From contig MGYJ01000097.1 in assembly GCA_001801685.1 (NCBI GenBank), forward strand, positions 1 through 43,098: a stretch of 43,098 nt of DNA, written 5' to 3'. Below are positions 1 through 43,098 of this stretch, piece after piece. Position 1 is the stretch's first letter; each line of letters opens with the position of its first letter. Origin of the DNA: Gammaproteobacteria bacterium RIFCSPHIGHO2_12_FULL_63_22 (lineage in GTDB: Bacteria > Pseudomonadota > Gammaproteobacteria > Xanthomonadales > Xanthomonadaceae). The translations under genes and the position numbers were made by a program. Under the pieces are notes generated by a model. The model was not told the origin of the DNA, made no database searches, and saw nothing but the letters and a program-made list of their open reading frames with translations.

Positions 1-2
1 CT

Positions 3-524
3 CAGCACCTCTGGTTCGTGAAGCTGGGCGACCCCACCTTCTATCTGCCGAGCTGGTTGCACGAGAACGCCACCGTCCTCGGCGTCTACCGGGGCCATTA
101 CGACCTGCCACTGGCTGACGCCGACTGCTACCTGGCCGGCGCCGTCGAAGTGGAGAAACTGATCGAGGGCACGGTTTACCGCCACTACACCTACCCCGGC
201 TCCGCCCATCCGCACATCATCCGGTTTGAGAAAGAGTTCATGCATCTGCTGGAAGAGCCGCTCTTTGTGGGCATCGAGCAGCCATGGTCGGCGCCCTTCG
301 GCGGCGTCAGCGCCGTGTTCAGCACTGAGGCGTCGGAGACGGACTGCCCGCTCGATTTGCTACAAGCACAGGTGCAAATCCTGCTGTATGAGGAGGACCC
401 GGAGCGGTTCGCCGACCGCGCGAGCATCGCCTTGCCGGAGCGGGCGGTGTGGGCGCAACGGTTCCAGAACCCCGAGCCGGAGAAGGACACCGGCTGGGAT
501 AGCGTCTTCCCGAGTGCCCGCTGA
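3..524 (+). CDS. Phage virion/tail-module protein, possibly 5'-truncated
   Basis: The reading frame is open to the left edge (QHLW precedes the first possible start, GTG at 18), so the gene may begin outside the window. Codons 1-5 of the visible part have no Shine-Dalgarno sequence before the GTG. The ~170-residue product has no signal peptide or membrane segment and no motif I recognise. Its stop overlaps the next start (TGATG at 522-526), which places it in the tail/virion operon. If the window ends are joined, the last gene would stop at 19-21 and overlap GTG 18 in the GTGA style used elsewhere, which would make this gene complete. The function is unknown, and a tail role is inferred only from position. 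Confidence 0.75.
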   Translation, partial: QHLWFVKLGDPTFYLPSWLHENATVLGVYRGHYDLPLADADCYLAGAVEVEKLIEGTVYRHYTYPGSAHPHIIRFEKEFMHLLEEPLFVGIEQPWSAPFGGVSAVFSTEASETDCPLDLLQAQVQILLYEEDPERFADRASIALPERAVWAQRFQNPEPEKDTGWDSVFPSAR

Positions 525-1072
525 TGCCACTGTTTCAGACATCGCCTTACCTCTATTCGGCGGGCGACCTGCTGTACCCGGCTGGCTCTGTCGCGCGTGA
601 GGAGCGCGTGCCCGTGCTGACCTCGGAGGCGCCGCGAGCGCCGCGCGGCAACTTCAACGACCTTGCTGGCCTGACAGCCGGGCAGCGGCTCACCCTCGCC
701 CTTGACCGGCTGTACGACGCGCCCGGCGACGTGGCGCATGAGGACGTGGAGGTGGTGGTCATTGACGACGGCACCATCTCTCAGGTCGATGCCAGTGTTG
801 TCACGGCTGACGATGCCGTCGCGTACGACCCGGCCGGCGAGGTGGTCACAGAGCCAACGCCCGCCCCTGAGCCGCAGCCGCCAGAACCGTCATACGAGGA
901 GCCCGCGCCGCCGCCGCCAGAACCGGCGCCCGAGCCCGCGCCACCACCGGCGGCGGACGACAGCGTGACGGTCTGGTGCGAGAGCCAGAACTACGGCACG
1001 GACGATAATGGGCAGCCCATCCTCGTCCGGGTCTGCCACGACAGCCTCGGCAATAGTTGGGTGGAGACGTAG
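524..1072 (+). CDS. Proline-rich hypothetical virion-module protein
   Basis: The protein has 182 residues. The N-terminal ~110 residues look globular. They are followed by a Pro/Glu/Ala linker of about 35 residues (roughly 112-148), then a short C-terminal segment with two cysteines (WCES and RVCHD). The design of a globular head, extended Pro-rich spacer and small Cys-containing tail suits a structural or surface-exposed virion component, but no family is recognised. It starts by TGATG overlap with the upstream gene, and its stop lies 2 bp before the ATG of the large downstream gene, so translation is probably coupled. Confidence 0.8.
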   Translation: MPLFQTSPYLYSAGDLLYPAGSVAREERVPVLTSEAPRAPRGNFNDLAGLTAGQRLTLALDRLYDAPGDVAHEDVEVVVIDDGTISQVDASVVTADDAVAYDPAGEVVTEPTPAPEPQPPEPSYEEPAPPPPEPAPEPAPPPAADDSVTVWCESQNYGTDDNGQPILVRVCHDSLGNSWVET

Positions 1073-1074
1073 AG

Positions 1075-3582
1075 ATGGCCTCCGCGCTTGACGTCCATGA
1101 GGCGAAATACGGCTCCTACACCATCCCGGCGGTGGAGTCCATCACGGTCGAGTACGCCGACGGTGAGGCCGCGGCCATCCGGCAGGGCTACGGCGGCCGC
1201 ACAGACCGCGAGGGCACCCGCGCCTACTCCCTGACCACGTTGCACGGCGGGCTGGGCATCCTGCGCGGCTCTGAGGTCGCCCACGGCACCCGCTACCGCT
1301 ACAACGAGGGCCTGATGACCCACATGGATAACGGCATGTTCCTGCCCTACGCGGTGACGGCGCAGGCGGCTGAGAGCGCCAACGACATCTCCGGCGTGGT
1401 GGCGGCCAACCTGCGGGTATCGATGGTCAACAGCACCCTGGGCGGCTCGAACCCCCGCCCCTACTTCGCCCTCAAGAATAAGTTCAAGCGGGCGGTGGGC
1501 GACTCCGATAGCGCCGTCGAGACCACCGGCCTGAGCCTGACCGATAGCATCCTGTGCATGACCGAGGGCAAGGCCAACTCGACCCGTTACATCATCTGCG
1601 GCACCAACGGCGCTACCGATGACGTGTTCGGCATCGCCGACCCGACCCTCAGCCCGCCGGTGAAGACGACGATCTTTGCCCTGTCCGCGGGAGATTCCGT
1701 CTGGGGCGTCTGGTACATGCCGAACCTCGGGCCGGGCTACATGGTCTACGCCGGGAAGATTGGCGGCAACAGCGGCCTGCACTACCTGGCTACTACCGCC
1801 GCGTTACTGACGGCGCCGACCCAGATGCCCCTCACTGCCACGGTGGGAGTTGAGGGCAACATCGCCCTCGTCACATCGGCAGAAATGACGCTCTCTCAGG
1901 AGCAGGACGCCAACGGTAATTGGGCTTGGGGCGCTACGACCGCCAGCACGCAGATTGAGTACGGCTACGAATACGGCTTCCCGTCAGGCGATTTCGACGC
2001 GGTGCCGGACGACGCGCTCATCAAAGCCCATCAGGTCAAAGTGACGTTAACCGAGACGAACGTCGTCGTAGGGGCAGCTTACGACGGAGCTGTAATCATA
2101 GTTAACGGCTCCGTCCGCAGTATCAAGTTCGGGGCCGACGATAGCGTCACGTCCACCGTTACCAAGACCTCCGGCAATACGACCAACAACACATTGGGCG
2201 CTGCCATTACGGGGGCTGAGCTTAAGAGCGGCGCCATTCGCGTCGGCCCCGGCCGCGCGTCGGGTGACGGCGCAGGCGGCGCTGATGGAATGGACATCAC
2301 CGCGATAAAGTGGCAGGTAGCCTACCGGCTAACCGGCACTGCGGCGGCGATGACGCTGGGCGGCTTCGCGGGTAGCCCTGACCCGAATGACGAGTTCGCG
2401 GTCTACGCCGCCGCCACGGAGTTTCAGGACGACGCCAGCGCTACCACCGTGCCACGGCTCCTCTGGAAGTTCGACCATTCATACGACGCGGGCAACAACC
2501 GGCCCACGGTCAGCGTCGGCAAGGTGCCCACCGGCCTGCGCCACGTCGAGACCTTCACCTACTCTGCTGGCGGCATCGTGGTGGCCGGGGACACGTCGTC
2601 AGGGCTGGCGAAGGTCTGCAAGCTGCTGTTGCCGGGCAGGACGCCGACCGAGACCGGCTTCAACAGCAAAGATCAGGGCTTTACCGAGGACTGGGGCATC
2701 GCCAACCTCTGGCCCTGCGACCAGGGCTTCATCGCCCAGATGGTCAACACGGCTGGCACCGTCATGCAGGACTGGATATGGCGGGCCGACAACAGCGCTT
2801 TCAGCCCCATCAGCAAGCGGGAGACGATCACCTCGACGCCGATACGCTATGTCCGGGCTGACGTGGGTCACCACCTGCGCCGCCGTTACCGCTTCTACGC
2901 GACCACGACCAACACCAGCGTCTCGCGCATCTTCCAGCCACGGAACATGTACGAGAACCCGCTGAATAACAACACGTCAGAGGTCAAGGAGGACGGGCCG
3001 CTCTACCTCATCACGCCGGACACGGACATCGGCGGCCCGCCGGAGCGCAACAAGGCGGTCCTCGTCGCCTGGTTCCTGGGCCGGGACATCTCCAGCACCA
3101 ACACCGTGAAGCTGGAGTACAGCAGTGACGGCGGTTCCACCTGGACGACGTGGACGACGTTTACCAGCTTCGGCTCGAAGAGCGTCCTTACGACGCCGGT
3201 GGCCTTCCGCTATCTGATGTTCCGGGTCAGCCTGAACCACACCGCCGCCGGCACCGGCACGCCAAACGGCCTCGGTCCCATCCTCATCGAGCTGTACTCT
3301 GGATGGCGGAAGGTGCGCGTGGTTACGATCGACTTCGATGCCGATGGCCGGGAGTTCAGGCTCAAGTACGAGCGCGGCGCCATGCAGCTCTACAGCCTGC
3401 TCCAGACGCAGGAGAACACTCTGCCCGTCCAGACGCTCAGGCTAGGCGCGGACACGTTCCTGGCGTCGATGGCGCCCATGGTGACACGGTTCCGGCCGAA
3501 GGCGCTGGGCGAACGCACGGAGCCTGTGCCTGACCCCAAGGGGCGGCTGCACCGGCTTGAGTTTATGGAGGCGACATCGTGA
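1075..3582 (+). CDS. Large putative tail/virion structural protein
   Basis: The product has 835 residues. The ATG at 1075 is preferred over an in-frame TTG at 1057 because a GGAG lies at the right distance and the ATG sits immediately after the upstream stop. The sequence is rich in Gly, Thr, Ser and aromatic residues with alternating hydrophobic stretches, which is typical of beta-rich phage tail or fibre proteins. A region around residues 640-740 (disulfide-free, with many Ser/Thr/Trp, e.g. GSTWTTWTTF) resembles a beta-sandwich carbohydrate-binding fold. There is no signal peptide or transmembrane segment. It is one of the largest genes of the tail module. A receptor-binding or tail-hub role is an inference from size, composition and position only. 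Confidence 0.75.
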   Translation: MASALDVHEAKYGSYTIPAVESITVEYADGEAAAIRQGYGGRTDREGTRAYSLTTLHGGLGILRGSEVAHGTRYRYNEGLMTHMDNGMFLPYAVTAQAAESANDISGVVAANLRVSMVNSTLGGSNPRPYFALKNKFKRAVGDSDSAVETTGLSLTDSILCMTEGKANSTRYIICGTNGATDDVFGIADPTLSPPVKTTIFALSAGDSVWGVWYMPNLGPGYMVYAGKIGGNSGLHYLATTAALLTAPTQMPLTATVGVEGNIALVTSAEMTLSQEQDANGNWAWGATTASTQIEYGYEYGFPSGDFDAVPDDALIKAHQVKVTLTETNVVVGAAYDGAVIIVNGSVRSIKFGADDSVTSTVTKTSGNTTNNTLGAAITGAELKSGAIRVGPGRASGDGAGGADGMDITAIKWQVAYRLTGTAAAMTLGGFAGSPDPNDEFAVYAAATEFQDDASATTVPRLLWKFDHSYDAGNNRPTVSVGKVPTGLRHVETFTYSAGGIVVAGDTSSGLAKVCKLLLPGRTPTETGFNSKDQGFTEDWGIANLWPCDQGFIAQMVNTAGTVMQDWIWRADNSAFSPISKRETITSTPIRYVRADVGHHLRRRYRFYATTTNTSVSRIFQPRNMYENPLNNNTSEVKEDGPLYLITPDTDIGGPPERNKAVLVAWFLGRDISSTNTVKLEYSSDGGSTWTTWTTFTSFGSKSVLTTPVAFRYLMFRVSLNHTAAGTGTPNGLGPILIELYSGWRKVRVVTIDFDADGREFRLKYERGAMQLYSLLQTQENTLPVQTLRLGADTFLASMAPMVTRFRPKALGERTEPVPDPKGRLHRLEFMEATS

Positions 3583-4130
3583 CCAACGTGACCAAAGCAT
3601 CCGACATGCAGGCGCTGCGGGAGCAGTTCAAAACCTTCCGGCTCACGGAGCAGGTCGTTACCGGCCACGCCAAGCGCCGGGCGAAGTTGCTGGAGCAGGC
3701 CCAGGACGAGGAGATTTTCTCCCATCAGGCACAGAGAGAGGCTGTCGCCCGCTTCGGGCTCGTGGTCGAGCGCCACGGCGCGGCGGCGCTGCTGAATCTC
3801 AGCTACGAACAGGTCATACTCGGCTTGCCGGGTGACCTGTTGTACGTCTACCAGAAACTGCCCTCGGGCGGCTGGGAAGAGCACCTCTTCGGGCCGGCCT
3901 GCGATGACCTGGAGCGGGCGCTGGACCAGTTCAAGACGGACGGGAAGGTGCCTAACCGGGTGGACTGGAGCGACCTCTCGCCACAACTACAGCAGGAGGT
4001 CAGCGAGTACCTGGCCAACAACCGGGATTGGCGCGTGGCTGAATGCGGCCACCGCATCCGCTACCCCCGCGTGCAGGTGGCAGAGAAGGCTGACGGGCCG
4101 CTGCCGGGAGAGGTGCTGAACGGTGTCTGA
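3579..4130 (+). CDS. Hypothetical tail-module protein
   Basis: The product has 183 residues and starts at a GTG that overlaps the previous stop (GTGA). The N-terminal half is strongly helical and charged (residues ~5-50) with coiled-coil-like spacing. The rest is mixed alpha/beta with no recognised motif. It lies directly after the large tail protein and before a group of small membrane proteins. A tail accessory or chaperone role is possible but not shown. Confidence 0.75.
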   Translation: MTNVTKASDMQALREQFKTFRLTEQVVTGHAKRRAKLLEQAQDEEIFSHQAQREAVARFGLVVERHGAAALLNLSYEQVILGLPGDLLYVYQKLPSGGWEEHLFGPACDDLERALDQFKTDGKVPNRVDWSDLSPQLQQEVSEYLANNRDWRVAECGHRIRYPRVQVAEKADGPLPGEVLNGV

Positions 4131-4353
4131 GCCAGACTTCATTGAACGTCTCTTCGTCTTCGAGGCCACGACGCCCGGCTCCCCGGAGGCGAGGGAGGCG
4201 CAGCACCACGTCCTGATGAACCTGCACCGGCGCATCGCCGTGCGCGAGGCGGACGAACGGCTGATAAGGATGGTAAACACGACGCTGCGGACGGTGCTGA
4301 TACCCGTGCTCGGCCTTGCGCTGCTAGAGCTTGTGAGAAGGCTGGTGTCCTGA
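4123..4353 (+). CDS. Small protein with one C-terminal membrane helix
   Basis: The product has 76 residues from a GTG start that overlaps the upstream gene by 8 bp. Residues 1-50 are charged and helical. Residues ~55-71 form one clear transmembrane segment (LIPVLGLALLEL), followed by a basic end (VRRLVS). A helical cytoplasmic domain plus one C-terminal anchor is compatible with a lysis-associated or tail-anchored membrane protein. It opens a run of consecutive membrane/export genes (4123-6767), so it may belong to the lysis module. No family is recognised. Confidence 0.7.
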   Translation: MSEPDFIERLFVFEATTPGSPEAREAQHHVLMNLHRRIAVREADERLIRMVNTTLRTVLIPVLGLALLELVRRLVS

Positions 4354-4661
4354 TGGACTGGATTTACGTTGTTAGCAGCGTGGCGGTCGCCGCCCTGGGC
4401 ATCATGGCGATGCTGGTAGGAAGCTCCCACGAGCACGACTGCCATTATCGAAGAGAGGCGCTTGTCCTCCTCGGTATCTATCTCCTCGTAGCCGGGCTGA
4501 TGCGACTCTACGGGACCTCACGCGAGGCGACGGGTATCCTGAGCATCTTCTTTTGCTTCAGCCTGAGCAGCACGACGGTCTGTCACTTCCTGTTCCATCG
4601 TTTCCTTGAGCAGCGGGGGTATTATGCAGACGAGAAGCGCGAGCGGAGGTTAGCGGGATGA
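4353..4661 (+). CDS. Three-helix membrane protein, holin candidate
   Basis: The product has 102 residues with three hydrophobic segments at about 4-23, 36-53 and 61-84 and a basic C-terminus (DEKRERRLAG). Size, three transmembrane helices and a charged tail match the general look of class I holins, which open the cell membrane for endolysin. Its position next to other small membrane proteins and an exported protease supports a lysis role. No sequence family is recognised, and other small phage membrane proteins look similar. It starts at an ATG overlapping the previous stop by one base (TGATG). Confidence 0.7.
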   Translation: MDWIYVVSSVAVAALGIMAMLVGSSHEHDCHYRREALVLLGIYLLVAGLMRLYGTSREATGILSIFFCFSLSSTTVCHFLFHRFLEQRGYYADEKRERRLAG

Positions 4662-4981
4662 AGTTGAAAGAGGCTCTTGCGGGAGGTGGACAGCTTCTGG
4701 CGGGGGCCGCCTTGCTGATAGGCGCCATCGCCGGCGCCACGGCCGAGAACCAGGCGTCGCCGCTCGACCAGGTGCCGAACCTCAACCCGTTTGCCTCCAG
4801 CCCTGCCGAGTGGCGTTGCCCTGACGGGTTTGTTGAGACGCGCGGCTACGACAGCGACGCGGCCTCAGACTTCATGGCCTGCGAGTCGCCACGCTACATC
4901 ATCAAGAAATTGACGGCAGGCGAGCCGGTGGGTTTCGACAAGGAGACGGGCAAGTATCTTGACCCGGAGACGCTGCGGTGA
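4658..4981 (+). CDS. Membrane-anchored or exported small protein
   Basis: The product has 107 residues. A hydrophobic Ala/Gly segment at residues ~11-29 follows two lysines and could be a signal anchor or cleaved signal peptide (Ala-rich region before ENQ). The remaining ~75 residues are hydrophilic with two cysteines (WRCPDG and FMACESP) that could form a disulfide outside the cell. It overlaps both neighbours by 4 bp. Lysis (spanin-like) or surface modification are possible, but no lipobox is present and no family is recognised. Confidence 0.7.
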   Translation: MKLKEALAGGGQLLAGAALLIGAIAGATAENQASPLDQVPNLNPFASSPAEWRCPDGFVETRGYDSDAASDFMACESPRYIIKKLTAGEPVGFDKETGKYLDPETLR

Positions 4982-5103
4982 GACGCCTGCTCTGGAGGCT
5001 GTTCAAGGGCTTCTTTGCCGATGAACTTGAGGAAGAGTTTTGGGAGGGCTGGCGTCGCGGCAAAGCTGCCGAGCACGAGTTCCGCGAGAGACATCAGCTA
5101 TGA
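4978..5103 (+). CDS. 41-residue hypothetical protein
   Basis: This short gene starts at a GTG overlapping the previous stop (GTGA, 4978-4981) and ends in an ATGA overlap with the protease gene (5100-5103). The product is a single amphipathic, charged helix (e.g. FFADELEEEFWEG, then WRRGKAAEHEF). The perfect double overlap and lack of any other gene in this gap are the main reasons for calling it. The function is unknown. Confidence 0.6.
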   Translation: MRRLLWRLFKGFFADELEEEFWEGWRRGKAAEHEFRERHQL

Positions 5104-5954
5104 GACGGCTCGCGCTCGTCCTGTTCGTCGCTGGCCTATTGCTCGTGCTGACCGCGCCCACACAAGCGGATCATTTTCAGACGCTTCCGGGCGTCCCAAG
5201 CAAGATCATGCGGCGGGCGATGGAGCGCGGCTACCTGACCTACAGGTATGACGACGCGACCGCCAACTACCCGAACTTCAAACCGCAGAACGCGGCCATC
5301 TTCCTCGACCAGCTTCTAACCATCGGCGTCGAGTACGTCGAGATTACGGCGGGCGTCCCCGATGTCTGGCTGACTATGCCGGATGACCAGACCTTCATCA
5401 ATTCGTGCGGCCCTGGCGCGGCGGCCTGTATCACCTACGCCAACGACCCGGTAGTTGTGGCGTATCGGCGGGCGCTACTTTACTTCGACTGGAAGTCGAC
5501 CTCGGGACACGAGTTCGGCCACAACCTGGGGTTGCATGAGCAGTACCTGGACAACGGGCAGTTTGCTTGCAAGCCGATTTCGCAGGAAGCCTACCCGACC
5601 GTAATGAACTGCGGCACGGGGCGCTGGCAGCTCCAGCCAATCGACATTAGCCTGATACGGGCAGTCATGGTGCCCCGGCCAATCTCAGGCTTCTACGGGT
5701 TCAGCTACACCGCCAGCGGGGTGTTCAGCTACTGGTGTGGCGGCGATACCGTGCGTGGGACGCGGGTCGCAATTATGGCGGTTGCGCCGGACGGGACGGC
5801 CTACTGGAGCGGCATACACCGGACGATAACGAGCGGCTGCGACGGTATTCAGATCATCGGCGAACCGGGCTGGTGCTATCGGGCACTGCCTGAGAACTCG
5901 TTTAGCTGGCGCGTGGGCCTGCAGCGGTACGAAGTCGAGTTAGGGTGCTTATGA
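5100..5954 (+). CDS. Secreted metzincin-like zinc metalloprotease
   Basis: The product has 284 residues. The N-terminus is a clear signal peptide (MRR, hydrophobic core to residue ~20, TQA-D cleavage). A zinc-protease signature, HEFGHNLGLHEQY, lies at residues 137-149: H137 and H141 would bind zinc and E138 is the catalytic base. The metzincin Gly is at 144. The third ligand position (H+10) is E147, preceded by H146, where most families have His or Asp. The layout resembles the snapalysin-type HExxHxxGLPDxY. A downstream VMNCG (168-172) fits the Met-turn. Six or more cysteines suit an extracytoplasmic fold. The ATG at 5100 is chosen over upstream in-frame codons because it begins the signal peptide and overlaps the previous stop. 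It may attack host surface proteins or assist lysis. Confidence 0.85.
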   Translation: MRRLALVLFVAGLLLVLTAPTQADHFQTLPGVPSKIMRRAMERGYLTYRYDDATANYPNFKPQNAAIFLDQLLTIGVEYVEITAGVPDVWLTMPDDQTFINSCGPGAAACITYANDPVVVAYRRALLYFDWKSTSGHEFGHNLGLHEQYLDNGQFACKPISQEAYPTVMNCGTGRWQLQPIDISLIRAVMVPRPISGFYGFSYTASGVFSYWCGGDTVRGTRVAIMAVAPDGTAYWSGIHRTITSGCDGIQIIGEPGWCYRALPENSFSWRVGLQRYEVELGCL

Positions 5955-5955
5955 A

Positions 5956-6168
5956 ATGCTGCCCGACGATGAGCTGGCTGCGGTGTTGAGAGAGGCTAAC
6001 CGGATCATGCACGGTGGCAAAAGCGCCGTAAATTATTCCGCCAACATTCCTACGCCAGAGCAGCGCGAGCGCATCCGGCGCCGCATCTTCCGCCGCATAG
6101 CCTGGGAGCGCCGGGCCTACGTCGTGGCTGCGTTCCTGGCCGGCTTCGGCGCCGGGCTGCTGGCGTGA
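5956..6168 (+). CDS. Small C-terminally anchored membrane protein
   Basis: The product has 70 residues. The N-terminal ~50 residues are charged, with an Arg-rich stretch (RERIRRRIFRRIAWERR). The C-terminal ~18 residues are hydrophobic (YVVAAFLAGFGAGLLA) and form one membrane helix. It starts 1 bp after the protease stop, and its TGA overlaps the next ATG (TGATG at 6166-6170). It may be a lysis accessory protein. No family is recognised. Confidence 0.65.
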   Translation: MLPDDELAAVLREANRIMHGGKSAVNYSANIPTPEQRERIRRRIFRRIAWERRAYVVAAFLAGFGAGLLA

Positions 6169-6449
6169 TGGACGCGAAGGTTGCACGGCCCGACAGCCTG
6201 CCTGAACACAAGGTCTATCTCGACACGGGTTGCGACCTGCACGCGAACTGCCTGACCTGCCCGTTCGAGCGCTGCCGGTACGACGAGCCGAGCCCTGGCC
6301 GGGGACTTGCAGTCAAGACCCGGCTGATGGAGCAAGAGCTGGCCGGGCTCCGGCGCCAGGGATTGACCATGGATGAGATAGCGCAGCGGTGGGGTGTAGC
6401 CCGGAGGACGGCATACCGTGTCCTGGCGAAACAAAGGGCAAAGGCGTGA
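6168..6449 (+). CDS. Cys-cluster plus helix-turn-helix DNA-binding protein
   Basis: The product has 93 residues. The N-terminal third has a four-cysteine cluster (GCDLHANCLTCPFERCRYDE, about residues 20-39) that probably binds a metal. The C-terminus is a helix-turn-helix (MDEIAQRWGVARRTAYRVL) of the kind used by transcription regulators and resolvases. The ATG at 6168 overlaps the preceding stop, and an in-frame GTG at 6165 is the alternative. It sits at the end of the late tail/lysis operon and could regulate late gene expression. The metal site and the HTH are seen in the sequence, and the role is inferred. Confidence 0.7.
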   Translation: MDAKVARPDSLPEHKVYLDTGCDLHANCLTCPFERCRYDEPSPGRGLAVKTRLMEQELAGLRRQGLTMDEIAQRWGVARRTAYRVLAKQRAKA

Positions 6450-6450
6450 G

Positions 6451-6594
6451 ATGGAGCCTGGCCGCTGCGACAAGTGCTTACAGCCTTGGGATTCGCACTG
6501 TTTCCTGCACGAACCTCGGGTTCTTTGCCCTGTGGTGAAGGACGGCAAGCTAGTCACGGCCTGCAAAATGACCGGGCCGAAAGGGAAAGACTGA
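6451..6594 (+). CDS. 47-residue Cys-rich miniprotein
   Basis: This short ORF fits exactly between its neighbours: the ATG lies 1 bp after the previous stop, and its TGA overlaps the next ATG. The product carries CDKC near the N-terminus and further Cys/His residues (HCFLH, LCP, ACKM), consistent with a small zinc-binding fold. No function can be assigned. It is one of many such miniproteins in this genome. Confidence 0.55.
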   Translation: MEPGRCDKCLQPWDSHCFLHEPRVLCPVVKDGKLVTACKMTGPKGKD

Positions 6595-6767
6595 TGAAGG
6601 AAGTAACCCGCTATCTCATGGCCGTCAGTTCTGCGCTGGCGGCGGTCAACGTGTTCCTGATGAGTTATCCAGGAGACGCCGTGTCTCAGTCCGTGTTGCT
6701 CATCGTAGGCGCTGCCACGGCCTTCGTGGGCGCGCTGGCGTACCAGCTATCGAGGGGTTTAGAATAG
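6594..6767 (+). CDS. Two-helix small membrane protein, holin-like
   Basis: The product has 57 residues with two hydrophobic segments (about 6-24 and 33-51) separated by a short turn with Pro-Gly-Asp, and a charged C-terminus. This is the topology of class II holins. The ATG at 6594 overlaps the upstream TGA. It is the last gene before the strong terminator at 6791, so it closes the tail/lysis operon. It could be a holin together with, or instead of, the three-helix protein at 4353. Confidence 0.65.
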   Translation: MKEVTRYLMAVSSALAAVNVFLMSYPGDAVSQSVLLIVGAATAFVGALAYQLSRGLE

Positions 6768-6790
6768 GGGCGTCTCAGGCGGGGGCCGGT

Positions 6791-6826
6791 GAAGATGCCA
6801 TCCTTCGGGGTGGCTTCTTCATTTCT
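6791..6826 (+). terminator. Hairpin terminator closing the tail/lysis operon
   Basis: A 13-bp stem (6791-6803 with 6808-6820, one G-T wobble and one mismatch) is capped by a TTCG tetraloop and followed by ATTTCT. It lies 23 bp after the last gene of the operon and ~100 bp before a promoter, which is where a transcript end is expected. The T-run is short, so efficiency is uncertain. Confidence 0.75.
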
Positions 6827-6924
6827 ACGCCGCGCCGTCAACCTACAGCAGCCGGTCTGCGGGGCGCGAAGGTCAACTGCCGCATCTGACGCAGGCCCCG
6901 GCGCTCGACAAATCCCGGCAGGGA

Positions 6925-6952
6925 TTGACAGGCTGTGTTGATAGTGTACACT
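6925..6952 (+). promoter_or_regulatory. Sigma70-like promoter for the early operon
   Basis: A perfect TTGACA (6925-6930) is followed after 16 bp by TACACT (6947-6952). The gap 6768-6958 holds only the terminator and this promoter. Initiation 6-7 bp after the -10 box would fall on or next to the ATG at 6959, so the first transcript may be leaderless. Confidence 0.6.
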
Positions 6953-6958
6953 CCCTGC

Positions 6959-7087
6959 ATGGAGTCAACTGTAACCGTTCCTGGTCTGAAGTGCGCTGCG
7001 TGTGGCGCTATCTGGGTCCCGAGAAAGGCGACGCCTCCTCAGCAATGCCCCAAGTGCGGCAGCAGGAAATGGAACCAAGTACGATGA
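6959..7087 (+). CDS. Zinc-ribbon miniprotein, first early gene
   Basis: The product has 42 residues with two CxxC pairs (LKCAACGAIW and QCPKCGSRKWN) spaced as in rubredoxin-like zinc ribbons. Similar tiny ribbon proteins occur in many phages and mobile elements. No Shine-Dalgarno sequence can fit, because the predicted transcript start is at or next to the ATG. The stop overlaps the next start (ATGA at 7084-7087). As the promoter-proximal early gene it may be a regulator, but this is inferred. Confidence 0.65.
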   Translation: MESTVTVPGLKCAACGAIWVPRKATPPQQCPKCGSRKWNQVR

Positions 7088-7329
7088 ATCCAAGCCGTCT
7101 CTCTCACGCAAGAGTGGCGCAGGCAGTCAGGCGCGGCGATTTGATTCGCCCTGAACGTTGCGAGAATTGTGGCGCTATCGCTTACAAACGGGAGGGCGAG
7201 CGCGTTTCAGGAGCGCCAGTCATGGAAGCGCATCACGAGGATTACAGTCGGCCATTAGATGTCAGGTGGCTCTGCCAATCCTGTCATTCGCTACGTCACC
7301 ACCCGCTCAAGCCGGTGCCATCACGATGA
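7084..7329 (+). CDS. Small HNH-type zinc-finger protein
   Basis: The product has 81 residues. A CENC pair (26-29), the HHEDY core (50-54), then DVRWLCQSCH (59-68) and following histidines match the compact HNH endonuclease/zinc-finger proteins common in phages. The expected role is metal-dependent DNA nicking or DNA binding. The N-terminal ~25 residues are basic. The start is chosen by ATGA overlap. A longer in-frame extension exists upstream, but it would run through the promoter and the ribbon gene. Confidence 0.75.
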   Translation: MNPSRLSHARVAQAVRRGDLIRPERCENCGAIAYKREGERVSGAPVMEAHHEDYSRPLDVRWLCQSCHSLRHHPLKPVPSR

Positions 7330-7682
7330 TGAGCATCGACTTCAGCGCCTACAGCCCCGGGCGGCGGGCAGAGATAGAGGCGTGCGCGTCGGAAGTACGC
7401 AGCCTCGCCGCCCGTCGTCACGACCTGCTGCCGCTCTGCGGCCATGAGTTGGACGGGTGCGCCGATTGCACGGCGATCATCGCGGTGCAGCGGCAGCTAG
7501 GTATCAGACAGGCGCAACTCCAGACGCTCATGACAATGGCCGCGATGGATGCGCTGATTACGTCTATGGCTCAGTCTCAGCCTGAACCGCCGCGCTCGTC
7601 GTTCTGGCGCCGTCTCTTCGCTCCGCTCGTTAGCAGCGCTGCTGCTGGCGCATCGTCAGGACCCCGGCAGGAGCCGGAATAG
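7326..7682 (+). CDS. Hypothetical helical protein
   Basis: The product has 118 residues and starts at the first of two tandem ATGs (7326 and 7329), overlapping the upstream stop. It is mainly helical, with cysteines near the middle (LPLCGHELDGCADC) that could bind a metal. The C-terminal part is Ser/Pro-rich and likely disordered. It ends just before the hairpin at 7684. The function is unknown. Confidence 0.7.
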   Translation: MMSIDFSAYSPGRRAEIEACASEVRSLAARRHDLLPLCGHELDGCADCTAIIAVQRQLGIRQAQLQTLMTMAAMDALITSMAQSQPEPPRSSFWRRLFAPLVSSAAAGASSGPRQEPE

Positions 7683-7683
7683 C

Positions 7684-7722
7684 GAAAGCCGGTCAGGGGC
7701 GTCGAAATGCTGACCGGCTTTC
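7684..7722 (+). terminator. Perfect 13-bp inverted repeat after an early gene
   Basis: GAAAGCCGGTCAG (7684-7696) is exactly complementary to 7710-7722 around a 13-nt loop. It starts 2 bp after the stop at 7682. No T-run follows, so it may be an attenuator or RNA-processing/stability hairpin instead of a full terminator. Confidence 0.5.
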
Positions 7723-7744
7723 AGAAAGAACTTACGTGGACATT

Positions 7745-8188
7745 ATGACACAGACAGAGACTCTCCCGAACCTCGACCACGGCGGCGAATCGCATAGCAC
7801 GGCCCAGAACGTTGAAGGCTGCCAGGGTTGCCTTGACGCCATGAGATTAGGGAAGGCCGCGCACCTCATCTTCGAGCACGGCAACCGCAAGAAGGCAGCC
7901 GAGGCGCTGCTGGCAGAGCTGGAGCAGGCGGCGACGCCCGGCCAGCCCGCAAGCTACGAGATGGACTATCCCACTCGACACGAAGAAGGCCGCTGGCAGG
8001 TCTTCACGCCGGGCCGGACGATCTGGGTTCACTGCTTCTACCCGGACGGACTGGACCGTGTCTACGAGCGCCGCTTTGACGATGGCAACCCTCGTCCCTC
8101 GCCACGGCTAACCGCCGTGCTGACCCGCGACGAGGCGCTTCTGCTGCTGGCCGGCCACCTGGCCGAGACCGTGGCGGTGCCGCTGTGA
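7745..8188 (+). CDS. Hypothetical early protein
   Basis: The product has 147 residues from the ATG at 7745, and a GTG three codons upstream (7736) is possible. A short Cys pair (GCQGC) lies near residue 25, followed by a helix and a beta-rich C-terminal half with aromatic residues. No domain is recognised. It overlaps the following gene by 4 bp (GTGA). Confidence 0.7.
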   Translation: MTQTETLPNLDHGGESHSTAQNVEGCQGCLDAMRLGKAAHLIFEHGNRKKAAEALLAELEQAATPGQPASYEMDYPTRHEEGRWQVFTPGRTIWVHCFYPDGLDRVYERRFDDGNPRPSPRLTAVLTRDEALLLLAGHLAETVAVPL

Positions 8189-8418
8189 AATATAGAGCAA
8201 CCTTTTCGCATCTCGGGCGCAGCCACGACCTGATCATTGACGCCGAAGGCGAAACGGCTGAGGGGATCGCAGGTTCTCTCTACTTCGGGATCAAGCGGGG
8301 AAGATACCTCGTATCGAAGGATGTGCAGGTTGTGGTTGACCTTGACGAGCTCAAGGGTTGGGTGTACGCAGGTTTTCATTCTGCTGGCACTTGCACGCTT
8401 GAGGCGGTGCCGATGTGA
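8185..8418 (+). CDS. Small hypothetical protein
   Basis: The product has 77 residues from a GTG start that overlaps the previous stop. It has a predicted alpha/beta pattern (MKYRATFSHLG, DLIIDAEGETAEGI, VQVVVDLDEL) and no recognisable motif. It is coupled to the hexapeptide-repeat gene by a GTGA overlap. Confidence 0.65.
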   Translation: MKYRATFSHLGRSHDLIIDAEGETAEGIAGSLYFGIKRGRYLVSKDVQVVVDLDELKGWVYAGFHSAGTCTLEAVPM

Positions 8419-8861
8419 ACGCACTAACGCACGACTTTTGGGACGGCAACGGCCCCGTGCCTGCTCACCAGCACCCGAATGGCGGAGGATGGGTAGCAGA
8501 TACGGCGCGGGTCTCCGGCTCGGCGCAGGTCTCCGGCTCGGCGCAGGTCTTCGGCTCGGCGCAGGTCTTCGGCGAGGCGCGGGTCTTCGGCGAGGCGCGG
8601 GTCTTCGGCGAGAGATCGCTAATAACTCTCGGCCCCGTCGGGAGCCGCAATGCATTTCTCACGGCGGTCTTTCCTGAGCCTGACAGCGACGCGGTAATCC
8701 AAATCTTTACCGGCTGCTTCTCGGGCTCGCTGGAGCAGTTTGAGGCGGCCGTCACGAAGACGCACGGCGAATCGGTCTACGCGCGGGAATACCTGGCCAC
8801 CGCCGAATACCTCAAGGCGCTGACCGCCGCGAGGCTGGAACCGGCAAAGGTGACCTCGTGA
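8415..8861 (+). CDS. Hexapeptide-repeat (left-handed beta-helix) protein
   Basis: The product has 148 residues. Residues 31-66 form six consecutive hexapeptides of the type A-x-V-x-G-x (ARVSGS, AQVSGS, AQVFGS, AQVFGE, ARVFGE twice). These are the building blocks of a left-handed parallel beta-helix such as in acyltransferases and polymer-forming proteins. About two helical turns are present, too short for a transferase active site, so it is more likely a structural or oligomerisation module. The remaining ~80 residues are a mixed domain without known motifs. At the DNA level the repeat is an 18-bp tandem array. It starts at GTG by GTGA overlap. Confidence 0.75.
   Translation: MNALTHDFWDGNGPVPAHQHPNGGGWVADTARVSGSAQVSGSAQVFGSAQVFGEARVFGEARVFGERSLITLGPVGSRNAFLTAVFPEPDSDAVIQIFTGCFSGSLEQFEAAVTKTHGESVYAREYLATAEYLKALTAARLEPAKVTS
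8505..8612 (+). repeat. Six tandem 18-bp coding repeats
   Basis: Six in-frame copies of an 18-bp unit (consensus GCGCRGGTCTYCGGCKMG) encode the hexapeptide repeats. Copies 1-3 end TCG and copies 4-6 end GAG, so neighbours resemble each other most, as expected from slippage or unequal recombination. Confidence 0.85.
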
Positions 8862-9589
8862 ACGCCGCAGAGTTGCGAGAGCAGACCACGGCCCGCGACG
8901 CGCGCTCGGTCGGCAACTTCGAGGTGCGTTTCACGGACGCCGCCGCCTACCTCCAGACGCTGGAGCAGGATGCGCAGCTTGGCGCCATCGCCGACAGCAT
9001 CGTCTGGCTGGCCCGCACTGCTGGCATCGCGACCCTTGACGAAGTGACCGGCCGCTGGAACCCCGGCGGCGGACGCGAGGTCGAGTCGTGGCGCTCGATG
9101 TACGTCGAGTGCTCCTACATCGCCCGCGGCCAGCTCCACAAGCTGAGCGTCTACTGTGGCGTCGCCCGCAAGGACGCGCAGCCCGGTGGCGACGACAGGT
9201 CTGAGGCAACGGCGCTCAGGCTGCTGGAGACAGAGCGCCGGATGCAGACCGCCGTGTCGAAGCTGCGAGGCGAGTACGCCCTGCAGGTCCGTGGCGGTGG
9301 CGCCCTGCATCTGCACGACCTGTCGTCGCCATGGATGGCGCACCCGGACCAGAGCATCGAGGCGGTGCCGGAGCCGGTATGCGCGACGTGTAAGGAGCCG
9401 ATCCACTACGCCAACGAGACATGGCGGCACGACAGCGACAACCGCGCAGAGGCGACGTTGGCGGCGGAGGGGTGGGAGGGGAACCCGATACGCAAGCTGC
9501 ACCATGTTGCGTCACCCGAGCACGCCTGTGGGCCGTTATGTCCTGACCACGGCGACGTGCGGGACACCAGCCTGGCGGTGCAGCCGTGA
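8858..9589 (+). CDS. Hypothetical protein with C-terminal Cys/His cluster
   Basis: The product has 243 residues from a GTG start. The N-terminal ~150 residues are helical with no known motif. The C-terminal ~65 residues hold CATCKEPIHY, then a histidine cluster (KLHHVASPEHACGPLCPDH) that looks like a zinc-binding module. The whole layout suggests a nucleic-acid-associated early protein, but no family is recognised. It overlaps both neighbours by 4 bp. Confidence 0.7.
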   Translation: MNAAELREQTTARDARSVGNFEVRFTDAAAYLQTLEQDAQLGAIADSIVWLARTAGIATLDEVTGRWNPGGGREVESWRSMYVECSYIARGQLHKLSVYCGVARKDAQPGGDDRSEATALRLLETERRMQTAVSKLRGEYALQVRGGGALHLHDLSSPWMAHPDQSIEAVPEPVCATCKEPIHYANETWRHDSDNRAEATLAAEGWEGNPIRKLHHVASPEHACGPLCPDHGDVRDTSLAVQP

Positions 9590-9894
9590 GCGCAGAACTG
9601 CCGGCCTACGAGATTTCCGGCTACCACTACGAGTGGCGTGCTGAGGTCGATTCGGACTGGTCGCTGGCCGCTGAGCGCATTGCTGGGAAGCGCTGCCGGT
9701 ACACGGTAGGCCCCGGCAATAGGATCTGTGGAGCCGAACCAGTAGCCGCCCTGAACCGGGGCATGACAAGGGACGGCTTAGGCCGCGTGCCCTCGTGGTG
9801 GGCTTACTGCGGTGAGCACCTCTACGGGCGGCGCATCCACAACGGCGTAATCGAGGGGCCTGTCCAGGTGCCGGATGAGGCGGTGCAGCCGTGA
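9586..9894 (+). CDS. Hypothetical Cys-containing early protein
   Basis: The product has 102 residues from a GTG start with a GTGA overlap. Cysteines and a His (KRCRYTV, RICGAE, AYCGEHLYG) are spaced as in small treble-clef-like zinc sites. The sequence is otherwise unrecognised. Confidence 0.65.
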   Translation: MSAELPAYEISGYHYEWRAEVDSDWSLAAERIAGKRCRYTVGPGNRICGAEPVAALNRGMTRDGLGRVPSWWAYCGEHLYGRRIHNGVIEGPVQVPDEAVQP

Positions 9895-10034
9895 GCCTCG
9901 TCTGGGCTATCGCCTGCGTCGTCCTCTTCGCCCTCGCGCTCGTCCTGCTGGACCAGGAGCGCCCACCGCGCATCGACCGCAGCAAGCAGCCGCGAGTCAT
10001 TGACCTCACCACCTACCGGAGGATCCGGCGATGA
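9891..10034 (+). CDS. 47-residue single-pass membrane protein
   Basis: This short gene is bracketed by GTGA (9891-9894) and ATGA (10031-10034) overlaps. Residues 2-20 are a hydrophobic helix (WAIACVVLFALALVLL), followed by a basic tail. It is probably an inner-membrane miniprotein, with no known function. Confidence 0.6.
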   Translation: MSLVWAIACVVLFALALVLLDQERPPRIDRSKQPRVIDLTTYRRIRR

Positions 10035-10276
10035 GCGAGGGATTGATCTTCGCCTACCGCTACCTGTTCGGCGCATTCCCGCTGACCCCTGTCGTGGTGG
10101 TGGCGGTTCAGGGCGGTGGCAACGATTGGGCTGCCTACATCGCCGGGCTGCAAACCTATAGCGAGCCACAGCCGGACTTTCTGCAACGAGTCTATCGAGA
10201 GGGCTGCAAGCTGAGCGAGAGTGAGGCTATCGCCTTCTTCCCCCACGTCAATCCTGACCTGAGCTACCGGCGATGA
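10031..10276 (+). CDS. Hypothetical early protein
   Basis: The product has 81 residues, with hydrophobic patches in the first 30 (FPLTPVVVVAVQGG) and a mixed remainder. No motif is recognised. It overlaps both neighbours by 4 bp in the ATGA style. Confidence 0.65.
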   Translation: MSEGLIFAYRYLFGAFPLTPVVVVAVQGGGNDWAAYIAGLQTYSEPQPDFLQRVYREGCKLSESEAIAFFPHVNPDLSYRR

Positions 10277-10500
10277 CGGCTGAGTACGTGGTCGAAGTCC
10301 TCAAAACGCCGGCCTGGACGCGGGTGATCGCGCAGGCGCCGGACGGCACCTACACGGCGGTAGTCCGCTTCACGGACGGGCGCCGGAGCGTCAGGCTGGA
10401 CAGCTACCAGCGGGTCGAGACGGCGCGCTACGACGCGCTGGCGGCGACGCGGAAGCCTGACGGCCGCACGCCCCGGCAGCGCAACCACGGGTACGTTTGA
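10273..10500 (+). CDS. Hypothetical basic early protein
   Basis: The product has 75 residues, with a beta-rich N-terminus and a basic C-terminal tail (RKPDGRTPRQRNHGYV) that could contact nucleic acid. No family is recognised. Its stop overlaps the next ATG by one base. Confidence 0.65.
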   Translation: MTAEYVVEVLKTPAWTRVIAQAPDGTYTAVVRFTDGRRSVRLDSYQRVETARYDALAATRKPDGRTPRQRNHGYV

Positions 10501-10688
10501 TGGATAAGCCAGCCATCCAGGCATTAGTAGAGGCGACCGGCGCCATCCGCATGGAACTGCGTACGCGTGACTGGTTCCGAATCGATCATGGTTTCGGCGT
10601 GGACCCCTACGCCGACTTGAAAGACGCCGAGTTTCACCTGCGAGCACTGTATCGAATCCTCGGCGCACCGGAGCAGCCCGATGACTAG
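10500..10688 (+). CDS. Small hypothetical protein upstream of the RecT-like gene
   Basis: The product has 62 residues from the ATG at 10500, and a TTG at 10497 is the alternative. It is helical with an acidic centre. It overlaps the RecT-like gene by 8 bp, so it may be co-translated with it. The function is unknown. Confidence 0.65.
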   Translation: MDKPAIQALVEATGAIRMELRTRDWFRIDHGFGVDPYADLKDAEFHLRALYRILGAPEQPDD

Positions 10689-11859
10689 CTGGACGCCGGA
10701 AGCCGTGGCCGCGTCTGAGGCGCTGGCGGGGGCCCTCGAGCAGGGGCGCATCCGGCGCGAGGGACGCACCTTTTACGTCCCGTCCCGGACCCGCCCGGGC
10801 GTCGGGCACCGCGTCGACGTGGCTATGGACGGGCGGCTGTACTGCAACTGCGAAGCCGGCATGAACAACGTTATGTGTTGGGCGGCGAAGGCCGTCCAGA
10901 AGGAGATCAAAATGAACGCAACCGAATCGAAGGCACTGGTGCCGGTACAGGTAACGCCGCCCCAGGCGCTCGTCCTGAGCGAGAGGGACATGAGCCTGAT
11001 CAAGCAGCAGGCTCAAATCATCTTCGCCGGAGCCGTCTCGCTGCCGCAGGAGCTCGACAGCCCCGAGAAGGTGGCGGCCGTGATGATGTACGGCTGGGAG
11101 CTGGGGCTCAGGCCCATGACGGCGATCAAGCACCTCTACATCGTCAAGGGCCGGGTGTCGCCCTCAGCAGAGGTCATGGCCGGGCTGCTGATGTCGCGGT
11201 ACCCGGACGCCCGGCTGAAAGTGGAAGAGCTGGACGATGCCCACTGCGTCATGCGGCTGATCTGGCCGATGCGCCACATCAACGAGCCCTACGAGGTCAA
11301 GTGGTCCGACATTGTCAAGGCCGGGCTCGCCAATTCGGACATGAACAAGAGCTACCCCCACGACCGGATGATCAAGCACGCCACCAAGCGACTGCTGCGC
11401 ATCTACGCCCCGGACGTGATCAACGGCCTCGATGCCCGGGCGCCCGTCTTTGACGGCGGCGAGCCCTACGGCGATGACGAGGGAGATTTCGACGAGCGGG
11501 AGCTTTACAACGCCGGCGACGCGCCAGAGCAGCCTTACATCGACGGTCAGGTCGTAGACACCGGCACGGGCGAGATCACGGACGTGGCGCCAGAGCCTGC
11601 GGACCCGCCCGCCGAAACAGACGGCCCCGCGACCCCCGAGCAGGTTGCCGAGGTCACCCGGCTGATGCGGGCGTGCAAGGGCGACTGGAGCGCCCGCGAT
11701 TACGGCGACCTGTTCCGGGCCGTAAAGGACGTTTACATGCCGGCCGGAGAGAGCTTTGACCTCCGGACGCTGACGGCATCGGCCGCCGCCGCCTGCATCG
11801 CTGACCTGCGCACCCGGCGCGGGGAGCCGGTGCCTGGAGGGGTGCCGGTGCCTGCCTAA
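10681..11859 (+). CDS. SWIM-like zinc finger fused to RecT-like recombination protein
   Basis: The product has 392 residues. Residues ~50-72 resemble a SWIM finger: C55-x-C57, then C66-x-A68, where the usual last ligand is His. Residues ~98-275 carry a core I relate to phage RecT-family single-strand annealing proteins (GWELGLRPMTAIKHLYIVKG, about 138-157, then PSAEVMAGLLM). Residues ~280-330 are an acidic, Pro-rich linker, followed by a small helical C-terminal domain. RecT proteins pair complementary single strands during phage recombination and replication. A second in-frame ATG at 10912 (residue 78) has its own strong Shine-Dalgarno sequence, so a 315-residue form lacking the finger is likely also made. 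Confidence 0.65.
   Translation: MTSWTPEAVAASEALAGALEQGRIRREGRTFYVPSRTRPGVGHRVDVAMDGRLYCNCEAGMNNVMCWAAKAVQKEIKMNATESKALVPVQVTPPQALVLSERDMSLIKQQAQIIFAGAVSLPQELDSPEKVAAVMMYGWELGLRPMTAIKHLYIVKGRVSPSAEVMAGLLMSRYPDARLKVEELDDAHCVMRLIWPMRHINEPYEVKWSDIVKAGLANSDMNKSYPHDRMIKHATKRLLRIYAPDVINGLDARAPVFDGGEPYGDDEGDFDERELYNAGDAPEQPYIDGQVVDTGTGEITDVAPEPADPPAETDGPATPEQVAEVTRLMRACKGDWSARDYGDLFRAVKDVYMPAGESFDLRTLTASAAAACIADLRTRRGEPVPGGVPVPA
10901..10914 (+). promoter_or_regulatory. Internal ribosome binding site and start
   Basis: AGGAG at 10901-10905 lies 6 nt before the ATG at 10912-10914, in frame within the RecT-like gene. This is a better initiation site than that of the long form. It would yield the RecT-like domain without the SWIM-like finger. 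Confidence 0.6.
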
Positions 11860-11868
11860 AGGCAATTC

Positions 11869-11893
11869 GCGGGGCGCTTAGAAAGCGCCCCGC
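11869..11893 (+). terminator. Strong 11-bp hairpin after the RecT-like gene
   Basis: GCGGGGCGCTT (11869-11879) pairs perfectly with 11883-11893 around an AGA loop. It lies 10 bp after the stop codon. No T-run follows (CTTCGCTG), so termination is plausible but not certain. It is the first of several structures in the gap 11860-12212. Confidence 0.55.
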
Positions 11894-11896
11894 CTT

Positions 11897-12092
11897 CGCT
11901 GCTAGGGCTCACGTCAAGTACGAGGGCGTGAGTCCCTGGCAGCGGTGAGGACGAGATTAGCGAGAAAGGAAACGCCGAAGTGGATGACAAAACGCACTCT
12001 TTTAGCAGCGTCCCCTCACCGCCGCTGCGCCCTGCGCTGGCAGCGAGTGGATAGCGGTTGACCGTTATCGGCGTGATAGGGGCGAAATCCCC
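11897..12092 (+). other. Structure-rich non-coding region
   Basis: Between 11860 and 12212 I find no convincing gene. 11897-11913 pairs with 11927-11944 as a ~17-bp stem with one bulged T and one wobble. 11942-11953 could instead pair with the later CGTCCCCTCACCGC near 12009-12022. 12050-12057 pairs with 12062-12069 around TTGA, and GGGG 12079-12082 pairs with CCCC 12089-12092. Two mutually exclusive long stems suggest a folding switch or a structured RNA, or an origin/packaging element. Tiny ORFs of ~25 codons exist here but have weak support. Confidence 0.45.
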
Positions 12093-12161
12093 GACGAGAG
12101 CACGCTTATTAAGCTCCAGCGCATGGCGTGGCGACCTTGCCAATCGTCACGCGCCCCCCAG

Positions 12162-12188
12162 CCCCGGCAGGCCCTCAACCTGCCGGGG
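12162..12188 (+). promoter_or_regulatory. 10-bp hairpin in leader of metallopeptidase gene
   Basis: CCCCGGCAGG (12162-12171) pairs perfectly with 12179-12188 around a 7-nt loop, 24 bp before the ATG at 12213 and just upstream of its Shine-Dalgarno (AAGGGAG). It could be a terminator for upstream transcription or a leader structure affecting translation. Confidence 0.5.
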
Positions 12189-12212
12189 CACCACGAAACG
12201 AAGGGAGTCGTA

Positions 12213-12728
12213 ATGGACGCAACACCCACAAAGCGCGAGCTGGTAACCGGCGGTGACCCGGATGCGAGGTTCAGTGTGCCCGTCGTGTATGCCGACTTCG
12301 CTCCCGCGCCCGACCTTGAGTACATCGCCAATTACGTCATACCGGCCAAGCTGCCTGACTTCCCGGAGTGCAGCGTCACGTACCTATGGAAAAAAAAGGG
12401 CGGCGCAAAGTCCGGCAAGGGGGTCTACGGCAAGCTCACCAAGAGCAGCGGCCTGGTGGGCTACTTCGCGGGCACGGAGTACGTCCTATGGCTGGCCGCA
12501 GACCACATCAAGGCGTTGGGCTTCACGGCCTACCAGGTCGAGGCGCTGCTGTTCCATGAGCTTTGCCACATCGACATCGAAGAGGACGAAGACTCCGAAG
12601 AGGGCAAGCTGACTACGAAGGGCCACGACATCGAGGCGTTCCGGGCTGAGGTCGAACATTACGGCTTCTGGGACGAAGACCTGCGGGCATTCGCCACGAC
12701 GATGCAGGGAAGGCTGCCGCTCGAATGA
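12213..12728 (+). CDS. Putative phage metallopeptidase
   Basis: The product has 171 residues. HELCH at 115-119 is a zincin motif (two His ligands and catalytic Glu), followed by an acidic stretch and a conserved-looking KGHDIEAF (137-144), where H138 could be the third ligand. The pattern matches the small putative phage metallopeptidases with a YLWKKKG-type N-terminal region. The ATG at 12213 is chosen because of the AAGGGAG upstream, and a longer reading frame from 12123 would include the hairpin. Its role in phages is unknown. It overlaps the nuclease gene by 4 bp and sits in the recombination/replication cluster. Confidence 0.75.
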   Translation: MDATPTKRELVTGGDPDARFSVPVVYADFAPAPDLEYIANYVIPAKLPDFPECSVTYLWKKKGGAKSGKGVYGKLTKSSGLVGYFAGTEYVLWLAADHIKALGFTAYQVEALLFHELCHIDIEEDEDSEEGKLTTKGHDIEAFRAEVEHYGFWDEDLRAFATTMQGRLPLE

Positions 12729-13066
12729 CCGCCCGCGTCGTCCTTGCCAGCGCCATGACCGAAGCCAAACTCCAGGACGCTGTCCTGGACGCGCTCCAGA
12801 AGCTCGGCTGGCGGTGCGTGCATTTCCGCCCGGCAGAGACAAAGAAGGGCTGGCGCACGGCGGTGCAGGGCGACGGCGTTGGCTGGCCGGACATCATCGC
12901 GCTACGCCGAGACCGCGGGCTGGCTATCGAGCTCAAGAGCCCCACGGGGAAGCTGGCTATCGAGCAGGTTGACTGGCTGCGGGCGTTCAAGGCTGCCGGG
13001 TTCGAGGCTTACGAATGGCGGCCGGAGCAGTGGTACGACGGCACGATAGAGGCGGCGCTCAGATGA
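12725..13066 (+). CDS. VRR-NUC domain nuclease
   Basis: The product has 113 residues, a stand-alone VRR-NUC (PD-(D/E)xK superfamily) nuclease. Visible catalytic features are E14 in the first helix, the GVGWPDIIAL core with D56, and the E69-L-K71 pair. Q81 and the GFEAY strand complete the fold. Phage VRR-NUC proteins cut structured DNA such as Holliday junctions. Context fits: it directly follows the RecT-like and metallopeptidase genes. It starts at ATG 12725 by ATGA overlap, and a second ATG at residue 11 is possible. Confidence 0.85.
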   Translation: MTARVVLASAMTEAKLQDAVLDALQKLGWRCVHFRPAETKKGWRTAVQGDGVGWPDIIALRRDRGLAIELKSPTGKLAIEQVDWLRAFKAAGFEAYEWRPEQWYDGTIEAALR

Positions 13067-13257
13067 CCACTACGGCGCAACTACGCAAGCGGGTGAAGTG
13101 GATAGTGGTTGATTTCGCCACGTCTAGCGCCGTCTGTGAGCGTTGCCAGAAGTCTACAAAGCTGCCTCTACCGGCTCCGATAGAGGCGATGCACTATTGG
13201 TTGCTCTACTTCATGGCACTCCATGAGGACTGCACGGTTAAGGATGGCGAGGCATGA
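13063..13257 (+). CDS. Small zinc-ribbon-like protein
   Basis: The product has 64 residues, starting by ATGA overlap with the nuclease gene. The N-terminus is basic (LRKRVKW). A CERC pair (about 27-30) is followed by His residues and a later Cys (ALHEDC), a likely zinc site. No family is recognised. A longer upstream reading frame overlaps the nuclease gene and was not used. Confidence 0.6.
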   Translation: MTTTAQLRKRVKWIVVDFATSSAVCERCQKSTKLPLPAPIEAMHYWLLYFMALHEDCTVKDGEA

Positions 13258-13760
13258 CGGCTTCCCGCGACAACGTGATCGTGCTATCGAACGTGCACCA
13301 AGGCGCAGATAATTTTGCTTCCTTCGGCGGCATGTACGGCCTCGGCAATCCGACTGTCACCTGGTTGATAGGGCGTGGCTTTGGTGAGCTCGTCGCCCTT
13401 ACGCCTGAGCAGATGAGGCAGCCAGAGCAGGCGCCCAAATGCACAGCTCGAGCGGAAGGGCTGAACCCGCGCGGCAAGTGGCGGCGGGTAGGTGGACGAT
13501 GTGACGCCACGATGCGCTACCGGCCTGAGGGATGGGTTTGCTATGAGCATGGGACTCCCGTCCGTGCGCGGCGAGCGATGCGCCTCCAGGAAGCCCCCCG
13601 CCTGATCGACTACGGCGATGGGCTCGGTGCAGTGCCCTACAAGGGGAGCATCGTCGAGTTGGTTTGGCTGGCCGACAAGCAGGTCGACGTGGTCTACCAA
13701 CGTGATCCTGGCGCAAGAGTCGCCTCTTGGCGATACGTCGTGAGGCCCCTCAATGCCTAG
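13254..13760 (+). CDS. Hypothetical early protein
   Basis: The product has 168 residues, starting by ATGA overlap. The central part holds two cysteines and a His (GRCDATMRY, WVCYEHGTPV) as in small zinc folds. The C-terminal ~40 residues are beta-rich and aromatic. No known domain is present. It overlaps the next short gene by 8 bp. Confidence 0.65.
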   Translation: MTASRDNVIVLSNVHQGADNFASFGGMYGLGNPTVTWLIGRGFGELVALTPEQMRQPEQAPKCTARAEGLNPRGKWRRVGGRCDATMRYRPEGWVCYEHGTPVRARRAMRLQEAPRLIDYGDGLGAVPYKGSIVELVWLADKQVDVVYQRDPGARVASWRYVVRPLNA

Positions 13761-13854
13761 GGTCTATGTGCGCATTCCATTGGAAGAGCGGTTTTGGCCT
13801 CGGGTGAACAAGGATGGGCCTAGCCCGCAAGCGGCCAGCGTGGTGCGGCCATGA
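13753..13854 (+). pseudogene. 33-codon fragment resembling the start of an HNH endonuclease
   Basis: This ORF (ATG 13753, stop 13852-13854) encodes LEERFWPRVNKDGP near its start. That is the kind of N-terminus seen in HNH homing-type endonucleases (RFWxKVxKxxx before a CWxW motif). The expected CWxW and HNH parts are missing. Instead the frame ends and a different HNH gene begins in an ATGA overlap. It may be a truncated remnant, or it may be a translated miniprotein. Confidence 0.4.
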
Positions 13855-14273
13855 CCTCCCGCACGCCATCCCTGCCGCGGTTCCGGGTCGATGACGGGCA
13901 GGCTGAGGGTCACCGCTGGCGTCTGTCGCAGCGCTGCTACTGGTGCGCCCTGCCCGTGCGCTATGTCGTCGAGTCTGTGCCTGACCAGGCAACCCGAGAG
14001 CATATCAAGCCCCGGTCGGTGGGCGGCGCCTCTGGCAATCAACACCGGAACATCGTCGTCGCCTGCCGTCGCTGTAATCAGGCGCGGGGCACAGATACCC
14101 GCTGGCTCCCCTTCCACATCGTTGAGAAGCATCCTCGCTTTGACCCAAAACGAGGCCAAGTCTATGCCCTCTGCCCGCGTACGGACTGCGGCATCTACTG
14201 CACCCGTTGCGGCGGTCTGGCTGTTGAGATCGTTCCCGTGCCGCCGCGACCCCGGCGAGAGGCGGCGTCATGA
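13851..14273 (+). CDS. HNH endonuclease with C-terminal zinc ribbon
   Basis: The product has 140 residues. C29/C32 (CYWC) and CRRCN (72-76) frame the HNH core EHIKPRSVGG (50-59) with N63 and N67, the classic beta-beta-alpha-metal nuclease. C108, C113, C117 and C120 form a second ribbon near the C-terminus. It could be a phage HNH nuclease acting in recombination or restriction of competitors, or a free-standing homing enzyme. It starts at ATG 13851 by ATGA overlap. Confidence 0.8.
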   Translation: MTSRTPSLPRFRVDDGQAEGHRWRLSQRCYWCALPVRYVVESVPDQATREHIKPRSVGGASGNQHRNIVVACRRCNQARGTDTRWLPFHIVEKHPRFDPKRGQVYALCPRTDCGIYCTRCGGLAVEIVPVPPRPRREAAS

Positions 14274-14458
14274 GGACGCGTCGCTACTGCCTGTTCTGCA
14301 AGCGGTACATCAAGCCCGGCGCCGTCTGCTACAAAGTCCTCAGAGTCGACTCACAGACACCAGGGCGCAAAGACGGTGCCATAGTTGCCTACATCTGCGC
14401 GCGCCACTGGGCTGAGACAGAGCAAGCGGCGACGCTACTGCAGGACGTGGCGCCGTGA
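14270..14458 (+). CDS. Zinc-ribbon miniprotein
   Basis: The product has 62 residues. CLFC near the N-terminus, then AVCY and YICARHW downstream, give a Cys4/Cys3His metal site. It is coupled to both neighbours by 4-bp overlaps. The function is unknown. Confidence 0.65.
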   Translation: MRTRRYCLFCKRYIKPGAVCYKVLRVDSQTPGRKDGAIVAYICARHWAETEQAATLLQDVAP

Positions 14459-14661
14459 TCGCCGCCGTGTCGCGCTCGCGCCGCCCGCGCCTGTTTGCGT
14501 ACTGCCGGGTGAAGCGCTGCCGGTCGGTAGCGACCGAGACGCTAAACGCCGGGGCCGCGCCCTTCTGGTGTGGCAAACACCTTTCGGGGGCGCTGGCCCT
14601 GACGAGCAGTAAGCCGCTGACGATGGCTGAGGCGAAGGCGAAGCGGGAGGGGATGAAGTGA
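14455..14661 (+). CDS. Basic Cys-containing miniprotein
   Basis: The product has 68 residues from GTG (GTGA overlap). The N-terminus is Arg-rich. YCRVKRCRS and FWCGKHLSG provide Cys and His for one metal site. The C-terminal tail is Lys/Glu-rich. It is probably nucleic-acid binding by composition, but no family is recognised. Confidence 0.6.
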   Translation: MIAAVSRSRRPRLFAYCRVKRCRSVATETLNAGAAPFWCGKHLSGALALTSSKPLTMAEAKAKREGMK

Positions 14662-16094
14662 CGCTGGCAGCCATTGAGCCGAACACAATCCTATGCGGCG
14701 ACGTGCTGGAGCAGCTCGCGCTACTGCCGGCCGAGAGCGTGAACACCTGCGTAACCTCGCCGCCTTACTGGGGCTTGCGGGACTACGGCGAGGCAGGGCA
14801 GATCGGCCTTGAGGCCACGCCGGAGGAGTACGTGGCGAAGCTGGTAGCCGTATTCCGCGAAGTGCGAAGGGTGCTGCGAGCCGATGCCACGCTCTGGCTC
14901 AATCTCGGAGACAGCTATGCCAGCGGCGGGCGCAAAACGCGTGACCCAGGTAAGTCCAAGATTCATTCGGCGTCCCATTCATCGAACGCCGGCCGCCCTG
15001 ACACACCGCCCGGCCTCAAGCCTAAAGACCTCGTAGGCATCCCGTGGCGTGTCGCGTTCGCGTTGCAGCAGCCCTATTACACAGGCAACATCAAGGACGA
15101 GAAGGAACGTATCTGGCTTGCCGCGATGATGGACGGCGAGGGAACATTTACGATCCTCTCCACGACATCGCCGCATGGTTCCGGCAATTCCTACCCACCG
15201 ATTGCACAAATTCGCATGACATCGGAAGCGGCAATTAAAAAGGCTGCAACCCTGGTGGGCGTCGCTTCGCCGGCGCAGTATCCACCGTCGCTGCGGGGAA
15301 AGCGTGCTGTTTACCAGTGGCGCCTTGCTGGTGTCCGTGCGGCGTCTGTCGCGCAAGAGTTGTATCCGTACCTGATCGTGAAGCGGCTACAGGCGCTTGT
15401 TGCTTGGAACCACCAGCAAATCCGTGACGGCTACGAGACGAAGCGCGGCGTCACAATTCCACAAGAAGCACTCGACAAACAACTCGTGTGCCGGGACCTA
15501 ATCAGGCGGCTTAATCGAGACGAGACGGTCATCATCCCTTCGTGGATGAAGGAGCCGCCTTCGCTCTATGAACCTGGCTATTACCTGCGAAGCGATGTGA
15601 TCTGGAGCAAGCCGAACCCGATGCCGGAGTCAGTAACAGATCGACCAACGAAGGCGCACGAGTACATCTTCCTGCTGAGTAAGAGCCAGACGTACTACTA
15701 CGATCACGAGGCGATTAAGGAGCCAGCGCAGGACTGGGGCACGCGAGACCGCAGCAACTTTCGCAATGGCACCGAAGACCCATTGCTCAAGCACCACGGC
15801 TTCACGAACGGCAACCAGGCTGAGACTGGCCGCAACAAGCGCACCGTCTGGCACGTCGCCACGCAGCCATACAGCGAGGCGCACTTCGCCACCTTCCCCG
15901 AAGAATTGATAAAGCCCTGCATCCTTGCGGGCGCTCCCGAAGGCGGGCTGGTGCTAGACCCATTCTTTGGCTCCGGCACAACTGGCCTGGTCTCAGCTAA
16001 GGCAGGGAGAGGCTACATCGGGATCGAGTTGAATCCGAAATATGTTGCGATGGCCGAGAGGCGGTTGGCGCCGTTCAGGGTGAGGCTGCTATGA
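14658..16094 (+). CDS. DNA (N4-cytosine/N6-adenine) methyltransferase with inserted LAGLIDADG domain
   Basis: The product has 478 residues. It is a class-beta amino-methyltransferase: catalytic motif IV TSPPYW at 33-38 comes first, and the SAM-binding motif I DPFFGSGTTG at 434-443 is C-terminal. The conserved block YLRSDVIWSKPNPMPES (309-325) lies between them. Such enzymes transfer methyl from S-adenosylmethionine to an exocyclic amino group, probably to protect phage DNA from restriction. Between FALQ (~137) and YLRSD (~309), where related enzymes are continuous, about 165 extra residues carry a LAGLIDADG-type motif, LAAMMDGEG (154-162), and a typical C-terminal ELYPYLIVKRLQALVAW (234-250). 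The insert keeps the frame open and shows no intein splice residues. Whether the enzyme still methylates is unknown. Confidence 0.85.
   Translation: MTLAAIEPNTILCGDVLEQLALLPAESVNTCVTSPPYWGLRDYGEAGQIGLEATPEEYVAKLVAVFREVRRVLRADATLWLNLGDSYASGGRKTRDPGKSKIHSASHSSNAGRPDTPPGLKPKDLVGIPWRVAFALQQPYYTGNIKDEKERIWLAAMMDGEGTFTILSTTSPHGSGNSYPPIAQIRMTSEAAIKKAATLVGVASPAQYPPSLRGKRAVYQWRLAGVRAASVAQELYPYLIVKRLQALVAWNHQQIRDGYETKRGVTIPQEALDKQLVCRDLIRRLNRDETVIIPSWMKEPPSLYEPGYYLRSDVIWSKPNPMPESVTDRPTKAHEYIFLLSKSQTYYYDHEAIKEPAQDWGTRDRSNFRNGTEDPLLKHHGFTNGNQAETGRNKRTVWHVATQPYSEAHFATFPEELIKPCILAGAPEGGLVLDPFFGSGTTGLVSAKAGRGYIGIELNPKYVAMAERRLAPFRVRLL
15072..15575 (+). mobile_element. In-frame LAGLIDADG homing-endonuclease insertion
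   Basis: This segment codes for residues ~139-306 of the methyltransferase. It has one LAGLIDADG motif (15117-15143), so it would act as a dimer, like I-CreI. At both borders there is a similar short peptide (QPYY at the left, EPGYY at the right), perhaps a small recoded duplication of the target. I recall similar inserts at this position in other phage and metagenomic methyltransferases, but I cannot verify that here. Border positions are approximate. Confidence 0.6.
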
Positions 16095-16471
16095 CGCCCG
16101 CCACCCTCACCCGCCGCGAGCGCCTGCTGGTAGCCATCTGGGATGCATGGAAGGACGGCCGCGCGATCCGGTACACCGACATGATCGCGGCGTCTGGGTT
16201 CGTGTCGCGCAGTGGACTCTGGTCAACACTAGCCATCCTTGTGAGGCAAGGATGGCTCCGCAAGTCGGTAGTTGAACACTACCACTGGATCGACGCACAG
16301 AAGAGCCATAAGTACCTGCCCGGCCCGCGCTTTGGCGGCATCGACCGCAAGACTGGCCGGCCGCTCTACATCATCCAGGGCGCGGACCAGTTTCGGGCAC
16401 CAGCCATGCGAGCGCCGAAGTACGACCGGCGTAGGGAGCTTTTTGTGGCAGCGCGGAGGTTAGGGGCGTGA
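16091..16471 (+). CDS. Winged-helix DNA-binding protein
   Basis: The product has 126 residues. Residues ~5-60 read as a winged helix-turn-helix (TRRERLLVAIWDAW, then YTDMIAASGF, then SGLWSTLAILVRQGWL), similar to the DNA-binding part of LexA-like or replication-initiator proteins. The C-terminal half is basic and unrecognised. It lies between the two methyltransferases, so it may be a controller of these genes, though this is only positional. It starts by ATGA overlap. Confidence 0.6.
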   Translation: MTPATLTRRERLLVAIWDAWKDGRAIRYTDMIAASGFVSRSGLWSTLAILVRQGWLRKSVVEHYHWIDAQKSHKYLPGPRFGGIDRKTGRPLYIIQGADQFRAPAMRAPKYDRRRELFVAARRLGA

Positions 16472-16710
16472 GGGGCACCGCTGCTGCTGAGGCTGAGATG
16501 TTGCTGGCGTTCGAGAGGCTCTGCCGGCGCTGCGAGCTCCTGGAGCCGCACCCGCTGTATTGGGCCAAATACCCAACGGATGAGGGCGTAGTGATCGAAG
16601 TGGTTGAAGAGGCGCTGGATGAAGGGCCTGCCTGCCGGGGCGGACTGCGACCGTTGACCAGCATGGGTGGCGACTGTCCGTATTTCAAGGGTAATGAGGC
16701 CGCGCCGTGA
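16468..16710 (+). CDS. Hypothetical Cys-containing protein
   Basis: The product has 80 residues from GTG by GTGA overlap. The N-terminal half is helical with CRRC at about 19-22. The C-terminal half has two further Cys (ACRGG, DCPYF). It may be a small metal-binding protein of unknown role, immediately upstream of the endonuclease/methyltransferase pair. Confidence 0.6.
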   Translation: MRGTAAAEAEMLLAFERLCRRCELLEPHPLYWAKYPTDEGVVIEVVEEALDEGPACRGGLRPLTSMGGDCPYFKGNEAAP

Positions 16711-17129
16711 CCTGCGCACGTCGGCCACGACTGCTCGACTTGTTCTGCGGCGCGGGAGGCGCGGCGATGGGCTCTCCAACAGAGCTTGCTTGGGCTGCTG
16801 GCTTTTTCGATGGAGAGGGTTCCATCTCTGCGATTCACGACAAGCGACCGGGGCGCCGCCCCAGTATCTCGCTATCCATTGAGCAGGTTGACTTACGGCC
16901 ATTGACGCGGTTCCGGGAGGCAGTCAATTGGCACGGCAACATTGTGCAGCGGCCTGCGAGGCGAGCGCCGAATCGGCGACCAATCAACCGCATTTACACC
17001 ACCAATGAAGCAGCGCTGAACATCATCGGCGTCCTGTGGCCGTGGCTTTCGGAGCCTAAACGAGAGCAGTTCGAGCGAGCTTTAGCAATTGTGGGAGAGG
17101 ATCGGTATGTCACGCCCCAGGTTGCTTGA
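16707..17129 (+). CDS. LAGLIDADG homing endonuclease fused to a methyltransferase N-terminus
   Basis: The product has 140 residues from GTG 16707. Residues 6-22 (RPRLLDLFCGAGGAAMG) are the start of a C5-cytosine methyltransferase, its SAM-binding motif I. The frame then turns into a single-motif LAGLIDADG endonuclease: AGFFDGEGSI (31-40), then SISLSIEQVD (53-62), NEAALNIIG (100-108) and WPWLSEPKREQFERAL (111-126), the order seen in I-CreI-like enzymes. An internal ATG at 16767 (M21), preceded by GGGAGG at 7 nt, could produce the endonuclease alone. The 3' end overlaps the intact methyltransferase by 23 bp. The fused methyltransferase piece lacks all catalytic motifs after motif I. Confidence 0.8.
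   Translation: MTCARRPRLLDLFCGAGGAAMGSPTELAWAAGFFDGEGSISAIHDKRPGRRPSISLSIEQVDLRPLTRFREAVNWHGNIVQRPARRAPNRRPINRIYTTNEAALNIIGVLWPWLSEPKREQFERALAIVGEDRYVTPQVA
16722..16772 (+). repeat. First (donor-type) copy of the duplicated methyltransferase N-terminus
   Basis: 17 codons for RPRLLDLFCGAGGAAMG. A second copy at 17113-17163 encodes the same peptide with M changed to V. Counting by hand, 19 of 51 bases and 16 of 17 codons differ, and all differences but one are silent. Confidence 0.85.
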
Positions 17130-17787
17130 TCTTTTTTGTGGGGCAGGGGGAGCCGCCGTTGGCTACTACCGCGCCGGCTTCGATGTGGTGGGGGTCGATC
17201 TAAAGCCGCAGCCGCGATACCCCTTTGAGTTTCACCAGGCGGACGCCATGACGTATCCGCTGGAGGGCTTCGATGCTATTCACGCGAGCCCGCCGTGCCA
17301 GGGATACAGCCGCCTACGGCATCTTCCCTGGCTGAGGGGCCGCGTGTGGCCCTTACTGATTGAACCAACCCGAGAGCGGCTAATCGCAGCAGGCATCCCC
17401 TGGACAATTGAGAACGTCATGGACGCACCCCTCCACGGCCCGTGGCTTTGTGGTCGGATGTTTGATTTGCCGCTTTACCGGCACCGCCGTTTTGAATCGT
17501 CCTGGCGTTGGTTCCCACCTCATCACCTGAAGCACGGGACCGTCATCGGTCACGGACGGATGGTCAATGACCGCCATAAAGGAACGCTTAACGCCGGTAG
17601 CAACAAAGGCGCTTGGGGCAATCAATCGATCGTGACCGTGGCCGGCGGGCAATTCCGCAAAGCAGACGGGGAGTCCGCAATGGGCATCGACTGGATGTCG
17701 AAGGCGGAGCTTACGCAGGCTATCCCGCCCGTGATGACCGAGTACATAGGCCGTCAGTTGATAGCCGTCATGGCGGCTACGCGATGA
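17107..17787 (+). CDS. C5-cytosine DNA methyltransferase
   Basis: The product has 226 residues, a compact phage Dcm-type enzyme that methylates C5 of cytosine. Motif I DLFCGAGGAAVGY is at 8-20, the catalytic PCQ at 63-65 (C64 nucleophile), ENV at 102-104, and a C-terminal QAIPPVMTEYIGRQL (204-218) that fits motifs IX/X. The target-recognition region is very short, as in many phage versions. The ATG at 17107 follows GGGAGAGGA, and a GTG 18 bp upstream is in frame but less fitting. Its first 17 conserved codons are a recoded duplicate of those fused to the endonuclease just upstream. It probably protects phage DNA from host restriction. Confidence 0.9.
   Translation: MSRPRLLDLFCGAGGAAVGYYRAGFDVVGVDLKPQPRYPFEFHQADAMTYPLEGFDAIHASPPCQGYSRLRHLPWLRGRVWPLLIEPTRERLIAAGIPWTIENVMDAPLHGPWLCGRMFDLPLYRHRRFESSWRWFPPHHLKHGTVIGHGRMVNDRHKGTLNAGSNKGAWGNQSIVTVAGGQFRKADGESAMGIDWMSKAELTQAIPPVMTEYIGRQLIAVMAATR
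17113..17163 (+). repeat. Second (recoded) copy of the duplicated methyltransferase N-terminus
   Basis: This is the same 17-residue peptide as at 16722-16772 with different codons at 16 of 17 positions. It uses AT-ending codons (CTT GAT CTT TTT TGT) that are rare in the surrounding GC-rich genes, a sign of separate origin or selection against similarity. Confidence 0.85.
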
Positions 17788-18251
17788 TCTGCCAGACCTG
17801 CGGCAACCCCCACGAAGGCCGCGGCTCCCGCTGCCAGCCCTGCCTGCTGCACCCGCCGCCAGAGCAGGCCCGCCAGCGCAGCACGCCCACGAAGGGCAAG
17901 GGGCAGCAGCGTAGCGGTTCAGCGCCCTACCAGCCACAGAGCGCTACTAGCCGCGCAGGGGCGATAGCGGCCCTGCCTCACATCGAGACGCAGACCGAGC
18001 GCTGTGTGAGAGTCCTACAGGAGTATGGCCCGGCGACGCGCAACGAGCTGGCCTTGCGGTCGAACATCGTCCTCTCCGCCGTCTGTGCCCGCGTCAACCC
18101 GCTACTGGCGGACCAGCGCGACGCTGACGGCAGGCTGATTGCCCGTCAGGAGCTGAGGGTAGCCGGGCAGCGCAGCTGCCGGGTGAGCGGGCACACCGCC
18201 GAGGTGCTGGAGTATCTGAGTTACGAGACGTGGCGCGAGAGGATGTTATGA
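17784..18251 (+). CDS. Zinc-ribbon plus winged-helix DNA-binding protein
   Basis: The product has 155 residues, starting by ATGA overlap. The N-terminus has CQTCGNP and RCQPCLL, a four-Cys ribbon in the first ~20 residues. A basic disordered linker follows. Residues ~65-130 (RVLQEYGPATRNELAL, then VLSAVCARVNPLLADQ) form a winged-helix-like domain. It is likely a transcription or replication factor. A longer open frame upstream lies in the methyltransferase and is rejected. Confidence 0.65.
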   Translation: MICQTCGNPHEGRGSRCQPCLLHPPPEQARQRSTPTKGKGQQRSGSAPYQPQSATSRAGAIAALPHIETQTERCVRVLQEYGPATRNELALRSNIVLSAVCARVNPLLADQRDADGRLIARQELRVAGQRSCRVSGHTAEVLEYLSYETWRERML

Positions 18252-18504
18252 AGCCTAGTGAGACAACAGAGCAGCAACTACGCGGTGCCAAGCGTGAGAT
18301 ACGCGAGACGCGGAAACACATTCGGGCCCTGACCCTTGAGGTGGAGTCATATCTTGCCTGTCTCGACCTTGAGATGACGAAGCATGAGAACCCTTTGCGC
18401 GGCCAGGAAATCGCCAAACTCAGCAACCGGCTTGAGATGGCAAGCGACATTGCGATCCGTTTCGGCCTGGGCAAACGTTGATGGGGCGCGAGAGGATGCT
18501 ATGA
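18232..18504 (+). repeat. 20-bp direct repeat bracketing a small gene
   Basis: GGCGCGAGAGGATGYTATGA occurs at 18232-18251 and 18485-18504 with one mismatch (T/C). Each copy ends in the ATGA that starts a gene, at 18248 and 18501. The 253-bp unit between equivalent positions carries exactly one gene with its ribosome-binding region. Confidence 0.8.
18248..18481 (+). CDS. Small coiled-coil protein in a repeat-bracketed cassette
   Basis: The product has 77 residues, almost entirely charged helix with heptad-like spacing (EQQLRGAKREIRETRKHIRA), so probably a coiled coil. The ATG at 18248 overlaps the upstream stop. The gene is enclosed by the 20-bp direct repeat, suggesting it was inserted, or could be deleted, by recombination between the repeats. 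The function is unknown. Confidence 0.65.
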   Translation: MKPSETTEQQLRGAKREIRETRKHIRALTLEVESYLACLDLEMTKHENPLRGQEIAKLSNRLEMASDIAIRFGLGKR

Positions 18505-18788
18505 GTGACACGGTTGTGGTCAACGTCCGTGGCGACGGAACCCGGCGGCTGACCGGCCACCTGTACGACGTGTCAATCTCGCGCCCGTCGAAGTGGGGAA
18601 ACCCCTTCGTTATCGGCAGGGACGGCGCTCGCGAGGAGGTCATAGCCAAGTACCGCGAGTACATCCTTGGCCGCCCCGACCTGCTGGCCGCGTTGCCAGA
18701 GCTGCGGGGTAAGCGCCTCGGCTGTTGGTGTGCGCCGAAGGCTTGTCACGGCGATGTGCTAGTCGAGCTGCTGCGAGGTGAGGGCTGA
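18501..18788 (+). CDS. DUF4326 family protein
   Basis: The product has 95 residues. It shows the DUF4326 signature: SKWGNPF near 30-36, an internal YREYI (51-55), then LPELRGKRLGCWCAPKACHG (65-84). CWC and CHGD cysteines/His probably bind metal. Phages carry this domain often, and its biochemical role is not established to my knowledge. The ATG at 18501 follows GAGAGGATG within the second direct-repeat copy. The stop overlaps the next ATG by one base (TGATG). Confidence 0.8.
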   Translation: MSDTVVVNVRGDGTRRLTGHLYDVSISRPSKWGNPFVIGRDGAREEVIAKYREYILGRPDLLAALPELRGKRLGCWCAPKACHGDVLVELLRGEG

Positions 18789-19537
18789 TGAAGTGGTTTC
18801 GGTTCTACAGCGAGGCGCTGGCCGACCCAAAGGTGCAGCTGCTTCCTGACGCGACCTTCAAGGGCTGGATCAATCTACTCTGCGTCATCAATGAGACGGA
18901 GCCTAGCCGCGGCCCTCGCAGCGGCTACCTTCCGCCGCGCTTCGAGGACATCACTTATAAGCTCTATGGCCGCGAGCCTGAAGGCGCTGACCGGGCAGCA
19001 TCCCTATTGGCCGAACTGGTTGAAATCGGCCTGCTGGAGCTCCGGAGCGGACGCTATCGGGCGCACAACTGGCCCCGCCGCCAGCCCGTTTCAGACGATG
19101 TTACATCGAGGGTGCAGGAAACACGTATGAAACGAAAAGGAAACGTTACATCCACCGTACATGTACGGCGAAAGCACGGCGAAAGCACGGCCCCAGAGGA
19201 GAGGAGAGGAGAGGAGAGGAGAGAGGAAGATAGAGACTTAGAGGCAGATACAGAGGCAGATACAGAGGCAGAGGAGGATCAGCGCGACGAGCGCGCCGTC
19301 CGCCGCCGCCTCAGTAGCCTGAGCCTTCGGGTCAGCAATCTGGATTTATCCTCTGCCCTCGAAGCTTCTGGCCCAGATTGCATCTGGCATTGCGTCGACG
19401 AAGCCGAGCGGCACAACAAGCTGTCCTGGGCTTACGTGGACCAGATTCGGCTCCGTCACGGCCGCGACGGCTGCCCCCCTACTGAGCTGAAAACACGAAC
19501 CGAGCGATTAGCAGCGGCGCCAAGCCGCAGGAGGTAA
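18788..19537 (+). CDS. DnaD-like phage replication protein
   Basis: The product has 249 residues. The N-terminal ~105 residues (KWFRFYSEALADPKVQLLPD, then FKGWINLLCVI and LVEIGLLE) match the winged-helix N-terminal domain of phage replisome organisers and DnaD-like initiators. Residues ~135-170 are an extremely acidic/charged low-complexity stretch encoded by purine repeats. The C-terminal ~70 residues form a small helical domain. Such proteins bind the phage origin and help load the helicase. The origin-like repeats within the gene (19096-19275) support this. No helicase gene is seen in the window, so the host enzyme may be used. Confidence 0.65.
   Translation: MKWFRFYSEALADPKVQLLPDATFKGWINLLCVINETEPSRGPRSGYLPPRFEDITYKLYGREPEGADRAASLLAELVEIGLLELRSGRYRAHNWPRRQPVSDDVTSRVQETRMKRKGNVTSTVHVRRKHGESTAPEERRGEERREEDRDLEADTEADTEAEEDQRDERAVRRRLSSLSLRVSNLDLSSALEASGPDCIWHCVDEAERHNKLSWAYVDQIRLRHGRDGCPPTELKTRTERLAAAPSRRR
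19096..19275 (+). other. Origin-like cluster of palindromes and iterons
   Basis: This region inside the replication gene contains CGATGTTACATCG (19096-19108, palindrome), GTTACATC twice (19100-19107, 19145-19152) and the perfect palindrome CCGTACATGTACGG (19155-19168). It also has CGGCGAAAGCA twice in tandem (19166-19187), GAGGA five times (19196-19220) and GAGGCAGATACA twice (19241-19264). Lambda-type phages place their origin iterons in the same way, within the initiator gene. This is an inference; coding constraints may explain part of it. Confidence 0.45.
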
Positions 19538-19544
19538 CGAAGTG

Positions 19545-19724
19545 ATGGCAGGCGATAAGACGCTGCTCAATGAGGCCCAAGATGCGTGGGCGGTTGTGAA
19601 CGCAACTGACCCGCGACTAGACCCAGATACTTGGCATGAAGCAGTCAGGAAAATGCTGTGCGCGTTGCTTGAGCAGGTTGAAGTCATGGACGACACGCTT
19701 AGCACTAACGAGCAGGGAATCTGA
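19545..19724 (+). CDS. Small hypothetical protein
   Basis: The product has 59 residues from the ATG at 19545 (a GTG at 19542 is adjacent), with GGAGG 13 bp upstream. It is acidic and helical. Its stop (19722-19724) may overlap a CTG start of the next gene. No family is recognised. Confidence 0.65.
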   Translation: MAGDKTLLNEAQDAWAVVNATDPRLDPDTWHEAVRKMLCALLEQVEVMDDTLSTNEQGI

Positions 19725-20269
19725 CCTGGCTCACCCGCGCCGCCGTGCTGGTACTAGCGATCACGGCGACGGGGCTTGTAAACCTCGAAGGAGGGAACGA
19801 TGGACGACAAACAACCGAAGGACGTGAGGCTGCGCTACCAGTGCAGCCGGTGCAAGCTGCCCTGCGAGGTGGATCTCAGCCAGACCCGAATCCTTGGGAC
19901 GCCGCCGATGAGCCTCTGCTGCAAGGCGGCGGCGACGGTGATGAGCAGGAGGGACTGAGCGATGGCCCCGACCCTGCTCCTGCTGCTCCTGTTAGCGCAC
20001 CTGACGTGGCGGCGGTGGTGTGCTCACCGGAGTTCCCGGCGTGGGATTGCCAGTGGGCGCTACGGACGGTCTGGTGCGAGAGCCGCAACCAGCCGGATGC
20101 GGTGGGGCACGAGGTCTACAAGGGGGCGGACTGGTACTTCGTTGGCTGGTGGCAGATTGCGTCGCCCCACGTTGACCCCGGCCTCTTCGACCCGTGGGAG
20201 AACACGCGGCAGGCGTACGGGAAGTTTCTTAGCGGCGGCATCGGCCACTGGCCGTACTGCGGGAGGTAG
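19721..20269 (+). CDS. Lysozyme-like transglycosylase (candidate endolysin)
   Basis: The C-terminal ~80 residues fit the lysozyme superfamily as in resuscitation-promoting or SLT transglycosylases. Features are WCESRNQPDAVG, with the Glu at codon 20078-20080 as likely catalytic acid, then FVGWWQIASPHV, FDPWENTRQAYG and GHWPYC. The enzyme would cut peptidoglycan glycan strands. The start is uncertain. A CTG at 19721 forms a CTGA overlap with the previous stop and would add a hydrophobic signal anchor (AAVLVLAITATGLVNL). A GTG at 19745 is the conventional alternative. A Pro/Ala/Asp linker follows. Two other ORFs with good ribosome sites lie inside this stretch. Confidence 0.65.
   Translation: MTWLTRAAVLVLAITATGLVNLEGGNDGRQTTEGREAALPVQPVQAALRGGSQPDPNPWDAADEPLLQGGGDGDEQEGLSDGPDPAPAAPVSAPDVAAVVCSPEFPAWDCQWALRTVWCESRNQPDAVGHEVYKGADWYFVGWWQIASPHVDPGLFDPWENTRQAYGKFLSGGIGHWPYCGR
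19800..19958 (+). CDS. Zinc-ribbon miniprotein overlapping the transglycosylase linker
   Basis: The product has 52 residues with an excellent ribosome site (GAAGGAGGG, 6 nt before ATG 19800). Its sequence looks like a real metal-binding protein: YQCSRCKLPCEVD, then SLCC near the end. It lies wholly inside the transglycosylase reading frame, in a different frame, over the part of that protein that is low-complexity linker. Either both are made, or the transglycosylase starts further downstream. Confidence 0.5.
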   Translation: MDDKQPKDVRLRYQCSRCKLPCEVDLSQTRILGTPPMSLCCKAAATVMSRRD

Positions 20270-20275
20270 TGAGTG

Positions 20276-20785
20276 ATGGCTGGCTACAAGTATTCGCCGC
20301 CCACCGGCTGGCCACCGTCCAGCAGCCGGGGCGAGATTCAGGCTGAGTTCCAGCGCTGGAACGACCAGGCAGGCGAGCGCGTCGTCTTGGATTACGACCT
20401 GCCTATGCTGCGCCCCGGCCAGCGCGAAGCCGCCGTCACGTTCTTGCTGCGCGGCAACAAGGTGACTGTGAAGCTGGACAAATGGCCGGAGTTCCAAACC
20501 AACCTCCGTTGCTGCCTGCTGATCATCAAGGATATGCGCCTCGGCGAAGCGCGCGGCATGACCGAGGCTATCCGGGCGGCCTACATGGCGCTGCCCGCGC
20601 CGAAGACGGAGCGAGACCCCTACGAGGTGCTGGGCGTGCGGCCGGACACGGAGCTCGACGTTATCGAGGCCGCGTATCGGGCGAAGGCAAAGAGGCTGCA
20701 TCCAGACAATCCGAAAACCGGCATGGAGGATGGGGCGGCGATGGTCGAGCTAAACAAGGCGATCGAGGCGGTGAGGGCACGATGA
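20276..20785 (+). CDS. J-domain (DnaJ-like) protein
   Basis: The product has 169 residues from ATG 20276, with GGGAGG upstream. The C-terminal ~55 residues are a J-domain: DPYEVLGVRPDTEL (114-127), a helix II rich in Ala/Lys, and the diagnostic HPD at 142-144. J-domains stimulate the ATPase of Hsp70 (DnaK), and phages use this in replication-complex remodelling. The N-terminal ~105 residues are unrecognised and probably bind a phage partner. The next gene overlaps by ATGA. Confidence 0.85.
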   Translation: MAGYKYSPPTGWPPSSSRGEIQAEFQRWNDQAGERVVLDYDLPMLRPGQREAAVTFLLRGNKVTVKLDKWPEFQTNLRCCLLIIKDMRLGEARGMTEAIRAAYMALPAPKTERDPYEVLGVRPDTELDVIEAAYRAKAKRLHPDNPKTGMEDGAAMVELNKAIEAVRAR

Positions 20786-20991
20786 GCGTGATCTGGGAAC
20801 AGTGGACAGACGTGGGAAATATTCTGGTTTTCCTTATGATCATCACGGCAGTACATGCCCTTTTCATGGGAAGGGAGCCATGGCTTCCGGTCAGCCTGGG
20901 CGCACTGGGCCTGTTCTGCTGGGCGATGAGCGATCTGCTGAGGGCGCTGGCGAGGCTATGTAGCCGGGAACGCGATGCAGCGCCGGATTAG
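20782..20991 (+). CDS. Two-helix membrane protein, holin candidate
   Basis: The product has 69 residues with hydrophobic segments at about 12-29 and 34-52 and a charged C-terminus (RLCSRERDAAPD). It follows the transglycosylase and J-domain genes, so it is a reasonable holin candidate. Its last ~12 codons run into a segment that, on the opposite strand, encodes part of a DUF5131 protein, so the natural C-terminus may have been replaced by a rearrangement. Confidence 0.6.
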   Translation: MSVIWEQWTDVGNILVFLMIITAVHALFMGREPWLPVSLGALGLFCWAMSDLLRALARLCSRERDAAPD

Positions 20992-21070
20992 TCAGAAAAG
21001 CTCGGGCACGCTCCGGACGCTTCGTCAGGATTTGGAACTGCGGGGCGTAGTCCGGCAAGCCGGCAAGTGC
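20960..21070 (-). pseudogene. Inverted internal fragment of a DUF5131 gene
   Basis: Read on the minus strand, about 21040 down to 20993 encodes QFQILTKRPERARAFL, a conserved middle block of DUF5131 proteins. It is followed by TNPALHRVPGY. In the family this block lies N-terminal to the WVIVGGESG block on the same strand. Here the two are on opposite strands, which implies an inversion. Confidence 0.6.
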
Positions 21071-21280
21071 CGCTGTGCCTTCCAGGCGCGCCTCAACTGG
21101 GTCATCGTCGGCGGCGAGTCCGGCTCCGGCCGCCGCCCCTTCGACTTGCAATGGGCTCGGGACCTCAAGGCGCAATGCGACGCTGCCGGGGTGCCGATGT
21201 TTTTTAAGCAAGCTGGTGGCGCGCGGCCGGGTATGCCATCGGGCGACCCGGAGCTAGACGCGGCGAAGGCGTTTCCGTGA
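20975..21280 (+). pseudogene. Truncated DUF5131 (Gp37/Gp68-like) C-terminal fragment
   Basis: The 101-codon ORF has a convincing DUF5131 C-terminus: NWVIVGGESG at 41-50, then RDLKAQCDAAGVPMFFKQAG (62-81). Full-length family members are about 230-260 residues with an N-terminal cysteine-rich region, so well over half is missing. The first ~35 codons have no family resemblance. On the other strand this same DNA encodes the family's middle motif. The frame is open and may still be translated, but the protein is broken relative to its family. Confidence 0.65.
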
Positions 21281-21507
21281 GGCGCTTACGGCTATGGCTT
21301 GCCACCAAACGTAACCCCGCCTGCAAAGGCGGCTGGCCTTTGTTTGACTGTGGCCGTCCCTCAGTCGCGTGCGTCAACCTGTTCGGCTGGCGGCGTAACC
21401 ATATCTGCGCTTACCACCTTGAGCCGCTGGAGGCAACGGGGAGCGAGTGGGCTGCGCTCAACTTCCTCGCCCGGCTGTACAGCCCACCACCGGAGGCCCA
21501 GCGATGA
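21277..21507 (+). CDS. Cys-containing small protein
   Basis: The product has 76 residues from GTG (GTGA overlap). Cysteines and a His (PACKGG, FDCGRP, VACVNLFG, HICAYHLEPL) suggest a treble-clef-like zinc site. The N-terminus is basic. No family is recognised. Confidence 0.6.
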   Translation: MRRLRLWLATKRNPACKGGWPLFDCGRPSVACVNLFGWRRNHICAYHLEPLEATGSEWAALNFLARLYSPPPEAQR

Positions 21508-21740
21508 GCGACGACACGCTGACCCGCATCCACCCCTACACCCGCCAGACCTTCCTGCGCCGCCTTGAGCGCCTGCTCCGGATGCGCCGGGATTACCGCG
21601 ACGACCTCAACGCCCTCGGCTTCTGCCTGCTTGACCGCGCTATCGCCACGACCATCGAAGACTGCGCCTGGTGTGGTGCTGCAGGAGCCGCGCAAACCCT
21701 GGTCGACGCGGCTGAGTCGCAGAGGGAGCCTACCCCGTGA
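21504..21740 (+). CDS. Last gene of the early operon, hypothetical
   Basis: The product has 78 residues from ATG 21504 (ATGA overlap). It is an Arg-rich helix (RRLERLLRMRRDYRDDL) followed by a CAWCG pair. The function is unknown. Its 3' end overlaps the 3' end of the predicted minus-strand gene by 11 bp, so the two operons converge here. Confidence 0.65.
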   Translation: MSDDTLTRIHPYTRQTFLRRLERLLRMRRDYRDDLNALGFCLLDRAIATTIEDCAWCGAAGAAQTLVDAAESQREPTP

Positions 21741-21975
21741 CGGTTTGTAGCCCGAGCGCCATCAGCTCTACCTCTACCTGCTCGTCGCCGGTGTCTGCCA
21801 GGTCCCGCATCGCGTCATGCAGGGCTGCGAGCCTGGCGAAGTACTCACCGAGGTTCATACCGCGCATCCTCGCTGCTTGGTTGAGGCGGGCAGCGACGGG
21901 ATAGCAAGAGATACAAGGGGTGGGGATGATTATTTTCAGGCTTATTTTGCGAAGCTCCCCGCCGCGGCGTAACAT
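21730..21975 (-). CDS. Possible ribbon-helix-helix-like regulator on the minus strand
   Basis: This is the only minus-strand frame in the window that does not lie opposite a real gene. It has 81 residues from ATG at 21975, with shorter starts at 21867 and 21858. KISLKIIIP could be the strand and ARLNQAARMRGMNLGEYFAR the two helices of a ribbon-helix-helix fold, followed by an acidic tail. Its start overlaps the -10 box of the + strand promoter for the late operon, as expected of a small repressor placed at its own operator. The family match is weak and by eye only. The C-terminal part from MNLGEYF is the better supported piece. Confidence 0.4.
   Translation of the reverse strand: MLRRGGELRKISLKIIIPTPCISCYPVAARLNQAARMRGMNLGEYFARLAALHDAMRDLADTGDEQVEVELMALGLQTVTG
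21947..21975 (+). promoter_or_regulatory. Candidate promoter for the terminase/late operon
   Basis: TTGCGA (21947-21952), a 17-bp spacer, then TAACAT (21970-21975). The stretch 21741-22013 has no other + strand gene, and terS begins at 22014, which leaves a ~30-nt leader. Neither box is perfect, so confidence is moderate. Confidence 0.45.
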
Positions 21976-22013
21976 AAGGGCCAAAACGTACCCATCACGA
22001 GGTCCGCCCTTGT

Positions 22014-22430
22014 ATGGCGAAGAAGCCGCAACGCACGTATCCATCGGAATTAAGAGCCAGGGCAATCGCCGAGATGCTGGCTGGCGCGGCGCTGAAACCC
22101 CTGGCCCGCCGTCTCGAAATCCCCGAATCAACCCTGCGGGTATGGCGGGCGCAAGCGAAAGCCCACCCGGTGTTAGCGCCAGAAAAACAAGAGGACATAG
22201 GGGAGTTGATCTATGACCTCATCAGTGAGCTTGCCAGGGGGTCTAGAGCTATCGCCCGGAAACTACAGGACGAGGCGTGGCTCGACCGACAATCTGCAGA
22301 ACATCTCGCTATCAGCCTGGGAGTGGCCATCGATAAACTCGCTGGACTTGCAGGCGCCATCCAGCGAGGCCAACGAGCCGCAGACGCTATCCGCGCAGCA
22401 AATAGCGCAGGCGATGCTCTCCCCCGTTGA
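22014..22430 (+). CDS. terS: Terminase small subunit
   Basis: The product has 138 residues. The N-terminal third is basic with a helix-turn-helix (KPLARRLEIPESTLRVWRAQ, residues ~28-47), as in DNA-recognition domains of small terminases. The remaining helices suit ring oligomerisation. It recognises the packaging site and feeds DNA to the large subunit. The gene directly precedes terL, with an overlap of 17 bp if terL starts at 22414. It is the first gene after the late promoter. Confidence 0.75.
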   Translation: MAKKPQRTYPSELRARAIAEMLAGAALKPLARRLEIPESTLRVWRAQAKAHPVLAPEKQEDIGELIYDLISELARGSRAIARKLQDEAWLDRQSAEHLAISLGVAIDKLAGLAGAIQRGQRAADAIRAANSAGDALPR

Positions 22431-23802
22431 CTGTGCCGAGGTGCTCTCGGGCGGCTGGTACAAGCGGGCGCCGCACCTGGAGCTGCTGAACGAGTACCTG
22501 CTCAAGTGCGAGCGGGGCGAGATTACCCGGCTGATGGTATTCATGCCGCCGCAGCACAGCAAATCCGAGACCGTCTCCCACTTCCTGCCCTGCTGGATTC
22601 TCGGCCGCCACCCTGAGGCGCGCATTGGCCTGGCATCTTACGGCCAATCCTGGGCAGAGCACTGGGGCCGCGAGGTGCGGGATACGATGCGGGAATACGG
22701 CCAGCAGGTATGGGGCTTGAGCGTCCGTGAGGACACCAGCAGCGTGTCTGACTGGCGGCTGCAGGGCCAACGTGGTGGCATGGTGAGCGTTGGCGTCCGC
22801 GCTGGCCTGACCGGCCGGGGGCTGGAATGGCTGATCATCGACGACCCGGTGAAGGATGACGAAGAGGCGTACTCCGAGGTCAAACAAGAGGGCAACTGGA
22901 ATTGGTATCAGTCCGTCGCCCGTACCCGACTGAGCGCGGCCGCCGTGCAAATCCTGATGATGACCAGGTGGCACGAGGCCGACCTCGCGGGCAAGATTCT
23001 GGAGGCGGAAGCGCATGGCTGGACCGTGCTCCGGCTGCCAGCTCTGGCCGAGCGCAGTGACCCGCTAGGCCGCGAAGAGGGCGAACCGCTTTGGCCGGCG
23101 ATAGGCAAGGACCGCGCATGGCTTGAGGAGGTGCGCTACGGCCCAGTCAACCCCGAGACCAACCGGCGCGAGGGTGGCATTACGGAATACTGGTTCAGCG
23201 CCCTCTACCAGCAGCACCCATCGCCCGAGTCCGGCCTGCTGTTCCAGCGCTCGTGGTGGCAGTACTACGAGTCGCCGCCGGATGGGTCGGACCAGGGCAT
23301 CTATCCGGGCGGGATATTCGTCGACGCCGCCTTTACAGAGGAAACCTACAGCGACTACACCGTCTTGGCGCCGGTGATCCGGGTGGTGCGAGACCTCTAC
23401 TGGCTGGGGTTGCGCCGTGGCCGGTGGGCGGCAGCGCAGTTTGTCGAGCAGTGCATCATCGCCCAGGAGGAGTACCGGCTGCCGCTGTTCGTGGAGGAGA
23501 CGACCAGCTCCCGCTCGCTGATTCAGATGCTCAAGTCCAAGGGCCTGACGGTGATCGCGGTGCCGGTGCTGGGCAAGAGCAAGCGCAACCGCGCCGAGGC
23601 CGCCAGCCCTTACGTTGCTGCGGGCCAGTGCTACCTGCCCCACGAATCGTGGGCGAAGGGCTTTATCGAGGAGCACGCCCAGTTTCCCCACGGCGCGCAT
23701 GATGACCAGGTTGACACCACGAGCGCCGCTATCATGCGGCTCTTGGTGGAGCGCATTGGCGAGCGCCAAGAGTCCGTATCGCTGAATTGGGAGGTGCGCT
23801 GA
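22414..23802 (+). CDS. terL: Terminase large subunit
   Basis: The product has 462 residues and is the ATP-driven packaging motor and nuclease. The variant Walker A is MPPQHSKSE (44-52), Walker B LIIDD (140-144), and the coupling motif MTRWHE lies near 183-188. The RNase H-like nuclease has D304 (IFVDAAF), E361 and the C-terminal HDDQVD (429-434). The frame is open back to an ATG at 22213, but those 67 codons lie over terS and look like its shadow, so the ATG at 22414 is preferred. Its stop overlaps the portal start (TGATG). Confidence 0.92.
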   Translation: MLSPVDCAEVLSGGWYKRAPHLELLNEYLLKCERGEITRLMVFMPPQHSKSETVSHFLPCWILGRHPEARIGLASYGQSWAEHWGREVRDTMREYGQQVWGLSVREDTSSVSDWRLQGQRGGMVSVGVRAGLTGRGLEWLIIDDPVKDDEEAYSEVKQEGNWNWYQSVARTRLSAAAVQILMMTRWHEADLAGKILEAEAHGWTVLRLPALAERSDPLGREEGEPLWPAIGKDRAWLEEVRYGPVNPETNRREGGITEYWFSALYQQHPSPESGLLFQRSWWQYYESPPDGSDQGIYPGGIFVDAAFTEETYSDYTVLAPVIRVVRDLYWLGLRRGRWAAAQFVEQCIIAQEEYRLPLFVEETTSSRSLIQMLKSKGLTVIAVPVLGKSKRNRAEAASPYVAAGQCYLPHESWAKGFIEEHAQFPHGAHDDQVDTTSAAIMRLLVERIGERQESVSLNWEVR

Positions 23803-25796
23803 TGGCCAGCAAGCGGGAGATCACGGACATTCGCGGCGAGGTCACAAAGGCCCGCCAGTACATGCAGAGGCTCGATAAGCCGGAACGGGATTCGCATGAG
23901 ATCGAGACTGGCGCCTATAAGTACGAGGAGCACGTCCCGAAGCAGCTCGGCAAGGCCGTCGTCCGCCGGGGCAGGCGCTCCAGCATCAAGGCGCTGGAGC
24001 TGATCTCCGCTATCAACTGGCCGCTGCGCCCGGACATCAGGCTGCCCAGCAAGGGCGCCCGCGCTGACGACCTTAACGACCGGCTGGAGGGCTGGTTCGC
24101 GAACATCATCAAGCGCATCGACCCGCGCGGGGCGAAGAAAATGATGGTCCACAACGGCCAGGTCCGCGACCGCGCCGCCTGGGTGTGGGTTTCGGTTTCG
24201 GAATACGAGCGCCCGGCCTTCAAGCGGCCGAAGCGCGAGGGCGGCGAAGAGCGCGCCGCCTACGATATGCGATGCGCTGATGCCGAGACGGCGCACGATG
24301 AGCACTGCCGGGACGAGGAGTCGCGGTACAACCCCTACCGCATGGAGCTGCTACCCAGCGATGCCGTGGGCATCCTGCCGCGCGACGGCGACATATCCTT
24401 CGCCTGCGTCGAGATGGAGATGGACGTGCTGGAGATTGCCCGGCGCTTTGGCGGTGGGGGCAAGGACACGGCGCCGCTGGAGGTGCTCGGCAAGCGGTTC
24501 GACTGGCTGCGGGCGCGTGACGGCAAGGGCGTTGACGGCCTGGGCGACCAGCGCTATCTCGACTCCAAACTCACCGTCTATATGGCCGACGACGGCGTAA
24601 ACATCTATTGCTACGTCGAGCAGCCGGCCTCAGAGAGCGGCGAGAAGTACAAGGAGCTGGAGGTCTACCCGAACACCTTCGGCCGACCGTCGCTGGTGCC
24701 GTTCTACGGCATCCGGCGGGACGGGTTGCCGCCTGAGCAGGCGTACGAGGGCCTGCTGTGGCCGTTCACTGAGTGCGAGCGCAACTGGAACATCACCCAC
24801 ACCCTCATCCTCACGATGGCCGCCAACCGCCGGTGGGTGCAGCCGCCGCCCAAAGAAGGGCTTGGCATCCGGTCGGGCCTGCCAGCCAGCCAGGACGCCA
24901 AGAGCGCGGAGTCCACCGACACGCGCAAGCGCACCGCCGAGGGGGAGGTGGTCGTGCCGGCCGTCGACGCCGAGTTGCAGGACGTGAGCAACAAGGTTGA
25001 CGAGGCCCTGCTGGCCACGCTGGAGGACATCCAGAACGAGTGGGCTATGTTGTCATCGCCGCTCACCCTCCTGAACCCCAACCCCGACCAGATCGAGAAG
25101 GGCACCGCCGCCGTCGTGCTCTACGGCACCGGCGCCGGGCTGCGGGTGTTCCAGCCCACGATCGACTCCACGACCAGCGGTTACGCGACGATGTTCCGCA
25201 TGTTCGCCAACCACCAGGTCGTGGCACGCAACCCACACCTGCGGAACGGGGAGAACAGCGACCTTGACCGCCCGGTGAGGTTCAGCTACCTCGGCACGGA
25301 AGACCTGAAAAACCCCCACGGCGCTGGCGAAGAGGTGGAGATACCGCCCAGTGCCTTCAAGGACTTGCTGTCTTCCCCGGATAGCATCCGGGTCAACCCG
25401 GTCGCCACGACGGAGCAGCAGCGGATGCTGGCGATGAGGAACCAGGCAGAGCTGATGGCGATGGACCCGCCGCTGGCCACGCCCGAGGACGTGTTCGAGG
25501 CGGGCGGCTACAACAACGTCTCGGAAAAGATGGGCAAGATCAGGCTGTACCAGATGCAGCAACTCAACGCCCGCGCCCTCCTCAACGCCTCGGTCAAGAG
25601 CATTGCCCGCCGCATCGCCCTGCGCCAGGGCAGAGACGAAAACCTGATGCTGCTGATGTTCGCGCCGGAGCAGCCCGCCGGGGCAGGCGGCCCTGCGCAA
25701 ATGGGACAAGGATCAAGTGGAGGCCGGGTGAACACCGGTTTCACCTACAACCCGCCACCGTCACCGACGCCGGCGGCCAACTCGGGGGCGCTGTGA
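23802..25796 (+). CDS. Portal protein
   Basis: The product has 664 residues. Size, place immediately after terL, a helical central region and a disordered Gly/Pro-rich C-terminus are typical of phage portal proteins. These form the 12-subunit ring through which DNA enters and leaves the head. Supporting stretches are the acidic, aromatic middle (RVFQPTIDSTTSGYATMFRM) and the C-terminal helices (KMGKIRLYQMQQLNARALLN). The ATG at 23802 overlaps the terL stop. The assignment relies mainly on synteny, as portals are poorly conserved. Confidence 0.8.
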   Translation: MASKREITDIRGEVTKARQYMQRLDKPERDSHEIETGAYKYEEHVPKQLGKAVVRRGRRSSIKALELISAINWPLRPDIRLPSKGARADDLNDRLEGWFANIIKRIDPRGAKKMMVHNGQVRDRAAWVWVSVSEYERPAFKRPKREGGEERAAYDMRCADAETAHDEHCRDEESRYNPYRMELLPSDAVGILPRDGDISFACVEMEMDVLEIARRFGGGGKDTAPLEVLGKRFDWLRARDGKGVDGLGDQRYLDSKLTVYMADDGVNIYCYVEQPASESGEKYKELEVYPNTFGRPSLVPFYGIRRDGLPPEQAYEGLLWPFTECERNWNITHTLILTMAANRRWVQPPPKEGLGIRSGLPASQDAKSAESTDTRKRTAEGEVVVPAVDAELQDVSNKVDEALLATLEDIQNEWAMLSSPLTLLNPNPDQIEKGTAAVVLYGTGAGLRVFQPTIDSTTSGYATMFRMFANHQVVARNPHLRNGENSDLDRPVRFSYLGTEDLKNPHGAGEEVEIPPSAFKDLLSSPDSIRVNPVATTEQQRMLAMRNQAELMAMDPPLATPEDVFEAGGYNNVSEKMGKIRLYQMQQLNARALLNASVKSIARRIALRQGRDENLMLLMFAPEQPAGAGGPAQMGQGSSGGRVNTGFTYNPPPSPTPAANSGAL

Positions 25797-26119
25797 TGGA
25801 TGCTCGGGTCATCGAGCTGAAGCCGGGGCACCCCCTCGGCCAGGCGTGGAGGGGAGAGCACCTCGTCTTCAGCTTCGACGAAACCACCGGCCGCCGCCGC
25901 CACTTCATCGAGCGAGTGCCGGAAGAGGACATCTGCGATCCTCGGATGCTGGATTCCTTCGACCAGGCGGGCGCGCCGGTGCAGATGATCGATGACACGG
26001 TCGAGTTCGACATGGACAACGGCCTAGCGGTTTACTACTGGAGCCCGGCTCTTCAGAACCACGAGGGAGTGCGGGCGATGCGCCTGACTCTCAAGAGCTG
26101 GGCACCGAGGCCGTTCTGA
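25796..26119 (+). CDS. Hypothetical protein after portal
   Basis: The product has 107 residues from ATG 25796 (overlapping the portal stop), with an alternative GTG at 25793. It is beta-rich with acidic patches (DDTVEFDMDNGLAVYYW). It sits between portal and virion-associated genes, so it may be a head-completion or minor virion protein. No family is recognised. Confidence 0.7.
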   Translation: MDARVIELKPGHPLGQAWRGEHLVFSFDETTGRRRHFIERVPEEDICDPRMLDSFDQAGAPVQMIDDTVEFDMDNGLAVYYWSPALQNHEGVRAMRLTLKSWAPRPF

Positions 26120-26775
26120 TGGTCATGCCGCAGTTTCCCAACCTCGTAGGCCCCCTGGACCAGAAGACCGAAGCCTTCATCGAAGAGGAACTGCTCGTCT
26201 GGGCCGCCGAGTACTGGGACGAGTTGTGCGACTACTTTGATGCCGCCATCTCCGGCTTCTGGAAGGAGCCACCGCGCTTCCGCCGGGGCCTTTATGAGCA
26301 GCACCTGCCCATCTTTGTCCTGCCCGCCGCCGACATCTCGGCGTGGCTGGCGCCGATGGACGAGGGACTGCCCTTCGCGGTGGAGCCGCCGGTGGTGCAG
26401 ATGCTGCTCCAGTACTACGGCCAGAACATGCCGCGGGAGCCGCTGCCGCTCCCGGCCCAGGTTGACCCCGCGACCGGCCAGCCCGCCTACGACCCGATGC
26501 AGGTGCAGCAGTACCAGGCCGCCCGGCAGCAGTGGCAGGAGATGTACCGCAAGTGGCAGGAGCGCATCATCAGGCTGGAGGCGGGTGAGGTCATGCCTCA
26601 AGACCTGCTGACCGGCTGGTGGGCTCAGCAGTACGAGAACGAGCCGAAGCAGGGCGTGCGCTACATCCGCGACTATGCCTCAATCCTGAAGGCTGACGAG
26701 AAGAAGATGCAGGCTGACCCGCTGGTGCTGCCTATGCCCTCAGAGGGTGGAGGGGGCGGCCCGTGGCCGGCCTGA
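26119..26775 (+). CDS. Hypothetical virion-associated protein
   Basis: The product has 218 residues. The first half is helical and aromatic. A Pro/Gln-rich segment (~110-150, e.g. DPMQVQQYQAARQQWQEM) precedes a helical domain, and the C-terminus is a Gly run (GGGGGPWPA). It overlaps the giant gene by 13 bp. It is probably a virion structural or ejection protein by position. Confidence 0.7.
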   Translation: MVMPQFPNLVGPLDQKTEAFIEEELLVWAAEYWDELCDYFDAAISGFWKEPPRFRRGLYEQHLPIFVLPAADISAWLAPMDEGLPFAVEPPVVQMLLQYYGQNMPREPLPLPAQVDPATGQPAYDPMQVQQYQAARQQWQEMYRKWQERIIRLEAGEVMPQDLLTGWWAQQYENEPKQGVRYIRDYASILKADEKKMQADPLVLPMPSEGGGGGPWPA

Positions 26776-29700
26776 CCTACAACCCCGCGTCTGCCTTCGC
26801 CGACCTCGGCTATCAGTCCGTCACGCCCTACGACCAGTACACCGCGGACATGGCCCAGTTCGACACGATGGTAGCGCCGCCGCCTGCTACCCTCCCCGAG
26901 CCGCCGGTGGCGAATGCTGGTTCCGCTGCTGGTGCTGCGGCCAACGCTGCGGCAGCAGCGCCGATGGTGCTGCCCGAAGTACTGGGGCCACAGCTCAGTG
27001 TGACCACGACGCCGCAGCCGGTGCAGCCTCTGGCGCCGCTGGAGACCTACGCCCCGCCGCCTCAGCCGCTGACGATTACGGGGGAGACCTACGGCTCGTA
27101 CCGGGTGCCGGGGTCAGAGCAGGCGACGCTTGATGCCAGCCAGCAGGCGAGTTTCGAGGCGTATCTGACGGCGATGGCCAAGACCGAGATGCGCGACCGC
27201 GCCGCAAGTGAGTGGGGATTGGGCTCAGCAGACCTGTCGCGGGCTTACGACTATGAGGCGTACAACGCCCTCCAGCGTGGCTACGGCGGCGAAGAGGCCA
27301 CGCCCGCAAGCGTGGCGAAGAATGCCTTCGAGAACTGGATGGCCCAGAAAGAATTACGGGATTTGCAAGAGGCCGCGCCGCAATGGGCGGCGCAGGAGAT
27401 CGAAGACGTGCTGTCGGGCAGGACGCAAGAGCCAGGACTGGTGGGGAAGTTTGTTAGCGGGCTTACGGGTAGCCGCTACGGACGGGCGGTCAGCAAGGTC
27501 GTGGGCGCAGACTTCATCCCGGAGCCGTTGATTCAGTCGGGCGTCGCGGCGAACCCGATTGCGCGCACGCTGGGACTGGACAAGTACCTGCGCGAGCGTG
27601 CGACGGACGGCAGGGTCAGCCTCGCAGACGTGTACCAGACAGCCGACCGCCCGTCCGACATCGCCAAGCAGCAGACGATCAAGCTCCTGGGCGACAACGC
27701 GGCGGGGCGGATTGTTGGCGAGACGCTGAACCAGCTCCTCGCGCCGGAGAACGTCATAGGCGCTGGCTTCACGGGCAAGGGGCTGCTGGCTAACCTTCTG
27801 GGCCGTGGCGACATCACGATGGTGCAGTACGGGTCGATGATTGCCGGTGGCACGGCTGCCGCGAGCGCTGCTGCCGAGGCAGGCTTGCCGCCGTGGTTGC
27901 AGATGGCCGTGGCGTTGCCCGGAGGTATCGCGGCGTTGAGTGCGGTTGACCTGGCTGAAGTAGCGGCGCGTGGGTCAGGGAGGGCGTTGGCCAGGTACGG
28001 GGAGACTGCCTTGAAGTCGGGCGTGGGCGCTATCCCCGAAGGCGCTGTGAGGCCGGCAGAGTTGCCGGTGCCAAACATGCGGCTGCCGCGCGACGTGCAG
28101 ACGGGCGAGGTAGCGCCGTTCGCCGCTGTTGGTGGGTCTGACTTCACGCCAGGGCGGACATTTAACCAACCGAACCGGCCACGTATGTATGGCGGACAGT
28201 CTCAAGCCGACATCGCCGCGATCAACGCGAAGCTCGGCAGTGGCGAGGCAATGAAGCGTAACCCAAAGGCGTTGCGTGAGGTGATGCCGCTCAATGCCGA
28301 CATGGAGGAATTAGGACAGGGCCTTGTGTTCGACCGCGCTGCCCTTGGCCTCGAAACGCCCGCCGCCATCAACGCGCGGCTGGACGAGCTATATGCCAAC
28401 CCAAAGGGCAAGTTCAGTGAGATTGGCAAACTAGAGGCGCAGTTAGAAGTTCATGCGGAGCTTGACCAATGGCCGGATGCAGCGCAGCAGTTCGACCGTG
28501 TAGGCGACAAGGCGATCTATCAGTCAGGGTTTGGTGTCGCAAACAAGGCGAAGGCTGCGGAGTTTGTCCGCGTCCATGAGGCGATGGCGAACGATACCTT
28601 CGACAACTTCAACTTTGACACTCTCATCGACCCGGCTACCGGAGTTAGGCCGGAACGTATGCCCATCCGTGTCACGCCAAACCCGCGTATCACCCCCCGA
28701 CAGCCAGCAGCGCCTTTAGCCCCGGCTACAGTCAAGCGGGCCGACCTGTTCGGGAACGTCACTGACACCTACGCTACTGAGGCGGAACTGAACGGCATTC
28801 GTCAGTCGCAGGGTCAACTAAATATCCCCGCCACCCCCAAGCCGCCTGAGCCGGTGTCGGCGTCACCCGCCAGCGGCGCCGCGGCTGCCCCGGCTCAGGT
28901 TCCTCCCGCCGGGCGTGGCGGCGGCGGCGCTCCCCCCGCTGCCCCACGTCCGGTACAGCCGCCGGCGTCGATGGGCGGCGAATTGCCGTCCGGCATTCAG
29001 GAAGCGAAGGACATCGCCAACGCCAAGATTCCGTCTGTATTCAACGTCGAGTCCGGCGTCCAGCCAGGCATCGCGCGGCAGGTCGCGGGTCAGGCCGTGC
29101 CCGGATACAAGGCTCCCCGTCAGGTGCTCGTGGCGAACAGCGCACGCGAGTCCGTCCAGGCCCAGGTAACGAGCTTTACAGACCCGTTGCTGAAGGCAGC
29201 CGACATCGAAGATGTGTGGAAAGCCTCTCCTGCACGCTACATCGGCGCCTCGGATGACCCGAACATCGGCACCTGGTATCACTACCTTGAAAACTGGTGG
29301 GACTACGAAGGCGTGTCACCCGCGCTTATATCGGCCCGGCAGCAGTGGGACGAAGCCTTTAACGCTGGCCTGCGGCGCATGGAGGACGTGTACGGCGTCA
29401 CGATCAACCCGTATCTCCGGCGTGGCCCTAACGGAGAGGTCGCGTCCTACGTCCCGCACATGGAATCTACGGACGTTCTGGACGCTCGCAGGAAGGCGGG
29501 AGAGCTGGGGCCGGAGCGGGAAACGCTGGGCACGAGCAAGGTCGCTATCGAGAAAGAGCGCGGTATCCCGACCATCGGGGAGCGCATGAAGTTCGACCCC
29601 GACTTCAAGCCTGAGACGGACGCGCGGACTATCGCCCAGCGGTACGGCGCGATGCAGACGGACGCGGCCAGCCGTGCGACGTACAAGGCGCTGATCAACG

Positions 29701-32321
29701 GCAAGACGGAGATGCAGTTGTTGGAAGAGGGCCACCCTGAGCTGCTTGCCTTGCGTAAGAAGCTGACTGGTGATGTAACCGCCACGAAGGGCCGTATCGC
29801 CAGAGAGCAGGCCAACTACCTGGCCGGCCGGAAAGCGACGGAGTTGACGGAGCAGGCCGCCGAGAGGTTGCAGGGCAAGATTGACCTCGTGAGTGCCCGC
29901 ATCGCGGAATTGGGCGACGACTTCGGGCCGGAGCTTTCATACCTGTCTGGCGAAGCGCGGCAGATGACACGGCAGTTGAGCGAGGTGGGCGCCGCGAACG
30001 CGAGGGCACTGGCTCAGGCCGAGTCCGGTATCGTTAACCTCACGGCCAACCTGACGAAGTACATTGACGAAGCGGAGAAGCTGGCCGATGTGCGGCGCAC
30101 CGTGCGGACCACCAACAGGCGCGTGGTCAACGGCAAGGTCTACGCCTTCGACCCGGTGACGAACAAGTGGGTTACCCCCGACGTGGCGCGGGCCAGCGCC
30201 GCTATCAGCCGCACCAAGACCAATGGCATCATCGCCCTGCTGGAAGAAGCGCGGTCGGTGCAACTCAATGGTGGCGACCTTTCACCTGTCACCTACGGAC
30301 ATTCACAGATGGGCGCTGCCGGGTATCTCGGCACGACGGCGCACATGGTCACTCACCCGCGCGAGGTCGCGAAGGCCATCGCCACCAATGACGTCTGGAA
30401 GGGCGTTGACCAGGAGATGCTAGGCGTCTATCAGGGCTTGCGAGGACGGTCGGTACGCTCGCCACTGGCTGAGATTCGTCCCGACGACGCCAAACGGGGA
30501 CTGGAGCGGCTGCCGAAGGTGGGCAAGGGCATCAGGGCGGTTAATGACCTCGCCAACCGGATCGCTACCTACGGCGACTATCTGGCGTGGGAGACGAGCG
30601 TACGCAGCATTATGCGAAAGCCGGAGTTTGCCCACCTCACGCTGGCGCAGGCCGGGGCTGAGTCGATGAAGGCGATGGACAACATCGCGGCGAAGGTCGA
30701 CCTGTCGAAGTTGGGCCTATCGCGGGCGGCGCAGCGGGTTATCAACGCACCGCTGACCTCGTTGTCCTACATGGGCGCCACGCCGCAGTTCGCCGTGTCG
30801 TACTCCCGCGCCGGTGGAAAGCTCATGGGCGAGATTGCGAAGAACAAGGGCAACCCGCTGAACGCATGGCGGGCGTTGGGCGCTGCTGACCAGGAGACGC
30901 TGATTCACGGCACAGAGTTGCTGGCGTCTGTGACGGCCTTGAGTGCCGCGAGCAACGTCTTGTTTGGCGATGAAACTAAGTCAATCGAGCGCAGGCTGAA
31001 AGAGTCCGCGAACCCGTTGAGCGGCGACTGGTGGATGCTCAAGCTGCCGGGCGGCTACTCGATCCCGCTGGCGACTCCGATGCGTGCCAGCGTGAGGATG
31101 GCGGTGAGGACGGCCCAGGGCAAGACAGACGCGCCCGTGGACTACCTGGCGAACCGCCTGATCAACGTGCCCAGCTTCCTTTACCACATGGCGGTCAACG
31201 AGGACTGGAAGGGCGACACGATCACGAAGGGCAGTACGACCGACCAGATACGGCAGGCTGTGCTTTACGGGCTGGAGTCGGCCTCGATTACCACCTCATC
31301 GCCTATCAGGGCGCTGAGGACGGGCGAGGGCTCCGTGAGCAGCGTGGCCAGGGAGATGCTGACGAACCAGGCCGGCTTCGGTGTCTACGATGAATCCCCC
31401 TTCGCCGAAGCAGACCGCACGGTGCGTCAATCCCTCAAGGATGGCTCAGAGACCTACGTCAACGCCGACGGCGTGACGGTGACATACCCCAAGACCTACG
31501 TCGATAAGGACGGCAGCCAGAAGCCGGTAGACAACCTGAACGACCTCAAGGCCGCCGACCCGCTGGCCGCTGAAGACTTCCTGGCCAAGCATCCGGAGCT
31601 GGCGACCCAGCTTGAGAAGCAGCGGCAGGACACCACCCAGGCCATTCATAGTCTCCAGTCTGAGCAGAAGACCGAGCAGCAAGCGCGTGACGACGAGTTT
31701 GCCGCGGGGACTATGACGCCGGAAGACTGGCGCGACCAGTCCAGCCAGCGCAACCGGGAGTACGGCGCCGCCGTCCGGGAGCGGGCGAAGGACTACGGCT
31801 CAGACCCGAAAGAGCAGGACACGGCACTCTCTGAGGCGCTCACGTTGCAGTCGGACGCCATCAAGGCAGCCACGTCGAAGACGGGCCAGATCGACTGGGA
31901 GAAGGTTGACCGGGAGATGGCGAAGCTCACGCCAGACCAGCAGAAGCTGATGCAGTCGCAAGGGCTGGTGGGTGAGACGGACAAGCGCAAGGAGTACTTG
32001 GGCGACATCGCTCAACTTGAGCCGTACTTCGAGATGCGGGACGAAGCATGGCGCAAGGCGCAGGCCGAGAACCCCGGCTTTGCCAGGGCCGCGTCGCCAG
32101 ACCTGTACGTCTACATGGAGGCGCAGGCGATGGTGAAGGACGGCATCCCCGAAACCATCGCCCGGAAGCTGGCGCAGGTCGAAGTGGACATGGCGATGAA
32201 GCTGCCTGCCATCGATTCAAAGCTTTACCTGATGGACCACCCCGAGCTTGTGCGGCTGCTGGCGAAGTGGGGGTTCAGCGTCTCTGACGCCCTCCGGATG
32301 ATCGCCGAGGTGGCGCCGTGA
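26763..32321 (+). CDS. Giant virion protein, probable internal/ejection protein
   Basis: The product has 1852 residues from GTG 26763, the largest gene in the window. Disordered Ala/Pro-rich linkers (about 35-110 and 690-760) separate helical domains. Residues ~1000-1110 are a long charged coiled-coil-like region, and a central-to-late domain (~1180-1400) includes small hydrophobic segments (GLTGSRY, MIAGGTAAASAAAEA, TALSAASNVLFG) that could insert in membranes. The last ~300 residues are highly charged helix. Placement between portal and capsid genes, size and composition resemble the huge internal virion proteins of short-tailed phages that enter the host with the DNA. No RNA-polymerase or protease motif is obvious to me. 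Confidence 0.75.
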   Translation: MAGLTYNPASAFADLGYQSVTPYDQYTADMAQFDTMVAPPPATLPEPPVANAGSAAGAAANAAAAAPMVLPEVLGPQLSVTTTPQPVQPLAPLETYAPPPQPLTITGETYGSYRVPGSEQATLDASQQASFEAYLTAMAKTEMRDRAASEWGLGSADLSRAYDYEAYNALQRGYGGEEATPASVAKNAFENWMAQKELRDLQEAAPQWAAQEIEDVLSGRTQEPGLVGKFVSGLTGSRYGRAVSKVVGADFIPEPLIQSGVAANPIARTLGLDKYLRERATDGRVSLADVYQTADRPSDIAKQQTIKLLGDNAAGRIVGETLNQLLAPENVIGAGFTGKGLLANLLGRGDITMVQYGSMIAGGTAAASAAAEAGLPPWLQMAVALPGGIAALSAVDLAEVAARGSGRALARYGETALKSGVGAIPEGAVRPAELPVPNMRLPRDVQTGEVAPFAAVGGSDFTPGRTFNQPNRPRMYGGQSQADIAAINAKLGSGEAMKRNPKALREVMPLNADMEELGQGLVFDRAALGLETPAAINARLDELYANPKGKFSEIGKLEAQLEVHAELDQWPDAAQQFDRVGDKAIYQSGFGVANKAKAAEFVRVHEAMANDTFDNFNFDTLIDPATGVRPERMPIRVTPNPRITPRQPAAPLAPATVKRADLFGNVTDTYATEAELNGIRQSQGQLNIPATPKPPEPVSASPASGAAAAPAQVPPAGRGGGGAPPAAPRPVQPPASMGGELPSGIQEAKDIANAKIPSVFNVESGVQPGIARQVAGQAVPGYKAPRQVLVANSARESVQAQVTSFTDPLLKAADIEDVWKASPARYIGASDDPNIGTWYHYLENWWDYEGVSPALISARQQWDEAFNAGLRRMEDVYGVTINPYLRRGPNGEVASYVPHMESTDVLDARRKAGELGPERETLGTSKVAIEKERGIPTIGERMKFDPDFKPETDARTIAQRYGAMQTDAASRATYKALINGKTEMQLLEEGHPELLALRKKLTGDVTATKGRIAREQANYLAGRKATELTEQAAERLQGKIDLVSARIAELGDDFGPELSYLSGEARQMTRQLSEVGAANARALAQAESGIVNLTANLTKYIDEAEKLADVRRTVRTTNRRVVNGKVYAFDPVTNKWVTPDVARASAAISRTKTNGIIALLEEARSVQLNGGDLSPVTYGHSQMGAAGYLGTTAHMVTHPREVAKAIATNDVWKGVDQEMLGVYQGLRGRSVRSPLAEIRPDDAKRGLERLPKVGKGIRAVNDLANRIATYGDYLAWETSVRSIMRKPEFAHLTLAQAGAESMKAMDNIAAKVDLSKLGLSRAAQRVINAPLTSLSYMGATPQFAVSYSRAGGKLMGEIAKNKGNPLNAWRALGAADQETLIHGTELLASVTALSAASNVLFGDETKSIERRLKESANPLSGDWWMLKLPGGYSIPLATPMRASVRMAVRTAQGKTDAPVDYLANRLINVPSFLYHMAVNEDWKGDTITKGSTTDQIRQAVLYGLESASITTSSPIRALRTGEGSVSSVAREMLTNQAGFGVYDESPFAEADRTVRQSLKDGSETYVNADGVTVTYPKTYVDKDGSQKPVDNLNDLKAADPLAAEDFLAKHPELATQLEKQRQDTTQAIHSLQSEQKTEQQARDDEFAAGTMTPEDWRDQSSQRNREYGAAVRERAKDYGSDPKEQDTALSEALTLQSDAIKAATSKTGQIDWEKVDREMAKLTPDQQKLMQSQGLVGETDKRKEYLGDIAQLEPYFEMRDEAWRKAQAENPGFARAASPDLYVYMEAQAMVKDGIPETIARKLAQVEVDMAMKLPAIDSKLYLMDHPELVRLLAKWGFSVSDALRMIAEVAP

Positions 32322-34594
32322 ACTGGTGGGATTACATGCTCACCCAGGGCTTCGGGCCGACCAACGAGCCGCTGGACTCCGGCTACGGCGGCTACGCGAA
32401 CTACAACAAAGGCCATGACTATGGCGTCCCGCTCCTCACCCCCATCACCGCCATCGTTGGCGGCACGGTCGTTTCCGTGGGCGACATCGGCGACGGCTGG
32501 GGCGTCCGGGTCTGGGTGCGCGACGCCCAGGGTTATATCCATAATTTCGGCCATCTCGACTCGGCCAACGTGCAGGCCGGCCAGACGGTCGCACCCGGCC
32601 AGGTTGTCGGACTCTCCGGCAATTCGGGCAAATCGACAGGCCCGCATATCTCCTATGATGTCTGGGAAGAGGCGACGGGCAGCTACGTTGACCCATCGCC
32701 ATATATTGAGCAGGCTCGTGCCGCCGGCTCGCCAACGCAGGTAAGCACTGCAGGAGGCCCCGCCATGCCAGCACCGAGCTACACCCCGGAAGAGACCGCG
32801 ATCCTCGATTCGGTCGCAAAGCGCGTCCTCGGGGACCCGGCGGCGACCTGGGCATCCCTCACCCCTGACAACCCGAAGTACATCACGGCCGTGGCGCTGG
32901 CAAAGGAACTGGGTGTCGATGTCACCCCGGCTGCCGCGAAGCCGGTAGAGGTAGCAAAGCCTCAAGGCGCCGTCACCAGGTCGCAGCTCGAAGAGCTTGG
33001 CGCCAACTTCAGCGTCCCCGGCCAGGCAACGCTGCAAGATGGCACGGTCTACAAGCAGAACCCGGACGGCACCTATGGTTCACCGGCGAAGCCCGCCGCC
33101 GACCCCAACGCGGGCAAGGTGCTCTCCGGTGAAGGCTTCACCGCCGTCAGCAAGGCCGGGGCGCCCGCGAGCAAGACCGGCCCGGTGCAGTCGCAAGCAG
33201 GCGTCACTAGCCTGCGCTACCAGGGCGGCCAGGCTCCAACCGAGACCGCGAACTTCAACTACATCACCCAGGAAGAAGCGGCGAAGGCTGCCGCCACGCC
33301 CGGCACCCAGGTAGGCGACTTCCTCGGCTCCACGCTGACGCCACAGGGCAAGAAACTGCCCATCACCTACGGCGGCATCTACGAGGGCGGCGGCATGAAG
33401 CCAATCATCAGCCCTAGCGGCGCACCGCTCAGCGCCACCGGCGTCTACTACCCGTACGAGGGCGCCGACCCGGTGAGCATCGGCCAGGGGTTGCCGGACG
33501 CCAACTACATCCGCGACATCCTCGGCCCTGCCGGGTCGGCTTCGGTGCTGGCGGGCAAGAGCGCCGGCCAGATTACCGACATCGGCATGAACCTGCAATC
33601 GATGCGGCAGGGCACCGACCCGCGCCTGCAGGTCGACCTACCCGCGCTGGCGTCGCTGCCCGGCTCCACTGGCAGGCCCGGCACCCACCCGAGTTACATC
33701 AACGCCCTGGCCGCCTACCGCGAGGCTATCGGCCAGCCGCTGTCGCAGTTCGAGTTGTATCTGATGCAGCAGGAAGCGCAGCAGCCAATGCCGAATGAGC
33801 CGGAGGTTGACGAGACCGACCTGGCGCTCCAGCAGCAGCCTCTTACGGCGGCGGGCGGCGTATCGATGTGGGGCGGTGGCGCCACGGGAAGGCCCACGAG
33901 AAGCCCCTGGGTCGGTGCAAACCCTGACGCGCCCGCTGCCGCGCCACCGAAGGACTACATGCCCATCGAGGAGCAGACCGGCAGGCCAGGGATGCGGCTT
34001 GAGCCCATCTCGCCCAACTACTACATGCTCTCGAAGACTTACGGCGGCGATGTTGCCGGGTTGATGATGGCCTTCGGGCTATCACCGGGGGCGGCGGCGC
34101 AGGCGTATGCCAGAGGCGCCAGGGCGAACCTGCCGCGTACTCAGCCCGCGCTAGGGGGCTTCCAGCAGAGCTGGGGCAAGGGATACGGCAACTGGCTTCC
34201 GGCGAGCACGGCCGCGCTCAGATACAAGCCGTCCGGCGCCCCGAAGCAGCAGTTCAGCCGCTTGCCCGCCGTGTTCGCCAGGGGCGGCGAGTTCGTCACG
34301 GACGGCATGAAGGCGATCGTTGACGTGGACACGGGCAAGCCGGAGGTGGTCTTCGGCGACCAGTCCGAGAAGGTGACCATCACGCCCCAGCCGGGCAACG
34401 ACATCGGCCGCGCCCAGGCCAACGAGCAACGGGTGGCGTCTCAACTTCACTCGCGTTTCCGGTCTCGCTACAGCGGCAAGCTGACCCCCCAGGCGTCGCG
34501 TCCCGCAGGCGGGTCAGACCCGTCGCTGCTGCGCATCTTCGCCGCCAACGCCAACATCAGGGCACGGACCTCAAGGCCACTGGGGAGGGTATGA
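32318..34594 (+). CDS. Virion protein with degenerate M23 (LytM-like) domain
   Basis: The product has 758 residues from GTG 32318. Residues ~25-127 have the M23 peptidase fold pattern: PITAIVGGTVVSVG, then HNFGHLD, then VQAGQTVAPGQVVGLSGNSG and STGPHISYDV. M23 enzymes cut peptidoglycan cross-links using zinc bound by H-xxx-D and the second His of HxH. Here the H-xxx-D His is N30 (D34 kept) and the HxH is H110-I-S112, so two zinc ligands are lost. The domain is probably non-catalytic and binds cell wall or serves as structure. The rest is Ala/Pro/Gly-rich with no known domain, with a basic C-terminus. Confidence 0.75.
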   Translation: MNWWDYMLTQGFGPTNEPLDSGYGGYANYNKGHDYGVPLLTPITAIVGGTVVSVGDIGDGWGVRVWVRDAQGYIHNFGHLDSANVQAGQTVAPGQVVGLSGNSGKSTGPHISYDVWEEATGSYVDPSPYIEQARAAGSPTQVSTAGGPAMPAPSYTPEETAILDSVAKRVLGDPAATWASLTPDNPKYITAVALAKELGVDVTPAAAKPVEVAKPQGAVTRSQLEELGANFSVPGQATLQDGTVYKQNPDGTYGSPAKPAADPNAGKVLSGEGFTAVSKAGAPASKTGPVQSQAGVTSLRYQGGQAPTETANFNYITQEEAAKAAATPGTQVGDFLGSTLTPQGKKLPITYGGIYEGGGMKPIISPSGAPLSATGVYYPYEGADPVSIGQGLPDANYIRDILGPAGSASVLAGKSAGQITDIGMNLQSMRQGTDPRLQVDLPALASLPGSTGRPGTHPSYINALAAYREAIGQPLSQFELYLMQQEAQQPMPNEPEVDETDLALQQQPLTAAGGVSMWGGGATGRPTRSPWVGANPDAPAAAPPKDYMPIEEQTGRPGMRLEPISPNYYMLSKTYGGDVAGLMMAFGLSPGAAAQAYARGARANLPRTQPALGGFQQSWGKGYGNWLPASTAALRYKPSGAPKQQFSRLPAVFARGGEFVTDGMKAIVDVDTGKPEVVFGDQSEKVTITPQPGNDIGRAQANEQRVASQLHSRFRSRYSGKLTPQASRPAGGSDPSLLRIFAANANIRARTSRPLGRV

Positions 34595-34595
34595 G

Positions 34596-34844
34596 TTGAC
34601 CACGGCAACACTGGACATCAGCACCATGGTGGCGCCCAATCGTCGCGTCCATGCGCCCCAAGAACTGGCGATACGCTGCCGGTTCCCCCGACGCAAGCAG
34701 CCTGACCGGGTGTGCGGCGCGAAGGTGGCGACGTTTGAGAAGGGCGAAGAGGAGTTGCTGAAAAGCCTCTCGCTACGGATCGAATGCCCCAGTTGCTCGC
34801 GGGTAGACACGCTGCGCGGTTTTCTCCGGGGGCCGCTCACTTGA
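34596..34844 (+). CDS. Com-like zinc-ribbon protein
   Basis: The product has 82 residues from a TTG at 34596, with GGGGAGGG 7 nt before it. Cysteines at RCRF, VCGAK and ECPSCSRVD form a four-Cys ribbon similar to the Mu Com-type translational regulators. The end of the gene overlaps the -35 box of the promoter at 34841. The role is inferred from the fold only. Confidence 0.6.
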   Translation: MTTATLDISTMVAPNRRVHAPQELAIRCRFPRRKQPDRVCGAKVATFEKGEEELLKSLSLRIECPSCSRVDTLRGFLRGPLT

Positions 34845-34868
34845 CAAAGCCGCAAGGCGTACCATAAT
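34841..34868 (+). promoter_or_regulatory. Strong sigma70-type promoter for scaffold/capsid genes
   Basis: A perfect TTGACA (34841-34846), 16-bp spacing and CATAAT (34863-34868, five of six matches to TATAAT). It is the best promoter match I found in the window and lies ~110 bp before the scaffold gene, fitting high expression of capsid proteins. Confidence 0.75.
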
Positions 34869-34879
34869 CTCCTTGCGGC
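34849..34879 (+). promoter_or_regulatory. Inverted repeat over the capsid promoter, operator candidate
   Basis: GCCGCAAGG (34849-34857) and its exact complement CCTTGCGGC (34871-34879) surround the -10 box and predicted start site with a 13-bp centre. A dimeric repressor bound here would block polymerase. The rest of the gap to 34977 has no gene. Confidence 0.6.
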
Positions 34880-34977
34880 GAGTGGGCGGCTAATCACCGC
34901 CTCCTCCCTCCCACTCTCGATAACGGCCTCAACGCACAAACGGCCTCGAAGTGCTCTCAGCATCCGAGGTCGTTTTC

Positions 34978-35871
34978 ATGCCAGACGACGAGTCCACTCC
35001 CGAAGTTGAAGCCACTCCCACTCCCGGCGCGGACACGGAGTTAACCCAAGAGGCGCTCGACGCGCTGAACGCTGGCGACACGCCTCTTGCTCCCGTCGCC
35101 AAAGCAGACCCCGACCCAACACCAGCCCCCAAGCCCGCTGACGGCGACGCTGACGGAGACGGAGATGGCGACGCCAAGCCCGAGGCCACGGGGCCGCGCT
35201 CCCTGCGCGACATCCACGACGCCATCCAGGCCAACCAGCCCGTCCTACCCGAAGAGGTCCAGCGCTACACGAAGGCGCAGTCAGACTTTACGGCGCAGCA
35301 GAAGGCCGAGACCGAGCGCCAGGCGAAGGTCGAAGCCATCATCCCCGAGACGCAGAAGGCCGTAGTCGATGTCGTCAAAGGACTGATCGCCGACCTCTCT
35401 GACGTGGACGTTGAACTGCTGGAAGGCAGGCTCGGCCCCAAGTTCGCGGAGATGTCCGGCGTCCTCGAAGAGGCTTTCGTCGGCCCGTACGTCAACGTGC
35501 AGGGCGGCCAGCTTGAAGGTCTCGGCGTCCCGCTCGCGGAGCTGACGCAGATGCCGCCCGAGAACTACGTGCCGGTCGCGTACAACCGTGGACTGGCGAC
35601 GGGCAAGGCGAACCCCGACCCCGAGGTCTACGTCAAGAAGGCCGACGCGGAGAAGGGCATCCAGACTCGCATCGATAAGGCGGTGTCTGACGCCCTTGAG
35701 GCGCACGGCATCACCGCGAAGGGCACGCCGGGCGCGGGAGGCTCGGCAAAGAACACCCAGATCAACCCCGAGGGCAAGAGCGCCCGGCAGCTCGCGGAAG
35801 CGTCTGCCGCTGGCACCTACGACCTTGACGCAGACATCCGGCGCGTGCTGGCCGGTACAGGTTCGGCTTAG
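34978..35871 (+). CDS. Capsid scaffold protein (probable)
   Basis: The product has 297 residues from ATG 34978, and a GTG 27 bp upstream is the alternative. The first ~75 residues are acidic and Pro-rich, then a long helical, Gln/Glu/Lys-rich middle (ERQAKVEAIIPETQKAVVDV) and a basic C-terminal helix (SARQLAEASAAGTY). Acidic, helical, and placed just before the major capsid gene, it fits the scaffold that guides head assembly. It is the first gene after the strong promoter. Confidence 0.7.
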   Translation: MPDDESTPEVEATPTPGADTELTQEALDALNAGDTPLAPVAKADPDPTPAPKPADGDADGDGDGDAKPEATGPRSLRDIHDAIQANQPVLPEEVQRYTKAQSDFTAQQKAETERQAKVEAIIPETQKAVVDVVKGLIADLSDVDVELLEGRLGPKFAEMSGVLEEAFVGPYVNVQGGQLEGLGVPLAELTQMPPENYVPVAYNRGLATGKANPDPEVYVKKADAEKGIQTRIDKAVSDALEAHGITAKGTPGAGGSAKNTQINPEGKSARQLAEASAAGTYDLDADIRRVLAGTGSA

Positions 35872-35874
35872 GCA

Positions 35875-35891
35875 GGGCAGCAGTCCTGCCC
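35875..35891 (+). promoter_or_regulatory. Short hairpin between scaffold and capsid genes
   Basis: GGGCAG (35875-35880) pairs with CTGCCC (35886-35891) around CAGTC, directly before the capsid ribosome site (AGGAGG). It may be a weak terminator or an mRNA 5' end stabiliser that raises capsid over scaffold expression. Confidence 0.4.
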
Positions 35892-35905
35892 AGGAGGATT
35901 AGGCA

Positions 35906-36790
35906 ATGGCAGTATCACCAGCGGTAGTCACCCTCTTCAGCGCCAAGGTGCTGAAGAACCTCGACCCCAGCCACGTCTGGACGGAGGGCTGCAACACCAA
36001 CTACGAGGGCGAGATCAAGGGCAAGGGCGACGTGCTGAAAATCTTCAGCGTGCCACGGCCCACCCCCGCGAACTACGTGGTGGGGACGAACATGACCTAC
36101 GAGCGGCTGCGCCCGTCCGCCATCACCCTGACCATCGACCAGGACAAGGCGTGGGCCATCCAGGAAGACGACCTGGAGCGGCAGCTCTCAAGAGTCAAGT
36201 CGTTCGATGAGCTCGCCATCAACGGCGCCTGGGCGCTGGCCGACCTGGCCGAGGTCTTTCTGTCCGAACTGATGGCCTCGCAGGCGGCGATTACCTACAC
36301 GTCGCAGATCGTCGGCAACGGCGCGGGCAACAAGTCCGCCTACGACCTCATCGTAGAGATAGTCACGGCCATCAAGGAGACCGCGAAGGTGGCGCCCATG
36401 GGGATGCACGCCTTCATCCCGTTCTGGTTCTATGCCAAGCTCCTGCTCGACCAGCGGTTCACCGGCAGCAACACCGCCGCCGCCCGCCTGACGCTGCGCG
36501 GCGAACGCATCGGCGTGCTCGAAAACGTCACCATCCACGAGACCAGCAACGCCCTCGACTCGGCCGGCACCGGCCAGGACACGGACGGGCCGGTGAACAC
36601 GATCATCGTCTGCTCCGACAAGGCGACGACCTGGGGCCGCCACATCCCCGAAGAGGGCATGGTGCAGTACCTGGACAACAAGACCAACCACGACGGCTAC
36701 GACAACCGCATGAGAGCCCGGTACGTCTTCGGCGGCACCGTGGTCTACCCGCAGCTGATCGCGAAGTGCGTCGTTACGAAGGGCAACTAG
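35906..36790 (+). CDS. Major capsid protein
   Basis: The product has 294 residues with a strong ribosome site (AGGAGG, 9 nt upstream). It follows the scaffold gene. Features fit P22-like or related HK97-fold coat proteins: an N-terminal arm, TYERLRPSAITLTIDQDKAW in the first third, a helical spine region (VEIVTAIKETAKVAP) and a C-terminal beta segment. The product would assemble the icosahedral head. Assignment is by synteny and general resemblance; I cannot name a subfamily. Confidence 0.8.
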   Translation: MAVSPAVVTLFSAKVLKNLDPSHVWTEGCNTNYEGEIKGKGDVLKIFSVPRPTPANYVVGTNMTYERLRPSAITLTIDQDKAWAIQEDDLERQLSRVKSFDELAINGAWALADLAEVFLSELMASQAAITYTSQIVGNGAGNKSAYDLIVEIVTAIKETAKVAPMGMHAFIPFWFYAKLLLDQRFTGSNTAAARLTLRGERIGVLENVTIHETSNALDSAGTGQDTDGPVNTIIVCSDKATTWGRHIPEEGMVQYLDNKTNHDGYDNRMRARYVFGGTVVYPQLIAKCVVTKGN

Positions 36791-36817
36791 GGCCGCTGAG
36801 GCCGGGAGGTAATTGAG

Positions 36818-37264
36818 ATGGCCGATGTAACTGTAGCCGCCTACGACGGCACGACCGACAACGGCAACGTGCAGATCATGAAGCGCAACGACGACATGCC
36901 CGAGGTCGGCACCGGCCTACTGGGCACCGGCGCCGCGCTCACCGCCGGGCAGACCTTCGAGATCGATGTCCAGTTCGATGACGACGTGATGATCTTCTGT
37001 GAAGATACGTCGGCCGGCGCGAACAGCATCACCCTCGACGCGGGCGACTACCCGGCCAGCCCGAAGGCATCGCAGGGCGCCAGCACCGTGGCGATGGTGG
37101 CTTCCGATGTGGTTAGCATCATCCCGGCGAAGGGCAGGCACCTCCAGAGCGACGGCAAGATTACCGGCTCCATGCTGGCGGCCGGACGCATCTGGGCCAT
37201 GCACGGCCCGGCGGGGTTCATCGGCAAGGCGTACAAGAACGCCACCACGAGCCAGGACATTTAA
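36818..37264 (+). CDS. Head decoration or capsid-stabilising protein (probable)
   Basis: The product has 148 residues immediately after the capsid gene, with its own ribosome site (GGGAGG). It is small, Gly/Ala/Thr-rich and beta-like (TFEIDVQFDDDVMIFCEDT), similar to decoration proteins that bind the outside of heads. No specific family is recognised. Confidence 0.7.
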   Translation: MADVTVAAYDGTTDNGNVQIMKRNDDMPEVGTGLLGTGAALTAGQTFEIDVQFDDDVMIFCEDTSAGANSITLDAGDYPASPKASQGASTVAMVASDVVSIIPAKGRHLQSDGKITGSMLAAGRIWAMHGPAGFIGKAYKNATTSQDI

Positions 37265-37293
37265 CCGGCGGACGCGCGGAGTAGGAGAGCACC

Positions 37294-38061
37294 ATGAACG
37301 ACAGAGACCTGCTCATTCAGGCCATCCGCAACGGGGCTACCGCATGGACGCCCCAGGAGTGGTCGATGCGCCCGGCCGCCACCTACGCTATCAAGTTCGC
37401 CGTGGGCGGCCCTTCGCTCACCTCCGGCGACGCGCACGAGTTGGCCGATTACGGCTTCACCACAACGACCCTCGGATTGACGGGCGGCTCTGGCGCCGAC
37501 GTGCCGGACGCCGGCTGGAGCACCCTCGACTGGGGCACACCCGGCAAGCTGGCAGGCGGCGACACCACCGACCTGTTCCAGAGCCCGGCTATCTTCGCCG
37601 ACCCGATGGGCTTCTACGAGGCGGCAAAATGCCTGAACATCTCGGGCGCCCAACCGCCGAAGCAGTTTGTCGCCGAGTGGTGGGGCGCCCTCACCACCGC
37701 CTCCGCTGACGAGTCGACCTCCGGATTCGGCCTGGTCGAGGCCGGAGGGACGGCGGGCACCGCCGCCAACCGCTTTGCCTGGATCAAGTCTGACGGCACC
37801 AACCTGCTGCTGGCCTCCGGCGCCGCCGCTGCCACCGTGGTCAACGCGCTGGCGGTCGTCACCACCATGCTGCTGCACCGCATCGTTATCGACCGCGTGC
37901 TGCAGCGGGTGGACTGGTACACCTCGACGGACGGCATCACGTTCACCCACCGGGCCTACCTGGCCCTTGAGGCGGACGAGCTGCCGGTGAGTTTCGGCGC
38001 CTATTCGGGCACCACCAACCGGTTCGCCCTTTACGGCACCGGCTTCTTCTACTACATCTAG
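37294..38061 (+). CDS. Virion structural protein with lectin-like features
   Basis: The product has 255 residues. The C-terminal ~100 residues show the pattern of a concanavalin-like jelly roll (RIVIDRVLQRVDWYTSTDG, then THRAYLALEAD), which in phages often binds glycans. The N-terminal half is beta-rich. It is probably a head fibre or tail component by position, and no motif gives a firm family. Confidence 0.65.
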   Translation: MNDRDLLIQAIRNGATAWTPQEWSMRPAATYAIKFAVGGPSLTSGDAHELADYGFTTTTLGLTGGSGADVPDAGWSTLDWGTPGKLAGGDTTDLFQSPAIFADPMGFYEAAKCLNISGAQPPKQFVAEWWGALTTASADESTSGFGLVEAGGTAGTAANRFAWIKSDGTNLLLASGAAAATVVNALAVVTTMLLHRIVIDRVLQRVDWYTSTDGITFTHRAYLALEADELPVSFGAYSGTTNRFALYGTGFFYYI

Positions 38062-38086
38062 GGCGCGGCCCAGGAGGACACACGTT

Positions 38087-38848
38087 ATGGCTGGATTCGA
38101 CCTGTTCCGCATCACGGAGTTGGTGAAGAGGACACCGGCCCCCTCGCAGGAGGGAGGGTTCCTCGCCAATGGCCCCTGGTTCCTGCCGGATGGCTCTCTG
38201 GTCGCATCTCTTGACCTTTGGGCGGCCGCATGGATCTGGGCGGGCTACGGCTTCAACATCCAGGCCGGGCTTGCCACGACCCCCATCACCTTCGCCGGGG
38301 CCTACGACGCCGACGCGCCGGACCTCTTCGTCCATATCCCCAACGGCTACGCATTTATCCCCCTGGAGATTGAGGTCACGTTTGAGGCGGTCGGCACCGA
38401 ATCAACGATGGAGATCATGGCGCTGGCCTCCCCCGAGGGCGATTCCTCGGCCACGGTTACCGGCGGAGCGCTGGCGACCGTCGCCAACATGCGCGTGGGC
38501 TCCAGCATCACCAGTGGCGTGACAGCCTCGGGAGGCGTGGACGCGGCCGGTATCACCGACCCCAACGTCACCGGCTCCTTCACCTTCTGGCGAGCACAGC
38601 GACCCCTCACGGACACCGTGGCTACCACCGAGAATGACCGCCACGACTTGAATTTCCGCTGGAACCACCGGCAGAACGGTGCGCCGCCGGTCATCCTCGG
38701 CTCACCAGCCGGGACGCTCGGCTCCGCTGCCGCTGGCGGTTCGCTGTCGGTCTACGCGGCATCGCAGGCCGGCACCGGCTTCATCATCGTGAACGCCATC
38801 ATCCTGCCGCCCACGCTGGCCCAGGTGATGTTCGGCAACGCACCGTAA
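38087..38848 (+). CDS. Virion structural protein
   Basis: The product has 253 residues with a good ribosome site (AGGAGG). The N-terminal ~60 residues contain aromatic clusters (WAAAWIWAGYGF). The rest alternates short hydrophobic strands with Gly/Ser/Thr, as in beta-sandwich capsid-associated or fibre proteins. It is paired with the preceding gene by similar composition. The function is otherwise unknown. Confidence 0.65.
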   Translation: MAGFDLFRITELVKRTPAPSQEGGFLANGPWFLPDGSLVASLDLWAAAWIWAGYGFNIQAGLATTPITFAGAYDADAPDLFVHIPNGYAFIPLEIEVTFEAVGTESTMEIMALASPEGDSSATVTGGALATVANMRVGSSITSGVTASGGVDAAGITDPNVTGSFTFWRAQRPLTDTVATTENDRHDLNFRWNHRQNGAPPVILGSPAGTLGSAAAGGSLSVYAASQAGTGFIIVNAIILPPTLAQVMFGNAP

Positions 38849-38863
38849 TACCGGAGGGAGACC

Positions 38864-39046
38864 ATGACCGCAACTGACCTGTGCCCTGTCTGCGGCTACC
38901 CGGTGGGCTCCTTCAAGCATCACAAGGCAGAGGCAAAGGGGCTTCTCGGGCACGGGAGCAGCCCCGTCACTGCGCCACAGGAGGGGCAGGTATCGACCCC
39001 TACCCCTCCTGTTAGCCCCTCACGGCGAGGGAAGAGGAGCAGCTGA
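38864..39046 (+). CDS. Small zinc-ribbon protein in the structural operon
   Basis: The product has 60 residues with a strong ribosome site (GGAGGGAG). LCPVCGYPVG followed by KHHKAEAKG gives a likely Cys2His2 metal site, then a Ser/Pro/basic tail. It is one of the recurring miniproteins. Unusually it is within the late module. Confidence 0.6.
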   Translation: MTATDLCPVCGYPVGSFKHHKAEAKGLLGHGSSPVTAPQEGQVSTPTPPVSPSRRGKRSS

Positions 39047-39048
39047 CC

Positions 39049-39390
39049 GTGACCCAGCAATCCCCCATCCACCACCTGATCAACCCCATCGAGGACGCCA
39101 ACGAGCAGCGGCGCATCAAGTTGCTGCCTCTCAGTCCGAACCTCGCCTTCCAATTCCTGCGCGAGCAGGGGGACGGCGTGTACTACTTCGAGGGCTGGCC
39201 GGAAGGCTTCGACTTCACAAAGTGCAAGCTCAAGGGCTGCACCCTTTCCCCGACCGGCGAGTACGTCATGGTGCTCTATCACCCGAGTTTCCCCTTCCTG
39301 CTGGAGGGCGTGAACCCGGAGATGATCGTCCTCCACTGGAAGCGGCAGAGGTTGGAGCCGGTGGCAGAGGGGGCGATGGCGGATGCCTAG
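39049..39390 (+). CDS. Hypothetical structural-module protein
   Basis: The product has 113 residues from a GTG start. The middle is rich in aromatic residues (DGVYYFEGWPEGFDF) with two cysteines (FTKCKLKGCTL). No family is recognised. It overlaps the next gene by 8 bp. It could be a head-tail connector or neck protein by position. Confidence 0.65.
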   Translation: MTQQSPIHHLINPIEDANEQRRIKLLPLSPNLAFQFLREQGDGVYYFEGWPEGFDFTKCKLKGCTLSPTGEYVMVLYHPSFPFLLEGVNPEMIVLHWKRQRLEPVAEGAMADA

Positions 39391-39841
39391 TCTCGGCCAG
39401 CAGGAGAACGTCTATTGCCGGGTCACGGATTATGTGGCCGGGACGGTGACGGAATACCCGTCTTACGTCTGCTCGCACTGCCAGCGCACCATCATTAACA
39501 ACCCCGAGGCGTCATGGCGCCGCCCGCGGCCGGTGTGCAGGTCCTGCGACCACTACATCTGCCTGCGATGTGAGACGGCGAGTGCGCACCGGGGCGGCGA
39601 GTGCATGAGCATCCGCCCGGACATTGACAGGGGTTTCGAAGACCTCTGGAAGCAGCCCTGGATGCTGAGGGACGCCCAGAGCGAACCGCTGTATCGCATC
39701 CTTGACGAAGAGACCGGCGATACAAAGCTCGTGCGGCGGACGGACGTTGGCTACACCGGCCGCCAGATGGCGAACCTGGCCGGCTACCTGAACCACGACG
39801 GCACCAGCAGGCTGCTGGTAGGAGAGAGGCCCCCGGCATGA
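39383..39841 (+). CDS. Multi-cysteine zinc-binding protein
   Basis: The product has 152 residues. Residues ~28-73 carry VCSHCQRT, VCRSCDHY, ICLRCETASAH and GECM, enough cysteines and His for two zinc ions, like a ribbon or RING-type cross-brace. The remaining ~80 residues are a helical domain. It lies in the structural operon, so a connector or assembly role is possible. Its stop overlaps the next ATG (ATGA). Confidence 0.65.
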   Translation: MPSLGQQENVYCRVTDYVAGTVTEYPSYVCSHCQRTIINNPEASWRRPRPVCRSCDHYICLRCETASAHRGGECMSIRPDIDRGFEDLWKQPWMLRDAQSEPLYRILDEETGDTKLVRRTDVGYTGRQMANLAGYLNHDGTSRLLVGERPPA

Positions 39842-40122
39842 AGACCTACATCGTTGAATCCTTCTACACCAGGTCGGACGGATCGGTTGACCCGGCACCC
39901 CGCTTCCTGCCATTGAGCCGGTCGCGGTCAACGGTCGAGCAGGACGTGTTACGCGACTCTAGCGGCGCCGTCAAGCGCGTTGACAACAACCGGGTTGGCC
40001 CCTGGGGTGATACTACCCAGCCGGTAACGGTCGAGTTGGAGGATGACGAGGCCGCCTTCCTGCGCAAGCTCCCCGGCCACGGGCTACACCAGCACTGGAG
40101 TTTCGAGGTCTCGGAGGTCTAA
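39838..40122 (+). CDS. Hypothetical structural-module protein
   Basis: The product has 94 residues, starting by ATGA overlap. It is mixed alpha/beta with an acidic patch and a His-rich end (GHGLHQHWSFEV). No family is recognised. It is probably a minor connector or tail-completion protein by position. Confidence 0.65.
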   Translation: MKTYIVESFYTRSDGSVDPAPRFLPLSRSRSTVEQDVLRDSSGAVKRVDNNRVGPWGDTTQPVTVELEDDEAAFLRKLPGHGLHQHWSFEVSEV

Positions 40123-40123
40123 C

Positions 40124-40576
40124 ATGCCGTCCTTTTCGATTGGAAGACAAGGCGCCACTCCCGTAGCGGGAAACATGCTCCTGGGCGCAACCACCGGCCT
40201 GCAAGAGGTGGGTTTGGTGCGGTCCCTGACCGTGGACGGTGAGGCGGCGTCTGCTGGTATTAACCGCATGACCATGCTTCGCTCGACTACCAACCTGACC
40301 ACCCCGACCGCGCAGACCCCGGCGGACATGGGGCCGTCAGGCTCCGCCCCCTACATCGACTACTCAACCACCGCCACCGGCGAGCCCACCACGGCCGCCG
40401 CTCCCGGGCTGGTGGAACGCGCGCTGCAAGCCTACGGGCAGGCACTGGCGATGGCGTGGCCGGGACTGGACGCGCCTATCATCCAGGGCGCCACGGCGGG
40501 CAACAACGAGATCACGCTAGAATCCACTTCCGGGACGAACGTGATTACCTGCCACGCTGTTATTGAGGAGCTGTAA
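40124..40576 (+). CDS. Tail or head structural protein
   Basis: The product has 150 residues from ATG 40124 (GGAGG 5 nt upstream). It is Ala/Thr/Gly-rich and beta-like with little charge, as in tail-tube or decoration subunits. A longer in-frame extension upstream overlaps the previous gene and lacks a ribosome site. No subfamily is recognised. Confidence 0.65.
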   Translation: MPSFSIGRQGATPVAGNMLLGATTGLQEVGLVRSLTVDGEAASAGINRMTMLRSTTNLTTPTAQTPADMGPSGSAPYIDYSTTATGEPTTAAAPGLVERALQAYGQALAMAWPGLDAPIIQGATAGNNEITLESTSGTNVITCHAVIEEL

Positions 40577-40579
40577 CTT

Positions 40580-41455
40580 GTGCGGCACCTCACCCTTGCC
40601 GCGCTGCTCATAGCCCTTGGCGGCTTCTTCCTGCTCGCGTCAGGCATGGCACGGCCAAGTAGCGCCGCCTCCTGCACGGTGGTCATCGGCTACTCGAACA
40701 CTAACCAGTGGTTCAGGGACGGTGGCTTTGAGTCGAAGCCCGGCATCGTGAACGGCGAGTGGGAGAACATCGCTGAGGGTGGCAGCGATATAGCCCGTCT
40801 TGCATACCAGGATGATTGGGTATGGGACATCTGGGCGGGAGACACGATCAGCAGCCGTTGCACGGTCAATGACCGTGCGCCGACAACGATCCTTTTCGAC
40901 GTGGGATTCCGCGAGGACGGCTCCCTCGGCAACGGCTTTGCAGTCCTGACAGACGGCGTTGCCCGTGCCCGTCAGGAGCTAGGCTTCAGTGGGCCAATCA
41001 TTCTCAAGCCTATGGTTGGTTCGTCAGACGTGAACTGCACGAACTGGTCATCTCGGGCGGCGCCTCGAGTCAGAGATGTTGTTGCGGCGGTCGTGGCAAG
41101 CGACCCCAGCCTCATCATGGGGCCTTACCTCACTATTCCCTGCTCGCAATTCCGCTCAGGCGATAGCAAAGGGCACTTCTCGGACACCGGCAAGGTGTTA
41201 GTCGCGCAGATGGTCGCGGCATGGTGGACCGGCGTTTCTGTCCCTACCGCTACGAGCACTGGGCCAGGAGCAACACCGGCGAATACGCAAGTGGCCACAA
41301 ATACGCCCTCCCCGACAGTTACAAGGACAGCGACCCCGACAGCTACGCCGCCTCCGGCTAAGAGCATTTCTGCCTGCACAGTCAGGACAACTTACAGCGA
41401 CGGCACGACCTACACCCGCAGCGTTGCAGTCTCAGTTTGCCAGGGACTTGAATAG
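40580..41455 (+). CDS. Secreted SGNH-hydrolase-like protein with Thr/Pro linker
   Basis: The product has 291 residues from GTG 40580, with GAGGAG upstream. The signal peptide is residues ~1-30 (AALLIALGGFFLLASG, then SSAAS). The core to ~215 resembles SGNH/GDSL hydrolases: a C-terminal block with GDSKGHFSDTGKVLVAQ (about 193-209), like the usual DxxH near the end. The first block, GYSNT, lacks a normal GDS, so activity is uncertain. Residues ~223-263 are a Thr/Pro linker (PTATPPPAK-type), and the last ~30 residues are a small Cys-containing domain. A signal peptide is unusual within a virion operon. The protein could modify the host envelope or be a captured host gene. Confidence 0.65.
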   Translation: MRHLTLAALLIALGGFFLLASGMARPSSAASCTVVIGYSNTNQWFRDGGFESKPGIVNGEWENIAEGGSDIARLAYQDDWVWDIWAGDTISSRCTVNDRAPTTILFDVGFREDGSLGNGFAVLTDGVARARQELGFSGPIILKPMVGSSDVNCTNWSSRAAPRVRDVVAAVVASDPSLIMGPYLTIPCSQFRSGDSKGHFSDTGKVLVAQMVAAWWTGVSVPTATSTGPGATPANTQVATNTPSPTVTRTATPTATPPPAKSISACTVRTTYSDGTTYTRSVAVSVCQGLE

Positions 41456-42718
41456 ATGGCCGCGCCGCTAACCGATGCTGTAGGTGCCGCTGCCGGTAGC
41501 AGCTCATCTCACACCGTCGCGCTGACCATCGCGGCAAACTCGAACCGCGTCCTCTATGCCTTCGTTGGCGACCCGGCGCAGAACGGCGTGTCCGCTATCA
41601 CATGGAACACGAGCGAGGTGCCTGCCCTGCTTGCTTCCGGCACCTACAACGCGGCAGGTGACAACTGGTATCTGTATAGGCTAATTAACCCCACCGCGAC
41701 CACGGCGAACCTGGTTGTCACGTATGGAGGCACCTCGAACCACACGCTACTCATCGCCTCTTTCTACGACTGCGACCAGACCACGCCAGACGACGGCGCT
41801 GACGAGGCCGAAGGCTCCGGTACGGCGATGCAGAACACGGTCGCAAGCGCGACGGGTGACCTCGCGGTGGCTTTTGGAGTATCTACCGGCACGTCCACCT
41901 TTGCCCCGGCCTCTGGTGAGTCGGAAATTATAGACAGCGCCGTCGCAGGCGCCGCCTACACGTTAGCTGGTGCGGCAACGGTGAGCTTCGACATCACCCT
42001 CGGCACGTCACGCCCCTGGGTGTGCGTGGGCCTGAATCTCAACGCGGTCGCGGCTGCGGCAGACCCCCCGCCCGGCACCCGTATGCGCAACTACCTCCAG
42101 CAGCCGGCGATGGCACTGCCGCTGATCCGCCAGGGCGCGAACCTGCTCACGACCCTGCTGGTTGCACCGCCGGGGCGCTCTCAGCAGCCGCTACCGGCCA
42201 CGGTGCGGCTCCCCGGCCTGATACCCTCACCCGCCAACCTCAGCACGACCACGCTTCTGGTAGTCGTGGCAGACCCGCCGCCGCCAGGCACCCGCGTCCA
42301 GCCGTTCCCGAGCCGCCCCGTGGTCATCTATCCGGCCATCACGCCATCTGCCCCGGCCTCAGCCGCCCTGTACGGCGTGGTGCCGTCCTGGAGCACGCCG
42401 CCCATCTTCCGCGCCCTTGACCTGTCACGCCCGCCGCTCTCTCAGGGCAGCATCATCGCCCTGCTCGACCAGCGCCCGTCATCGTGGGGTTCGAGCAGCC
42501 AGCGGGCGCCGGTAATCGTTATCGGCCTGCCTCAGCCGGGCGGCAATCTGGCTATACTGTTCCTTGTAATCGAGACTCACGGCTTCGGGCTGATACCCGT
42601 TATGCCGAGAGGACTGGACGTACCTGGACCCCGCTTCCGTGCCACGGGGTCAAGGCAGGAGCTATCGCGGGTCATGCCCCCGAGGTTCCTGCCGTCTCAG
42701 CCGAGGAGGCTCAGGTGA
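41456..42718 (+). CDS. Virion surface protein with beta-sandwich and Pro-rich repeats
   Basis: The product has 420 residues. The first ~200 residues are a beta-sandwich domain (AITWNTSEVPALLA, then NLVVTYGGTSNHTLLIASFY) of a type found in extracellular and phage surface proteins. The C-terminal half contains imperfect Pro-rich repeats (PPPGTRMRNYLQQP, PPPPGTRVQPFPSRP, and related copies), probably an extended stalk. It is probably a tail or fibre component. The final codons overlap the next start by GTGA. Confidence 0.65.
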   Translation: MAAPLTDAVGAAAGSSSSHTVALTIAANSNRVLYAFVGDPAQNGVSAITWNTSEVPALLASGTYNAAGDNWYLYRLINPTATTANLVVTYGGTSNHTLLIASFYDCDQTTPDDGADEAEGSGTAMQNTVASATGDLAVAFGVSTGTSTFAPASGESEIIDSAVAGAAYTLAGAATVSFDITLGTSRPWVCVGLNLNAVAAAADPPPGTRMRNYLQQPAMALPLIRQGANLLTTLLVAPPGRSQQPLPATVRLPGLIPSPANLSTTTLLVVVADPPPPGTRVQPFPSRPVVIYPAITPSAPASAALYGVVPSWSTPPIFRALDLSRPPLSQGSIIALLDQRPSSWGSSSQRAPVIVIGLPQPGGNLAILFLVIETHGFGLIPVMPRGLDVPGPRFRATGSRQELSRVMPPRFLPSQPRRLR

Positions 42719-43098
42719 GCACGACCTGGACGGCAGCCCGCCGCGACCTGTACGACCGGGTACCTGGCCTCGGGATGAACTTCACCGCCGGTTACGCGGG
42801 CGGCTACGTCACCACTACCGACCATCGCTTTGTCCAGGCCGGTTCACTGGCCGCGCTGGAGCGCTACCGTGGTGGCTTCCTCTTCCGGCCCGACCGGGCG
42901 GCGGGAGACCAGATACGGCCCATCTCAGACATTAGCTATGGCTCCGGCACGCTGACCATCACCCACGACGGCCCGGCCTGGTCGAACCAGACTGATACCA
43001 ACGTCGAGGTCGTAGCTCTTGACCCCGACCTGCTGCTCAAGATTTACAACCGGGGGCTGCGGCTGCTGAAAAACCCGAACCTGATCCCGCTGGCCCAC
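42715..43098 (+). CDS. Tail-module protein, incomplete at the window end
   Basis: The frame starts at GTG 42715 (GTGA overlap) and stays open to the last base, giving at least 128 residues of a beta-rich protein with no recognised family. If the ends are joined, it would continue for six codons and stop at 19-21, overlapping the first gene in GTGA style. That is consistent with, but does not prove, a circular or circularly permuted genome. Confidence 0.7.
   Translation, partial: MSTTWTAARRDLYDRVPGLGMNFTAGYAGGYVTTTDHRFVQAGSLAALERYRGGFLFRPDRAAGDQIRPISDISYGSGTLTITHDGPAWSNQTDTNVEVVALDPDLLLKIYNRGLRLLKNPNLIPLAH

Follow-up and report, generated by a model that had tools for sequence, protein, structure and literature searches.

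When a homing endonuclease inserts into a gene, an intron or an intein is usually required to spare the host. The locus described here raises the question of how a phage methyltransferase gene can appear intact with an endonuclease gene lodged in it and neither of these elements detected. It lies in the window, by which we mean the whole stretch of DNA analyzed, 43,098 nucleotides long (positions 1-43098 of contig C97 in a 99-contig, 4.26 Mb assembly). Among the phage genes of the window, one matches phrog_38 (E=1.5e-84) as a terminase large subunit and another matches phrog_3926 (E=3e-12) as a replication initiation protein. The window ends were inspected for a terminal repeat, and none was seen.

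The locus consists of two overlapping ORFs on the plus strand. The first (16707-17129), which begins with a GTG start codon, encodes a 17-residue stretch of a C5-methyltransferase, RPRLLDLFCGAGGAAMG (16722-16772), and then becomes a LAGLIDADG endonuclease. The second (17107-17787) encodes a complete C5-methyltransferase whose N-terminus is MSRPRLLDLFCGAGGAAVG. It matches PF00145 (E=5.1e-5, 23.3 bits, cutoff 22) and phrog_363 (E=5.5e-30), and is, as judged from these matches, a C5-cytosine methyltransferase with an intact N-terminal motif and predicted activity. We took its start as the ATG at 17107; the ORF list also offers an earlier TTG at 17089. Between the fragment and the intact copy, 16 of the 17 codons and 19 of the 51 bases of the repeat differ, with a single amino acid replacement (M to V). 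The sequence-only reading of this DNA had described the fused ORF as 17 methyltransferase residues followed by a single-motif LAGLIDADG endonuclease and had counted the codon differences by hand; the coordinates are confirmed, and the count proved exact on recount. It had also reported a methyltransferase with the same 17 residues just after the endonuclease. That gene is present, and “just after” is slightly inaccurate, since the ORFs share a 23-base overlap that places the methyltransferase ATG within the endonuclease ORF. Upstream of this ATG, within the 3′ end of the endonuclease gene, stands GGAGAGGA (17094-17101, plus strand), which resembles a ribosome-binding site and is positioned as one that may serve the re-supplied start codon.

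Read in this way, the plus strand carries, in order, what codon usage identifies as the leftover native N-terminus of the methyltransferase, written in ordinary codons and now forming the leader of the endonuclease ORF (16707-16772); the endonuclease domain with its stop codon (16773-17129); the putative recoded N-terminus, comprising 19 codons including the start and ending at the insertion site (17107-17163); and the methyltransferase body from the insertion site onward (17164-17787). The body is supported by PF00145 and by codon typicality, and retains PCQ and ENV, which we take to be the named motifs of the enzyme. The insertion point falls after the Gly codon of GGAAMG. On this sequence evidence, the start region and first codons of the target now lead into the endonuclease, and the body, joined to the apparent replacement N-terminus, is an intact gene.

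Several lines of evidence support the assignment of the endonuclease. The domain matches PF00961 just under the cutoff (E=3.3e-4, 21.9 bits against 23.1) and phrog_5046 at residues 23-127 of the fused ORF (E=1.9e-12). A motif scan and an alignment of 38 sequences, comprising the window, viral contig L003 and 36 further relatives (L040, L043, L047, L050 and L061 were left out), located the LAGLIDADG-type motif WAAGFFDGEG (16791-16820, plus strand). Nine of its positions are invariant, and the acidic residue Glu 37, which we assume to be catalytic in such a motif, is present in 90% or more of the sequences. Compared with solved structures, the profile built from the alignment matched I-MsoI (E=9.9e-13), in a structure whose 373-residue chain holds the domain twice, and also I-CvuI and I-CreI. 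The predicted model (mean pLDDT 87.1) shows the order helix-strand-strand-helix-strand-strand-helix plus a last helix. The methyltransferase-derived leader lies outside this fold, residues 1-20 being of low confidence (block mean pLDDT 61 and 55). I-MsoI was also the top fold match in the PDB (Foldseek, E=2.4e-5, TM 0.56 by query and 0.49 by target). By motif, profile and predicted fold, the ORF is a single-motif LAGLIDADG homing endonuclease with predicted cleavage activity, and by analogy with I-CreI and I-MsoI it probably acts as a homodimer. As a side observation, phrog_5046 carries the label “HNH endonuclease” in PHROGs, and motif, profile and fold place its member in the window (16773-17087) among LAGLIDADG enzymes.

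The best matches to the window endonuclease by profile and fold include the LAGLIDADG enzymes I-MsoI, I-CvuI and I-CreI. I-MsoI and I-CvuI are intron-encoded, as is I-CreI; the window endonuclease, by contrast, lies in coding sequence with no intron detected. Among Rfam models, none for a group I intron matched positions 14000-18500 of the window at E≤1, and a mir-484 match in the same interval (E=0.0061, below the gathering score) was taken as chance. An intein is ruled out, as the endonuclease ORF closes with a stop codon and the methyltransferase restarts at its own ATG.

Which of the two N-termini is native was addressed by comparing codon usage with uninterrupted methyltransferases. The set comprised 156 loci (76, 79 and L002), of which 151 had the N-terminal motif; removing repeats and unreadable stretches left 135 distinct N-termini from 132 loci, which were compared codon by codon. 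The best-scoring full-length match to the window methyltransferase in this set is only 54%, and because the uninterrupted genes are so distant, the distinction between native and new ends in the window rests on codon statistics. The fragment is ordinary, with 71 of the 135 uninterrupted N-termini less typical, whereas only 3 of 135 rank below the re-supplied end. (A smaller set of 71 N-termini had placed none below this copy; the figure from the larger set is the one we use.) To the right of the insertion site, 69 of 135 are lower than the window gene. A stronger drop in typicality, taken as left minus right, is found in only 1 of 135 N-termini, and all of these figures are ranks rather than probabilities, because the N-termini in the comparison are not independent but related. 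An alignment with uninterrupted methyltransferases had been named in the sequence-only reading as a check; the codon comparison with the 135 N-termini shows an ordinary fragment and a re-supplied end that is odd up to the insertion site.

The closest relative of the endonuclease, among the best 80 of 366 relatives in viral contigs, is encoded on L003 and shares this layout. There, PRLLDLFCGAGGAAMG is fused to the endonuclease and is followed by an intact methyltransferase with ...AAVG, so that M is again followed by V, and the residue at which the endonuclease enters the methyltransferase is identical to that in the window. The endonucleases are 64% identical and the methyltransferases 45%, so these are not near-identical phages. 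The cassette in the two genomes likely shares common descent. Codon usage in L003 follows the same course: 129 of 135 N-termini are less typical than its fragment, 12 of 135 are lower than its re-supplied end, 135 of 135 are lower to the right of the insertion site, and 1 of 135 has a steeper drop. In both genomes, only the re-supplied stretch is odd in its codons, with the change falling at the insertion site, and codon evidence says that the fragment would be the native end and the downstream N-terminus the re-supplied one. The bare count of shared synonymous codons is less telling than the drop in typicality. The two fragments have 7 of 13 in common, and fragment and copy share 1 of 13 in the window and 3 of 13 in L003; among 4,427 natural gene pairs, 51 share at most 1 of 13 and 14% at most 3 of 13.

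The difference from M to V, seen in both genomes, is consistent with protection of the re-supplied end from cleavage: ATG has no synonym, and Val is natural at this position in 18 of the 135 uninterrupted N-termini (Met in 101). A second methyltransferase gene in the assembly (L002, contig C28) is uninterrupted and has Arg at this position.

Further searches defined the reach of this particular arrangement. By tblastn at E 1e-5, neither the 50,697 phage records nor the 72,556 plasmid records contained a match to the fused ORF, so the exact insertion site is known from two genomes only. Nor did the fused ORF match any of 60 relatives of the host genome at E≤0.001 (its own genome being the 61st). 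The pattern ATGGG followed by the exact WAAGFFDGEG occurred in no stretch of genome_contigs. A looser motif pattern returned 108 stretches in viral_contigs; of these, the L003 contig alone has a C5-methyltransferase fused to the endonuclease. The L003 endonuclease itself had no Pfam match at E≤0.01.

We consider it probable that the window contains a homing cassette that carries its own replacement gene end in a phage C5-methyltransferase, and that it behaves as a natural home-and-rescue drive. The parts of the cassette would be the gene for the LAGLIDADG endonuclease, a ribosome-binding site with a start codon, and the N-terminus that replaces the native one. The endonuclease would cut the uninterrupted junction in a co-infecting phage, and repair would copy the whole cassette into the cut genome. 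The recoded left half-site would make the new junction a poor substrate, so that in a carrier the enzyme would stay active and its gene uncut. That the endonuclease cuts the uninterrupted junction and spares the recoded one is what we infer from the sequences. Raw counts of the best pseudo-palindromic pairing hardly separate the two junctions (8 of 12 for the native and 7 of 12 for the recoded, in both genomes). If true, this would be another route to host sparing in phages, in which the broken gene end is brought back in different codons, and a natural counterpart of the engineered home-and-rescue drive, in which the copy of the target gene is reportedly recoded. It would explain how endonuclease genes come to reside inside useful coding sequence, and phage genes would be expected to carry short recoded ends that mislead phylogenies and gene calls.

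The arrangement also recurs on other target genes. In a proximity scan, we scored the peptide just upstream against the peptide just downstream of each LAGLIDADG ORF. The sample combined the best 80 of 366 endonuclease relatives, viral contigs from motif scans (108, then at least 120 in each of three further scans), 30 genome-contig loci and the loci fetched for the methyltransferases and for the target gene of contig L189. It amounted to 439 ORFs, 384 after dereplication, 356 of them with sufficient flank. The window (L001) scored 87, and only 1 of 4,000 mismatched pairs reached at least 60 (99.9th percentile 43, maximum 79). Nine of the 356 ORFs reached at least 60, against 0.09 expected from the mismatched pairs. 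By eye, six of the nine are clear cases: the window, L003, L189, L018, L388 and L513; because the sample was chosen by similarity and motif, 6 of 356 is no frequency in phages. L189 is an N-terminal case on a virion structural gene (phrog_3287, E=9.8e-10), with the 16 codons after the start re-supplied. The other three are C-terminal cases: on an SNF2 helicase (L018, 2575-4351), a terminase large subunit (L388, minus strand, about 8690-10582) and RtcB (L513, minus strand, about 3080-4891). In these, by analogy with the fungal mitochondrial cases discussed below, we took as the putative native end the tail that follows the endonuclease or is joined to its terminus.

Three high scorers were rejected. 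In L225 (7100-7496), the repeat is readable on the opposite strand and may be an ordinary protein repeat; it would place the endonuclease on the strand opposite its target. L607 (1101-1356, counted on the reverse strand) has a duplication without a clear reading frame, and L042 (981-1425) is of low complexity. A duplication also flanks a LAGLIDADG gene in L023 (4084-4606), with a proximity score of 45, and was not counted as clear. Five further loci (L245, L264, L008, L517 and L536) scored 72-102 in a wider scan, yet did not reach 60 in the proximity scan; the null of the wide scan had a 99th percentile of 48 and a maximum of 107, the latter from an apparently homologous locus pair.

For L189, an uninterrupted relative of the target gene is available in L638, with a protein 71% identical. 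Of the synonymous codons compared with L638, 9 of 12 agree in the leftover fragment, 1 of 11 in the re-supplied copy and 139 of 255 in the gene body; the low agreement of the copy has P=0.0024, and fragment and copy differ with Fisher P=0.0028. In sequence terms, the apparent native end of L189 is the one that matches the uninterrupted relative in DNA, and the apparent new end does not. The comparison follows the logic by which native and inserted ends were assigned in fungal mitochondria, as described in the portion of PMC3630166 at hand. A point against this reading is that in GC3 the re-supplied end of L189 is nearer to the body (0.27 and 0.22, respectively, versus 0.47 for the fragment).

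The central claim of the sequence-only reading, that a homing endonuclease displaced and re-supplied the methyltransferase N-terminus, is supported by L003, by the four other target genes and by the codon discontinuity. Beyond this locus, and with more reserve, we lean towards regarding end-replacing recoded endonucleases as a recurrent phage class, acting at N- or C-termini of methyltransferase, virion protein, terminase, helicase and RtcB genes. In this class, the codon change would be selected against self-cleavage, and the elements would act as natural home-and-rescue drives, leaving short recoded scars behind in phage genes.

How strong the recoding is bears on whether it was selected. 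Under a null of random, uniform codon choice at same-residue positions, 15 of 16 codons are changed in the window against 11.7 expected (P=0.039), 12 of 14 in L189 (P=0.066) and 9 of 9 in L018 with the stop codon counted (P=0.043). The corresponding figures are 12 of 15 in L003 (P=0.36), 7 of 10 in L388 (P=0.51) and 10 of 18 in L513 (P=0.91), the last two not above chance. Pooled over the six cases, 65 of 82 codons are changed against 56.5 expected (P=0.02). The recoding is divergence at or slightly above saturation, and mismatch alone is no proof of a selected codon change, because a distant donor would be nearly equivalent and three of the six cases are at chance. Homing may accordingly have carried along a replacement end from a diverged donor, the codon differences being old and escape from cleavage a by-product. 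We regard this as unlikely, though worth serious weight. It agrees with the mismatches of L003, L388 and L513, which are no higher than random codon choice, and the Glomus case was read by its authors as horizontal transfer, according to the part of PMC3630166 at hand. The near-complete change of same-residue codons in the window, L189 and L018 argues against it, as does the contrast within L189 between an end matching L638 at 1 of 11 codons and a body matching it at 139 of 255. The changes are, moreover, almost all synonymous and confined to short stretches.

A very improbable origin is a tandem pair of methyltransferase genes in which deletion reduced the first to a 17-residue stub and a free endonuclease became joined to this remnant. 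Such decay would likewise leave a two-copy layout, and the 1 of 13 codons shared in the window is equalled by the 51 of 4,427 separate natural gene pairs. In two diverged genomes, though, the codons of the downstream gene are atypical up to the point where the stub stops and typical beyond it, and the same layout is found in unrelated genes. Decay of a separate full-length methyltransferase, set beforehand in the sequence-only reading as grounds against its own account, is disfavored by this discontinuity, because a full-length second gene is not expected to switch codons at the insertion site. Two methyltransferase copies without an endonuclease were sought in the 151 loci as far as the flanks reach; a second motif within 1.5 kb occurred in 1 of 151, in a separate ORF for a different type of methyltransferase. 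Least probable of all is a passive insertion with incidental duplication by an endonuclease whose real target lies elsewhere: free-standing phage homing endonucleases do cut hundreds or thousands of bases away (PMC2988022, in the excerpt at hand), but passive insertion would not be expected to give a common insertion site in two diverged genomes or a re-supplied end that meets it.

The homing cassette with its own replacement end, as we read the locus, has a precedent outside phages. Mobile ORFs with a replacement C-terminus are described in fungal mitochondria, in atp6 of Allomyces, in atp6, atp9, cox2 and nad3 of Glomus sp., in atp9 of Rhizopus and in cox2 of Mortierella (excerpts of PMC3630166; also PMC4019555). 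The precedent named in the sequence-only reading, atp6 of Allomyces, is confirmed in the first of these sources. As in the window, the excerpts have the endonuclease within the gene, with one gene end present twice, as a native and as a re-supplied copy on either side of it; the new end is close in protein and diverged in DNA, and the hybrid gene is kept (PMC3630166). In the fungal cases, the native end matches uninterrupted relatives, as does the apparent native end of L189; for the window, the codon statistics against the 135 distant N-termini point the same way. Unlike those C-terminal, mitochondrial cases, the window, L003 and L189 concern the N-terminus, and the C-terminal cases here are L018, L388 and L513. 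The window also differs in being a phage gene in which the start region of the target leads into the endonuclease and the re-supplied end has its own ribosome-binding-like site and start. Judged from titles and the openings of abstracts, the openly licensed literature yielded no end-replacing endonuclease in a phage or at an N-terminus. On these partial sources, the C-terminal kind of fungal mitochondria is already known, and the phage setting and the N-terminal form appear to be new here.

Homing endonucleases inside phage genes are known from nrdA/mobE of Aeh1 and gene 60/mobA of T4 (PMC2988022, in part). As in the window, the endonuclease lies within a phage gene, and nrdA function is kept. 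Unlike in the window, nrdA and gene 60 remain two reassembling pieces, and the excerpt mentions no re-supplied end. Similarly, a survey of phage nuclease genes covers interrupted genes, with no re-supplied ends mentioned in the portion at hand (PMC10448857). Experimental protection by recoding is reported for a phage gene, in that recoded PhiKZ gp178 restored viability against PhiPA3 gp210 (PMC11620839, in part). The likeness is that a phage endonuclease cuts the gene of a rival and the recoded copy is protected; according to the same excerpt, gp210 differs in being intron-borne, and it was the experimenters who introduced the recoding. Engineered home-and-rescue drives likewise combine, in a single cassette, a cutter with a working copy of the gene it targets, and differ in being synthetic, CRISPR-based and built in Drosophila, as far as the excerpt at hand describes them (PMC7968924).

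Upstream of the cassette and outside it, the window contains a plus-strand N6/N4 methyltransferase gene (14658-16094, PF01555) with an in-frame domain of the same endonuclease family at residues 148-281 (phrog_5046, E=2.5e-19), located between FALQ and GYYLRSD. In this gene, no stop, restart or re-supplied end was seen, and the homologue in Bordetella phage PHB04 is continuous at the site of the domain. In a motif scan of the fetched loci, an in-frame endonuclease domain in an N6/N4 methyltransferase was found in the window only. Within the replication initiation gene, positions 19195-19280 form a purine-rich short repeat of GGAGA and CAGATA units that encodes a charged stretch.
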